From Halichondria panicea (lineage: Eukaryota > Porifera > Demospongiae > Suberitida > Halichondriidae): a stretch of DNA of 64,000 nucleotides. Below the pieces are notes generated by a model. That model was not told the origin of the DNA. It did no database searches and saw only the letters and a list, made by a program, of their open reading frames with translations. Below are positions 1 to 64,000 of this stretch, one piece after another (the first letter of the stretch is position 1; every line of letters starts with the position of its first letter). Location of the stretch: contig NC_087380.1 in NCBI RefSeq assembly GCF_963675165.1, forward strand, positions 5,278,071 to 5,342,070, written 5' to 3'. Position numbers and translations under genes: made by a program.

Positions 1-3000
1 GCATATACTTTTCTAGTACCTCTGAAGTACAATGGTTTCTTGGGGACCAGTTGCTGGATATTGATACTATCTCCCAGCTCTCTCAGACTATCGAAGGGAA
101 CCTGTACACGCTAAACATTGATAGTATCAACAGTCAACTTTTGGGCCTGTACACTGTTGTGGTGACTCGTGAGGGGCAGAATGCTTCTGATAGTGTCACT
201 GTCTCTTATGCATGTGAGTGCCAATCAAACTAGGCATTCCATTACATACAGTAACATGCATTCGAAAGCCAAAGTCATACCATTAGACCGTGCATATACA
301 TTGTAATTATAATTATGCTTGTGAATTATGCTTGTGTGTTAAATTTCAGCTCCACCTACTGTGACTCTGTCCGTAACTGAACTGACTGTAACCGAGGGAG
401 AAGAAGCCAGAGTTCAATGCATAGGCGAGGGAGTGGGTGCAATCAGGATTCGGTGGTATTATGACAACAAGGAGAGCGTACTACAGAGTGGCAGCGATCT
501 GGTCATCCCTTCAGTCGCAAGTACCCACACTGGACTCTATGAGTGCAGAGTGTCCAACATTGCTGACACAGTCACAAAGACAGTACAAATCACTGTTAGA
601 TGTGAGTTACATTTAATAGTGTGCATGAAAGACTTTTCCTCTTCTAAATGTAAAGTATAAAACTACCAGACTGCGTCTCCCTCTAACTTATGTATACATG
701 TATAGTTACGCTGTGAAGCTTCACTTTATGTTCATCGTGTTCTCATATAATAATAGTAATACATGTATGTGTAGGACAACAGTCACAAATAACGTGTCCC
801 TATCTCTTTCTCTCACACACACACACCCATCATGTAGATATGCCATTCAGCATGATCCAGTACAATAGTATCTCTTCCATGTCCAGTCCAATCATTTCCC
901 CCATCTTTGGAGAGTCGACTATTGCTCCTGTTTTTATGTGTACCTCTAATGGCTACCCAGAGCCGACGATCACATGGCGAGCTACTAGTGAAACTGGTTT
1001 CCCTAATGGAGTCACCACCCAAGCAGAAGGACAGGAGCTAGTGTGGACACGTCCCTTTGAGTACACAGACTCTATGCAATATGAGTGTGTCAGTGAGAAT
1101 GAGCTGGGGACCAGTATCACCACTATGAATCTACTCGTACCATGTTAGTGAGTCTGTGTGAAAGCTCAGAATTGGTGTCTGCGTTATTACATGTATGTAT
1201 GCTTTATTGTAAATGTGTAGACGTGTTACGTGTATGGGACATGTGCTTTGGTTGCTATAGTTTTTATGAGTTGTGCTGTGAAAAGTCTTATAGCGATTCA
1301 GTTCACTTTTTACAAATACCTCGCCACTCTCCACAGCTGCACAAAGGATCGACAGTATCTACTCCACTCAACTCTCCTCTCTTACCTCAAACAGCTACCA
1401 AGTTCCAACTGGATTCACTGGATTTGCTCTTACTTGTCTCGCATTTGGCTGGCCTGCCCCGTACGTAGAGTGGCTCTACAATGACAACGCCCTACCTGAA
1501 GGTGTTGACTCATCACAAACATTCCTTACTGGCACCCACATGGGTCAAGTGTCAGCTAAGCTGAGGTTTAGGACAGGATTTAATTCGAACCTCAGCGGAG
1601 CCTACCAATGTGTGGTGAAAGATAGCAAAGTTTCGAGTGTTGCTGTAAATGAATCGAGGGAATTGATTGAGACCGGAGATGTCACCTCAACCACCCCTCC
1701 TCGTAGTTGCTCCGTTAGCAACTCTCTAGTCAACTTTCAGATTCGTATCTTGGAGACAGATTGCACCTCTTGGGGAGATACACTTAGGCAATCTATTGCT
1801 AATGCTTTCGAAGATGAGATCATGAGTATTATTCAGTTGGAATGCAATTGCACAGTTTCTTCTGACTTTGTACAAACCCTCGAACTACCAACATGCAGTA
1901 CAATGATCAACAATGGAGTCGTGTTTCGTGGAAAAATTGAAACAAACTCAGTCGATCAAACAGAGAACGTATTCTGTGCTCTCTCCACCTGGCAACAATC
2001 AAGCCCTTCAGTTAACATTAATGGTCAACTATTCGTTGTCGATTCAGACTGCTCCATTCGACTTGATTCCTTCTCAAATCCCGAGTGTGTGGCCAGTGAG
2101 CCGGTTATTGGTATAGACAACAAAACACTCATCATAGTCATTGCTGCGCCTATTGGAGCAGTAGTTGTTGTTGTCATGGTGATCCTGATAGTTTGCTGTG
2201 TGAGTTGCCATTGTAGGAAACTCAAGAAGACATGGAAGATGCCCAGCAAGAGGGAGGGTACAAGCCAGTATTCTAGGTCAGTGTACATTAATTTTAGCGA
2301 CAAAGACCCAATTACAAATCATCTAAAAAGTGGCACTTTTTGATTGTTGCCTTAATGTGCTCTCCAGCTTACATGTACAGTATACCATGTGTACATGTCA
2401 TATTTCGCTAAGCTGTTTGATCTTTGGTACATGTACATGTATCCTACACATGTACGTACATGTAATGTTCTTTGTTGAAAAGGTATGACTATCGAACGTT
2501 GCTAAGTGTGATTTTGTTTGCCCATACAGAACTGATCCTCGCTATAATAGTCGCAACAATCACGTTGTGGGACCAATTGATGAAACAACAGGAGGTCCAG
2601 TGTACAGCACTCTCGAACGGAACTTATGCTCCCCCAATTATAGATCACCCCTCACTGATGAGTCACCTGAACACCTCCCCCTCCAGCAAACTGGATCGCT
2701 GTCAAAAGATTTCCTAATCCAACATAGTTCCAGAGACCGTGAATCCCTTGATGGTGAAGATATCCACTATCTACACACTGAGTCAGCTATTGATATTACA
2801 GCAACGAGTACAAGTGGAGTAAGGCCCTCAGTACGACAGTTCCCGTATGACTCACAACCAAGCAGTGGCTCTTCCAGCCGTGTCACCAGCCCGCCTCAGA
2901 GGGGACCCTCCAGAACTGTTTTATCTGCAACTAACCCGATGCCTGATTATGAAGAATTGAACTATAATTACAAGGGCAGTCCAACAGACCCCCATCTTCA

Positions 3001-3805
3001 ATTCTCTCGCAAAGAGAGTAGTAGTGACAGTGTTACTGAGAGGAAGTTTTCTCTAGCAAGCAACTCACCTTCATTAACAACAGGCACTGGGCCACACCCT
3101 GCTTCAAGTTTGGAGAATGATGTATTCTCAAATGGTCCTAACTCACGATCAGGACCAATGGGTCCGATTCCACCCATCAGTACTGCCTATCTGCGCAACA
3201 TAACCAGTCGATCATCCATAGACAATGGATCTGCAAGCCCAGCAGTCTCCTCCAGACCATCAGATATAATAGATGAGGAAATTGAAATTAGACGAGACTC
3301 AAACTGTTCTGAAGAACCCCCTCCCTATTCATCACGACCCCCCTCAGGCATGACCCCATCCTCTTCCATGCTAGACAATAGCGCGTATGGAAGGGTAGAC
3401 CCAGCTCCAATACATGAAGATGAACGTTGGTACATTTCCAGTGATGCTTCACTGGACTCTAACAGACCAGATACTCGTCGTATAAATGGCCGAATTGATG
3501 ATATCCAACCCTATGCAAGTATACATAACTCAGCCATCCCCTACGAACCTCAATCTATCATCAGGCAACAAACTGAACATAGAAGTTATACTAGCAGTGC
3601 TTCTCGATTTAGAGTACCCGTGGAGCGTAAGAGACAGCACATACCCCAGCCATACAGTGAAGCGATGCTATCACAAACTTCTGAATCTGGGACACCCCAA
3701 CCGTATTCTGAAGCAGTTCCTATGCGGTCTAGCGTGGGTAGTCTAGTGTCCCAGGGGAGCTTCGCCCCCTCGAGAAACGTGACTAACTTTGAGATCACTG
3801 TCTAA
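1..3805 (+). CDS. Ig-domain single-pass transmembrane receptor, 5' end outside the window
   Basis: Visible coding exons are 1-213 (open at the left edge), 350-601, 838-1143, 1337-2276 and 2530-3805; all introns are GT-AG and phases agree. The first four exons encode successive Ig-like domains, with the usual Trp after the first strand (VQWFLGD, IRWYYD, ITWRAT, VEWLYN) and a later Tyr-x-Cys (LYECRV, YECVSE, YQCVVK); the leftmost domain has LYTVVV instead. A Cys-rich juxtamembrane module (about 1700-2095) follows, then a hydrophobic helix at about 2120-2205 and a stop-transfer CRKLKK. The roughly 430-residue cytoplasmic tail is Ser/Pro-rich, with a PPPY motif, VYSTL and a repeated QPYSEA, suggesting tyrosine-kinase, SH2 or WW partners. 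Family and ligand are not recognised. About 995 residues are visible; the signal peptide and any further Ig domains lie outside. The domain call is firm, the function is inference. Confidence 0.85.
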
Positions 3806-4392
3806 GTGCATGAACACTCTTTCATTAGTATTATTATGCTTAATTATTATATGCTCAATTCTTATTATGCTCTTACCTTAGCACAACTATTTTTATGTCA
3901 TCATTCACTATTCTTGTTTTGTTAATAATACTTAATAATTATTTATGTACTAATTATTTTTATGCATGCATGCATGTATAAATTATATATAATCCTCTCT
4001 ATATAAATTATGTTTTTGAGAGACTCCACCTATAATTATAATTTATTGTTTTATATAAGTTACGGTGTATTAATACACTGTAATGTAATCGATAAAATAA
4101 TTAAGGACGTACAGCTATATACAGCCGGTAGTGCAATTCATTATGAAGGGTCATAAAATAACGTGCATCAAAAGTTCGAGAATCAGAATGATCGAATAGT
4201 ATCGTGACAAACTCAACGATACAATGATGATTGAAAGAACAAATCAAAAAAAATGAATGAAAACAACTCAAAACTCAAAAAGTGTTCAGAGGTAAGCTCA
4301 GGTAACTGAATGACTGAAACAAAAATCATACGAATTACAAACAATCACACGATCATGAAAAACAATTGGACAGAGTCTTGCATAAGATGCAG
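3806..4392. other. AT-rich convergent intergenic region
   Basis: This is the space between the 3' end of the Ig receptor (+) and the 3' end of FZR1 (-). It is AT-rich, with short TTATTATG/AATTATTA runs and an ATGCATGCATGC tract near 3963. It presumably holds both 3' UTRs. I see no gene, RNA or clear transposon in it. Confidence 0.6.
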
Positions 4393-7300
4393 TCACCGAA
4401 TAAAGGGATGCATACTTAGACGTGACTCTGGCTCCTTTCGAGACTTTGATTTGTAGAAAACATTCCAGAACCTCAGTGTTTCGTCACCAGCCCCTGTGAC
4501 CACTGTCTGACCATCAGGTGACATTGCCTAAGTGGAAATGGCACACACAAAATGATAAGGAGCACAGTTAAGAGATTTATTTGACATGCAACAATTGAAG
4601 CCAAACAACAGCAATAGTTTGGGAGAACATTGGGTAAGGATGGTATAGCCTACAAGTGCTATCCACATTCACACACTCACTAGATAAAGGACCCTTTGGG
4701 CATGCCCTGTTAGCTTGGCCACTTGAGACAGAGCCGGGTACCTCCATACAATAATTTGGTTTTGAGAGTAGCCATGTGTGCTCACTAACTCATTAGTGCT
4801 CTTGGACCATGCCAGGTTGCATACCTGTAGGGGACAGAAGCAGTTAGCACCAGTATACCTACACAATTACTATAGCACTAAAGTGCAAAACCCTTGGCTG
4901 GTGACGTGAAATGATTATAAAGAAACCAGAAGAGTTATGATTATAATGCAGTGCATGTAGTGATGAATATCATGTATGACTTATTAAACTGTCTAGTACA
5001 GCAACTCAGGAGATAAACCAGACTGGAGGCATGCTGAAACATTTGAGAACAAGGTTTTATATGCACAGTGGACTAGGATCACAGCAAAGAAGCCTGGAGT
5101 CTCATGCAGAGAAGTATAGCTCCTGGAGTAGGATCTCAGAGTCAGACAACTGATTCAGACACAATTCTAGCTTTCTATTGTATCGACTCTTTTCCACAGT
5201 AATTATTGGCTTATGTTTCGAATAATAGCCGCACCTAATTATTGGTTTATGTTTACGCAAAAAGCTTCGTAGGTTTAGCTCGCCTTTTTCTGCGAAACAA
5301 ATACTTCTTTGCAAAATCTGCCAAATTTTAAGCCTTAGTTTTAATGCTAAAAGTTTCCCTACGTACAAATTGTGATGGCTAAATCACCAGGGAAGCCAAA
5401 CTGAGCAACAGACACACACACGGACACACAGACAGACTACTATAACCGAGGCCCTACCCGCCTCGGGCAAACTAGAACACCAGTGTGTATCACACTAAAA
5501 CTGTCACTCAGCTAGTAGACATGGAGATCCATGCACACATTAGTTACAGGGCCATGTAAGAGATAAGTGCTGCACACCTTGATACTGATGAGCAATAATA
5601 TGTATACTGTACATGTTACTGACCTGCGAACCAGTGTCCACTGACTGAATCTGTGTCCCAGTGAGAGTGTTCCAAAAGCGAATTGTCCGGTCTGCTGTCC
5701 CCCCTCCTGACGCCAGTAGTCCGTGTTGGTGTGGAGACCAGGAGATGGCTTTTACAGCTGCGCAGTGTTCAGAGTATCGTTGGTAGGGTGTACACGATGA
5801 ACGGTTCCACACAAACAACTGTATGGGGAAAAAAGACATAAGAATTGCTCAACACGAATATTTGCATCATTAAAGTCACTTGATGACAGGGTTTCACAAA
5901 CATCATTATAGTTTTCACAGCTACATTGCGATCACATATTGCACGCTACTATACATGTACCCCCTCCAGACCACAGTAAACCACAAAGCAATGCTAACAA
6001 TGTGAGATAAGAGGGTGAGGAGTGAGGACTGATGAGGACGTAACCACAACCAATGCAAACACAAAGAGAAACCCAATAACTCAGCCAAGTGAGGTTAGTA
6101 CAATTGTTCCATGCACCAGAGCATGAATGACATTATTCATTGTACAGTCTCTGGGCTAGTTGTTCAAGCACAATGCCATTAGTACATGATACCACTCACA
6201 ACCCCTACCTACTGTACGTGTAGTAGTGAGGCCATTGTACAATGCAGGTATTGCCTGAGAAGAGAAACAACAAATCCCCCAGAGCAACCCATCAACCCAT
6301 GCAGGTTTCATATTTTGAAAACAGCATTGGTCTCACCTTGTTGTCATTGCCACCTGAGGCTAAGAGCTGACCGTCAGGTGACCATCTAAGTCCACACACC
6401 TCCTGCGTGTGACCTTGGTAGCGTTTGATTGGACGAGATGCCTCTCGATGGTCCCAGCCCAGAATCATGTGATCTCTGCTTCCAGAACACAGCATGTCCG
6501 TACTCCATGACAAAGAGCCTACAGAGATGAAATACATGTATGTAAAGAGGTGCAGCAAGACAAAATAGCAGCGTGAGCAAGTCTAGGAACACATGGAGTG
6601 ACTGGATAGTAAACTGTACCTAAAGTACCAGGCATACATGGCAGTGATACATCGTAGATTGGAGGCCATACAATTCAAGAGTGGACACAACAATATACAA
6701 TAAGCCTACACATTACATACTGTGCAAGCAGGACACTTACCCACTCGTGCTGAGTGTCCGTGTAAAGTGGCCACTTTCTTCTCAGCAGCTGCATCCCAGA
6801 TCTGCACCAGGCCATTCACAGTGCCCACTGCCAAATGTTGACTCTGGGGAAGGGTAATTATTCAAGCACTGAAGTCAAAATGAACGCTCATACAAAACAG
6901 CTAAATTTATGGTCCAATGTGCAGTACATTTATATACATTTACACAGGATTTAGGTTGAACAATCCCTAGTATAAGCATTAGTACTTATATTTATGTGTC
7001 AACCCAAGATGTCAATTAAGCTCACTCTGTCAGACCAGGAGACAGAGGTGACCACATCTCCATCATCCTGGAGGTCACACAGCTTTGAGACTTGACAGGT
7101 GCAAGCACTCCACAGGTAGACAGACGTGCCCAACCCCACACACATTGTATTCTGTGAGGACCAGTCCAACAGGTTTAGGTAAAAGTCGTCTTGGAGCTCT
7201 GGGGCATCGAGGACTTTGAATGGTGTCTTGGCTATTTTGCGAGTGACTCTTTGTGGAGATACTAATAACTTTGATCTGTGAAGGGAAAACCACACAGTTA

Positions 7301-8798
7301 AACAAGACAATAATGTACGTACATACATGTACATGTACATGTAGTTGGTGCTAGGGTCAGACATACATTGCGTTAATGAAGCCAGGAGCATAAACACTGT
7401 AATGGAAACCCTACATTCAACTTACGTGCTTTTAGAAACAGGTGAGACTGTGTATTTAGAAAGTTGGTTCATTTTCTTAGGAGACAATGAGAATTTTAGA
7501 GTGTTTTCTTTAGGGGAGGGAGTCACAATAGGACTGAGTGGGTCGTCAGTTGAGTGGGGGTCCTGAATGGAATGGGCATGGGCTATTACTCTGTTAGCAC
7601 CACGTAGATGCATGTATAGCAGCATTGTGCATTAGACATGTACATTCAGTCGGGGAATGACATCCAAAGTGGCCGACACAAAGATACATTGTGTATACGT
7701 ACATCAAAGGGTGTAGACATTGTATAGTTTATTCACATACAAGCAGACTAGTACAGAGGGCATAGTACAGAGGACAGTGCTGGCTAAGGTAGATAAGATT
7801 CATACCGGTACTTCCGTAATTGTTTTTCCCAACAGTTCATTCTGGAGCGCACATTGAAACGTCAGTGTTTCGTTCTTCACAGGCTCAATACTTGCGTCAT
7901 TCCTAGTGTGAGACCAACAACATGCAAGAGTGTGTAATTAATTTGGATTGATTTGGATTAACTTACTTATCTTTGCTTGGTGATAAGTCATTCATAAACA
8001 AACATCTCTTAGCCAGACTTGTGGATCTTCTATTAGGAATGAATCTGCAAAACCAACGCAAAAAGGTCACAAGAAAGAAAGACTGTACGCACAAGTGTGA
8101 GTGCTATATACATGTAGTTATCCCACTAAAGAAGTAGTAGACAGTAGTACTAACAGCAATAGTCTAGACATGGGAAAATGAATTGTACATGTAGGGAAAC
8201 ATGGTGTTCGACAATTTACCAGCCCAGCGTTGACTAAATAAAGTCACTGAATAATCCTGACCTTGTAATTTTATGGAAAGTGTTCAGAAACTCAAACTAA
8301 ACACTGTGTAACTGAGCAGGCCTCACCTGTCATAGTGCACATCTCTGGGCGAACGTGGAGATTTGCCGTAAGGAGACTGTTGCGTCTTGAGGGAGAGTCG
8401 TGGACTAGAGGAAGGAGACGTGACTTTACGAGGACTAGCACTGGGGGAAGTGGTCACACTGCTCTCTCGACCAGGCTTGTCATGATATACCTGCAACAAG
8501 GAGAGTAATACATACACTCATTCAACATGTGCCTGACGGATTTTGGTTTTTAGCTAGCTCTATTAGTAAATGATCGTGTTGAGTTTACGGATACTGGTAC
8601 GCAGTAGTTTTTGCACCACAAAACAATGTATGATGTGATCATCCCATACATATATATCTAGAGAGAACCTCATACCCCTAATTGAAGTAATTTTTAAAAG
8701 AAAGACATATAAATAATTGGTTCAGCTTTGGCTAGTCTAGACAAGTCACAAAGCCTTTACACACTTACTGAGGACCGAAAGAGCTTCATTAAGTCCAT
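4393..8798 (-). CDS. FZR1: Fizzy-related/CDH1, WD40 activator of the anaphase-promoting complex
   Basis: Eleven exons read on the minus strand: 8798-8769, 8490-8327, 8044-7967, 7902-7806, 7562-7426, 7275-7026, 6843-6741, 6518-6337, 5818-5624, 4824-4681, 4527-4393. They sum to 1,515 bases (504 residues; human FZR1 is close to 495). FZR1 recruits substrates to the APC/C ubiquitin ligase in late mitosis and G1. Diagnostic features are the C-box DRFIPNR spanning the second intron, the stretch KVLDAPELQDDFYLNL that opens the WD40 propeller, GTADRTIRFWNTLTG, NELVSTHGYSQNQIIVW, GAGDETLRFWNVF and a C-terminal Ile-Arg tail. The Ser/Pro-rich region encoded at 8327-8490 precedes the C-box, as expected for CDK-controlled sites. 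The start is uncertain: the Met at 8798 gives MDLMKLF, but an open frame continues upstream to an acceptor near 8853. Its start faces EBNA1BP2 about 240 bp away. Confidence 0.95.
4870..5480 (+). repeat. Dispersed repeat family B, copy 1 (in an FZR1 intron)
   Basis: It begins with a GCACTxAAGTGC-type motif and runs through shared blocks such as AAAGAAACCAGAAGAGT and CAGCAACTCAGGAG. It ends with GACTACTATAACCGAGG followed by CGCCTCGGGC. The same order of blocks recurs at 30590-31226 and, reversed, at 54090-54845. No long ORF of interest is present, so it is probably non-autonomous. Boundaries are approximate. Confidence 0.75.
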
Positions 8799-9038
8799 GG
8801 CAATATCTTTGTCTACGGTGAAGTCTAGATCGATCTCAGTCTCTTGTGGTCTGCAAAAAGTAAATATCTCAGGCAGCCATCAACTCTGCCACTTCTGTTT
8901 TTATTAGTCACGTGATGTATTGATAACGGTTGCCACGCCACCCACGCAACATAGGCATCTTTTATTATTGAGGTCGTTGAATTCAAAAGCTATAATGTTG
9001 AACACTCCACGTGGCAAACAATATTTAAAGAGCTAGAG
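8799..9038. promoter_or_regulatory. Probable bidirectional promoter, FZR1/EBNA1BP2
   Basis: FZR1 (-) and EBNA1BP2 (+) start about 240 bp apart. The gap contains CACGTG at about 8911, a second CACGTG-containing site (CCACGTGGC) at about 9008, and a GGTTGCC...GCAAC pair around 8928-8950. No TATA box is evident. The arrangement suggests one shared initiation region; this is inference from spacing. Confidence 0.5.
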
Positions 9039-12000
9039 ATGTCGATGGAAGAGGACTACTCATCAGAAGACCTGACTAGTGATGAAGAGGTATGAAGGAA
9101 GTAGAATAATCAAGTTGGTTGTCACCACATAATTATTATTTGCCTTGAGTTGACTGATGACTCATTGCTGCTATAACGCTAGCATGTGGGGTGCTCTTGG
9201 AATGTGAATTTATTAGAGACTTGTACTGTGACGTTGAAAGAACGAGTAGATGTAACAATACTTGCATATTGGTTCTATCCACCAAATTCCACAGTATTCG
9301 CATTTCATTGGGTTAAAAATCACATGACATAGGATTCGCATTTTATTGTCCAAATTCTGCTATAGAGCGCACAGAAATGCTGCAAGAGTCTATATACCTA
9401 TTCCCAGCTCTACTTGATTTTACTCTCGGACTATTAGCCTAGTATACTGCAAAGGATTGGGAATGTACATAGGTTTTGTGTTAGGGTTTAATTATGAGGA
9501 TTAAAGTGGACGTAAGTTGATTTTGCGTGTGTTGTTGGCTCATACTGACTGCTTACTATTGTTTGACTTCACACTTCACACTTAACTTCAACACGCTGCA
9601 GTTCCTGGAGTTGATCAAAACCTTGATTCCCAACCCTTCGCATCCATACAGGGTTGAGCGTTGCGCTGACAAACTAACTTAGAGCGCAAAACATGCTTTC
9701 GACATTTGCTTTTGATATTTGCTCTCACCTTCCTGTGCTATTTAATAATTATATGCAAGACATTTAATGTTTATGCGAGTGGCTATCATACTGTATGTAT
9801 CGCATTCCTGTACATAGCTACGTTTAATGAGGAAATGAAAGCACCGCAGGTGCTGATGCTCAGTGAATGTGTCAAGGCTACATAAAATAAAATTAATTGC
9901 TAATACACACAGATATCACTAATGATAAACATTTTTGACTACACAGGTACAGACACACTATTGTATACCTCGCTTGCGCATGCGCACCAAGGCATAATAA
10001 TTAAGATTTTCGGAGCCTTAAAATTGGCCTAACTTTCTTGTATAACACACGGTATTGGCTAATCTCAGCCGATTAGTTTTGTGATACCGTGTACCGGGTT
10101 TTTAATTCGTAATTAATTCCTGTTTCATACGATTACCACTCTGCAGCTTCAGGAAGAATTTGCCAGGGGAAACTTACATTCAGGGTTGATACAGAGGGCA
10201 CTACCACCCAAAACATTCACAAATAACGTGGTAAGTTCCTATGCAGTGGCGGCTTTGTGCGTTCGTTGGGGACTTGTCCATCCCATGCTACTACTAAATT
10301 TGAAGCGTTATGTAAATGTCCACTTTCCCTAATCTCAGGCTGGTCTGAGGGCAGGATTGGATGTCCTCCGTGAGAAGGAATGTGATTGGCTGGAACAAAT
10401 GGACGTCGTGGCTACTGCCCTGCCCACCTCCATTGAAGAGAAGGATGTAGTCGACCCAGAGGATGACTTTAAGAGGGAAATGCACTTGTAAGTCATTTCT
10501 CGTCATTGAACACTTAGTCGTATGCATTGTACCTAATCAGTTATGAGATTTAGTGTTGCATAGTCAATTTCCAAATTCTATTTTGCTTCTGCTTTTTCTC
10601 TACAAAAGATAAGCAGTGTTCGTAATAATATTATCGCTCTTCTCATCGCTGTCATATCATCTCCTAGCTATCAACAGGCTCTCTCTTCTGTTGAGGTGGG
10701 TCTAAAGAAGCTGGAGGAGTTTGGAGTGCCCACCAAGAGACCAGACGACTACTTTGCAGAGATGCTCAAGACTGATGACCACATGAGGAAGGTGAGTTCT
10801 TGTACTTGCTTTAATGTAGTTGATATTGTACAATGGTAGTCAGTAGCCTCGATCCCAGGCCTTACTTTTTCTTGCTGTTGTCACTGTTTATCCATAAATC
10901 ATAAGAAAGACATAGTAAGGCAGCAAAGAAAGAAATGGGCGCACAGTTAAGAAAAAGTAAGGCCTGGTTTGGGAAATCGCGTGATCCACAAGGATTTTTA
11001 TGAACGTGGGCGATATGTAGCCCACAATCGTGACGTAAGATATTCTCCCACACATTCAGAGTTAATAAGACTGTACTGAGACAACCACCAAGCTGTGCTG
11101 CAAGTCAGATCTGAGAACCAGCGTGGCCAGCTCTGGTGGCAGTAGCTACCTGCTATATGATAATGATGACTAAGTTATTCTTGATCTATACTATCAGTAG
11201 ACTATATAATAGCATGTAGAAAGACACAAGAAAAGATGATAGTCTGATAGAATCTGAACACAACTAGTAGATCATCTAGCTAAGCCTAAGGTATAGCTAG
11301 CTATAGTGCTTGCAAACTTCCAGTTCCAAGTCCATGTCCAGCTTGCTGCAGGCAAAGTTTTATTAGTCGTAGATCTCTGCGTGGGCAGTCCAACATCTCT
11401 AGCTCAGCATGCCCACGCTCATTTTCACCCTTCTACCCTCACGCGACTTCCCGATACAGGCTCTCCTTTTTCCTAACTCTACGTCTATTTCTTTCTTATT
11501 CCTCCAATTAATACCGTATTTTATCTCATTGAACGATTAATACAGTATTTTATCTTATTGAACGATTGTGATAAAGAGAACAGAAAAAGGAGAGCCTGTG
11601 TAGAGGCTAGGTAGTCAGTGCAATGTTTTGGTCCTCTCCTTCCTTTGTCATAATAATATCGGAACCTTCTCTCCAAAATTGTTTCTTTGTGTCTAAAAGC
11701 ACTCGGCTTGAAGTGTGGTTGTATAGCATATTAGCATGTTTCATTCTGTATGTGAACTGATTAAGGGTGGAAGCCTAGCAGAAATTAAATGGTTATAAAA
11801 CTCTGGGGACACTTAAATTTTGGCTTTTGTAATGTTTTGAGAACGACATTGCTTCAGTGGTGGGTCAGACATGCACTGAACAAGGGCCGCAGCAGCAGAA
11901 TCAGTAGTGCAGTGTGCATGGAAACAAATATGCCTCTGTGTGATCACTGATTAGATGTGAAACCTAGACTCACAAGGCAAATTGCCAACACCAAAAAAGG

Positions 12001-14463
12001 GTGCTTCTATAGTGTTTATAGCTGTATATAATCTTCATCACTCGTCATTATAAGCAGTCGTTCTTCTCGGGTAAAGCAGGAAGATGATAAATAACTAACA
12101 CATCAATAAAGCATTCAGTTTCAATGAAAGCACCGCAGGTGCTGATGCCTCGGTGGAGATGCCAAAGCTACTAATAGCTAAGTCTGCTTTTATACTGATG
12201 AAAATTTTGGCAATAATTATTTTGCTGCATGCAAACTCACTCAAGGAGTGGGTAATGATCGACCATGATTGTTGTTAAAAACGATCGATGCCAAAAGTTT
12301 AAGTCTAAAATTAATGGCTGCCATCAGCAGAGCCTTGCAGCTCTCTTCCTCACTCTTGCAGCTACCAATAGCTAGCATTCTAGTGCAGAGCTAACTACTA
12401 AGTAGAGTAGTAACACTCGGTAAACAAGTTTGGCTACGTGCTCTTCTGAAAAGGCTGCAATGGCATTCCAAGTATTACTAAGCAAAACTAGGCATAACTC
12501 GAGAACGAAGCATTATTTTGCAAATCCACGAATTGAAATCCAAGTAAACATGACTAGAAGCCTATAGAAATGCTTACTTGCACTTGATTCATCCTTCAGC
12601 AGCTGTAGCAGTCTACACAGACGCACAAACACACTACCGTATACCTCGCTTGCGCATGCGCACCGAGGCATAATTATGGAAAATGTCCATGCTGACACTC
12701 GCGTCCTCTTACCAAATTATGACATAATATGTATAATTTATACCCTCTCAGGGTTTCATCTAGTGGGAGTGGGGGGGGGGCAGGGGTGAACCTTCCCCCT
12801 TCCCCCAAATGTTGTAGAATAATGACATCATCACACTATTATGTGCAATATGTAACTAGATCTGTGGGAGTGGCCAACCATTTGCCAAACCTTCCCCCAA
12901 AACTTTTAATCATAGATGAAACTCTGCCTCTTATATGACCTCTAGTGACTGAGTGTTCGCACACTAACATAATTCTTTTCTTGATTATTATTATTTGAAT
13001 TTACTCATTTTACTGCACTGTTGTAGGTACGACAAAATCTGTTGACTAGACAAAAGATTTTGGAGAAAAAAGATAAGCTAAGGAAACTCCGTGAACAAAA
13101 GAAGTTCGGAAAGAAGGTACAGTGTAGTTGCTATGTGTATCACACTATGCTTCATCGATATGCTCGGATCTAACTTTCAGCCCAGTAAAGGTTGTATAAT
13201 AATTATTGTCACGTTAAAATTAAAAGGTGGAAGCTAACTATTAATTTTATCACTTTTACAGGTCCAACATGAAGTTTTACAAAAACGTAGAGAAGAGAAA
13301 AAGGCGTCCCTGGACTCAATTAAGCGGTACAAGAAAGGCAAAGGGGAGAAGCCATCTTTCTTAGCAAACAAAGATGATGAGGATGACTTCCCAGTGGCTG
13401 CTCATCGCGAGAACAGAGGGGACAGGAAATCTGGAGACTGGGAGAAATCGAAGAAAAGACAAATGAGAGTAAGTTATAATAACATATTTTTTTACTATTT
13501 CTGCTAATAAGTGTACATGTAAAATCATAAAAGTGTGTACTTGCAGATCACAACTTGAGCACGAGCAAAATGTGCTAAACAGTGAAATACCTGTAAATAA
13601 ATTATACTAGGTATACGCACACGTATAATTATTTAAGTACTATTTTAGGAGAAAGAAGAAAAGTAAACTTGCTAGCTCTCTAGAGTATAGAGAAAAAGAT
13701 TTATGGATGCGTATAGATCTATAAAAATATCAACATTATTGGTTAGAACCAGTCTCTGATTTCTCTTTCCATGAGTAGTAGTGGTCGTTGTTGGTCATGT
13801 ACGTAAGACTCTTATATAGCTACAGGATCTATGGCTATACAGCCGGCCTATATAGCTAACTTAGATATTATTATGCCAATAGTAGATCAGTTAGGAGGTA
13901 ATAAAGATTAACCGAATGTAGCCGAATGTAGCCACACCCAATTCCGCATTCCTGAAGCGTGACATTTCTGAGCGTGACATACATACATACAAAGGTTTTC
14001 TGAGATACGATGCAGTATTAGTTGCCTCGTGCTAAGGTAGGTGCTCAGCAATTACCTTAAGTATGTAAACTTGAGTCTATTTCATTTCAGCACATAGTTT
14101 GTTGTTAAAAATTCATTCTGTTTGAGCAAGCCGAGGGCAGTTCTATGTATTCCCCGAGGACGCAGTCCTATAACATAATTTTTGTAGTTTAGAAATGTCA
14201 AGTTCAATGTCTGGTTATCTGTGTAGGACAAGACATATGGCTTTGGTGGCAAGAAGCGACGATTGAAGAGCAATACAGCTGATTCGAGTGCAGACATGTC
14301 CACATTCAGCGCTGGTCGACATAGTCGAACGGGTCGAGGAATAAAGGGAGGAGTCACTGGAGGTCCCAGAGGGAGGGCGGGAGCTGCTGCAGCTCCGGGC
14401 AAGAACGGAAAGAAGGGTAGACTGGGGAAGTCAAGGAGGCAAAAAATGAAACTTAAACGCTGA
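9039..14463 (+). CDS. EBNA1BP2: rRNA-processing protein EBP2 (EBNA1-binding protein 2)
   Basis: Seven exons: 9039-9089, 10147-10230, 10339-10487, 10668-10791, 13027-13116, 13262-13468, 14227-14463. They total 942 bases, 313 residues (human about 306). EBP2 is a nucleolar assembly factor for the 60S ribosomal subunit, and the family is conserved from yeast to animals. Visible support: an acidic N terminus (EEDYSSEDLTSDEE), the conserved block DWLEQMDVV, the segment FGVPTKRPDDYFAEMLK, a Lys/Arg-rich coiled region (QKILEKKDKLRKLREQKKFG) and a basic C terminus with YGFGGKKRRLK and GRGIKGG. The start is the first ATG, 5 codons from a cluster of acidic residues, and faces FZR1. The fourth intron (10792-13026) is enlarged by several transposon-like repeats. 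The neighbour downstream on the same strand is CFAP144. The identification is secure. Confidence 0.95.
9834..9998 (+). repeat. Dispersed repeat family A, short internally deleted copy
   Basis: The left part matches the start of the copies at 12123 and 41201 (ATGAAAGCACCGCAGGTGCTG). The right part matches their end (TATACCTCGCTTGCGCATGC then CACCAAGGCATA). Most of the roughly 550-bp middle is missing. It lies in the first intron of EBNA1BP2. Confidence 0.8.
10844..11180 (-). repeat. Non-autonomous transposon-like repeat, family E
   Basis: It opens with TAGCCTCGATCCCAGGCC, the same 18 bases that form the terminus of the element at 62247. It contains an inverted pair (GGCCTTACTTTTTCTTG and AAAAAGTAAGGCC), then AATCGCGTGATCCAC and GCCCACAATCGTGACG. 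The reverse complement of this order is found at about 37395-37755. It lies in an EBNA1BP2 intron. The inner boundary is approximate. Confidence 0.65.
11392..11612 (+). repeat. Second family E-like element in the same intron
   Basis: GCCCACGCTC, CACGCGACTTC and CAGGCTCTCCTTTTTC are followed about 150 bp later by AAAAAGGAGAGCCTG and GAGGCTAG. This is the same layout as family E with a diverged inner arm. It carries no coding region that I can see. Confidence 0.5.
12123..12672 (+). repeat. Dispersed repeat family A, full-length copy
   Basis: It starts AATGAAAGCACCGCAGGTGC, followed by TGCCTCGGTGG. It ends with TATACCTCGCTTGCGCATGC and CACCGAGGCATA. The inner TGCCTCGGTG and CACCGAGGCA form a 10-bp inverted repeat. 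The middle includes GGTAATGATCGACCATGAT and a stretch around CTCGAGAACGAAGCATTATT. Other copies are at 9834, 41201 and 63486 (reversed). It lies in an EBNA1BP2 intron and has no transposase ORF. Confidence 0.85.
12749..12926 (+). repeat. CAGGG-ended MITE, family D, with 5-bp target duplication
   Basis: Terminal inverted repeats CAGGGTTTCATCTAG and CATAGATGAAACTCTG bound about 178 bp, with a poly-G tract and CCTTCCCC repeats inside. The flanks are CCTCT on both sides (12744-12748 and 12927-12931). A second copy at 33870-34115 has the same ends and a different 5-bp duplication. Confidence 0.8.
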
Positions 14464-15080
14464 CAACACTATTAGTATAATAGTGTGGGCTAATCGTGTA
14501 TGATGAAGTTCTTGGCAGTTTTTATTAACATTGCCACGGCTGTTATTCAAAAACAACACGGCATGCAATTACTTAAGAGGTAATTGCACGCTATCGTTGA
14601 CGATGTGCAGTTACTGGACCGGTTGTGATACAGGATTAATTGCTGTACTCTCTCCAGTCGCTATTAGCACATCATACGATTATGAGAATCTTATGAGATT
14701 CGTTTTGTCATTGAATGTGCATGAGAGTTTGCTTGTTGTTTTCATGCAAGATTAACACAATGTTGTAAAAAATACAATTGGCGTATGTCAGCTAAAATAA
14801 TGATCTCTTCGACCCCATGCTGTCAAGCTAAGATCTCACAGTATGCTACAATGTACTTTGCTGGAGCTAGCTAGCTGCAGTGAGAAGATGAATGATACAA
14901 TGTAGCTAACACTGTAATTAGTAATGGTCGTGTTATTTTAGTGAAAAATCGGTCTTGTGCCACCTCGTTGCAGGGCGGCTATTACAAAACTATTCTAATT
15001 TTACCTGCTAGGTAGTCATAACAACATAAAATTGAAAAGTTAAAAGTCACAGTAAAAGTTCTTACATATCCTCGACCTCA
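14464..15080. other. Intergenic region between EBNA1BP2 and CFAP144
   Basis: About 620 bp that should contain the EBNA1BP2 3' UTR (a TTTTTATTAAC stretch lies near 14518) and the CFAP144 promoter. No TATA box or convincing RFX-type X-box could be assigned. No RNA gene or clear repeat is seen. Confidence 0.5.
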
Positions 15081-15874
15081 ATGGCGACTAAACAGGAGAA
15101 AGAGCAAGTAAATGTAGTACACCAGAATGCTATCTTCAGGGAGACCATTCACAAGGAGCAACGAGAACAAAAACTTTACACCAGTTACGGAGTAAATCCA
15201 TACAAAAAGGGTAAGTCCACCATTGTATTTTGATCTGGCAGTCAACTGCACTGTGCTACTGACAGATTACGTGCTCGCTGGAAAGCCAAATTCTCAATAT
15301 GATTCTGCTGAAGGCACAGAAGATCGTAAGTGGATACGTCCTTGACGATACCAAGGGCGTATAAAAGAATAGCAACTCCTATAATATGAGCAGAGTTCAA
15401 ACGTGGGCGGATGACTGTGCATGAAATGAAATTTCTATTTTAGCACTTTATGCAAATGCACACATTCCTCCGCCCACGTTTAAACTCTGCTAGCTACGTG
15501 TACTGATGTTACATGCCCTCTCTTCTTTTATACGCCCTTGACGATACATTATTATTACCAATTTATTGTCTCCTTGTAGAGCAATACCTTCAAGTGTACA
15601 GACGTGCACAGGATATCCCCCAGAGGAAATTTGACTTTCCTCAAACGGAGGCACAGGAAATTGGATGGGACACAAAACCACTGGTGAGAAGATGTGATGA
15701 TGTCATACCTAGTATTTCTGCATGATTCCACCCGGTTTTGATTCGTGCTTCTGTCCACAGATTAACCCCTTAAGAAACGACACTCGTCTAAATAATCCTC
15801 GTAGGAACTCGGAGATCACCAAATACATGGATACAGCATGGAGACAAAAAGAACAAGAAAATTTACAGCAATGA
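15081..15874 (+). CDS. CFAP144: Cilia- and flagella-associated protein 144 (FAM183 family)
   Basis: Four exons: 15081-15210, 15266-15325, 15580-15683, 15761-15874. They sum to 408 bases, 135 residues, the usual size of FAM183A. The family belongs to the axonemal microtubule-associated proteins; the human member is reported in motile cilia, so a role in flagellated cells is expected. Supporting segments are VHQNAIFRETIHKEQREQ near the N terminus, TEAQEIGWDTKPL in the middle and the conserved C-terminal block NSEITKYMDTAWRQKEQ. The start is the only ATG in frame upstream of the conserved N-terminal block. The second intron (15326-15579) carries a 189-bp transposon-like insertion. There are no membrane segments. 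The family identification rests on recalled sequence, mainly the C-terminal block. Confidence 0.88.
15352..15540 (+). mobile_element. 189-bp inverted-repeat element in a CFAP144 intron
   Basis: The ends are CAAGGGCGTATAAAAGAA and TTCTTTTATACGCCCTTG, perfect inverted repeats. Internal arms GCAGAGTTCAAACGTGGGCGG and its near complement continue the symmetry. ACGATAC flanks both sides (15345-15351 and 15541-15547), a 7-8 bp target duplication. There is no ORF, so it is a MITE-type non-autonomous element. Confidence 0.85.
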
Positions 15875-17085
15875 ACAGTTAGCGCATTATTTACAGTACA
15901 CATAATTGTTTGCTTTGTGTAATTAATCATTAAACCTAAATGTTCGATGACACCACTGTTTGCCTGTGTGAAGATAATTATTATGGATATTTTCATCATT
16001 AATTTTAATATAGCAAGTAGTGATATAATTTAAAGCTATGGTACAGCTTCCGAGAAAAATGAGGGAAAGTACCGTAAGGGTTCCAATAGAACCAACCTCT
16101 GTTAGGACACCCTCTTTTATAACGCCCATAATTATACTACCATATAAAACCATTTTTTTGTACATTGTTTCTATAAAAATAATTACTGGTTCTATAATTA
16201 GAACGTTTACGATAAACACCCCGAATAACACAAACAAGATGTGTTGGTATAATTATGTTGGTTAATAATTGGCATTTGAATGAGGTCCAAACTACTTCTC
16301 CTTCAGTTGTTGCAACTTGACGGTGTTGGTAGGATCAGTTATTTGGGGGCATATCGAACTGTCTATATAGCAGCGTCATAATCTCTGTTTATCTCCTTTA
16401 CCATAAATCATGTAACGCCAGTAAAGAATCTGAATGCTTGAATAGAAGAGTAGTGCGAGTTAAACAGTAAAAGTAGTGCTGGACCTTGACTCAAAAGCAT
16501 AGATAATGCTCAAACCATGCCACAACATTATCGTAAAATCCGATCAAAATTAATAGGCCATGACCAAAGACGTGTAGGTGATTTCCGCGCTACAAATCGT
16601 GGGGTCACTTGTTATTCCTACAACATGATGGCCTGACTTTTGTGATTATGGACATTTATAATAGCAGCTTTGATGCTTTTTACACAATGTGCAATTGTTT
16701 TATGGTGTAATCTTTCCTTTACAACTAGCTGTTCTTGGGCAAACCTTTCTTTGGAGCGGGCTCCTCCGGCTCCGGCCTCCCTAGCCCTCTTGCCTCCTCC
16801 ATTCGATATCAATTTTGCTTGCTGGTCGATCAGCCCATAGATTGAAGAGTTAACTGATCTATTAAATGTATATGATCAGCCATTCTGCTCATTTTAGTTG
16901 GGCGGAGTCCCAGGTAATGAGGATTTATTGTTGCCCAATAGGGATTCCCCCACCCCCACTGCCACATCATCAACTTTTACATGTGCAAATCAGCAACTGT
17001 GACTAGACTGTATTCCTGATTAAAAGGTGAAGCTTGCTGCATGCTAGTACTTTATAGCACTGTATGAAAAATATTAGAGATCAAG
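15875..17085. other. Intergenic region with an unresolved coding-like patch on the minus strand
   Basis: There is no confident gene. On the minus strand, 16360-16292 reads a short open stretch ending in DPTNTVKLQQLKEK then stop. An open frame around 16830-16710 (RSKERFAQEQLV) also looks less random than its surroundings. I could not join them into a phase-consistent model. They may be remains of, or exons from, an unrecognised small gene. The right part should contain the FBXO4 promoter and perhaps a missed first exon. Confidence 0.3.
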
Positions 17086-18312
17086 ATGCTTCATTTGAAC
17101 CACTTTCATTGTTTCTACGAACAGGATAGCCCTTTCAGCGATACTTGTAAAGAGGTCACCAGTCGTCTCCATCAGGCTGCTGAGTTGTGTGGCTCCTCTT
17201 TGAGAGCAGGAACTGCCTCTCTGAAGCAATCAAACACCATTACACTTTCTGACCTTCCAGTAAGTGCCTTCATCACCAACTTTACCTGTTATTGAACTCT
17301 CTGTCCGACAGATTATTGTTCAGTTACACATTTTCTCCTACCTTGATGCTCGTTCACTGTGTCAATTGGCTGTGACGTCTTCTAGACTGAGTCAGTCATC
17401 ATGTGATTCTCTCCTGTGGTCGCGTCTACTGGCAAGAGACTCTCTCTCATGGTCTGTGTTGGGACACCTCTCCTATCCCCCTGTGTACACCTCAGCCGGC
17501 TCAGAGCTTTCCCCAAAAGAAATGTGAGTATAGCTATTGACTTTATTACTACTTCCTTGATTCATGTACTTACTTATTTTCATGTACTTATTGCAGATAT
17601 GAGGCTTGCTATAGTCGCCGTGAGTGCATTCCTCAGCGATCATTCACTCACCCTCTCACCACACGACTACGGGGTCTTGTTCGAAGACTACAAGGTCATG
17701 TGCCAAAATTGCTAGTTGTCGGCTCAGGACTAGAGACTCTTCCATTCATTCGCACTCTGCTATGGGAGGAACAGTCACCATATAAACCCATTGGCATGTC
17801 CCCTGGCAAAGATGGTGAGTGACGGTTCTACTAAATCTTTCTTCTAATCGTTCTACTATTTGTACTGTGCAGGCATTGGCAGTGGTGTGTGTGTGCAGCA
17901 TAGGGACCGTCCCCTCAACCTTGTGACCCTCTACAGAGCCCCAAAGGCTGAACGAACTTCCTCAACTGTCAACAAGCTACTCACAGCGTCAAGAGAAGAA
18001 CTGACACCAGGTGTACAGGAGCTGTGTCAACAAGCTGATGGATTGGTTTTAGTAGTTGATTCCACAGAGGCCCCCTGCTGTGACGATGCTAGTCTATTGG
18101 GTGGAATGATTGGCTACTGTCCTCATGGAACACCTGCACTCATTCTAGCCTGCTCAATGAAGGAGTTAGAGGTCAGCCCACCCCCCCTTTGCTGGGCCGA
18201 GAGTCTACAGTTGACCAGACTGAGCGTCCCATGGCAAGTGAGGAGGCTGAATTTAGAGGCTACCAGTGGGCTTGAACAAGGGATGGACTGGCTGTTAACA
18301 GCAAGACAATGA
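17086..18312 (+). CDS. FBXO4: F-box only protein 4
   Basis: Exons: 17086-17259, 17312-17523, 17597-17814, 17873-18312; 1,044 bases, 347 residues (human 387). FBXO4 is an SCF ubiquitin-ligase substrate receptor. Human FBXO4 binds the telomere protein TRF1 through an atypical small-GTPase-like C-terminal domain. The F-box is at about residues 54-100 (LPIIVQLHIFSYLDARSLC, then LLWSRLLARD). The C-terminal domain shows DGIGSGV across the last intron, STVNKL, ADGLVLVVDSTEA and a final PWQVRRLNLEATSGLEQGM, aligning with the human PWLVQDTEAET region. The N terminus is uncertain: an acceptor-like TACGAACAG precedes 17127, so a first exon upstream may replace the first 13 or so residues. An AATAAA signal lies at 18442, about 130 bp past the stop, close to the convergent MFSD14 gene. 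Confidence 0.92.
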
Positions 18313-18441
18313 TGTGTGGAATGGCTGAATGCTTTATGTTGCGTATACTTAATACTTGAAGCTAATTAAATTTTTGTTCAATTTACTTTGCACCACCCAC
18401 ACAATACGAATTTCATAATAATTATGCCTATTAAAATTTAT

Positions 18442-18447
18442 AATAAA
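18442..18447 (+). terminator. Polyadenylation signal AATAAA downstream of FBXO4
   Basis: A canonical AATAAA lies about 130 bp after the FBXO4 stop codon in AT-rich sequence. FBXO4 and MFSD14 converge here with only 245 bp between stop codons. Confidence 0.5.
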
Positions 18448-18557
18448 GGACCGTCATGCATATACATGTACGTGCATACAGCTACATGTACTTGATGAAA
18501 CATGCGATAAAATCCACTGAAGTATGAATTTGAAAGGTTAAACAAAATAAGTATCTG

Positions 18558-21500
18558 CTATAACAAGGATTGTCTAGTGAGCTCCACAAAAACTGGGGCG
18601 TCAGTGTCAGCTGGTGATCGATGCAATGTGTCATGTGAATTGTCATGTTCTATAAGAGGTAATGTCATTGCTGTACTAGTCGAGGAGGAGGGTGCGTTGG
18701 AATTTCTCCGAGAGTGGTTGATTTTGATTGGCTCAGTTTCCTTGATACAACACGCTACCATGATGGCCAGGAACACAGGAAACACTCCAAACAAGAATGG
18801 GACACCCTTGAAGAGCTCATTCTGTTTGTGTGGGACATAGAGAACAGTCATAATACTTACAAGAGACACACAATCTCATTTGGGGTGGATGAAAGCCTAT
18901 ATCCCTCATAGCACCCATGCTGATGAGAATGACCTAATGAGACGTTACATGCCGATGTATAGTAGTAGTGACTTTGAACTCTATGAAAATTAGGGTTGAA
19001 AATTTATTGTATGTACCAACATTATACACAGTGTACATGTAGTGCTTCAACGATGACTACAGTAATTTAATTAATGTGTATAATACCTCTATTATAGGTG
19101 CCACAGAAATATTTGCAGTACTGCTGTGTCCAGGACTCAAACCCACAGCACTCTTACCGACACCAACAGCTTCCCCAAGATTAACGTGGAACACCCAGAA
19201 CAGGAACCCAAATATAGCTGGACCCAGCCCATTACACAACCCTCTCATTCCGGTGAGTATGCCGAGGGCCACCCCCTGTTGTTCTGACGAGGCATTCTTG
19301 CTGACCAAAGCGCTGATGGCAGGGTAAATGATGGAAGATATGGCTGCAAATATGCCAGCAAACCACATCAGCCTAGTGTGTGTGAGGGGGGTTAGGGGTA
19401 ATGATCATGTGTACAGTAATTTCAATGTAGCTTACACGTGGTTGAAGATGTACCGTATAGCGGGTAAATTTTGCAAGCCTACTATTTGGCGAACTATTAA
19501 TGGCGATTATTTATTTGACTATGCTATGGAAATTTTTTTAATTTGGCGACCACCTTGATTCACCAAATAGACAAGATTACCCGCTATACGGTAGTCAGGT
19601 ACAGCCTAGCCTACTAAAACATTGATATTAAATTAGCATAACTATTTTCATAGTGGGAAACCATGAGGAACATGCATCACTTAGTTCAACCTTGGGCTGC
19701 ACACAGGCAACAAACACCATACAGTACATGTACATGTAAGTACCATTTTGAGGTCCACACTCCATATATGAACAGCTGCACTGCCTGGAAAACCAGCCCT
19801 ATGATGATGGTATACTTATAGCCAAAGAAGGTCATGAGCCAAGTCAGGCCCAGAGTCTGAGCACCTACTGAGGTCACACAAAGAACGGCTATGAACAGCG
19901 CCACTTGGTTCAGTGAGAATCCAACCACCTGGAGAAAGGTTAGATTACAAAAGCTCTGCCTACATGTACAGTATGGTACGGAGCCGTACACTTCACCTAC
20001 TGTATAGGCTGTTCATATTGAACTGTAAATTCTGGAGAGCTGTTGCGATTCGAATACAAGTTTGAAATACACTTTTTATACATGTATATGTACAGTACGT
20101 ACAAACAGGAGTACACTCCTGGTACAAATTATGAATGCATGCATGTACATTGTAAGACTGGACTGTACACCAATGACGATACTAAATGTATGTGAATTTT
20201 TACTTCAAGGCTGGGGAAACAACCCCTATAATTGTGCCTGAACAGATTTTAAGGAACAATTCTACAATGCTTCACGGTATCTACTTCACTACAATAATCT
20301 ACTACAATTGCCTAGTGTATAGCTGACCTTTTGAAGGTAGAGGAAGAAACATGAGTATTGGCCAGCCTCAGGGAGGTAGGAAAGAAAGACCATGATGGAG
20401 AGCCGCAGGAGACGAATGTCTTTACCAGCCTTACGCAGGGACTGTGGAAACACAGTGGGTTATGAACACTTTGCATACATGTAGTGTACAGTAGGTACGC
20501 ACGCATACATGTACATTCTTTATACTACTATACTGTACAAATGTAGACGCTCTTCAAAACTCTCCCTAAGAAGCGAGTGTTAACACCTTGTAACTTAAAG
20601 GGGCCTACATGTACATGTACATGTATATAAGTTTTCTGTCACTAATTCACTTTCCTATATAAGCAAAGGAAACCTTTCAACAAAATAATGACAATTATTG
20701 CCCCGGGCCCCTCAGCCCCCTCTACATGTACTTGGAAGGTTCACTGTATACTCACAGCAAAGGGGTCCACTTGGTCCCAGTTGATCTCTCCCCAGTTGCT
20801 TTTTCTCTCTTTGAGGCTCTCGGGCACCATAAACCAAATGAACATGACGTTGAACAGTGCTACCATGGTAGCTAGTAGAATGACTTGTGTCTCCCCATGC
20901 AGTGGGCTGGCATTCAGGATGTACGTACCCAATGCCGGACTGATGACCAGACTAGCAGCAAAGGTGGCAGACACCTGTGCGTGACGGTGTGTGGATGGAT
21001 GGGGTAAGTTTTGAATTAGAATACGGTTTATTTCTTATGATAAAGGTCCACTCTACGATAGGTAAGCCTTCCATTTATAGTGTATATAGTTAGTGCTCAC
21101 CAGTCCATAGGAGTATGTCCTCTCATCCTCACTTGTGCAATCTGCCACGTAGGCAAACACAATGGAGAAAGTGACAGAAAACACTCCCGATATCGCCACA
21201 CTAATAAAGTAGGCCCTGTGGGGAGGGGGGTGTTACAAAGGACATTCTATTGATCTCCTAATTTACCGTACTTAATAACGTATTTTCATTCCCTAACTGA
21301 GCATACGTATTAAGTATGGTAGAATAATTAGTATACAGCAATCTTTCTCGTTAGAATACTCACATCTACTGCAATTATGACACACTTGGCAAGGTGGTCT
21401 TATTGCATTTGTAAATGAGCATATGCCCGTGCTCTGTACACGTACATACTCTCACTAGACTATCCAGTGACTCACGTGGCACTATAGAGCAGTATGGGGA

Positions 21501-22626
21501 TGGGTGCACAAGTGAAGAGCACTGAGAGGAGCAGGAAATACTTCCTCCCCCAGGCATCGGACAAAGCCCCAAGTAAGGGGGCAGATAAGAACGACAGAAT
21601 GCCCTACATAAGAGAAGACACAACTCAACATAGGACTAAGTATGTAGGGTGTTAGGGGAAGTTCTGTAAATTAACCATACAATTTCATTTCTAGTCATAA
21701 TCCAATACCAACCACTTGATGTGGTTTGGCAATGATCAGAGCATTATTTGTACAAGTACGAGTACATGACTGGCCTACCTTGACTCCCTGTACGATGCCA
21801 TTCATGAGGAAAGTGCCAGTGGGAAAAGCCGTCTTGAGAGCCTGCACAGGAGGAATGGCTATTAAACTAAGTGGAGACCTCAGAATGTGCTCTGTGACAG
21901 CATACAAAATGGATACACTCTATAACATGTCACATGAACGACAACACATAGCTAGCAGTGTTTTCTTCAGGTACTGTACGTTCTTCACTGTACATTGCAT
22001 GAATTCATTTACACTGCATGTAGGCTCATTTTTTTAAAACACCATTTTTTCATACCATTATACTGATACAAAGGAACAATTTGTCATTGATGCCTAAATT
22101 TTGCTACATCATTTTAAAAGGAATTCTATGAACTGTAAATAGTGTGCGCTAGGAAGTGAATCACTTGTTCAACGTGAGGTGCCTTCATACCAGTCAGCCT
22201 CACAGTGTGACTAACCTGTATAGTGGGTGAAGTGAGGAGGCCCCAGGAAAAGAACTCTAGGAAGATGACCACAGTGGCATGGGAAACACTCGCCTTGCCA
22301 TAACCCTGCATATAATATATGCAGGTTAACATGAACATGTTTCACTGTACACACTGTGTCTAGCATCGGTGTAGTAGTAAACACACAAACATAAGTACAA
22401 TAGATTACACAGCTAGTGTACAATTAGTCGATCTCATAGTGATTGTAGATATACTCGATCTACAACTTGCCTCTATCATGTCATTGCAACCACTTTCTGA
22501 TGAAGACCTCTTCCTTCCTCTTCTGAACACATTTTTTATCCTACTGAAAGCTCTACCTCTCATCATTTTTTCCATTCTCCTACTAACTTGTGACCTTGTG
22601 TCATCATCACTAATTTTTGTGTTCAT
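18558..22626 (-). CDS. MFSD14A: MFSD14/HIAT1-type major facilitator transporter
   Basis: Ten exons on the minus strand: 22626-22411, 22305-22216, 21841-21779, 21603-21476, 21215-21101, 20974-20756, 20441-20328, 19928-19744, 19372-19087, 18821-18558. They total 1,680 bases, 559 residues (human about 490). The family is a 12-helix MFS group related to bacterial tetracycline exporters; its substrate is unsettled. Matches to the family include FLEFFSWGLLTSPT, TFLMNGIVQGVKGILSFLSA, the MFS motif GALSDAWGRK, VFAYVADCTSEDER, SATFAASLVISPALGTY and RGLCNGLGPAIFGF. The first exon encodes a basic, Ser-rich cytosolic N terminus that I cannot align. Its donor (GTGTAA) is weak and the least certain part of the model. 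The C-terminal tail is polar. Vertebrates have 14A, 14B and 14C; the symbol denotes the family. Its ATG is 88 bp from that of LMBRD2. Confidence 0.92.
19451..19593 (+). repeat. TA-flanked MITE, family C
   Basis: TACCGTATAGCGGGTAAATT at the left is mirrored by TTACCCGCTATACGGTA at the right, about 143 bp in all, in an MFSD14 intron. TA at each end fits a Tc1/mariner-type target. Related copies are at 27111, 52837, 55292 and 59959. Confidence 0.85.
21264..21321. repeat. 58-bp imperfect hairpin, MITE-like
   Basis: TACCGTACTTAATAACGTAT is mirrored by ATACGTATTAAGTATGGTA around a short AT-rich loop. The outer TACC...GGTA resembles family C termini. It is intronic in MFSD14 and non-coding. Confidence 0.6.
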
Positions 22627-22713
22627 GTTGTAATCAAGGGTCCATAAGTCAAAGTTCGAAGGTCACAGTTCAAAGTATCGTAGTTCTATATTAAAGTGAA
22701 CAAGACCACAAAA
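22627..22713. promoter_or_regulatory. Very short bidirectional promoter, MFSD14/LMBRD2
   Basis: Only 87 bp separate the two start codons. The gap contains an inverted-looking CAAAGTTCGAAGGTCACAG segment and no TATA box. Both 5' UTRs and the initiation region must fit here unless untranslated exons lie further away. Confidence 0.55.
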
Positions 22714-25700
22714 ATGAGTGAAGAAGACGTAACACGTTTCACTGCCCCAATTATCATCATTATCGAGTTTTTACTAGCTCTGGTACTAGCTGTCTACCTG
22801 TTGTACCAGTATGGAGACATCAAGAGGCAAAATCCGTTTGTTACAGTGTGTACTCTGATCATTTGGTTCATGAGCTTTGTCATCATCTTCCTTCTTCCTG
22901 TCGACGTATCATCAGTAAGTATCTGCTTGCCCTTCACATCTTTGTATAATTATGTTCCCAGAGCTGCCTTTGAGGTGATTTATGTACCTTGTTTACACGT
23001 ACACAGGGTTTCTATGAGTTGTGCCTAAGCCATCAACAAGCTAGCTCACCTGAACCACCTGCTCAAAACACTTGCATACAACTGACGGACAATGAAACTA
23101 AAGGCGTCTTAACATGTTCAAGCCTCGTATGCCCAGCTAGTACTGACCAAAACTTCACAATGTTTAGGCAACGCTGTGTTGACTGTTGTTTTCAGCCATA
23201 TTCATTTGTGTGCCCCTTACCCTTGGAGGTTATCTGGTACATCATCTATTGGCTTTTCTTCATACTTTCATGGTGAGACCTCCACCATGTGCATGTATAC
23301 ATTTCAGGGATATTAAGGTCCGTTTATAGTGATAGAGGATTCAACAGTGAGTTAATTGTCTGGTACAATGGTGTGAATATTATTCATAATTACAATATTC
23401 AACTATTTGCATGTTCATTGCGCACCTCCATCCACTTGCCATGTCAATAATACACATACCTACACCCAACAGGATAGTGCTGCCTCTGGAGCAGTCCTAC
23501 GTGCTGGCCAGCTACTTCAGCTTCTGGAAGAAGATAGTGAGAGCACTGATCGAGAATGCTATCTTTTACGCCACCTTTCTCGTCATATTTGTCATACTCT
23601 TCATCTACCTGGTTGTCGTCGAGAAGATTGTTGCTTTGTAAGCCAGTCTGTGTGCTACATGTACATACATACTGCTCATTGAGTGCTTGTGTAACGAATA
23701 AATGACCCGTACTGTACTGCCTACAATAGGTTCAAAGTATGACTATGGCGCTTCTATGTTTGCTATTTGCTGTACATCTCAGGGATCTGTTCTACTAATA
23801 GTGTGTTCGAAGTCTGTGTGCTGGTATTAAAAAAACCGCTGAGAATTCGTATACCGCACTGCTTTAATACAGTACATGCATGTACATGTAAGCACTACAT
23901 ACCCCCTTCAGAGAGAATCTCCCTTCCCTGCTGGCCACTGCGTCCAACACCTGGGGGCTGATCATCCTCACCGTATTGCTAGGATACGGACTAGTGGAGG
24001 TACCCAGGTCAGTGCCATTCTGATATTCCTGTCAGACATATTCCAGTCAGACATTTAAAAGTACAGCTTGTCATCAATACTCTGAGAGCAGACACTCTGA
24101 CACATACATGTACTAACACAGGTCCCTGTGGAATACGTCGAGGAGGACCTACTCCCTCAACCACTGCTACTTCAGTGCCTCCAAGCTTTACATCGACATG
24201 TCAGAGAGGGAGGAAAAATTCAAGGAAGTAATTGAGGTGTGTGCTGTGTGTGCTATGTGTGTGGGGGTGGGGCTGGGGCTGTGGCGAGCGGATATGTGAT
24301 GGTACTGTGTTGGAGAGCTCAGGCAGTAGAATGCAATAGAATGATAGTGGTCAGGAATAGATGCCTGTGTACATGTAGTGCATAAAATTTAATGTTTAAA
24401 GTGTGACGGATATTAAGGGTTGCAGTCAGCAACGGTGTAGGTAGCTTGATTCTACAGTATGTTACATGCAACATGTACTGTAAACACATAGTAGGATGCT
24501 ACAATTTGTGTACAATGAATGCACATGTATTATTAGTAAGATTATCTTCAATACGCTTTCTCTTCCTTCTCTGTAGCGTGTGACTCAGGTAGCCCGTAGT
24601 GTTCACTATAATGACCCGTTTCGTAAGTACATCAACGTCATCATCAAGAAGTTCCCTAAAGAGATGCAAGGAGAGTTTAGCAAGGGCCACGACGATTACG
24701 AGGACTTCAGGTACACACACACACAAGATTGTAAACGTACTGCATTACATGTATCTAGCATCTTGTACCTGTTATTATTACATAAAACCCATGCCTTGTG
24801 AAAGGCACTCCACTCTACCTGTTCTATAGATATGTGTTTGTTTCTACATGTATACATACACAAAGTCATCTACTAAGTGGTCACACGTAGGGCATTAATA
24901 AACGTGTACATTTAGTAAAATTTTTTAATGTGTCGTCAATGTTATTTCAGGAGTGGAGAGGACCCTCTCACTAAGCGCTCTCTGGAGTCTCTGCTCAAGC
25001 AAAGCATGAAGGCTGTCAGATACTTCAACAGCACCAAGATGTGAGCAGCACGTATTTTTAAGTATCAGTGCAATGTTTAATAGCAAACTACAATAGTTGG
25101 CAGTGATTGTGTGTTAAGGGTCATGCATAATTATGTATTGACCACTCAAGCGTGTATAGGGCCGCTAGCCTGATGTCTTTAATTATAGCCAGGGCCGTAG
25201 AGTGTACATTAATTGATCACATAGTTATGACATACATGTAGCCTAGAGCAAAACATTCAGAATTGTTTTCCGCGTTGCTTTATAGTGTTGTTACTGTTAA
25301 CTAGTATGTATTGTTTGTTCCCTGCAGTCACTGGCTGGCCTTGACTGACCAAACCTTGCAGTTGGAGGACGTGGAGCTCAACGCCACTAAGAAACCACGG
25401 TTAGTCTCAATTATACATGTATGTACTGGCTCTCGACAGGCATGATCTTTAGGCTTAAATTGTGTTGCACATTGTAAGTCTCTTGTTCAGCTGTTTTGGT
25501 TGTTTTGGGTGAACGCAACTGTTTCGTCTATTCTTTCTGTTTGTCCACACCCACTTGTTTATTATACAACAATGTGCTTTCAATACGAATCATGTATGCA
25601 TGTGTTTAAAACACCAGAGTAACTTAATTCAATTCGCCATCACCGAACGGTTCTCAACTACATGTATATGTACCCAGGGTGTTATACAGGATTTTGAAGT

Positions 25701-28386
25701 AGAGAGGGGAAATGAGAAAAGTAACCAGAAAATGTTGCTAAAAAAAGGTCAACTGTTATCTCAATACCCAGCTATGGACACTCAGTCATAATTGAAAGGG
25801 GGGGATACTCCCTTCCCCCCCTCCTGTATGACACCCTGGTTCCCTTTAGCTTGAATGCACATGTGTTATGCACATACATTGTACGTACTGCAGGATATTT
25901 GAGTCCTCCTTGAGGAAGAAAACGGAGTCCTGGTACACCACTCCTCTTGCAACAGCAGGTAACACCACACCATTCCCATTTACGTACCTATAAGTATATG
26001 CGCATATAATTATGTACTAACCCGTTGCTAACGGCCTACTGTTACTATCTCGCTCAGTATTGTTCACTTGGTAGTCAGTCAATCTTCCTGTTTTGATCGA
26101 AATATTCAGTCTACCACATTTTAAAATTACTGTACTGAATAGTATAGCAGCTCGATCTCCTAGCCTGGGTATTTGAGTATACTTTTGCCCACCTTGCTCT
26201 ATGTACTGCCACTCTCACCCCTTAATGCAGAGTGGTACTGGAAGTTATGGTTCCGGCCGTGGAGTTACCGAGTGGCCGCTATCTTCCTGGCTCTGCTCTC
26301 TATCATGATAATCTGGTCGGAGGTCACCTTCAGCATTCAGCAGGTATCACTGCTGCCCTTGCTAGAGAATATAGGTTGTCTTGAAGTTTTACATGTCCCA
26401 TATAAAGATTAGATCCACGTTATGTACTGTTTAATAGGGGAAAAGTGTCCATTGTGGTCACCCTGTCTACATTGTACATGTACATGTATAATACTGTCCG
26501 GTTAATACACCCTAAGGCATTCATTCATAGCATGTGTTTTAACCTGTGTTAGCAGGCAACCTCTTCATTACATCGCCTGTCCAAGGGTGACCATTATACA
26601 AACAGGTGTCACTGTACATGTACGTGCATATATTGTAATAATTATGTTAATAACCACACACAGAACCTTACAGCCACCCTTATTAGTTTATTCACATACT
26701 CAACTCTAACCCTAACTCATAACTGACAGCCCCACCCCCCTCCCTTCGTGTGCAGGTGCAACCCTCCCTCTCCATATTTGCCGTGATAGCCCACAAGTTG
26801 CATGAGGTTGGTAACTACATCTCAGTGGAAGTGCTCTCCATCTGTGTTGTGGCCTACATGAGTATATGCTCTTACTACACTGTGTTCAAGATACGCATAT
26901 TCAATCTCTACTACCTGGCGCCCAATCATGCCACTGATGAATACTCACTCCTCTTCAGCGCAGTGTGAGTGCTCCTAATAATAGCCGCCCTTGTACAATG
27001 TCCTTAACAAAGAATTGTGCGCTGTTTGTACGATATGCATGAAAGAAGCGGTGCGCATTGTACTGTAGCACAGGTTTTGAACTCATTACACATGTAGCTT
27101 AATTTAGCTACCGTATAGCGTGTAATTTTCGTGGGGCAAAATATTCGTGGTTTTTGTGGTTGGAAGTCTGACCAAGAATATTTTACCCACGAATGAAGCG
27201 ACCTTGCCTACCTTTACCTGCAAGTGCAAGCTCCAACCACGAAAATATTACCCACGAAATGTCTCAATATTGCTGAACCACGAATATTTTGTCCCCCGAA
27301 AATTTACCCGCTATACGGTAGTTTAGTGTTGATGCACGTACATGTAGAACCATTGCATACACACTTACGAGATTTCTTGAGACATTAAGAATTGAATGTC
27401 TGGATACTTTGTTACATCATAGATTGAAGAGTTAGAGGGATAGGAAACGGTTTGTATCTCGAGTAACATCCGCGCTACGGTGCGGTTTAATCGAGGCCAT
27501 CACAACAATATCTATTTCTACACTCAGTGCATAATAAACTACAAGTAACTGTGCTTAGTCCGTGAAACTCACTTATATTTCAAGGTCTATACCTATTGTA
27601 GTAGTCATAACCAGCACGCTTACACGTTACATGTTCCAATAGCTCTAAAGCAGCCTTGGGAACATATAACTTTATTGGAAAGTCTCTTTTTACTGGGTGT
27701 GGTCAGTCATTAGCAAGTACTACACGTGGCTCATGGACTAGGCGTGTTTTAAGTTGCTGAAAGAGATTATGTCTCGAGGAAACACAGCTTTGGGAGTTAC
27801 CCGGCAAAAGTGTGCTTAATAGCCTCGTTCATAGGGCGTAGCGCGGATAATTTTCGAGGCTCCACTGCAGATTCAATGTAAAATCATCACGTGCACCACT
27901 CCGTTTCCTATCCCTCTCTCTTCAATCTATGGTTACATCAACTTGACGTCTGTTTCATAATTATGCTTCTGATTATGCTTGCGTGTAATGTCTGCAGTCT
28001 GCTGAGTCGACTTGCCCTGCCCATCTGTCTCAACTACCTCTACATGATAGCAGTGGTGGACCTGGTGGCACATCCTGACCCTCAATACCCTCGACCTGAG
28101 ACCGCTTTCGCCTTGGTAAATCATCTTAGACTATAGTGTTTCATTTATATACATGTACTTTGGTACGTATACATGTACGTTTACTGTTTTGTATTATATA
28201 CTTTGTGCGGTACATGTGGTGTACTCTGAGTATCTCACTAGGCACAAAGTGACCTTCGCTTTAGTTTGGGTGTCCTGCTCTCTAAATTAGTAGTGGCGAT
28301 ACATAATACCTGTACTTTTTCATTGTCAATCGTTCATTACGAATAATCACACATTGTACACTACACTACACTACACTCCACTAGTC

Positions 28387-28451
<65 letters not shown>

Positions 28452-29349
28452 AGGCCACGGGCAACACAGACCTTATCCCCTGGCTCACCAACTACTTCTA
28501 CATCTATTACCCAATAGCCATCCTCCTGGTGTGCATAGCCACTCTGCTCAGTTTGGGCAGCCGGCTAGCCTCACTGCTAGGCTACCAAAAGTTTATTGGG
28601 GAAGATGACTTTTCTATGGATTATATAGAAGAGGGCAAGACACTCATGAAGAGAGAGCGGAGGATCAGACAGAGGCATCTCAGGGACTTTGGGAAGAAAA
28701 TGGTGTGTGTGGTTGTGTATAATAATAATACATGTACAAGCAGGTAGGCCAGATTCACTGTATACAGTACATTATTTTGGTTTGGTACCCTAATGTGTGT
28801 TCCTGGTATTGCCTGAGCAGGCAAACAGTCCCCCATTACGTGTACAGGTACTTGAATGTGGCCTGAAATCACTGAAATTTGGCATGTGTACATGTGTAAG
28901 TCACTGTGTTAGGTTAGAAGGTTTTGGTATTGTACATTTTGTTGTTAACTTTTTCACTCCCCCACCCCCCCACCCCTCTCCCACACACACAGTCCCGTGA
29001 CCAGTTGCCTGTTGACCTGCTCAGAGAGACCAGAGACAGTGAGAGAGCTCCTCAGAGAAGAAGGGAGAGCATAGACAAAGATGACGATGATTCAAAACTA
29101 GGACGATTCCTCACTAGAGCAAAGAGTGCAGCCAGAAAGGGCAAAGAAGGGTTAGTCGCAAAGTACAAAGCAACCAAGAACCGTGCAGGGAAACATGAGG
29201 ACTCTGTCGAATTGTTGCCTAGCAACTCGAGCTCGGAGGAGTTGCAGAGATCGGCTCGAGTGGCAAGTAGTGTGAGGGTGGAGCGAGGGGCGGGGCATGT
29301 GTCCAGATCCAATGCCCCACCCCCTAGGGACTTGTTCAATGACTTGTGA
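22714..29349 (+). CDS. LMBRD2: LMBR1 domain-containing protein 2
   Basis: Fourteen exons: 22714-22914, 23007-23272, 23473-23637, 23912-24007, 24122-24236, 24577-24710, 24951-25040, 25328-25399, 25894-25958, 26231-26343, 26756-26964, 27998-28115, 28454-28702, 28993-29349. They total 2,250 bases, 749 residues (human 695). The family is a nine-helix membrane protein; human LMBRD2 has been linked to beta2-adrenergic receptor signalling. Matches include [92 protein letters not shown] and [11 protein letters not shown]. The extracellular loop between helices 1 and 2 is longer and cysteine-rich compared with the human protein. The C-terminal tail is charged and ends with LFNDL, echoing the human ending DIFNDV. 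The start is the first ATG after the MFSD14 start. Introns hold transposons and a long CA tract right before an acceptor. Confidence 0.96.
27111..27318 (+). repeat. TA-flanked MITE, family C
   Basis: CCGTATAGCGTGTAATTTTCG at the left and GAAAATTTACCCGCTATACGG at the right, flanked by TA on both sides (27109-27110 and 27319-27320). Inner arms with AATATTCGTGG and CCACGAATATT continue the palindrome. It lies in the LMBRD2 intron before exon 12. Confidence 0.87.
27418..27931 (+). mobile_element. 514-bp inverted-repeat transposon with GTTACAT duplication
   Basis: Ends CATAGATTGAAGAG and CTCTTCAATCTATG, extended inward by GAGGGATAGGAAACGG and its complement. Subterminal arms with ATCCGCGCTACG are also inverted. 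GTTACAT occurs just outside both ends (27411-27417 and 27932-27938). No transposase ORF is present, so it is non-autonomous. It sits immediately upstream of LMBRD2 exon 12. Confidence 0.87.
28389..28450 (+). repeat. CA microsatellite abutting a splice acceptor
   Basis: About thirty uninterrupted CA units end in CACTCAG, which is the acceptor of LMBRD2 exon 13 at 28454. The tract replaces the usual polypyrimidine stretch. Confidence 0.95.
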
Positions 29350-30141
29350 ACTAGTTTTTCATGTCACATAATTATCGATTATGCAAGCACTCCTGATTAT
29401 TACTTATGGTGAGAATTATTAGACAGGTGTATTATTTACTTGCCAGTTATAATTTTTATATCAATGCAATCTATGATTATGATTAATAATTATTACTACC
29501 TGTAATTAGGGGGATCGAGGCGTTTTGTAAAGTAACGTGGGTGCATGCATGATCATGAGCTATATAGGGGCTTGTTGATTTCTCGTGTTGGAACGCAATC
29601 AAAATAATTAATTAATGCCCAACATTGAATTTGTAGGTACATACTGAATCGAATTTGAACATGCATAATACGCATATTAAATTATGTACAAGGGCACATG
29701 GAGGTACATAGATGTCTCAGATGTCTCATACATAATATAGCCTATAGCTGATTCTGCAGGGGCCAATTTGATAACATAAATTTTACTACAGGAACGTACA
29801 TTGTAGGATACATGCTTATAATGATTATTAAACTATACAGTATAATTATAATTATACTGACATGCATCATGTTAACAAACCCTATTGAAATTTTGTGATA
29901 AATTAAAACAACGAGTATGTCACTCTAAATCGTTACTGCATGATGGTCTGAAGTTGTAAATGTTGTATAACAGTAACTGCATATAGTACAGTAACAAGTG
30001 ACAGGAGTAAAAAAAATCAGGTAAACATGTACTGCATTGGTATCAAAATAAAAATAATAAGGTGAGATAATGCTGAACTAAAAGAGCACTGAGAATTACA
30101 GAAATAGGGAAAAGAATAAAATGTGTACGCAACAATTATGA
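29350..30141. other. AT-rich convergent intergenic region
   Basis: Between the stops of LMBRD2 (+) and the PDZ scaffold (-). It is AT-rich with AATTATTA-type runs, including AATAAA-like strings near 30047. It presumably holds two 3' UTRs. No gene or clear transposon is seen. Confidence 0.5.
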
Positions 30142-33100
30142 CTACTCTGTCCTCATCACAGTCAATTTAATATCTCCCTTGAGTTGTTTGAGTGTTTCCA
30201 CAGCTTGCTTGTGAGTCACATTCTCAAAGCTATGTCCGTTCACAGTGAGGATCTGGTCGCCCAGTCTCAGCCGTCCGTCTTGGCCAGCTGCACCCTCCTC
30301 AAACACAGACTTGACGTAGATAGGTAGGTCGCCATGTTTAGAACCTTTACCACCCACGATGCTGAAACCAAGACCGGACGGCCCTCGGTGGAGGTGGATC
30401 ACCTGGACACTGTGTGTGTGAGGAGGGGGGAGTTCGTCTATGAGCACTTGAAACATCGTTAATATAATTATATGTAATCAGATAATACTAGCTTTAAAGG
30501 GAGCACATTGCATGTGCTATAATTACATGTATGTGTGTGGAGATTTTATTTGCTAGAATGTGTGGGCCATAATGTGGCCATAATAAAACTAGAGCACTGA
30601 AGTGCAAACCCTCGGCTGGTGACATGATTATAAAGAAACCAGAAGAGTGATATAATGCAGTGCGTAGTGATGTATGACTGAGCTGTCTAGCACAGCAACT
30701 CAGGAGCAATAAAACTAAACCAGACTGGAGACATGCTGAAACATTGAGAACAGAGTTTTAGTTGTACATGAGGTCCTAGTCTAGGATCACAGCAAAGAAG
30801 CCTGGAGTCTCAGAGAAGTATGACTCTTGGATGGAGTAGGATCCCAGAGTCAGCTAACAAGAGCAACAAACAAGTCACAATTCTAGCTTTCTATTGTAGT
30901 GACCCTTTTCCACTGTTTTTGGTACGGAATCACTTCAGCTGTAAATACGGAGGGTGCCTCGAATAAAGGCCGCGTGTATAGTGTTGGCTAGCTAGCTGCC
31001 AATGTGCAAGTTAGTTTATGCTCGCTTTTATTCGACAACAAAGCTCTAACATCGAAATCTACTATTGTTAAAACTAATAACTTATTGTGTTAAGGCTATC
31101 CATGCTGTAAACGCAGTGCTGTGGCAGCCAGGTGAGCAGATCCTGAACTTACAAACAGACAAACAAACAAACAGACAAACCAAACGACTACTATAACCCG
31201 TGGCCGCCCACGCGTCTCGGGTTAACAATGTTGCCTATAATTAATATACAGGCAGAGGCAATGAAAATATTGCAACCTATACACATACAGGCCAAATACT
31301 AGCAAGTATATAGGGGTTTTGCTAATGAAAGCCAAGAGCATGCACTTACTTGTACTTTTCGTCTGGGCTTAACACGGGCATATCGATGTCGGTGTCCCCA
31401 TTAGCCACACCCCCTCCTCTATACCCACCAACATACTGGTGATGCATGTACTCGGGGGCATAGTCACTGGTGGGTGTTGAGTCAGCAACTCTGGCGTACG
31501 GAGGGATGATGCGATCATGACCTGTAATGCAAAGGAAAAGTAATTACTCACAACCACACTTTTAAGGATGGTACACGTAACAGTATAGTGATCCAATTTG
31601 CTACATTTTATACTATAACACACTTAAGGAAATGCACATAAGTTGTGATCAGTGGGTTACAGGGTAGGTAAAGATTTGAATACTGAGAACGCATTCAAGG
31701 CAAGGGTTCTATGGTTATAACAGCTACATGTAGTACACATCATTGTACATCGTAATCATATACTGTAACAGTAGCATTTCAGGCACATTACTGAGCAACT
31801 AAGTATACTTACCTGTAGGTTGTCTTCCTGTGGCTCCATATGGGTACTCCGGAGGAGGGGGGAACGTCTGAAATGCTTTCGGATCCCCTGATGATGTCAT
31901 ATCCAAATCACCTGATCGCCCATATTCCATTCGCTCGTGTGGAGGATGTGAGGGTGTGAAGGCATGAGGAGGGTGGAGCACTTCCAGAGAAACCTTGTTT
32001 CCACAACTCTGCACAACACAAACAAGCCTAATTGTGTATTTAGGAGGTAATAGTGCAAGCCTTGTATAAGGGTAAGAGGTGGTGAAACAACTGCTGCACA
32101 AGCTATACATCTGGTCACACAGTACACACCGTACACACCGCACATACACACATGCTCACCTGCAACAGATGCACTACAAAGTCTTGTCTAGCCGTGGACA
32201 CATCTTGCCCATTAATAGCGAGGATCTTATCTCCAGGGTGTATGCGACCGTCTAGATAGGCAGCTTTGTTCTGGACAACATTCTGTACAAATACACCACT
32301 TAGGGGGTGGTCCTCCTGCTCACAAATCATGAGCCCCAAGCCTCCCTGGTTGGGTTTCACCAGTTCAATGAGCTCCAGGTTGCTAGAGTGATCGGCAGGG
32401 GAAAAGGGAGGGACAGAGTCTACTGTATGGGAGAAAGGAATGGATGAAATTGCATGACTGCTATTGTTTGGGGCGAAATACGCAGGGTCAGTAGAAATCG
32501 TAGTGACCAGCAGAGTTAGTGACCATTATCATGACTAAGGATTGTGAAACTTTACACCAATAGATTATAATGTATTACATGAATGTACACTGATTTATAG
32601 GCTAAACGTGATACTTGTCTAGAGGTGGTAATGTAAGTCTCAACGACCAACGACTGACTATAGCATGGGCAGATCTCTGTACACGTAGAAGCATATTCAT
32701 TCTGAGTACTAAGTGCATGCTAACCTTCATTCAGGCTCAATTTGGAGGTGGATTTGCTGGTCTCTCTGAGTACAAGGAGGTGTACAAATGCTGGCGATGT
32801 CTTTATCGTTTGCATGGCCTCATCACGAGTGAGCTCCTCCATCGCAGTGTTGTTAACCATCTTTATCTGATCACCCGGTTTCAGACGCCCATCTTTGTCC
32901 GCAGGGCTGTCTGGGACAATACATTGAATGTATATTCCCAAGAGTGGTGAGTCCATTCCTCCAGTGAGAACCAAGCCCAGGTCATGTGTTCCCATGAATA
33001 TTATAATCTCACATTCCTTAAGGGGGGTGATATCTGTGAGAAGAGCAATTTTAGGAGTTGCAATGATAATATATGTTTGCAACACAAAAAGCGGTTACTT

Positions 33101-36100
33101 ATGCACCTACTCAGGGGCGGAACCTGCTAGGGGGTGGTTTTTAGGGGCTCAAGTCCCCCTTTTTGTAAAAACTACTTATTGTTAGTTTGAGGTTACAACA
33201 ATTTTGCCACTCACTTGCTAGACTACAACCAGGTCTAGCGACTAAGGGTATAAAGGATCTAGACCCTAGTAGAGCACTGAAGTTACTAACCCTCGGCTAT
33301 GGACATGAATAATAGAGTGTTATACAATAAGTGCAGTATAGTATGCACGAGCATACCATGGAAGCTGGCTAAGCAGCTCATTCATTTCATAATAGGAAAG
33401 TTCAAAGGTCAAATAGCTAAAAGTCGCCTCCGGCGGGGCGGAAGAAAGATGCTCCCCCCCTGGGCAGTTTAGCTAGCCGCCCAACAGGGCTTCACCCCTT
33501 CTAACTATCCTCCCCTTTGGATCCTCCCTTGCTACTGTCATACACTCTCTAATTTCCAAATGCACAGTCATACCTTCTACTTCACACCTTCTACTTCACA
33601 CCTTCTACTTTGTACTTCACAAACACCCTACCTTTATCTTTCTGCTCAAAATACTGGAAGCCCTGCTCAACCTCCCTCTCAGTTAGGGGTTGAGAGCTGC
33701 GGTTGGAGTAGTATGACATCCTGTTGCTGTCCACCTGTGCCACACCCGCTCTCTGCAGGATTCCCGGGCTCCCCATTTTGGGTCCTGTCTTGCCATCACA
33801 GTCCACACTGACAGGACGACGTCTAGACGGTTGCTTGAGTGAGCCTGCATGGGGAAACATTGTCATGTGCAGGGTTTCATCTAGTGTGGGGGGGGGGACT
33901 GGGGTGAACCTTCCCCCCCCAAAATGCTCATCTTCCCCCCCCCCCAAATGACATCATCACATTAGTACTATCTATGATGTGAAATATGTAACTAGATCTA
34001 CTGTAATGCACTAGCATGTAATAGGTGGTGTGGTCAACAAATGTGGGAGTGGCCAAACATTTTGCGGCGTGCGTAAACCTTCCTCCCCAAACTTTTAATC
34101 CTAGATGAAACCCTGATGTGAGCTATACTATACGTATACAAACCATGCAAAAAGCTAGTGCACAGTATGGATCATTTAAAGCAGGAAATTCAAATGATGT
34201 GGTGCATTTCCTGTGCATGGGAATTCCTGAGATTTGTATAAAAGGTTGAATGTTTACAAGTTCAAATAGTCTAATATCAAGTCATGATTATAAGCATGGC
34301 CACTAAGCAGCTACTACTCTACCTGCTATGTGCCCTTGCTTTTACTGCAGTAGTACAAGCTACAGAAGTGAGAGAGTCAAGGCCAATTGCATTAGTGAAA
34401 CCGACAAGTAGCATAGTCTATACTGATCGAGCTAACAATACAAACGATACTTGTGGGACAAACACAAACTGTCCTATCTGGGCAGAATGTAATACAGGAG
34501 ATTGTGTGTGCAGTGAGAATCTACCAGAATCATTAAAATGTGCTGAGCATACACTACAATTATCAGTGAGGATGTGTCACTGTGTGACTTTGGATGACGT
34601 TTCTGGAGACATTATCGAAGGGAAATGCTTCGTGAACTGTTTCAATGACAACTACAGAGATCATTATTATCTACAGCTTCCACAAAATACGTCCAGACTG
34701 AATTACTTCATGTGTGAGAAGTGGTGGAACAGAACAGGACCATTGTGTGGAGAGTGCTTACCCGGACACAGACCTTTGGCTTACTCTTACAATATGGCGT
34801 GTGTGAAATGCCCTGAGGGAAACAATAACATCTGGAAGTACATTTTAGCAGCTTACGGTCCACTGACAGTGTTTTATTTCATTGTTTTATTCTTGAAAGT
34901 AAATGGTACTTCTTCTCATCTTCATGGATACCTAATCTTTGCTCAACTATTTGCATCACCTGCTTTTACTAGAACACTTGACCTCGCAATCCACGAGCGA
35001 TACGATAAGGGTAGTAGTGGCATTGTATTTCCAATCCTCACAACTGCGTATGGAATATGGAACTTAGATTTCTTCAGATGGTTATATTCCGACCTTTGTC
35101 TTGATGTGTCTACACTTACAGTTTTAGCTCTGGACTATGCAGTGGCTATCTACCCACTTTTGTTGACTGTTGTCTCTTACATACTGATTGAACTACATAG
35201 TAAAAATGTTAGGATAGTGGTTATCTTGTGGACCCCATTTCGATGGTTGCTAACACGTTTTCGTAGAAAGTGGGAAAGTAGGACCACAGTGATCGATGCA
35301 TTTGCAACGTTCTTTCTACTCTCATTTGTCAAAATTGCATGGACTTCGTTTGATATCATTACCCCAGTTCAGGCTACCAGTGTGGGAACAAATGAAACAG
35401 AGTGGGTTTACTATTTAAATGCAACTGTTGTATTCTTCGGAACTGATCACTTACCGTATGCCATCGTAGCAATTGTCTTCTGTTTTGTACTCATTATTAC
35501 TTCAATGCTGTTTCTACTGTTCTATCAAGCTAAATCCACACAGAGGACACTGAACTGCTTGAGACTTCATCACCAGTTAATAAAAGCTGTTATGGACTCA
35601 TTCCAGGGCTACTACAAGAACGGAACAGAAAGAACGAAAGATTATCGATGGTTTGCAGCCGTACCTTTGATTGGACAATTCGCAATACTTGTTTTTTACT
35701 CGATGGCTCTCGATACCAGCATGTTACTACCTGAAACAGTTGTCGCCGTCTTCATCATGTTGCTAACGGTAATTGTGCAGCCCTATAAAAATCAGTTTGC
35801 ACATTATACAAAAATAGATGTTACATTTTGGGCTATCATTGCTCTCTGCTCTACTGGAGCCCGGGGAATATTCTATACATCACATTTAGAGACTGAAATT
35901 ATGAGTGGTATCCTCATCGTGGTGTATTTTTCTCCAATAATCTACATATCCTGTGTCTCTAGCTACTGGATTCTCTCTAAATTGAAACTGAAACAAAAGA
36001 TCTTTCGGATTAGAAACTGGAGAAGAAACCAACACATTGAGAGTGAACTTGAAGCAGTTTTTCCCGATCGAGTTGTTAACCCAGAGAACTACCAAGAAGT

Positions 36101-39100
36101 GAGCTTAAGAGATTTCAATGTTTCAGATGACGTCCAACAAACACAAGATTGTGATACGTACTGAGTTAAGTGCATGTTGCTGTAAACATTTCACTCAATA
36201 ACATATGGTTAGGAATGATATACATACGTACCTTACGGTATGCATTGACATACACTTATTTCCATTTAGCTGTTTCAGTATATAGATTTCTATGAAGATT
36301 TTTCAGTGTGCATGCATACCCTTTATCAGTTTCCCTATCTTTTTCAGTATGCATTTACTTACCCCTTAAGTGTGACAAAATGATTAACGTTTGGCCGCAA
36401 AACATTGTCAACCGAACCTTTGAACATCGCCAGCTGAGCAGGGAGTTTTAGCAAACGAGTATGGCTATTGAGCTTCAGGTAGAAATTCTGAGCCTGGTAT
36501 AAGCACATAATTATAATAATAGGTACAGGGCCGTCGCCACCAGTCCGGTTAGTCAGGTTTTGACCTGACCACTTTTTGACTTTTATACTGTAAACCACAA
36601 TGGACAAGGGGCGGGGCTGCCCACATAGACTATACTTCAGCTCTACAGCTCTGCATTCAGCATTAACTTTTCAAGCCTTCCTGATCAGGCTCACAACCAT
36701 CCATTTCAAAGTCTGACAACAATCACTATAATAATTATATCTGCATGGGGCTATGGACTGGTGATCCCTGAGGCCCACTTCCACCAATAAACTGAACCAT
36801 TGCCTTTATTTTTTCATTTTTTTACCTTTTATCTTTTACCTTTTTGTTTTTTTGCATATACTACATGTATACCTTGTATAGGTACCATGGTATTTTCATC
36901 TGGGTCATTAATAGTCACTACTGAAAGCGGGCGTGGCTGGAACATTCGGTGCGCTATAGCGCGCATTTCTATTGTTAACCTGACCAGTACACAATAACAA
37001 AATTGGTGGCTACGGTCCTGAGTTACATGCACACATGCAGTCATGTAATTAAAAACATGCCATGCATGTAGTTGCTTGTGTATCAAAATCTATGACGTTA
37101 CCTCCGAAAACTCTATTATTGGTCCTGAAGGACTAACAGCTAAAAGTAAGCCAATCCAGTAGATACATGTGCATAGAACAAGTAGAATATTTGGGGGAAA
37201 TACAAACGATGAGGATAATTATGTGATAGCATGTCTCTCATAATTTGAGCCAGGTTGTATGGAATATCCCTGGGCTACATACATGTTATCAGGAGCACAT
37301 AAAGAGAAGGAGCATCTAACTGTGTGGAAAAGCTGTTGTCTAAGTGGTAGGACTAAATATCTCCATTCAGTTTTGCTGTGCCATGCTGACCTAGATCTGC
37401 TAGACTAATTAGTCATCATTATCATCTAGGTAGCTACTAAGCTACTTTCTATCAGAGCTGGGCATGCTGGTTCTGCACTGAGCTTGGTCTCTCAGTCTGC
37501 TCCTAGATCCTGGCCTTGATAGATTTTCTTAGTGTCTTAATTAATGCGTGGACGACTACTCTACGTCACGATTGTGAGCTACATATTGCCCACGTTCATA
37601 AAAATGTATGTGGATCACGCGACTTCGCATACCAGGCTTCACTTTTTCTTTCATGTCCATCATGTCCTTCTTTAGTGCCTCCCACCATCTCTAGCTCATT
37701 TATATTGAGAGAACAGACAAGAACAAGAAAAAGTAAAGCCTGGGGACGAGGCTAAATTAGATGCTCCTTCCCTTTATGTGCTCCTAATGTAGCCCAAAAT
37801 GTAGTATGCACGATTATCCATGCAATAACGTATGGCAAATTAGAGACATGTCTTAGATACCTACATGCAGTGCATCCAATCTCCATATAATTATTGCTGT
37901 GCATATAATTTATTAGGTACTTTTCATTGGCTAATAGAGCTATCAACAATACAATATAATTCCCTGGGAATTATGGCTCAATATCTTTATATGCTCTTGT
38001 GTAAATTGTTATGAATTTTTGTAGGCCATTGTACTACATATCCCACACAGTACATGAATTCTTTGCCTAACAGGCGTAATTAAATTACACATGTAGTCCG
38101 TGCACATTGTAATTTGGTGTTGGGAGTAATAATCACCATGGCATTCCTTTTAGCTACACCTGCATGTTTACTAGTTCTAAGCAAAACTGGGGAGTCCCAC
38201 CTTGTGGGCAGTAATCCAGTAGCAGCCTATACACTCACTACACATTATCGTATGACTGAAAGCCTGACATAGTACCTGACCGTGCATGTACTTTTTTCAA
38301 AGTGACCCTTTTTGTTTATGTATACAGTGTGACTGTATTGTATAACCTCCATGATGCAGTTACATGGACGATCTACACAGCACCATGCATATCCACTGTT
38401 CATGTACTAGAATATACCTTAGAGCTACAGATACATGAATAGCTATAGCAAAAATTTATTCTCTATACGGTCTATATACGCAATTTAAAATTCTGAAACA
38501 GCCTACTCACTTTTCCTCCTCTTTGGTGGTCTGAGGACAACTTCCTCTGGGAGCCGAGTCTTGTCAAGCTCCACCCCTCGTCCCTCCCCATCCTTGTGGG
38601 TGGTGGAGGAATGAGATGCTACCACGACGGTCACCTGACCTCGCTGTCTTGCTTGTTGGAGCAGTAGCCTAGCCTATTGTGTGTGTGGAAGGAAATACAC
38701 ATATACGCATAACTTCTAGTAGGGGGGGGGGGGGTGAACCTTCCCCCTGCAGACATAATCACACATAAATTAGTACAACATCACACATATGAAATCATCA
38801 TTATTATTAGTACAACATCAGACGCTTACGCGTGCCCAAAACCTTCCCCCCAAACTTTTCATCTAGAATAAAACTCTGACTTAAGGACAAAACTGTACAA
38901 TTGGAGAGTATAATTATACTTTGTCTCGAAATTGATGTACATGTAGCTACCACAACCACAAGTTCTTAATAGCAAAAAGAGAGGGCGAAATTTTTGTCAT
39001 ACGTTATTGCAACCACAACGCTCAACCAGCGTCTTCTCTCATAAACCAAAGCCAAGATATTATAACTCAACAGTTAGCATTACATCACATTACAAGGTAC

Positions 39101-42100
39101 ATGTACCAGCTAGAATGTACACACACAATGTACATGTACTGTTGTCTCTCGATTCGTACATGAATAGTCGCATTTAATTGAGAGACACGTGTGTCATGTA
39201 TGACTGCGTATATGTAGAGACAACAGTAACCATGATTAACATCTTCTCCTTTCACCTTATCATATGCATAGCCGAGTATCTTCTGTCCGTCCACACTCAA
39301 AATCTGGTCCCCCGCCTGCAGTGAATTGCTGACCTCAGCAGGACCTCCCGGGGAAATGTTTGAGATAAGGACGGAGGGAGCACCCCCCACCAACTCCCCC
39401 TTCTCTATATTGAAACCCAGACTCTTCTTGTCGTCAGTGTATAGAGTGACGGCCTTCACTTGAGCAAGACCATCCAGACTAATGTCACTGTCTGCTTGGG
39501 TATGCTGGGAGGAAATCAAGAAGAGAGGAATATGATTATATTGATTAAACTTTACAAGTTATTCATTGGCTCATGCCTGTTCTCTGCTCTTACACTAGAC
39601 GCACACTGCACATAATTATTTGTACTAAATGTATGGGCATTCAAAGATTACCACAGCAAAACGATAATAGATATAGCATAGCCTTTGTTTACTGGATTTG
39701 AACCAGAAATGACCACATTGTACCATGTGATACGCACATGTGTACTGTACACTAAGGTAATAACAGTTATCAGATAAACTTACTTTTCCTTTTTGTTGCT
39801 CCTGTGTTTCTTCCACCTTATGTTGTCGTAGCAACACAAAACGGACAGTAGGTGGGGCCTTCGCAAGCAACTCTTGAACCTTCTGCTGACTCATTCCGAG
39901 GACACAGGTGTCATTGACTTTGAGAATCATGTCCCCCCACTTAAGACGCCCACATAGCTCTGCCACGCCCCCCGGTTGTATACCCATGATTACGATCCCA
40001 CGAAGAGACTGGGTGGTGCTGGCAACAATGCTCAGCCCTAAACCAGCCTTGCCCTTCTGTAGTAGCACTTCAAACAGGTGACCGTCTGCCTCAGGAAATT
40101 CAGCTCTGAGTGCCAAGATTATACTGTAAATACATCATACTTTCTTTTGATGCTTTAATTAAGTGCAGGGTCTTCTTTCTTGCCCCATAAATGTAGTACA
40201 TAAATGTAATACATGTACATGGCCTCCTACAGTACAACGTAATTTCCTCACCTAATTGCAGGGTCTTCCTCTTCTTCGATGGCCCATGAGTTGTGGTGTG
40301 AATGCTCGGGCGACTCCTGTAGTGTGTGAGTGCGTGGGTACTTGGCAGGACGACCCGTATCCTGGGTGTCTTTTTTTCCTTCTTTCTTGCCAGATGTATG
40401 AGTAGATAATGGACCCATCGGTTCTGTGTGAAGGGCATTATTATCAGAGCAGCAGCATTTAATATCACAATCACATGTACAATGTATCACAGGAGAAGAG
40501 GATACCACTTAGATAACTCCCCCTCATCTTCACTACAGCACATGTATCTGCTATAATGAAGACGTGACCTGGGAGTGCTTCCGGTAAGCACGAAATTTAT
40601 TCAACAAAATGCTTTTAGAGGCCATTCAACGACATTTAAGTACCTCGAAAATTTCGCGCTGTACATTGTATATTCTATTGATATGTCCTAATTACACTTT
40701 CAGGGATTCTTCAGTGAATACACACATACACCATCAACCAAACTTTTGAAGTGCATATTATTTTAGCATTTTTACGGATTGGCCTCAAAATAATACGCCT
40801 CGAAATTTGGAATCATTGCGGCTATCCTCAAAATGGCGAAATATGGTCCTCTAAAATTTGGCTACACGGTAGTAATGAAGAGAACATTATTACAGTACTT
40901 TCCTTAATCTCACCATCTTTGGATCTCCTTGCTGACTTCTTGTCTTCAAATACATCGTCTCCAATCTTTCGATGTTTCTTTCTAGAACCACTACCATTGA
41001 AGACTAGTCCCTTAGGGGCGTGGCTGACTGTGTTGTGTCTCCGTTCCACCTTAGGTCGTGGTGGCATTCCAGACCGGAACCTGGTCTCAGATTGGGACTT
41101 GTTCATTGGTCGCGGACTGACTTCTGGCCGTGATGGTTGGTTCAGGTGTGGGGGGTGTTCCTGCAGTTTAACAAACATACAATAGGCTAGCTTCCATGTA
41201 CAATGAAAGCACTGCGGGTGCTAATGCCTCGGTGGAGGTGTCAAAGCTACATAACATAAAGCTAGCTAATAGCAATAGCTTTTATACACACATTACACAT
41301 GTATAATTTATCATGATGAATATTTTTATAAATTTTGCTGCCTGCAGAACAGAGAAACTCAACAAGTGCGTAATGATCGACCATGATGTTAAAAACGATT
41401 GATGTAAAACGTTCAAGTCTTGGCTGCAGCAGCAGAGCCTTACAGCTCTCTTCTCACTCTTGCAGCTACCAATAGCTAGTGTTCTAGTGCAGAGTTAACT
41501 ACTAAGTAGAGTAGCAACACTCCATAGACAAGTTTTGCTACGCACTCTTCTGAAAAGGCTGCAATGGCATTCCAAGTAAGCAAAACTAGGCACAACTCGA
41601 GAACGAAGCATTATTTTGCAAAATCCACGAACAAGAAAACGTTACTAGAAGCCTATAGAAACTCTTACTTACAGTTCATTGATCCTTGAGCAGCTGTAGC
41701 AGCCTACACACACAGACACAGACACAGGTACAAACACACTACCGTATACCTCGCTTGCGCATGCGCACCGAGGCATAATAACATGCATGTACATGTAAGC
41801 AATATAAATGCACAGAATCATGAATCACGCTATTACAGTATTCTGTAATTGCCTATTGCTTGTAGTACACTGTAACATGTGCGCTCCTACATATACATTG
41901 TATATGTGTACAAGCAATAAAAAGCAGCGAATTTTAAGTGAATAGCTTACGAAGTGTTGTGCTGCTTGAGGAGGAGGAGGAGGAGGCTGTCTCACATAAG
42001 GCTGGGTAATAAGAGGGGGTGGTTGAGATTGAGACTGCTGCATGGCCATCATGTGAATGTCACTGTACTGTGGGGGGTCACGATTGACGGGCCCGGGGGT

Positions 42101-45100
42101 CATGTGATTGTGCGACATTCCCGGCCACTGACTGCCCCCAATAATGGGCGAGTGTTGAATTATGTGTCCGTTAGAGCTGGGTGTGTTCAGACTCCAAGTT
42201 GGTGGTTGTTGAGCAGGATATGAGTGTGGTGGTCCTTGTGACATCATTGGTGGGGCGGGACTTGGACTAGGCTGATGTGGGAACATATACGGGGGAGGAG
42301 GGGGTTTTGACATTTGATCCTCGTACGGAGTGAAATATCCCCCCGGAACATTAATGTTCGGCGGGGGAGGTACTCCGGGGGGGTGATATGTAGGTGCCCC
42401 ATACATACTTTGTATCATTCCGTGTGGCGGATATTGTGGCCCTGGGGCCATCACGGGGTGCAGTTGAATGTTACCTTGTGCCCCCTGGATTCCCTGAGGG
42501 TAGTAGCTCGACTGCTGAACAGGCATAATTCCTTCGGTGATACTAGATCTCGTACCGGGGGTGTTGATGTACGGAGAACCCCCTGAGGGAATTATGTAAC
42601 TTTGGACTTGCGGTGCTGGCGTGTACACAATGATTAGTTCTTCACTTCGAGTTGACGCTCGTTTCAATATTCCTTTGGCCTTAGTCAAATTGAAACCGGC
42701 TAAACTCTTACCGTTGATAGCTGTGATTCGATCTCCGGCACGGATTCTACCATCCCTACCTACCGCTCCACTGCTAGACAAAGACTTCACAATGACACAG
42801 CTGTTCTTTTCATCGTACGCTAAGTTCATGCCGTATCCCGCCCCAATTTTACGAATTCGTATTTCTCTCGGTTCGACTTCACTCGAGTGGTCACCGAAGT
42901 CACTAAGTTCGGGAGAAAGACCATCAACGTTACTTTCTTGAGAGCTGCACAAAATGCCTTGAGGGGAAGAATAGTTTACTGTTAGGTTTTCTTGTGTGGG
43001 TGTACTTGGATAAGAATCGTTGGTGGTGGTTTGATTGGTTTTATGTCCTCGAGAAGTCAATCGTTTTCCTTTCGTTCTCTTAGGGACTTTTTCCTTAGGT
43101 TTTACCTTTTGTCCATCGCTGCTGCTCTTGATTGACCTTTGACTTCTATCGGAAGAAGGGGAGGACACATAGACAGGGGTGGTGTTGTACTCACGTGTTA
43201 GGCTACCACTAGTCATAGTGCTGCTATTGGATTCGGGCCCCAACTCACTCTGACTTGGCTGACTCTGTGAGTTTACGATCGTATTATCGGAAGAACTCAG
43301 CGATTCGTGAGAAAATTCATTTACACTGTCAGTGCAAGAACTTTTTTTAGGGACGGGTATACTCAGAGGCTGCGAGAGACGAGCTCCCTCCTCCGGCTTT
43401 ATTCTGGTGAGGTCAGACAGTGAGCGGCCTTTTTCAGGGCTTGAGATACGAGACAGTAGTGCCGGTGATATGGGGGAGGCGGGAGAGAGTGGGGAGGGGG
43501 TATCCATATGGGGGGAGTCGATATCGTCTGCCGAATGAGTCTCGAGTTTAGTTTGAGTGATTTCAGTTTCGATTTGAGCCAACAGTGATGGCTGCTCCGA
43601 TACATGTTCCTGTGGTCCACCAGAATTGAGTTTTGGTTGTTGAGCATTAGTAGCCTCAGGAGCTGCCTCATCTCCGTGGGGGGCATCATCAGATTTTTCA
43701 TCTTGGGGGTCATCTTTAGAATAGGGGGGCGGGGGTTCATCGTCATCCGTATCAGGTTTCTTCTTCTTTTCATCGTCTCCTTCCTCCTCTTCTGGGTTGT
43801 CTTGGCCCTCGGACTCCGCCTCTGTGGCTACGCCCTCCGGCTCCTCCTCTTCGTCAGAGAGTGGTTTCTGGTCCTCGTCGTCCTGTCCCAGACTAGCTCT
43901 CTGCATAAGGAACAACAGCATAACAAGTTAATTGCAAGTCAGAGTCTCAGTAATACAACATACATGTACATGTACGTAGTAACAGCTGCTACATTTGATA
44001 CTATGATGTATATACCTCAAATGCCAGGGCGGCATGGACAGCACCCTCTTCGGGCCCCTCCATGGAGTAAGGGGAACACAGTTCACTCTCGAGCTCAGGG
44101 CCCCCTGGCAGGGGGTGGTACACACCAATACTCACAGTACCCCCTAGAGGAACGGCCACCAGCTGTTGTACAGCAAAGTCCAGTGAGTGATTGAGCACAG
44201 ACATGTTGTTGACACTGAGCAGTTTGTCGCCTATTTTCAGACCGCCATCTGTCTCGGCAGCCCCGCCTTCCACTAGCGAGTGGATCAGGATCACCTTTTC
44301 ACCAGAATGGAGCGGGTCCTGTGGGGGGGGGGAGGTGTAAAAGAGTGTACATGCATCCAGGCTTAATTATAGTTTTGTTTCTGTGTACTCGACGTACAGT
44401 ACATGTATGCAACACTACAATGTAGGTAGGTAAAATAGCACTAGGTGTAACATTTAGTCATGTGGATTAAACTAACTACATGTAAAACGTGTGACAAGAC
44501 AGAATCTAGTATACATGTACACACGTACGTGTGTGTGCCAGCTAAATTAAGGGCAATTACACATCAATTTAGCAAAAGCTTGCAAATAACTCCCTCGGAA
44601 TTGATACGTGGATAGTGTTCGTGGTTTTAATTTTGCTGAATTGATACATGTACATGTACCACTAAACAACTCACAGCAAAGTCCAGAATGCTGAATCCCA
44701 GTCCCTGATTCCCCTTCTCCAAAACCACCTCGGAAAGTTCATCCTCCCAGAGCGTGGAACCAGGAACCGGAGATAAGAGACTAGAATCTGAATCCAGAAT
44801 GGAATCAGGACTTTGTAGAGACTCATCCAGTCCAGACATCTGACTGGAACTACGATACGAAGCGTAGTCAAACTGTAACAGGGCGGAGTCTCTATTATGG
44901 TCCTCGTCACTTTTCATTCGCTCTTCTTCTTCTGCCTGCCGTTGCCGCTCTTTAAGCTCTGCCTCCTGAGCCACCAACTCTTCGTCCTGCTCCTGTAGGT
45001 GACGCAAGAACTCCTCACGCTTTTGCTGGAGGGAAAAGTGCCGAAGTGTATATGGTGACATCAATTATACGTGTAGGTGACATTGTATGAATAGATACAC

Positions 45101-48100
45101 ATGCAGTCACAACAACTCCATGAGGACACTAACAAGAAACATGCTCTCAAAAGGGCAAAGTCGAGCAACTAATACACAATATCTGCTACAAAACTATTTG
45201 TAAGACATTTCTATTCTGCCTTACATTTCTGAATCAGTTCAAACCTAACAGTTTTCTACCACCAATGAAGCACACTCACTTCGAATCTCTGCTTGATGAG
45301 TTTCTTCTGCTGCTCGTGCCTCACCCTCCACGACTTGCGCTCGAGTCGTCGGGAGAAGTTGTCCCCGAGGCCAGAAAGGTCGCAAGAAGGCAGTGCGAGG
45401 AGAGTGTCAGAGTTTGAGAGGAGCTTGTCCTCTTCCGAGTCTGAGAGAGCGCCCTCAGGGGAGTCTGGGGAACAGAGGCAATAAATACAGATTTATGCCG
45501 TAAGATTTGTATACAGCCTATTGTTACAACACTGGCACACACAGTACAAACACATCTACATGTACAAGTACATTGTAGCAAGCAGGAATAACTACATTCC
45601 TATAATCAAGACTTTCGCAGGTTGCTACTAATGCAGAGTTCATGTACATGACGCTGTATGAGTTTTTAATCCCTGTTAGTGTATATTATTGAATGCGACC
45701 ACACTCACTTGTTGTTGGACTTGACCCTGCCCCCTCTCCACGGCCGCTCACTCGACACACAACCACCTGCACAAAGTTTGGGGTGTACTTGACGACCTCG
45801 ATGGCCTCTTGATGTTGTAGCCCCACCAGAACACTCCCGTTAATCTCTAGGATCTCATCACCCACTCTCAGGATGCCATGATGACCAACTGGACCCTGGG
45901 GAATACACACATGTAAACTAAAATGTCAGACTTAAGTGAAGAAGGGTATATTGTTACAGATACACTTGTGTAATAAAAGTCAACACCAAATATGACATAA
46001 ACAGCTTAATAATCTCAGGCTAACGATACAACATACATGTACAGCTGTACGTGCACGTATACACCATATATATACATTAACCACATTCAACACCTAAATT
46101 ACTATTACTACTGATCATACACTGTACATGTAATGCCTATACACGTACACGTACATGTCAACTCCCAAGTGAAAAACAGCATTCACCTTCTAGTTAGGAA
46201 CATATTGTATGTACTAGGTTTGTAAGCGACTCCTATACTGTACTGTACAGTACAATTATGTACAATGTCAAACTTCAGGCAATCTTCACTTAGCTACTTG
46301 TACGTGTACATGTACATGTATGTATAACTCAAAATGTGTCCCATGCATGAGTACCTGCGGATGTATGTACTGGATTACATGATGCACAGAGCCAGAATGG
46401 GGCTCCCCCTCCTCGTCAAGTTCGGCTGTGCTCTCCATACGAATACCCAAACCACCCCCCTCTGTTTTGTACACCTCGTCAACCTGAGGTATGGGGTCAA
46501 ATTAGACAACTGTTACCTTGTCTGTAGTGAACTGTCACACAGCTATTAATTTTAATGATCTGAACACAAGTTCTATAGCCAGAATTGATTCAAAGAAGAC
46601 GTCTAAGTGATAGCACTGTAAAGCTACGTACATGTACATGTACTTCCTGGAACCACAGATCAGCAAGTGAATCTACACTGTACATTCAATATTGGTGCGT
46701 CTCACCTTGACGACGTAGTCTGGTCCGAGTATAGAGGTCCACTTGTCGACCACCTCCCAGGCCTGCCTTCGCGGGGGGTCCTCGCTGCTGGAGTCCACAA
46801 TTGTGGGGAGGGAAGGGGCTACATTAGGAGAGAGGGGTGCATTAGTGAGTCGCCAGTGTATGTACAAGTACATCGTTTTTTAATCACCAAAACATGACTA
46901 CAACTGTAGATGCTAAAAGACACTATGGGTATAATTATAAAAAGCAATCTGTGACCCTACACTCACGCTGGATGCCGGCCACCTTGGTCCTCCGTCTACT
47001 CAGCATTAATTTTACCGGGTTGCCACTGTTACGCAACACCGAGGCAGCCTCCATGTTCTCCAGTCCCTTCAGGGAGTGGCCACCCACCTTCAGGATACGA
47101 TCACCCACGGTGATACGCTTGGCTTGGGCAGCTGCCCCATTCGGGTTCATGGACGTGATGTAGATGCCGTTTACCTCTTCTGCATGTGTGTGTGTGGGGA
47201 CGGGGGGGGGGGGGGTACAGAGTGCATAAAGTGCAATGTGTATTCATGTACTCCTGGTATCAGCCATTACTTATTACAGTGGTCTACACTTGGTTGATTG
47301 GGAGTACCATGACAAGACTACTTAGGCAGTCTCACATGACAGGTCAGTTTTCTGTACGTAGAAGTACATTTGGAAGCTCAGAACATGCGCTCTACCATGT
47401 GGTGGTCTGTAAAACTCAAAACGGATTTCGAATTTTAGTTACCTTTTGTCAAATTATACTACGACGGTTAATTCAAACTATTGCATGCATGTACATAAAG
47501 CTACGCTTACCTCCTGTATCAGTGTTGACCAAGCCAGCAATGGTGATACCCAGCCCCTTGTTGTTGCCACGGTGAAGCTCCACCTCAAATTCCTCCAGAT
47601 CATCGTCAGAGGACTGCATTGAGACAAGCATACACTGTAAATCTAGCAATGTACATGTACAGCAATAGTAAGAGTGCCATGACATTTAATTGCATAATGT
47701 TGATGAAAATTAAAAAAGCATTGTGGGAAGTGCATATCTTTGAACACTTAGCACTCACGTCGTTGATATCAGGGACTTCCCCTGTTGACGTCTCCACAGA
47801 TACGGTTCTAGCTATGACTAATCTGATTGGTTGACCAGCCTGATAGACAGTCCTCAGCCTGGTGATGATGTCATCATACTCCATGTGGAGCACACTCTCC
47901 TCGTTAATCTGCAGCAGCTGGTCCTCCCTCTGTAGTTGTCCATCCTGAACAAGTGTATTGAATGCAATTAAAGAGCAAAATCAAATTACCATGTATACAT
48001 GTAACTCTAGTAATCATGGTTACGTTACTATAGTGGTATGAGGGGCCAACTCGTTGTTCTCACAATACAGTTTTATCGAGGGAGTGACATCGTAAGTACC

Positions 48101-51100
48101 CATTTGACTTCTTCACAATACCTAAGCTAAATCGCACAATGCACTTGTACTCACGCAGTACATGGATGTGTAGCGCACGCACGCACACACATACACACAC
48201 ACGCACACACACACACACACACACCACATAGCACGCACACACACACACACACACACCACATAGCACGCACACACACACACACATACACGCACACACGCAC
48301 ACACACACGCACTGCTCTCTACAACCACTGTGCAATATTCCCTGAGCTACACGTACTGTACTCAATACTCTTAAAACAGTATATACCTGTTCGGCCACGC
48401 CCCCAGACACGAGAGAGTGTACCACTGTCTTCTTAGGTTCCCCCACAGATACTATGCCGAACCCAAACCCTCGACGACCATCGTTAGGCAACTCTATCGT
48501 CACAATTTGCTGTTGCTGTGACTCCCACTCCTTATCACCAGTCACCTGGACGGGAAGGGAGAAAACTGTATCTAAAGTATAATAATTATTACATGTGTAC
48601 AGAACGTAATAAGCTGCATGATTGAACGTCAGGCTTTGATTCCAGCATACAGAGAATCTACATGTACAGCGTGTACATTGCACATGTGAGTGTGCACTGT
48701 TCATGCATGAACAATTAATGGGTTGCTAGGCAAGAAAACAATTAGCCAAGGAAATTGATCTAAAACTAGTAAGTCTACATATACGATATAATTTTACCCA
48801 CACATAATTTATATGCAGTTTGATAATGAAAACACATTGTTACTGGGTGTGTAAGGTGTGTACGGTGATATGCATATATTGTACATTATTATGTGTACCT
48901 CATTCAAATCTCCGTTAACGATATCTTGTTGAGTCCGGGGGTGTGGTGTCGGAGTGGGAGGGGGTGAGGGTGGTGATTGTGTGTCTGGCTGTCCAGATGA
49001 TGGTTTGGTGATCATGTGACGATGTGCAGCTGGTGATTGTGAGGTGTGCCGACGTGATGGTGACATAGGTGGAGGGTGCCTGAGTGAGGGTGGTGAAGGG
49101 GGCGTGGCCTGTGAGGGGTGTTCCCTTATAACTACGAGCTCAACGGGGCCACGAGACGACTGGAGAAGGGACACAGCATCAGAGTGGGGGAGAGTACTTA
49201 GGGAGTGGCCATTGATGTGTGAGATCTGATCGTTCCTCCGCAGCCTACCGTCCCTGTGGAGGATGTGTATATTGGCTGTCACACACTGCATTACATAGTG
49301 GTGTACGAGCATGCCTGTTGATACTATGCATTAGAGTTTATATAGCTAGAACTATCACATTCCTAACGTTTTATACATGACTGTGCATGTAGTGCATACG
49401 TATTAAAGTGCATTCTTTAAATTGTAAGGTGGCACTGAAGCTCACACTAACTGTGTCAACTGTAATTATAATACATGCAAGAATGTACTGAAAAGTCGAA
49501 GAATGCGTGTGACCTAGTCACATAGGTGTGTGCACCACATCTTAGTGCCAAGAGCACTTATTGCACAGGGTACAAGCGCTATCATGTTGATGCTAATCAG
49601 CAGATAATTAGTGCATTGCATTCTTCAGTAAACCTACACATTGAGTCTACTTATACAGGCGGGACTTTCCATTAGCTGATAGAAAGCTACAGCTCAAAGA
49701 CCTAACATCAACACAATAATTAAAAATGGGATTACTGCTACTGTAACATGCACATATGCAGTTTGTATAATTATGTATAAGAGAGGTGCCCAACATAAAC
49801 AAAACACCTTTGCCATGCCAACCATTGCTACAAGCATTCCAGTTCTACCTACACACACTGGTAATGGAATACTTTCTCAACCTGTGATACATTACATGGC
49901 ACACATTTTTGACGGACAGTGTTTTGCAACTCCTTACAACTCCATAAATTGTTAATTGATACAAATTGGGTAGCCTAAAAGGTGAGGCTCGAGTATATAC
50001 ATGCAGTGGTGATAATTATAGTGATCCCTCACCTCTTAGCAATGCCTCCTGCCTGTAGGTCTTGAATGGAGAGTCCCACCTCTCCTTTCGCTTCGTTCTT
50101 TACTGCCTTCACCATGAAGCCGAGTCCCTCTGCACCTTTGTCCAGTCGAACAGTAAATGTTGTTTTTCTTTTCTCTGCCGTTGAAACGTCCATCGTCACT
50201 GACCCATTGGTCATGGGGTGTGTGGGTGGAGTGAGGGCGGGAGGCTGTTGTGGGGAGTGGAGGTGTGGACCCTCCAAGGAAGTCTCAGACATGTCAAATA
50301 GTTTTTCGACCGATTTCGTTTTACGGTATGGAAGTAGTGGGTGTGGTGAGTCAATGACAGGTTCCTGCGAGTGTTGAAACTGTTTCTGCATATGGGCGTG
50401 GTATGAAGGGGGAGGGGGGCGTGTCTCTGGTGATATCACTAGCTTCTTCCCACTCTCATGAGTCAATCCAGAAGCTTGTGTGTATAGTTCCGTTGGTCGG
50501 GGAGATGGGTCCAACGTTATAGCGGCACCAATCGGCTCAGGACGAGAGACATGGTTGCTATTGACAGCCATGTGAGGGATGGACCTGAGTGTGCTGATGT
50601 TAGGTTGTGACCCTGATAAAGACCCTCCACTACCAGGCCTAAGAAAACTCTCAGATGACTTCTTCCTTAGCATAGGGCCGCCATTAGTAGCGGATCTGTC
50701 TACTAAAGTGCTGGTGGAGCTGGAAAGATTCTTTATACGACTGTTGTTAAGAGAGCTCTCCATGGAAACATCGTTTAGAATGGATGCAACGATAGAGTCG
50801 TCTGAACTTCCATTCATGAGACTGGCCTGTCGCAACAGAGTGATTTCAGGTGTGTGTTTTGGTTCCAGTCCATCGATAGCACCTGTTCTAGAGTTTCCAG
50901 TGTGGGAGGGAGTTAATGATAATTTAAGTACTGGAGGTTGGACCAGCGTGCTCGGAGCGTCTACTCTGTGAGGTCTTTTCAAGACTACGTTTTTAGGTGT
51001 GACAGCATTTCGTAAAATCTTCAGTGATTCTTTTCGTTGAAGAAGTACTTTTCTTTTATGAGTAGGAGAGTCTTTCTTAGTGTCTTGGATACCAGTGATA

Positions 51101-51834
51101 AGCTCATTGGTCGCCTCAGCTATGAGGGTGGAGTTTTCACTGGAGGGTGGGTTGCCAAGTAAGTATTGGTTGAATATCGGGCTGGCAAGAATTTCTTTAA
51201 TGTAGTCCAGTTCTTCTTCGTGGACATTGTCTCCGGCTTGATGCAGCTTGTCTCTGTACTGCTCCAGAACGTTTGCCAGTCGATCTAGTGGGTGGGTGTG
51301 TGGAGTGGTGATAGTGTGGTGGGTGTGGGTGTACTCAGAGTGTGTTAACTGTACACCCACAGTACAGTTGGGTTGTGACCTAAACCGTTAGGCATCCATA
51401 TACGGACATAAACATAGTGTGCTTGCAAACAAAGTGGACTATAAATGACAGATAACTAGGAGCAAACATAAACACACGTTGCTATGACAGGGTCTCATCA
51501 AATTCCAGCAGGTGTTTCTGCACAACATGGGGCAGCTGTCTACAAGTAAGTACGTACACGATACGTACTGTATGTAATATGAAACATCCAGGCAAGGCTT
51601 AAAGTCTGTACTGTAGTGACCAGCTATATATATAGATATATCTTACATCAGTGAACCCATTTATTGGATCACATACCATATTGCATGTATAACCTATAAC
51701 ACATTCAAGTAGCCTAGCTAGTTAGTTATCTGTGTTCACAAAGCTCAGTATACAGTACTACAGTACTAGTATAGTCTAGTAGTGCCTCAGGGCTTCATAA
51801 TATCTAGCCCAAACTTACCTGGTGTCGCAGCCAT
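30142..51834 (-). CDS. MPDZ: Multi-PDZ scaffold of the MPDZ/PATJ family: L27 plus eleven PDZ domains
   Basis: Twenty-five minus-strand exons: 51834-51819, 51284-50033, 49253-48899, 48545-48387, 47944-47759, 47613-47511, 47179-46967, 46818-46706, 46483-46355, 45895-45709, 45464-45280, 45025-44675, 44318-44016, 43900-41951, 41160-40914, 40423-40252, 40105-39784, 39504-39256, 38673-38511, 33844-33632, 33033-32725, 32422-32160, 32008-31813, 31521-31350, 30409-30142. Sum 8,076 bases, 2,691 residues (human MPDZ about 2,070). Such scaffolds organise polarity and junction complexes. An L27 (about 6-52, LANVLEQYRDKL) is followed by PDZ domains near residues 378, 552, 663, 795, 1063, 1526, 1985, 2096, 2295, 2408 and 2605; the last ends the protein. 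WTSILGPDYVVKV before PDZ4 and GLGFSILDFADPL in PDZ5 match MPDZ/PATJ specifically. The 1,950-bp exon 14 is acidic, then Ser-rich, PDZ6, then Pro/Gln-rich. Bilaterians have separate MPDZ and PATJ; this may be pro-orthologous. Confidence 0.93.
30590..31226 (+). repeat. Dispersed repeat family B, copy 2
   Basis: It starts CTAGAGCACTGAAGTGCAAA and ends with GACTACTATAACCCGTGG and CGTCTCGGGTTAA, with the same internal blocks as 4870-5480. It lies in the last intron of the PDZ scaffold. A shorter relative at about 33270-33420 shares only the left part. Confidence 0.75.
33870..34115 (+). repeat. CAGGG-ended MITE, family D, ATGTG duplication
   Basis: CAGGGTTTCATCTAG and CTAGATGAAACCCTG are perfect inverted ends around poly-G and CCTTCCCCCC tracts. 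ATGTG lies directly outside both ends (33865-33869 and 34116-34120). It is about 170 bp upstream of the nested gene's start codon. Confidence 0.88.
34219..34245 (+). promoter_or_regulatory. TATA box and kappaB-like site of the nested gene
   Basis: TATAAAAGG at 34237-34245 lies 38 bp before the ATG at 34284. A GGGAATTCC palindrome at 34219-34227, resembling a Rel/NF-kappaB half-consensus, sits 9 bp upstream of it. A TATA box this clear was not noticed at other gene starts here. The kappaB reading is speculative. Confidence 0.5.
34284..36164 (+). CDS. Intronless cysteine-rich multi-pass membrane protein, nested in a PDZ-scaffold intron
   Basis: One uninterrupted frame of 626 residues, antisense to and inside the 33845-38510 intron of the PDZ scaffold. 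Residues 1-26 form a signal peptide ending AVVQA. The ectodomain to about 180 is Cys-rich, with CGTNTNCPIWAEC, CVCSEN and, close to the membrane, GPLCGECLPGHRPLAYSYN followed by CVKCPEG. A series of hydrophobic helices follows (first near 184-206, last near 540-560), with LTVIVQPYKNQF before the last helices. The tail is short and polar. I recall proteins with a GxLCGxC...YSY...CxxC box ahead of a multi-helix domain from sponges and cnidarians, usually unnamed. A receptor or channel role is inference. A TATA box supports independent transcription. Lack of introns may reflect retroposition or a gene family that expanded intronless. Confidence 0.85.
   Translation: MIISMATKQLLLYLLCALAFTAVVQATEVRESRPIALVKPTSSIVYTDRANNTNDTCGTNTNCPIWAECNTGDCVCSENLPESLKCAEHTLQLSVRMCHCVTLDDVSGDIIEGKCFVNCFNDNYRDHYYLQLPQNTSRLNYFMCEKWWNRTGPLCGECLPGHRPLAYSYNMACVKCPEGNNNIWKYILAAYGPLTVFYFIVLFLKVNGTSSHLHGYLIFAQLFASPAFTRTLDLAIHERYDKGSSGIVFPILTTAYGIWNLDFFRWLYSDLCLDVSTLTVLALDYAVAIYPLLLTVVSYILIELHSKNVRIVVILWTPFRWLLTRFRRKWESRTTVIDAFATFFLLSFVKIAWTSFDIITPVQATSVGTNETEWVYYLNATVVFFGTDHLPYAIVAIVFCFVLIITSMLFLLFYQAKSTQRTLNCLRLHHQLIKAVMDSFQGYYKNGTERTKDYRWFAAVPLIGQFAILVFYSMALDTSMLLPETVVAVFIMLLTVIVQPYKNQFAHYTKIDVTFWAIIALCSTGARGIFYTSHLETEIMSGILIVVYFSPIIYISCVSSYWILSKLKLKQKIFRIRNWRRNQHIESELEAVFPDRVVNPENYQEVSLRDFNVSDDVQQTQDCDTY
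36526..37020 (+). repeat. CAGGGCC-ended inverted-repeat element, about 495 bp
   Basis: CAGGGCCGTCGCCACCAG at the left and ATTGGTGGCTACGGTCCTG at the right are imperfect inverted repeats. Flanks AGGTA and AGTTA match at four of five positions, compatible with a decayed 5-bp duplication. CAGGG ends are common in hAT-type elements. There is no transposase. Confidence 0.6.
37395..37755 (+). repeat. Family E repeat, opposite orientation to 10844
   Basis: GTCATCATTATCAT, GCCCACGTTCATAAAAATG, GGATCACGCGACTTC and AGGCTTCACTTTTTC lead to AAAAAGTAAAGCCTGG and GACGAGGCTA. This is the reverse-complement order of 10844-11180. Intronic. Confidence 0.65.
38711..38879 (+). repeat. Degenerate family D MITE
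   Basis: It has a poly-G tract, GTGAACCTTCCCCC and CAAACTTTTCATCTAG, as in the other family D copies, and ends AAACTCTG. The left terminus is eroded. Intronic in the PDZ scaffold. Confidence 0.65.
41201..41779 (+). repeat. Dispersed repeat family A, full-length copy
   Basis: It starts CAATGAAAGCACTGCGGGTGC and TGCCTCGGTGG, and ends TATACCTCGCTTGCGCATGC, CACCGAGGCATA. It is collinear with 12123-12672. It lies in the intron between PDZ-scaffold exons 14 and 15. Confidence 0.87.
48175..48314. repeat. Compound CA/CG-interrupted microsatellite
   Basis: CA repeats with CACGCA and CACATAGCACGC interruptions occupy about 140 bp of the intron between PDZ-scaffold exons 4 and 5. A duplicated unit CACACCACATAGCACGCA occurs twice. 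The Cys/Val ORF across it is a translation artefact. Confidence 0.9.
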
Positions 51835-52232
51835 TTAACTCTAGAGCTGTGGTCAGAACACCAGAGATCAAAGACAGCTGGTTTCTAGTTTCAATAAGCT
51901 TTCATAGGACTCATATAAAACTCCACAAATTTTATTGTATCTGCTCTTGTTTGATTTTGATTTTGCATACCAATCAATTATCCAATTAAACGTGTTTGTC
52001 AAAATTCAGAAATGCTGACAAGACAACAAACACACTTGTTGACTCATCTCAAGTTTCATCATCTTTTTTTTCAACACAGCCTTTCAACAAGGTTCTCACA
52101 CGTCAGCTGGCTCCAGTGGCGATCTTTTTAAGAGTATAAAAAAACTGAAGAAAAGCCTCAGGGCTCAAACCAAGATCCTATCAAGATTCTACGGTACTAT
52201 TCAAGGGTTATCTGATCTGAACAGACTAGACA
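51835..52232. promoter_or_regulatory. Divergent promoter region, PDZ scaffold/SARAF
   Basis: About 400 bp between the scaffold's ATG (minus) and SARAF's ATG (plus). No TATA box was identified. Untranslated first exons cannot be excluded. Head-to-head orientation suggests co-regulation but does not prove it. Confidence 0.45.
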
Positions 52233-55200
52233 ATGAGAAAAGAAGTTATTTTACTCGTCAGTTGTTTACTGGGGATTATACATCCAGCTATTTCATGTGA
52301 GCACATGTACCTACCTAAGACTGTAGTAGATCTAGCAGCTAGATACAGTAGATCTATTAAAACACGTTGTGTACCAAAATAGCTTTAATTAACTATTTTT
52401 CGTGTCGTTTTACAGGGGGTAGCTCGAACCAGGACAGTGTCCTTCTAAAAGACGTCAAATCAATCACTCTAGAAGCTGGTAAAATGACCAATGGCAGACG
52501 ATCCTCTCCAGTGCCCCAGCTGAAGTGTGTGGGAGGTTCAGCTGGCTACAGTGCCCCACAGCCGAGAGTCGTCCAATGTATCAACATGGGGTCTGATGGT
52601 TACGACGCCCAATGGGAATGCAAGGCTGATATGGAACATGACTATCGCTTTGGGAAGCTACAAGTGTCTTGTGAGGGCTATAAAAATCCTGATGATCCCT
52701 ATGTCCTCAGGGGATCGTGTGGGGTGAGTGGGTGTGTATACTTACAGGTGCCATAGACTAGAAACTTACTGTACGTATGATTGTGTAGTTTACTTCAACA
52801 AGATTGGGGACAGTTGTACATGTTGTATTTATGCTACCATATAGCGGGTTATTCAAACGAGGATTTTATTTTCGAGGATAGTGGTTCAAATGACCACACC
52901 CCTACAGTAGAGAGGTTTCAATACCGGATGTAAACCAATTTTCGAGGCACTAAATTTTCGTTTTTCTGGGTCAAACCTCGAAAATAACCAGCTATACGGT
53001 ATTGGCTTGTGGTGCTAGATACTAGGTCTAATATACAGCTCAGCTATATACACTGTATAGTTGTGTATAGTAGAATGACTTGGGCTAAGGTATTACATGT
53101 AGGTATAGTCTTGAATTGTACTTGCTTCAACCCTTCTCCTCCACATGTGTTTGCAGCTAGAGTACGAGCTGGATTACACTGAGCAGGGAAAAAACAGACA
53201 ACAAAGTGGTGGTGGTGGTGGTTACTATGATAACTACCAAGGCAGTCACAGAGGTTCTAATCACTACAACGATGGGTATGTCCAGTATTCCTACAATACA
53301 CTTGTTTAAATGTTTAAGCTTTCTGAAATTCATCATCATTTATTTTACATCGTAGAAAGTATGTACTACACTTTACAGTATGTTATTTGGTAGTGATTTT
53401 CAGGCATTCATTGTGTGACATTGATGGTTACTGTCAATCCTTCCCTGCAGCGGTTTCCGATGGGGCAAGATCGTGAGTCTGGTTATCATGGGAGCTGTAA
53501 TATACTGGCTGTATAAGCGTTGCTCGGGAGGGGGTCGAAGTCACACACCCACCAGCACTGCAGGCTATTCTAGTGAGTGCAATAGTAGTAGATACAGTGT
53601 ATGTTGACTTTTCTGATGTTAATGCTAGTGCCGTTGTTTTAGTGGAGTTTACAGGTATAGCGTATGCTGTGAAGTGATGATAATTGGTGATGTGTAACAC
53701 CCTAATAGTGACCCTTTGGTGTACTTATACGGGTAAAAAATAGACCCTCGTATTAGAATTGTTACAACTGAGCCTCAATAAATTTCATGAGGTAAATTTT
53801 ACTGTTCCTCGATCACAAGCTGTTACAAATGTTTTTTGTGTGTGTAGGTGCTGGTACTGGCAGCACTATGGGTGGCAGTGGTGCAGCTCCTGGTGCTGGT
53901 GCTGGTGGTGGTGGTGGTTTCTGGACGGGGGCTGCCACGGGGGGACTCCTAGGATACCTGTTTGGGGGCAGAGGGTAAGAATATTGATAACACATTATAG
54001 ATCAGTGTAGTATTCATATAATTATGGTTGATCAGGAATCAGGAATCATGTGTACTGTGTATACTTGCTATACATGTAGTCTTCTTTTATTACTCGAGGC
54101 ACGCGTGGGCGGCCACGGGTATAGTAGTCCGTTGGTTTGTTTGTTTGTGACAGGTGAATCTACTCACCTGGGTGTCATAGCACTGCGTTTACAGCATAGA
54201 TAGTCTTCACACAACAAGTTATTAGTTTTAATAGTGGCAGATTTTGATGTTAAATCTTCGTTGTCAAATAAAAACGAGCAAAAGCTAAGAAGCTTGTGTC
54301 TGTGTCTGCTTACCTGGATGCTATAGCACTGCGTTTACGGCATGGGTAGTCTCCACACAACAAGTCAGTACTTTTAATAGTGTCAGCTTTCGATGTTAAA
54401 GCCTTGTTGTCGAATAAAAGCAAGCAAAAACTAAGAATGGCACTCCTTCATTCATTCTACTCTCCACTTGAACTTGCATGTTGGCCTCTCTAACTACTAC
54501 ATGCGTCCTTTATTCGAGGTACGTGTTTACAGCTGAAGTGATCCTGTACCAGTTCCAATGGAAGAGGGTCACTAAAGTAGAAAGCTAAAATTATGATTGC
54601 TGCTTCTTTGCTTCTTTGCCCCAAGCCCCAGAACATTATGATCATATACCAGGAGCCATATTTCTAAGACTCTAGGCTTCTTTTTGCTGTAATCATAGTC
54701 CACAGTGCATGTCTCATCCATACCGAATCTCCATTCTTAAAAGTTTCAGCATGCTAGTGCTCGTGTTACTTAATTGCAGCTTCCATGCTGCATTATATAT
54801 TGCGTTCATGTAAACAGCCGAGGGTTAGCACTTCAGTGCTCTAGTTTACTATAATCAGCAGGTTGACTGCAATACAGTGTACATGTGTATCTTGTTATAA
54901 TTGTGTGTATTAATTGTACAATTATACTCAACCTTTCCTCATACAGGACTGGGTACGGGGGCGGAGGTGGATGGGGGCGTAGTTACGGCCCATCATGGGG
55001 CAGTGGGTACACCACAAGGTCCCACCGCTCCAGTGGGTGGGGCTCTGGTGGCGGTTGGGGCTCTGGTGGTGGATGGGGCTCTGGCAGCTCCAGATCTGGG
55101 TCCTCCAGGAGCTCCAGTGGATCAAGATCTACGTCAGGTAGGATGATATATCATACTGTGAGGCAGGTTGTACTGATATATAGGATTGGTGAGTGTTTGT

Positions 55201-55614
55201 AGTGTTTTAGCTGTTTTGAACGTCGTTGATGACTCAAATAATTATTGTATAATTACCGCTCGTGATTGTAGTTAGGCCTTTCAGGATACTACCGTACAGC
55301 GGGAAATTTTCGCGAGTGCAAATTTTCACTATTTGGTTACAGAGCCCTCAGCAAGAAATGTGTGTGCGTCCTATATAATATTCGCGTTTCAATGCCAGGA
55401 AACCACACCCAGCAATAGCTTTGCATGTGAAATTAATATATACCGGAATTTATCCCAGTTTAATTTTCGCGTTAACCGCATGCCCTTGAAAAATTTGCCG
55501 CTGTACGATATCTCTATTCACACACACACACATACACCCCTCCCCCCCTACTGTTCACGTGCTGACTCTGCTGTATGTTTGACTGCAGGTTTTGGTGGTA
55601 CCAGCAGAAGATAA
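52233..55614 (+). CDS. SARAF: Store-operated calcium entry-associated regulatory factor
   Basis: Seven exons: 52233-52296, 52416-52723, 53157-53275, 53451-53572, 53848-53974, 54947-55137, 55589-55614. They total 957 bases, 318 residues (human 339). SARAF is an ER membrane protein that promotes slow inactivation of STIM/ORAI calcium entry. A signal peptide (LLVSCLLGIIHPAIS) is followed by the luminal domain with VLLKDVKSITL, PVPQLKCVGGSAG, DGYDAQWECKAD, SCEGYKNPDDPYVLRGSC and LEYELDYTE, all strongly conserved. One transmembrane helix sits near residues 167-186. The cytosolic part keeps GFWTGAATGGLLGYLFG and the C-terminal FGGTSRR (human GYGGTRRR), but the linker is Gly/Ser/Trp repeats rather than the Pro-rich human sequence. 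Introns carry two TA-flanked MITEs and a family B repeat. The identification is firm. Confidence 0.96.
52837..53000 (+). repeat. TA-flanked MITE, family C, in SARAF intron
   Basis: CCATATAGCGGGTTATTC at the left, ATAACCAGCTATACGG at the right, TA on both flanks. Internal TTTTCGAGG and CCTCGAAAAT arms are inverted. About 164 bp, non-coding. Confidence 0.8.
54090..54845 (-). repeat. Dispersed repeat family B, reversed copy with internal tandem duplication
   Basis: The reverse complement of 30590-31226: CGAGGCACGCGTGGGCGG near the left and GCACTTCAGTGCTCTAG at the right. A block of about 130 bp (TATAGCACTGCGTTTAC through AAGCAAAAACTAAGAA) appears twice, at roughly 54172-54290 and 54320-54438. 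It lies in the sixth SARAF intron. Confidence 0.75.
55292..55508 (+). repeat. TA-flanked MITE, family C, in SARAF intron
   Basis: CCGTACAGCGGGAAATTTTCG at the left, AAATTTGCCGCTGTACGA at the right. The termini share one substitution (ACAGC for ATAGC) relative to other copies, a matched change on both sides that suggests a subfamily. Confidence 0.75.
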
Positions 55615-56030
55615 ACCACTCCCTCCATTGCGTCGTACAGATACTGAACTTTCTGCACTATATAGTTGATATTGTAGAGTCATACAATATTCTAGATACT
55701 TTCACTGATAGTCCACTGTCATAATATATGTAGTTTCCATCCTCCGTGCTTTTGAGATCATTCCGTACGTATTAAATGCCTTTTCACATAATTATTGTCA
55801 CTGTAAACAAAAAATTATTGTAGAGTATAATTATGGCCTATATGACAAAGAGTGAGTGCAACAAAAATGAGAATGCTTGCGCAGCTAGTACGAGATAAAA
55901 ATGATATCTATAGGTATGTATAATTATACAAAATAATAATTATGACAAACAGTATAATAATTATGATGGCGGTCTGATGAGCCACAACGTGCTTGTATAC
56001 ATGCATATACACACAAACTGAATAACGAAG
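55615..56030. other. Short convergent intergenic region
   Basis: Between the stops of SARAF (+) and the MBL-fold gene (-). It is AT-rich with several AATAATTATG strings. It likely holds both 3' UTRs; nothing else is recognised. Confidence 0.5.
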
Positions 56031-58892
56031 TTACAAAAATTGACAGCACAACTGTTTGCTTGATTGGGTATCTTGATTACACTTGTGGCATACACAGTTA
56101 ACGTGAGCACAAGCTCCACACACACTGCATTTGATGACTTCAGTTCCAAATTTATCTGTTACATTGTTGCAAATTATACATGTTCGGCACTTGATGCAAA
56201 TATAGTTTTTAGACTCTTGGGTCGCCTTGTTATAGCGGGTGCAGTTTGTCTCTGCATTAGCATGAGCTCGAGATCCGCATAGTTTACATACAGCTGTGAA
56301 CGTTCCAGATTCATTGGTTAACTCATTACAAACAGTACATGTTCGGCACTTTGCACAGAGGTAGTTCTTAGATGCCCTAGCGTAACGGGTACACACTTTA
56401 TTGGCATGGGCACGGGAATTGCATTGCTTGCACATGATTACGCAAGTGGGTTCAGTTTGTTCTCCACACACTGTACAGTCAAGTTCATGTGACTCAATGC
56501 CAACCTCTCCGGCTGGAGTCGCAGGATTTGTACGACCTCGGTCTTCACAAGTTGAAGCAACTCTATCCTTACTTCCCTGTTGTACAATAGTTTGAAGTGA
56601 TTCTGAAAGGGTGAACCTCTCATCTGGTACTGGGTTCCAGCTGTGCAAAAATGCTACCATAATTACAGAAAGATCAAAATTGTATATTAGCACGAAGTGT
56701 ACTTAACAACTATTGGCTTACCGTAAGGTTTTCGGATACATACGTTTGCTTCTTGACGTACTGTCTTCTTTGATTGGTGTTTCCTCAGCTTTGTTTGGTA
56801 CTGGTGAGTTAACAGACATAGAGTGTTCACGCTTGTCACGTTCCTGAGGAAAACAACGTAATTATAGACACTTTAGACACTAGTTGAAGATCTACATGGA
56901 AAGTACATGGGAAAAGTGCCTCAGAGGAGGTATACTATGGGACTTAGTATATATACCTGCAACTTACTTAGTACCCCGTTGTCAAGAAAAGTACAAACTT
57001 GTTGTATTGCAGTCAAGCCTCGACGGCAAGGTTTGCGCATGCGCACTAGTAACGATTTAGACACTGTTTTCTCGGTGTTCATGTGATTTAGAAGTCCTCA
57101 GCCACCTTGCTGCCTTTGGGCTTCTAAATCCCATATACACCTCCAAAACAGTGTCTAACTATTATTTATTTCACCTGTAGAAAATTATTGGTCTAAACTT
57201 GTTATAATGCCATGATATAAAAAATTCCCCCAAAAGCTCGTAACGACACAGGTATTCTTTTCAACTAAAACAACTCCTTCAGCATTAATACTTAACCAAA
57301 ATTATTATAGATTTTCCTCCCCTCATGATTGTAATTATGACAATACTGCATATCTGCTAATGCTTGGTAGTTCGGAAATTTGTAGACTCACCTCTTCTCT
57401 AGTGTACAGCTGTAAGCCCTCAGGCAGTTTCTCATCATTAGGATCCAGGGTGACGTAGGGAGTGCCTTGCTTGAAGTAGAAAATATCAACATAGTCCCTC
57501 CAGTTGCTAATGTTCATGTCATCAATTTTAGATTCTTCAAACTGTGTTGCAGTGACTACTATCTTACAACGTTTTTTCTTCTGGACAGCAGCAGAGAGAA
57601 TGCCTGTGATAACTTCACTATGCGGATGTTTGTAGCGTAGGTGGATGCCATGACTGATTAAGTAAACGTCAGCATCAAATTGCATATAGAATTCCATACA
57701 GCATATCATGTTAGAGCCTCGTCCTTTTGTTGATGCCATGGTACTATTCTCCCTGCTTCCATGGTGAGGCACTTGGAAAATACCAACAGTCTTACGCTTG
57801 GTTTCTTCACTCGAATCTGGCTTCAGTACCCGGTTTGGGTTTTGTTTTCGACTTGGATTCGGCTCCTCATCAGAAAAATCTATTTGGCTTAAATCTGGCT
57901 TTGGTCTGATAGTTTTTGTTACTGGATTTTCTTTTGGTTCGAATATTTGTTGGCTTGAAGTTTGCCTACGTGGAAGACTTTGATTAGGTTTTAGTCCGAG
58001 TGTATCAAGGATGATCCCACCGTATGAGTCGCCAGTCAACACCACATCGTAATCATATTTGCTCTCTAGTAGTTTCACAGTTGTCACAATACTTGTTGCA
58101 TTATTATCCCCTTGAAAACTGGGATTTTTATGAATTTCTACAGTTGATTTTTGAGGCAGATTTTCTAAGCGAGTGTGTATTTGTCCAGGTGCATTCTGCT
58201 GAAACCAGAATTGAAGGCAATCGCTTTCTGCACTGCTGTATTTTGCTCCATTTTTGTGTTCGTTTTTTTCGTCTGGAACTTCCACATACAAACTTGTGGC
58301 TGAAGTGGTTATGATGGGACAGCAGACAGTGAACTTTTCACCCGACTTAATTTCTTTGCTTCCAGTACCTAAAAGTGCATTAATTCCTCCATGATGGTCG
58401 GCATCGGGATGAGTATTGACAATCGAATCAAGTGTTATCTGTCGATAGGTACGATCTCTCCATGCTTTTTCTCCAGAAGATATTGACGGTGGCTTTTCTA
58501 TGCAGTTATTATTTGCTAGAGCTGTTGTCAAGTTGGAAAGTGGTGTCTCTTTATTCTTTGTTAATTTTTGTCCTCGGCCACCATCGATAAGGCATTTTTT
58601 GGATGATCCTGCATGGAAAACGAGAAATTGGATACCGACAATCCAAATAAAGTAAAATCTAAGACAACGTACGCTCATGGACACTTCCATAATTCTACAC
58701 TTCTTTTACGATAGCTTATTATAATCTCGATAAAGTGTATAGTTGAATCATAAGAATCATGTAAGACATGCAATCATGCAATCACGTACCATTATCATAT
58801 TTAACCTCCAGTAATATTGCATCTCCTTGTCCTACATTGATAGGATGGACTCTAACTGCTATTGGCTTTTTGGGTTTTGCTCTAGTAGCCAT
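56031..58892 (-). CDS. ComEC-like metallo-beta-lactamase-fold protein with C-terminal PHD-like zinc fingers
   Basis: Four minus-strand exons: 58892-58790, 58608-57392, 56843-56722, 56640-56031; 2,052 bases, 683 residues. The N-terminal part has the features of the ComEC/Rec2-type MBL branch: GQGDAILLEV, CLIDGG, the metal motif NTHPDADHHGG near residue 100, VVLTGDSYGG near 228, IFQVPHHGS near 313, and SHGIHLRYKHPHSEV. The metal-binding His/Asp residues are kept, so hydrolase activity is plausible; the substrate is unknown. Residues 490-525 are a linker. From about 532 come three Cys-rich repeats, each CxxC...CxxC...H...C...CxxC (CTVCGEQ/CKQCNSRAHAN, CTVCNEL/CKLCGSRAHAN, CIICNNV/CSVCGACAHVN), a C4HC3 pattern of PHD/RING type; the last is shorter. 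No membrane helices are seen, unlike bacterial ComEC. It is divergent from the SH2 gene about 500 bp away. Each domain is clear; the fusion's function is unknown. Confidence 0.85.
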
Positions 58893-59391
58893 GATAATAT
58901 TGCGCAGTTACAAATTATAAATTTCACTCTACCATGCAAATACGTATTTAGCTATAGCTATTGCTATTTAGCACATTCATAGCTACATACGCCATGCAAA
59001 ACACCTCATCACATGATGTATCCAATAATTTTTGGGCTATGATTATTGGGTCATTAAACAATAACATGTCATGACTATTTTGTACATGCACAATCATGCT
59101 TGGAAAAACATTACGATACTGATCAAACATTGGGGAAGCATATAAGTATACAATGCATGATTGTCCTGAGTTTTTGCCTCGATTCTAAAGCGGCCTGGTT
59201 CGAGGCTACCTGAGTTTACACTTTATACAATGCAAATGTGTTGCAATGAAACATTCATGACTGTATGGCCATACATGTACACCTACACACTAAGGTTCAT
59301 CACATGCATGGGGAATCTAAATTATTCATTGGTCAGTAGTAGAGCAAGGGGCGGTGAAAAGGAAAGCAGCTGTGTACATCAATTATAGAAG
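58893..59391. promoter_or_regulatory. Divergent intergenic region, MBL-fold gene/SH2 gene
   Basis: About 500 bp between two divergent start codons. A fragment around 59177-59213 (GCGGCCTGGTTCGAGGCTA) resembles a lone family E terminus. No TATA box is assigned. Likely holds both promoters. Confidence 0.45.
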
Positions 59392-61653
59392 ATGGCAACA
59401 GAAGGTAATAATTATTGATGTAAGAAGATGCATGCATGCAGCTATTATAATAGTGGAATTAAGAATATTGCATCTAATTATACAGAAAGCCTATATATAG
59501 GGCTATTATTTATACTGTTGTGCATGTACGAGATGATGCACATGTTACTATAGACATGCCACGCAGATCAATGCAACCAGATTCCTGATGAACAAGCCCC
59601 TCACTATATCAACGGACATCCAAGCACTAGCTCACAATATGAAAATCAGCCACAGTATGAAAGCCCTTCACTAATTAGCCAAGGTTAGACTACAAGCCGG
59701 CAAACACATCACACCTAAATTTAATATGCACAAGTCATGTTTTTACCCAGAATTTTATTTTATCATTACGTAGGTCAGCACAACAGCCAAGATTTTGAGA
59801 GACCAGCAACAACGGGATCTACCACGGCAGAACCTAAATATGAAAACTTTAAGTTTCCACTTCCTATAATTCCAGATCAAGGCCAATGGACAATTGAAGG
59901 TATATAGCACAATTTATAATAGTTACACTATTATACTTAGTTATGTCATATCCCCATACAGTATAGTGGGAAATTTTTGTGGGAGCAAATTTTCGCTAAA
60001 TTGCTCCAGAGCCCTTAGAAGAAGTGTTCGCGGTGTAATACACATTTCAATGCCAGGACCCCACGCCCACCGACAGGTTTTACATATTCAACGTATAAAT
60101 ACTGGTGCATAGGAGTTTCTCTCAGTTTTTAATTTTGCGTTAACTGCTCTGCCTTCAAAAAACGTGAAAATTTGCACCTGGTTAAAATGTCTCGCTATAC
60201 GGTACACATAATACAATCATGTGTATCCATACTGATAGCATGCAATATCTATAGGACCACCCAACCAGCCTATTACTAGAGCTGTCAGTGAACTTTTCAA
60301 TGGGCAAGGTACAGAGGTGGCGACTAACCATACAGGAGGTGTGACAAAACACATGACGTATATATACTTATCCACGATTGTACTTTTACACACAATAGAA
60401 TTCAAATCAGAACAACATGAAATCAGCAAAAAAACCGACCCAGAGATTGAAAATCCCAAACCAGGTACTTTCTCTTATCATGAGATCAATACAAAACATT
60501 GTTGCATTTTGAGTGGGCAGATCAAAGGAAACACTGTGCCAATATCTGCCATATGGCACAGGTCAAGCCTTGAACTATGCCACTATCTAGATACTGGCAT
60601 AGTATGGCTGAAGTTACCTAAAGCCTACCCTCCTCCCAGTAACTTGAAACGGTAACTTGAAACGGTCCCTTTTATAGTATAACACTGTTAAACAGATTCA
60701 GTGGTAGGCAGAAAACGTTTTTCATGCATCTGGTGCATTCCACAGCCACCACAAGTAGTTGAAACTAGTTGTCCTATAAAAGGAGTGATGCAGTTGTTAC
60801 ACAGCTCACTCGTGCACACATCGGATATATTGGCTCAGTAGTGCCTTTGCCCTCGAGGCCTGCGGCCCTCGGGCCTAAGTCACTACTGAGCCAATATATC
60901 CCATGTGGCACTCATGCATGTGTCACAACTATAACTTATTAACACAATAGATAAATTGTCATGCAGCAAATGACAAAAAAGGAACTGACCAAACTGTTCA
61001 ACTTCTACAAGGCCAACGACCAAGTGTTGTACGTTTAACCAGCTAGATGCTACTTGTGTATGCTAAAGTGTATACAATAATTTTATGCTCCACAGTGCAT
61101 GGAGTCAAAAATCTATAATAGCGACAAGATTCCCTGACACAATTGTTGAAACCATGCATGCACATGCACATTCTCTATAATCATGTAGCACACAGAGATA
61201 CTGACTCTAGCTGAGGAACCGGAAGAGATGATAACGCAACACAGAAGTTACCACAATGAAATCAGTGGGGAAGAGGCCAAGAAAAGGCTCAGAGTTTTCG
61301 GCGATCACCACTACCTCACTCGCTACAGTGAAAATTGGAAGTTTTACGTACTTTCTGTGTATATGAGCGATGAAGATTTAGAAACCGAGAAGTTTAAGCA
61401 TTATAAGCTGAAGGTTTCTGGTGAGGGAATAAGAATTCTAGACCACAAACTGTTTGAAAGCTTGGAGATAATGCTCAAGTACTACGAACACAACAGGCTC
61501 GATCCAGCCTTCCCAAGAATTGGAGTTTGCCTCACTGAGAACGACTACAAAATAAGAGTCAGAGAGATACGTGGGCAACAACCGAATCCTGACCCAGCTC
61601 CACACATCGAGGAACCGCAAGCCCAACAGCTCATTAAATGTACAATAATATAG
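59392..61653 (+). CDS. Small SH2-domain adaptor with N-terminal tyrosine motifs
   Basis: Six exons: 59392-59404, 59567-59683, 59774-59899, 60255-60308, 60967-61023, 61196-61653; 825 bases, 274 residues, phases consistent. The N-terminal half is polar and probably disordered, with several tyrosines in possible phosphosite contexts: HYINGHP, QYENQ, QYESP and KYENF. Y-x-N is the known GRB2 SH2 preference. The C-terminal half is an SH2 domain: YHNEISGEEAKKRL, then YLTRYSENWKFYVLSV with the Arg at the FLVR position, HYKLKV, and LFESLEIMLKYYEHN. There is no kinase, SH3 or membrane segment, so an adaptor is the simplest reading. Exons 4 and 5 are the least certain; if exon 4 is not spliced at 60308 the frame runs on to a stop at 60655, giving a form without SH2. 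I do not recognise a named orthologue. Confidence 0.8.
59959..60202 (+). repeat. TA-flanked MITE, family C, in SH2-gene intron
   Basis: CAGTATAGTGGGAAATTTTTG at the left and TCTCGCTATACGG at the right, TA on both flanks. The left terminus is diverged, and GAGCAAATTTTCGC is shared with the 55292 copy. Confidence 0.75.
60824..60900. repeat. Perfect 20-bp inverted repeat with GC-rich loop
   Basis: GATATATTGGCTCAGTAGTG (60824-60843) is exactly complementary in reverse to 60881-60900. The 37-bp loop is GC-rich, with CCTCGAGGCCTGCGGCCCTC. It is inside an SH2-gene intron, or in the 3' region of the short form. Confidence 0.9.
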
Positions 61654-62237
61654 CTACACTGTAAACGCAGACTTTTGTGAGCAGTAGACAATTGCTCACA
61701 TTATAATCGCTCACATTATTTTTTTTAGATCTATATAATTATTATAATTTTTAATACAGCAAAAATAAGATTACAAAATACGTACCTAGCACTCTTGCAG
61801 TATACGCTAACAGACAGGCACTCGTGTTCATGTTGAAGGCTAGTCCATGCTTGCATGTGTTCTGAGAGTATAGCTTCGATCTCGGTCAATGTCAAAAGGT
61901 CAGGGCTTTCAAGAATCAGACTGGAGTGCAGCTGCATGGGTATAACTATAGCATAATTATAAGTTCAAGATCAAGAGTAGACTCGAGACTAAAATATCCC
62001 GTTTTGCAGAATTTCAATTTCTTATTGCACACGTTATTTCAAGTCATCCAGCTATCTCTAAAAAATGCAATTAAAATCTGAAAACTAGCTTTACAAGTTT
62101 TAAACAGGGTTTTCAGCTTCATGATTAGCAATTAACACACTGCATCAATAACACACTTATAGAAATAAGTGTTTTAATCAATGTGCATAAGTAGTGCACT
62201 CGCTTAGACTACGCTATAGTGCGTTACGTAACCTCAA
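61654..62237. other. Gene-poor stretch with one coding-like minus-strand ORF
   Basis: Mostly AT-rich. On the minus strand 61937-61786 reads MQLHSSLILESPDLL...YCKSA, then AGGTACGT, a plausible splice donor. It could be an orphan first exon, but no downstream partner exon is evident because the SH2 gene occupies the next region. Treated as unproven. Confidence 0.3.
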
Positions 62238-62246
62238 GCATTGATG

Positions 62247-63321
62247 TAGCCTCGATCCCAGGCCGAGTTTTCGCTTTTATAACGGTTAGGCGAACAACTG
62301 GGCCTGGTACTAGTTGTCTGCGCATGTGTCAGTCGTTTGTCAGATTCTGAGGAATGGATATTCTCGTTCACTTTCGTGACATTTATATTCGTGTACTATC
62401 GTGTACTAGAAGTCAGTTCCCGTTTTATCATTATTGGAATCGATTGGAATGGCTCTTAGCTGAAGCTTCTCTCTTCTCAGAAGCTTATTCTGAAGACTGA
62501 ACAACAAGGGAAGAGGTATAAAGCTTTGTCAAGCTTGTTAAGGTCAGATATTTTTGTGTGGGCCCTATGGCTGGCTATGCTATCAAGTCTTGTTCATGTT
62601 TGGCAAGAATGTAGGTAGACTATAGTTTCATCATTAATATGGTGGATCAAGTGAAGAGTGTGAGCTAGAGAACTTGGTGCTGCCATCATCAGCTCGTCGA
62701 CAATGACACTATAACCGAGAAATTTCTACACGTATTTAAAATGTCTACTTCTCTGTACAGGAGCAATGGCTAATATCCAGCTGTCCCAACAGTGCTCCTC
62801 TTGGCTATACTAACGGACGAGACTGGACAGTTTGAGGTAAGGGTTTAACCGTCTTTGGTTTCTTTTAATATTGTCCTATACTCACAGACACAGGACTGGA
62901 GTATGACCTGCTCATTCGAGCGTTGCTGGGTAGCTCAGAGACATCAAGAGAATCTACGTTTTCTCAAGTAATGAGTTACGAGTTGGGGCCTAGAATCAGA
63001 GAAGTCCAGCAGCCTGCTAAATCTTTTTGAAACGTAATTTGAAGGCATTCAATCATCCTGAAGTTGCCCTGGGTCACTGTAATTGTGCTGCAGCACAACT
63101 GGCAACTCCCCAGGCCTTTGTGAAGCAGCTCCCTATGTGCATCTTTTGTGTACTCACTCTGTGCATTTTCTGTGTACAAATTTCTATTATTGATTTATTA
63201 AATATTTTTGCCGACCACAAATATACAATGAAAATTTGACGCATGCGCAGACAACTAGTACCAGGCCCAGTTGTTCGCCTAACCGTTATAAAAGCGAAAA
63301 CTCGGCCTGGGATCGAGGCTA
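62247..63321. mobile_element. 1,075-bp transposon with about 80-bp terminal inverted repeats and 9-bp duplication
   Basis: The left end begins TAGCCTCGATCCCAGGCC and the right end is its reverse complement. The match is perfect for 80 bases and 84 of 85 overall. GCATTGATG flanks both sides (62238-62246 and 63322-63330). A 9-bp duplication with long inverted repeats fits Mutator-like elements, but this is by structure only. Inside, no full transposase is seen. A spliced-looking segment near 62765-63030 includes EYDLLIRALLGSSETSRE in one frame, so it may carry a transposase remnant or captured host sequence. The same 18-base terminus occurs at 10844. Confidence 0.9.
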
Positions 63322-63485
63322 GCATTGATGTATCATAAAGTTATAATAGAGAACACCAAGTAGAGAACACTAAGCGAAGGCTCAAGTAAACTGTAATAAT
63401 AATAGTGAACACAACTATAGTCAGTGCCACCGTAACAGTATTAAGGTGTATAGATACCAAGGAATGACTATCTGTGATTATGCGC

Positions 63486-63942
63486 TATGCCTCGGTGCAC
63501 ATGCGCAAGCGAGGTATACGTGTTTGTGTGTCTGTGTCTGTCGCTAAACTGCTCAAGGATGAATTAAGTGCAAGTAAGAGTTTCTATAGGCTTCTAGTCA
63601 TGTTTACTTGGATTTTAATTTGTGGATTTACAAAATAATGCTTTGTTCTCGAGTTATGCCTAGTTTTGCTTACTTGGAATGCCATTGCAGCCTTTTCAGA
63701 AGAGTCCGTAGCAAAACTTGTTCACCGTACCGAGTGTTACTACTCTACTTAGTAGTTAGCTCTGCACTAGAACGCTAGCTATTGGTAGCTGCAAGAGTGA
63801 GCAGAGAGCTGAGAGGCTCTGCTGACTTGCAGCCATTAATTTTAGACTTGAACTTTTGGCATCGATCGTTTTTAACAACAATAATGGTCGATCATTACCC
63901 ACTATTCGGTTGATTTGCAGCAAAATTAATCATGATCAATGT
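63486..63942 (-). repeat. Dispersed repeat family A, reversed copy running to the window edge
   Basis: It starts TATGCCTCGGTG and GCGCAAGCGAGGTATA, the reverse complement of the right end of 12123-12672. It continues collinearly through CTCGAGTTATGCCTAG and GGTCGATCATTACC. At 63943 homology stops at a hairpin; the remainder may lie beyond the window. Confidence 0.85.
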
Positions 63943-64000
63943 TAGTCTCATGAATAAGCCGCACCTTTGGTGTCAAAGGTGCGGCTGATTCATGAGACTA
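63943..64000. repeat. 58-bp near-perfect hairpin at the window end
   Basis: TAGTCTCATGAATAAGCC (start of the left arm) pairs with the right arm ending GATTCATGAGACTA. The arms are 27 bp with one mismatch and a 4-base loop (63970-63973). It interrupts a family A repeat, so it may be a tiny MITE or the end of a larger element. Confidence 0.85.

Follow-up and report, generated by a model that had tools for sequence, protein, structure and literature searches.

The stretch of 64,000 nucleotides from Halichondria panicea analysed here (the window) carries a real animal gene in which a metallo-beta-lactamase (MBL) domain of the ComEC branch is joined to PHD-type zinc fingers. The MBL type was already known from bacteria and, by report, from animals; what appears to be new is its fusion with PHD fingers, the OTU exon used in their place by sister copies, and the gene cluster to which these genes belong. 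Neither animal MBL-PHD or MBL-OTU fusions nor this cluster were found in the literature, searched mainly through titles and abstracts and mostly in open-access sources.

A ComEC-branch MBL domain joined to PHD-type fingers

In line with an earlier note on this DNA, which had described an intron-containing animal gene for a protein of 683 amino acids, the gene could be rebuilt on the minus strand (58892-56031) from four exons, with its ATG at 58892, its stop codon at 56033-56031 and three introns (181, 548 and 81 bases long), each with GT..AG borders:

58892-58790, minus strand: exon 1, 103 nt, amino acids 1-34 (plus 1 nt), containing VGQGDA, with GQGD at 58832-58821
58608-57392, minus strand: exon 2, 1217 nt, bulk of the ComEC-type MBL domain
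56843-56722, minus strand: exon 3, 122 nt, charged linker (ERDKREHS...)
56640-56031, minus strand: exon 4, 610 nt, linker and PHD-type zinc-finger region

The split between exons 1 and 2 is also found in paralogs, and copies 5389 and 5508 have an acceptor matching that of exon 3 (CAG/GAA). Since paralogs thus repeat the exons and splice sites of the window gene, the MBL-PHD fusion is no error of the gene model, and an artefact by false exon joining was rejected. According to a Pfam scan of ten window frames the gene lies between neighbours with a SARAF and an SH2 domain, and the SARAF, SH2, PDZ and CDC20-type domains found within the window fit an animal source. Bacterial contamination was likewise rejected in view of the introns, the animal-type SARAF and SH2 neighbours and the contig size of 7.8 Mb.

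All five sequence blocks in which the earlier note had recognised the ComEC branch (GQGDAI, HPDADHHGG, LTGD, VPHHGS and KHPHSEV) are present in the window protein, and the matches to family models and to a solved structure given below bear this assignment out. The following positions in the domain were placed by alignment:

58411-58394, minus strand: motif II HPDADH (H101-P-D103-A-D105-H106)
58102-58100, minus strand: motif III, Asn204
58030-58028, minus strand: motif IV, Asp228 (bridging)
57988-57800, minus strand: insert of about 60 amino acids (242-304) between motifs IV and V, rich in Pro, Ser, Lys and Glu
57766-57761, minus strand: motif V HH, H316/H317

According to the accessible text of PMC8579336, the ComEC MBL domain is a Mn2+-dependent nuclease whose ligands are counted as three His, four Asp and one Asn, and whose metal site differs from that of its closest solved homologue, CbpE, by the motif II Asp and the motif III Asn. 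The ComEC-type metal-site residues, i.e. the motif II Asp, the motif III Asn, D228 and H316/H317, are kept in the window protein, and candidates for the fourth Asp are D43, which is Asp in all 37 aligned rows, and D24 of GQGD. In an alignment of 33 rows with relatives from viral contigs the metal-site columns are invariant; a His stands in place of the motif II Asp in 3 of 29 bacterial and phage rows.

The MBL assignment is beyond chance, as the best PDB match of a profile of seven host copies is the solved ComEC MBL domain 9ic4 (E 2.5e-12), and all seven aligned host copies match family models, namely LmuA (best 1.3e-21), PDC-M48B, Avs1a and RTasMBL in PADLOC, and ComEC_Rec2 (best 1.5e-9), Avs1a (best 1.8e-17) and 6A-MBL in NCBIfam. 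The window protein by itself gives weaker matches, in PADLOC to the models LmuA (4e-14) and Avs1a (6e-5), for which no cut-off is given there. Its NCBIfam matches are to ComEC_Rec2 (TIGR00361; 1.7e-7, 29.8 bits at a cut-off of 190.05), Avs1a (1.7e-5, 23.8 bits at a cut-off of 420) and 6A-MBL (4.7e-4, 19.4 bits at a cut-off of 220), and all three scores lie far below the curated cut-offs; Pfam Lactamase_B is found in the full-length protein at 0.0061, also below its cut-off. The insert between motifs IV and V is confined to the window copy among the eight compared (spacing of 88 residues versus 24-32 in the seven others) and is mostly modelled with a pLDDT below 50, and a search of it for tandem repeats found no array. 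The structure model of the window MBL domain as a whole is of low confidence, and a Foldseek search with it was unhelpful.

The C-terminal part contains the following fingers:

56346-56477, minus strand: PHD-type finger 1 (C536, C539, C551, C554, H559, C564, C576, C579)
56187-56339, minus strand: PHD-type finger 2 (C582, C585, C599, C602, H607, C614, C629, C632)
56034-56180, minus strand: atypical finger 3 (C635, C638, C652, C655, H660, C663)

The C4HC3 ligand set is complete in fingers 1 (C536-C579) and 2 (C582-C632), while the last CxxC of finger 3, at the end of the protein, either follows directly (C665/C668) or is incomplete at C679/C680; therefore, the three C4HC3 repeats originally proposed should be read as two plus one atypical finger. 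Unlike the window gene, copy c5573 has a full third finger. In a separate scan of the C-terminal 155 residues, Pfam PHD scores 32.8 bits, above its cut-off of 24, as compared with 16.2 bits (0.011), below the cut-off, in a scan of all 683 residues. A profile of ten fingers finds the PHD fingers of KAT6A and PHF13 at 8e-4 to 0.005, with matches to chromatin readers up to 0.01. Fingers 1 and 2 have the C4HC3 ligand pattern in common with the PHD fingers of chromatin readers such as KAT6A, PHF13 and DPF3, but differ from them by a longer spacing after the His (H-x4-C and H-x6-C) and by the atypical third finger that follows. A structure model of the zinc-finger region from one sequence was unusable (pLDDT 34.9).

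With respect to the rest of the protein, no competence membrane domain is found among its Pfam matches, and its N terminus does not look like a signal sequence. The claim of a ComEC-type MBL domain that has no competence membrane part and is joined to PHD-like zinc fingers holds.

The gene cluster and its C-terminal modules

A six-frame search for the MBL domain in the host genome (131 Mb, 39 contigs) yielded at least 33 matches, which were grouped into at least 15 places. Thirteen of these lie in C4:5.334-5.590 Mb, in a cluster that spans 256 kb and starts at the window gene, one lies at C13:284 kb, and a divergent one at C4:3902 kb. Two copies, at 5364 and 5481 kb, are nearly identical to each other, and five (5389, 5455, 5508, 5567 and 5590) are incomplete or disrupted. 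Motif II HPDADH is changed to HPNLDH in copies c5364, 5481 and 5455, and in c5520 HPH is changed to HPD; the window copy, c5417, c5573 and cC13 keep every tabulated metal-site residue.

A GT donor is found at the same position at the end of exon 2 in seven of the eight copies examined, including the window gene; that of c5573 is shifted downstream by one codon (three bases), in unchanged phase. What follows this phase-0 donor differs between copies, the exon joins of the paralogs being taken from genomic sequence and not from transcripts: in the window gene it is the charged linker exon and the PHD-type fingers, in the copies at 5364, 5417, 5443 and 5520 it is a 'VPAxSLE...' exon with an OTU-like domain, and in c5573 it is fingers followed by another OTU-like domain. 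PHD-type exons related to those of the window gene are also present at 5387-5388, 5507 and 5449 kb, the one at 5449 kb having no clear MBL partner.

The identity of the sister-copy domains as OTU domains appears weakly but consistently supported by sequence comparison. A profile of the OTU-like sequences gave 14 PDB matches at E <= 0.04, six of them with the name OTU or ubiquitin thioesterase and eight with the name RNA polymerase (L), the latter being viral OTU domains; the likeness to OTU deubiquitinases (OTUD1, OTUB1, OTUD5 and viral OTUs) is thus one of weak profile matches, at E 0.003-0.04. Pfam OTU is listed for three of the five OTU-like sequences (best 7.3e-4), and the DGNC and HYD regions align with those of solved OTUs. 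In four of the five aligned sequences, however, the catalytic Cys of DGNC is replaced by Ser while HYD is present, and in the fifth DGNC is kept while HYD is changed to RYD, with the catalytic positions set by alignment to solved OTUs. None of the five domains therefore has both catalytic residues, which sets them apart from OTU deubiquitinases. The window gene itself is without an OTU domain: tblastn with two OTU queries (E limit 0.05) gave no match in the window, and the idea that the gene is cut off before an OTU exon was rejected on this ground. The ubiquitin-linked signalling once proposed for the window gene is slightly strengthened by these findings, because sister copies carry an OTU-like domain, albeit a catalytically impaired one.

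By the method of Nei and Gojobori, dN/dS between the window gene and six copies ranges from 0.32 to 0.63 for exon 2 and from 0.25 to 0.61 for the motif core, and the core is more constrained than the whole exon in all six window pairs, though only slightly in two. The window gene is under purifying selection. Some closer pairs reach values near 1 outside the core (c5520/c5417, 0.93; c5417/c5573, 0.90; c5520/c5573, 1.23). These ratios support a functional protein that evolves more freely outside the core, but not strong positive selection.

Bacterial relatives and possible function

The final tree comprises 37 rows, i.e. eight host copies, 15 anti-phage-type, 10 ComEC-like and four 6A-MBL sequences, RunA and RunB being omitted as long branches. 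It represents eight of the 15 host places (5481 was left out as a near copy, 5389, 5455, 5508, 5567 and 5590 as broken or partial, and 5579 was also omitted), and the seven-row host alignment, A1, additionally leaves out c5443. The anti-phage-type label derives from gene neighbours or family models, with the rows Agro and MoxR_Rhi lacking such proof of their own. In this tree the host copies are monophyletic (100/99) and sit on a stem of 1.36 changes per column, next to clades of anti-phage-type (100/99), ComEC-like (96/88) and 6A-MBL (100/100) sequences. The sister of the host clade is weakly supported, with values of 61/26 for the anti-phage type and AU p values of 0.41 and 0.40 for the ComEC-like and 6A groups, respectively.

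As to the nearer bacterial group, two lines of sequence evidence disagree, the library models pointing to the anti-phage type and the reverse profile search to ComEC-like proteins. In the latter, with a profile of eight host copies, ComEC, soluble ComEC-like proteins and one phage MBL make up the top eight of the 29 non-host rows listed (36.9-48.7 bits), and anti-phage rows follow at 36.6 bits and below.

With the MBL domain of ComEC the window protein has in common the VGQGDA start, HxDxDH, the motif III Asn and the LTGD, PHHGS and HP blocks, and the same MBL blocks occur in soluble ComEC/Rec2-like proteins (with DUF3006, from Bacillota). It differs from ComEC by having no membrane or competence part, by its C-terminal PHD fingers and by its separate clade. 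Furthermore, the spacing between motifs II and III is 98 residues in the window protein and 79-109 in the host copies, as compared with 71-80 in ComEC-like proteins (n=10), and the part after the HP block comprises 75-87 residues in the host copies versus 40-51 in eight of the ten ComEC-like rows; the remaining two carry extra tails.

That ComEC-type MBL domains are known mainly from DNA uptake, as the earlier note had it, is outdated in view of anti-phage nucleases (PMC12799240) and hexaxilins (PMC10772126), as far as described in the accessible parts of both papers. As reported in the former, this MBL type acts in bacteria as a protease-activated anti-phage nuclease (Avs1a, HamM, Lamassu/DRT-associated MBL, CanC), and the proteins are DNA-specific pro-nucleases which are opened by cutting two disordered inserts. 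These gated proteins are soluble, their metal-site residues are identical to those of the window protein, and their models match it better than ComEC_Rec2 does (LmuA 4e-14 versus 1.7e-7). Unlike them, however, the window protein belongs to a separate clade and is without the two inserts that separate motif II from motif III in these proteins, a region of 128-200 residues in the anti-phage type (n=15). Because this spacing is only 98 residues in the window protein, the published double gate is absent and was rejected as a candidate feature. An adjacent gene for a partner protease was not seen either among the SARAF and SH2 neighbours (Pfam, ten window frames).

The reading that we favour, tentatively and with somewhat less than even confidence, is that of an intracellular Mn-dependent nuclease steered by PHD fingers, encoded in a tandem family that swaps its C-terminal modules and perhaps takes part in defence or genome conflict. 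The window protein would be soluble and probably intracellular. Its ComEC-type MBL domain would bind metal, probably Mn2+, and cleave phosphodiester bonds, most likely in DNA, and the PHD-type fingers might direct the enzyme to chromatin or to a protein partner. By offering one catalytic core with either PHD-finger or degenerate OTU exons, the family would have different targeting or ubiquitin-type modules at its disposal, and the cluster may serve defence or genome conflict. Such a role fits better than housekeeping because intact, altered and broken copies are found side by side; it is suggested, though not proven, by the clustering, the turnover of copies, the loss of catalytic residues in some of them and the anti-phage kinship. 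In a more specific form, which we consider possible but clearly less probable, this fast-turnover animal family would be an intracellular DNA-destroying arm of defence, an animal counterpart of the MBL nucleases used by bacteria against phages, and PHD fingers or a dead, ubiquitin-binding OTU domain would help its catalytic core to sense or mark foreign or mobile DNA.

The strongest rival is a role in binding only, in which the MBL fold of a pseudo-enzyme would be a platform for DNA, RNA or nucleotides and the zinc fingers would do the work. The HPNLDH copies (c5364, 5481 and 5455), the HPD of c5520 and the missing catalytic residue in each of the five aligned OTU-like domains speak for it, but four copies, including that of the window, with all tabulated metal-site residues, and a motif core more constrained than the exon in 6 of 6 window pairs (slightly so in two) make it unlikely. 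A housekeeping hydrolase, e.g. an RNA-processing nuclease or an enzyme resembling phosphorylcholine esterase, would be in keeping with CbpE as the next solved relative, but such genes do not typically form tandem families in which copies are broken and modules are swapped, and the window protein has the ComEC-type motif II Asp and motif III Asn at the very positions where ComEC is reported to differ from CbpE (PMC8579336); we regard this alternative as less likely again.

Origin of the MBL part and its significance

The MBL part had also been interpreted as a transferred bacterial domain. While a bacterial ancestor is plausible for the MBL domain in general, judged by sequence relationships, a particular transfer is not shown by a tree in which the host copies form their own, well supported clade and its sister is weakly supported. 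A scenario in which a bacterial gene for ComEC or an anti-phage MBL recently entered this animal by horizontal transfer and was then fused would be in line with the existence of bacterial relatives and with the best scores of soluble ComEC-like proteins in the search with the host profile. In addition, c5573 gave matches in 41 plasmid records, and among eight of these that were inspected an S8 peptidase gene immediately precedes the MBL gene in four, a serine protease gene immediately follows it in one, and neither was seen in three. Copy cC13 matched 61 plasmid records, mostly annotated as ComEC/Rec2 family, and 12 phage records at E 0.1.

However, tblastn of plasmid records with the window MBL domain gave no match at E 0.01, and when the genomes of 84,980 prokaryote species were scanned with a pattern, only two loci were confirmed, both of them full-length ComEC. 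None of 53 pattern stretches found when viral contigs were scanned with the host alignment was confirmed. In one bacterial phylum the A1 profile found a match in one of 297 genomes at E 1e-10, a ComEC, and the LmuA and 6A-MBL models found matches in three and four of the 297 genomes, respectively, at E 1e-25. The host copies moreover lie outside every sampled bacterial clade, on a long stem, and contain introns, and relatives of these genes have been reported in other animals, namely in some bilaterians and in sponges of three classes (PMC10772126), all of which renders a recent transfer improbable.

The same paper reports ComEC-related MBL genes, called hexaxilin or hexaxilin-like, not only from these animals but also from a few protists; among the sponges, demosponges and calcareans are said to have the hexaxilin-like kind. 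An older presence of this MBL type in animals is favoured because hexaxilin-type genes are reported from sponges, bilaterians and protists, and the MBL part is thus probably not new to animals. The earlier note had opposed to its own reading an ordinary, widespread metazoan family with unfused relatives, and this picture applies at most by half: the MBL type is reported in animals, whereas fusions are found in relatives in the same genome.

By its published description (PMC10772126), hexaxilin has a ComEC-related MBL fold and occurs in multiple copies in sponges, traits that the window protein would share, but differs from it as a 38-kDa silica protein; the terms 'PHD', 'OTU' and 'zinc finger' are absent from the main text of that paper. 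That the window protein is itself a silica-linked protein of this type, as in the axial filament of sponge spicules, has in its favour the reported relatives in demosponges and calcareans (PMC10772126) but is very improbable given the PHD and OTU modules, which are usually intracellular, and an N terminus without signal-like features.

Although MBL nucleases of this branch are shown to degrade DNA as effectors of bacterial immunity (PMC12799240), neither 'lactamase' nor 'comec' occurs in the main text of a review from 2024 on immune modules that are common to all life. A multi-copy animal MBL family in which the catalytic site is kept in several copies and combined with PHD or OTU-like parts is a candidate for a shared immune effector of this kind. 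Animal genes related to ComEC, which have so far been viewed through silica formation, may include nucleases, and the clustered and partly decayed copies of the family described here make an unusual, defence-like role worth testing.

Degenerate OTU-like domains and a recent duplication in the host cluster

Two types of OTU-like domain, a degenerate deubiquitinase-type domain, can be distinguished in the MBL cluster of the host genome, and in the five domains aligned it is the opposite catalytic residue that is missing in each:

C4:5570582-5571064, minus strand, locus L029: OTU-like domain with the Cys kept and Arg in place of His (alignment, one copy)
C4:5365600, 5421200, 5444500 and 5524200: OTU-like domains with Ser in place of Cys and HYD kept (alignment, four copies)

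Accordingly, both catalytic residues were found together in none of the five aligned OTU-like domains of this cluster. Furthermore, the MBL-OTU-finger copies at C4:5364500-5366570 and C4:5481000-5483060, which lie about 117 kb apart, code for nearly identical proteins (98-99% in the OTU-like and finger parts) and share HPNLDH as motif II, normally HPDADH. This pair is a very recent duplication.

Surroundings of the window MBL gene

The following domains are found in the window:

6295-6582, minus: CDC20/Fizzy-type WD40 (3.3e-21)
19060-19404, minus: MFS transporter piece (2.8e-5, below the cut-off)
22684-23025, plus: LMBR1-like piece (5.1e-13)
39628-40134, minus: PDZ domain (1.5e-11)
52361-52753, plus: SARAF domain (Pfam, 2.2e-53)
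61189-61650, plus: SH2 domain (2.6e-7)

The first four are ordinary animal gene content; from 30 to 49 kb, visual inspection showed further PDZ-like frames. The SARAF gene probably extends from its domain to about 55612, and the glycine-rich frames beyond the domain resemble, by eye, its remainder. If they do belong to it, the gene would end near the 3' end of the MBL gene, on the opposite strand. On the other side of the MBL gene from SARAF, the SH2 domain likewise lies on the strand opposite to it.

Within intron 2 of the MBL gene, a short stretch (57055-57160) with apparent terminal inverted repeats, AGACACTGTTTT ... AAAACAGTGTCT, looks MITE-like by eye.

Plasmid MBL genes next to peptidase genes

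In four bacterial plasmid loci an S8 (subtilase) peptidase gene has the MBL gene as its immediate downstream neighbour:

L037: Sinorhizobium plasmid
L038: Paroceanicella plasmid
L039: Methylorubrum plasmid
L040: Miltoncostaea plasmid

A patatin gene is also present in two of these loci, and cyclase, E2 and TIR genes are close by in one. On a Bradyrhizobium septentrionale plasmid (L056), a canu-like row of caspase-family, hypothetical and MBL genes was observed, with S8 peptidase and AAA ATPase genes beyond the MBL gene on the opposite strand. The trypsin-nuclease and caspase-nuclease pairs of anti-phage defence seem to have a subtilase-nuclease relative in the S8-MBL gene pairs of L037-L040.
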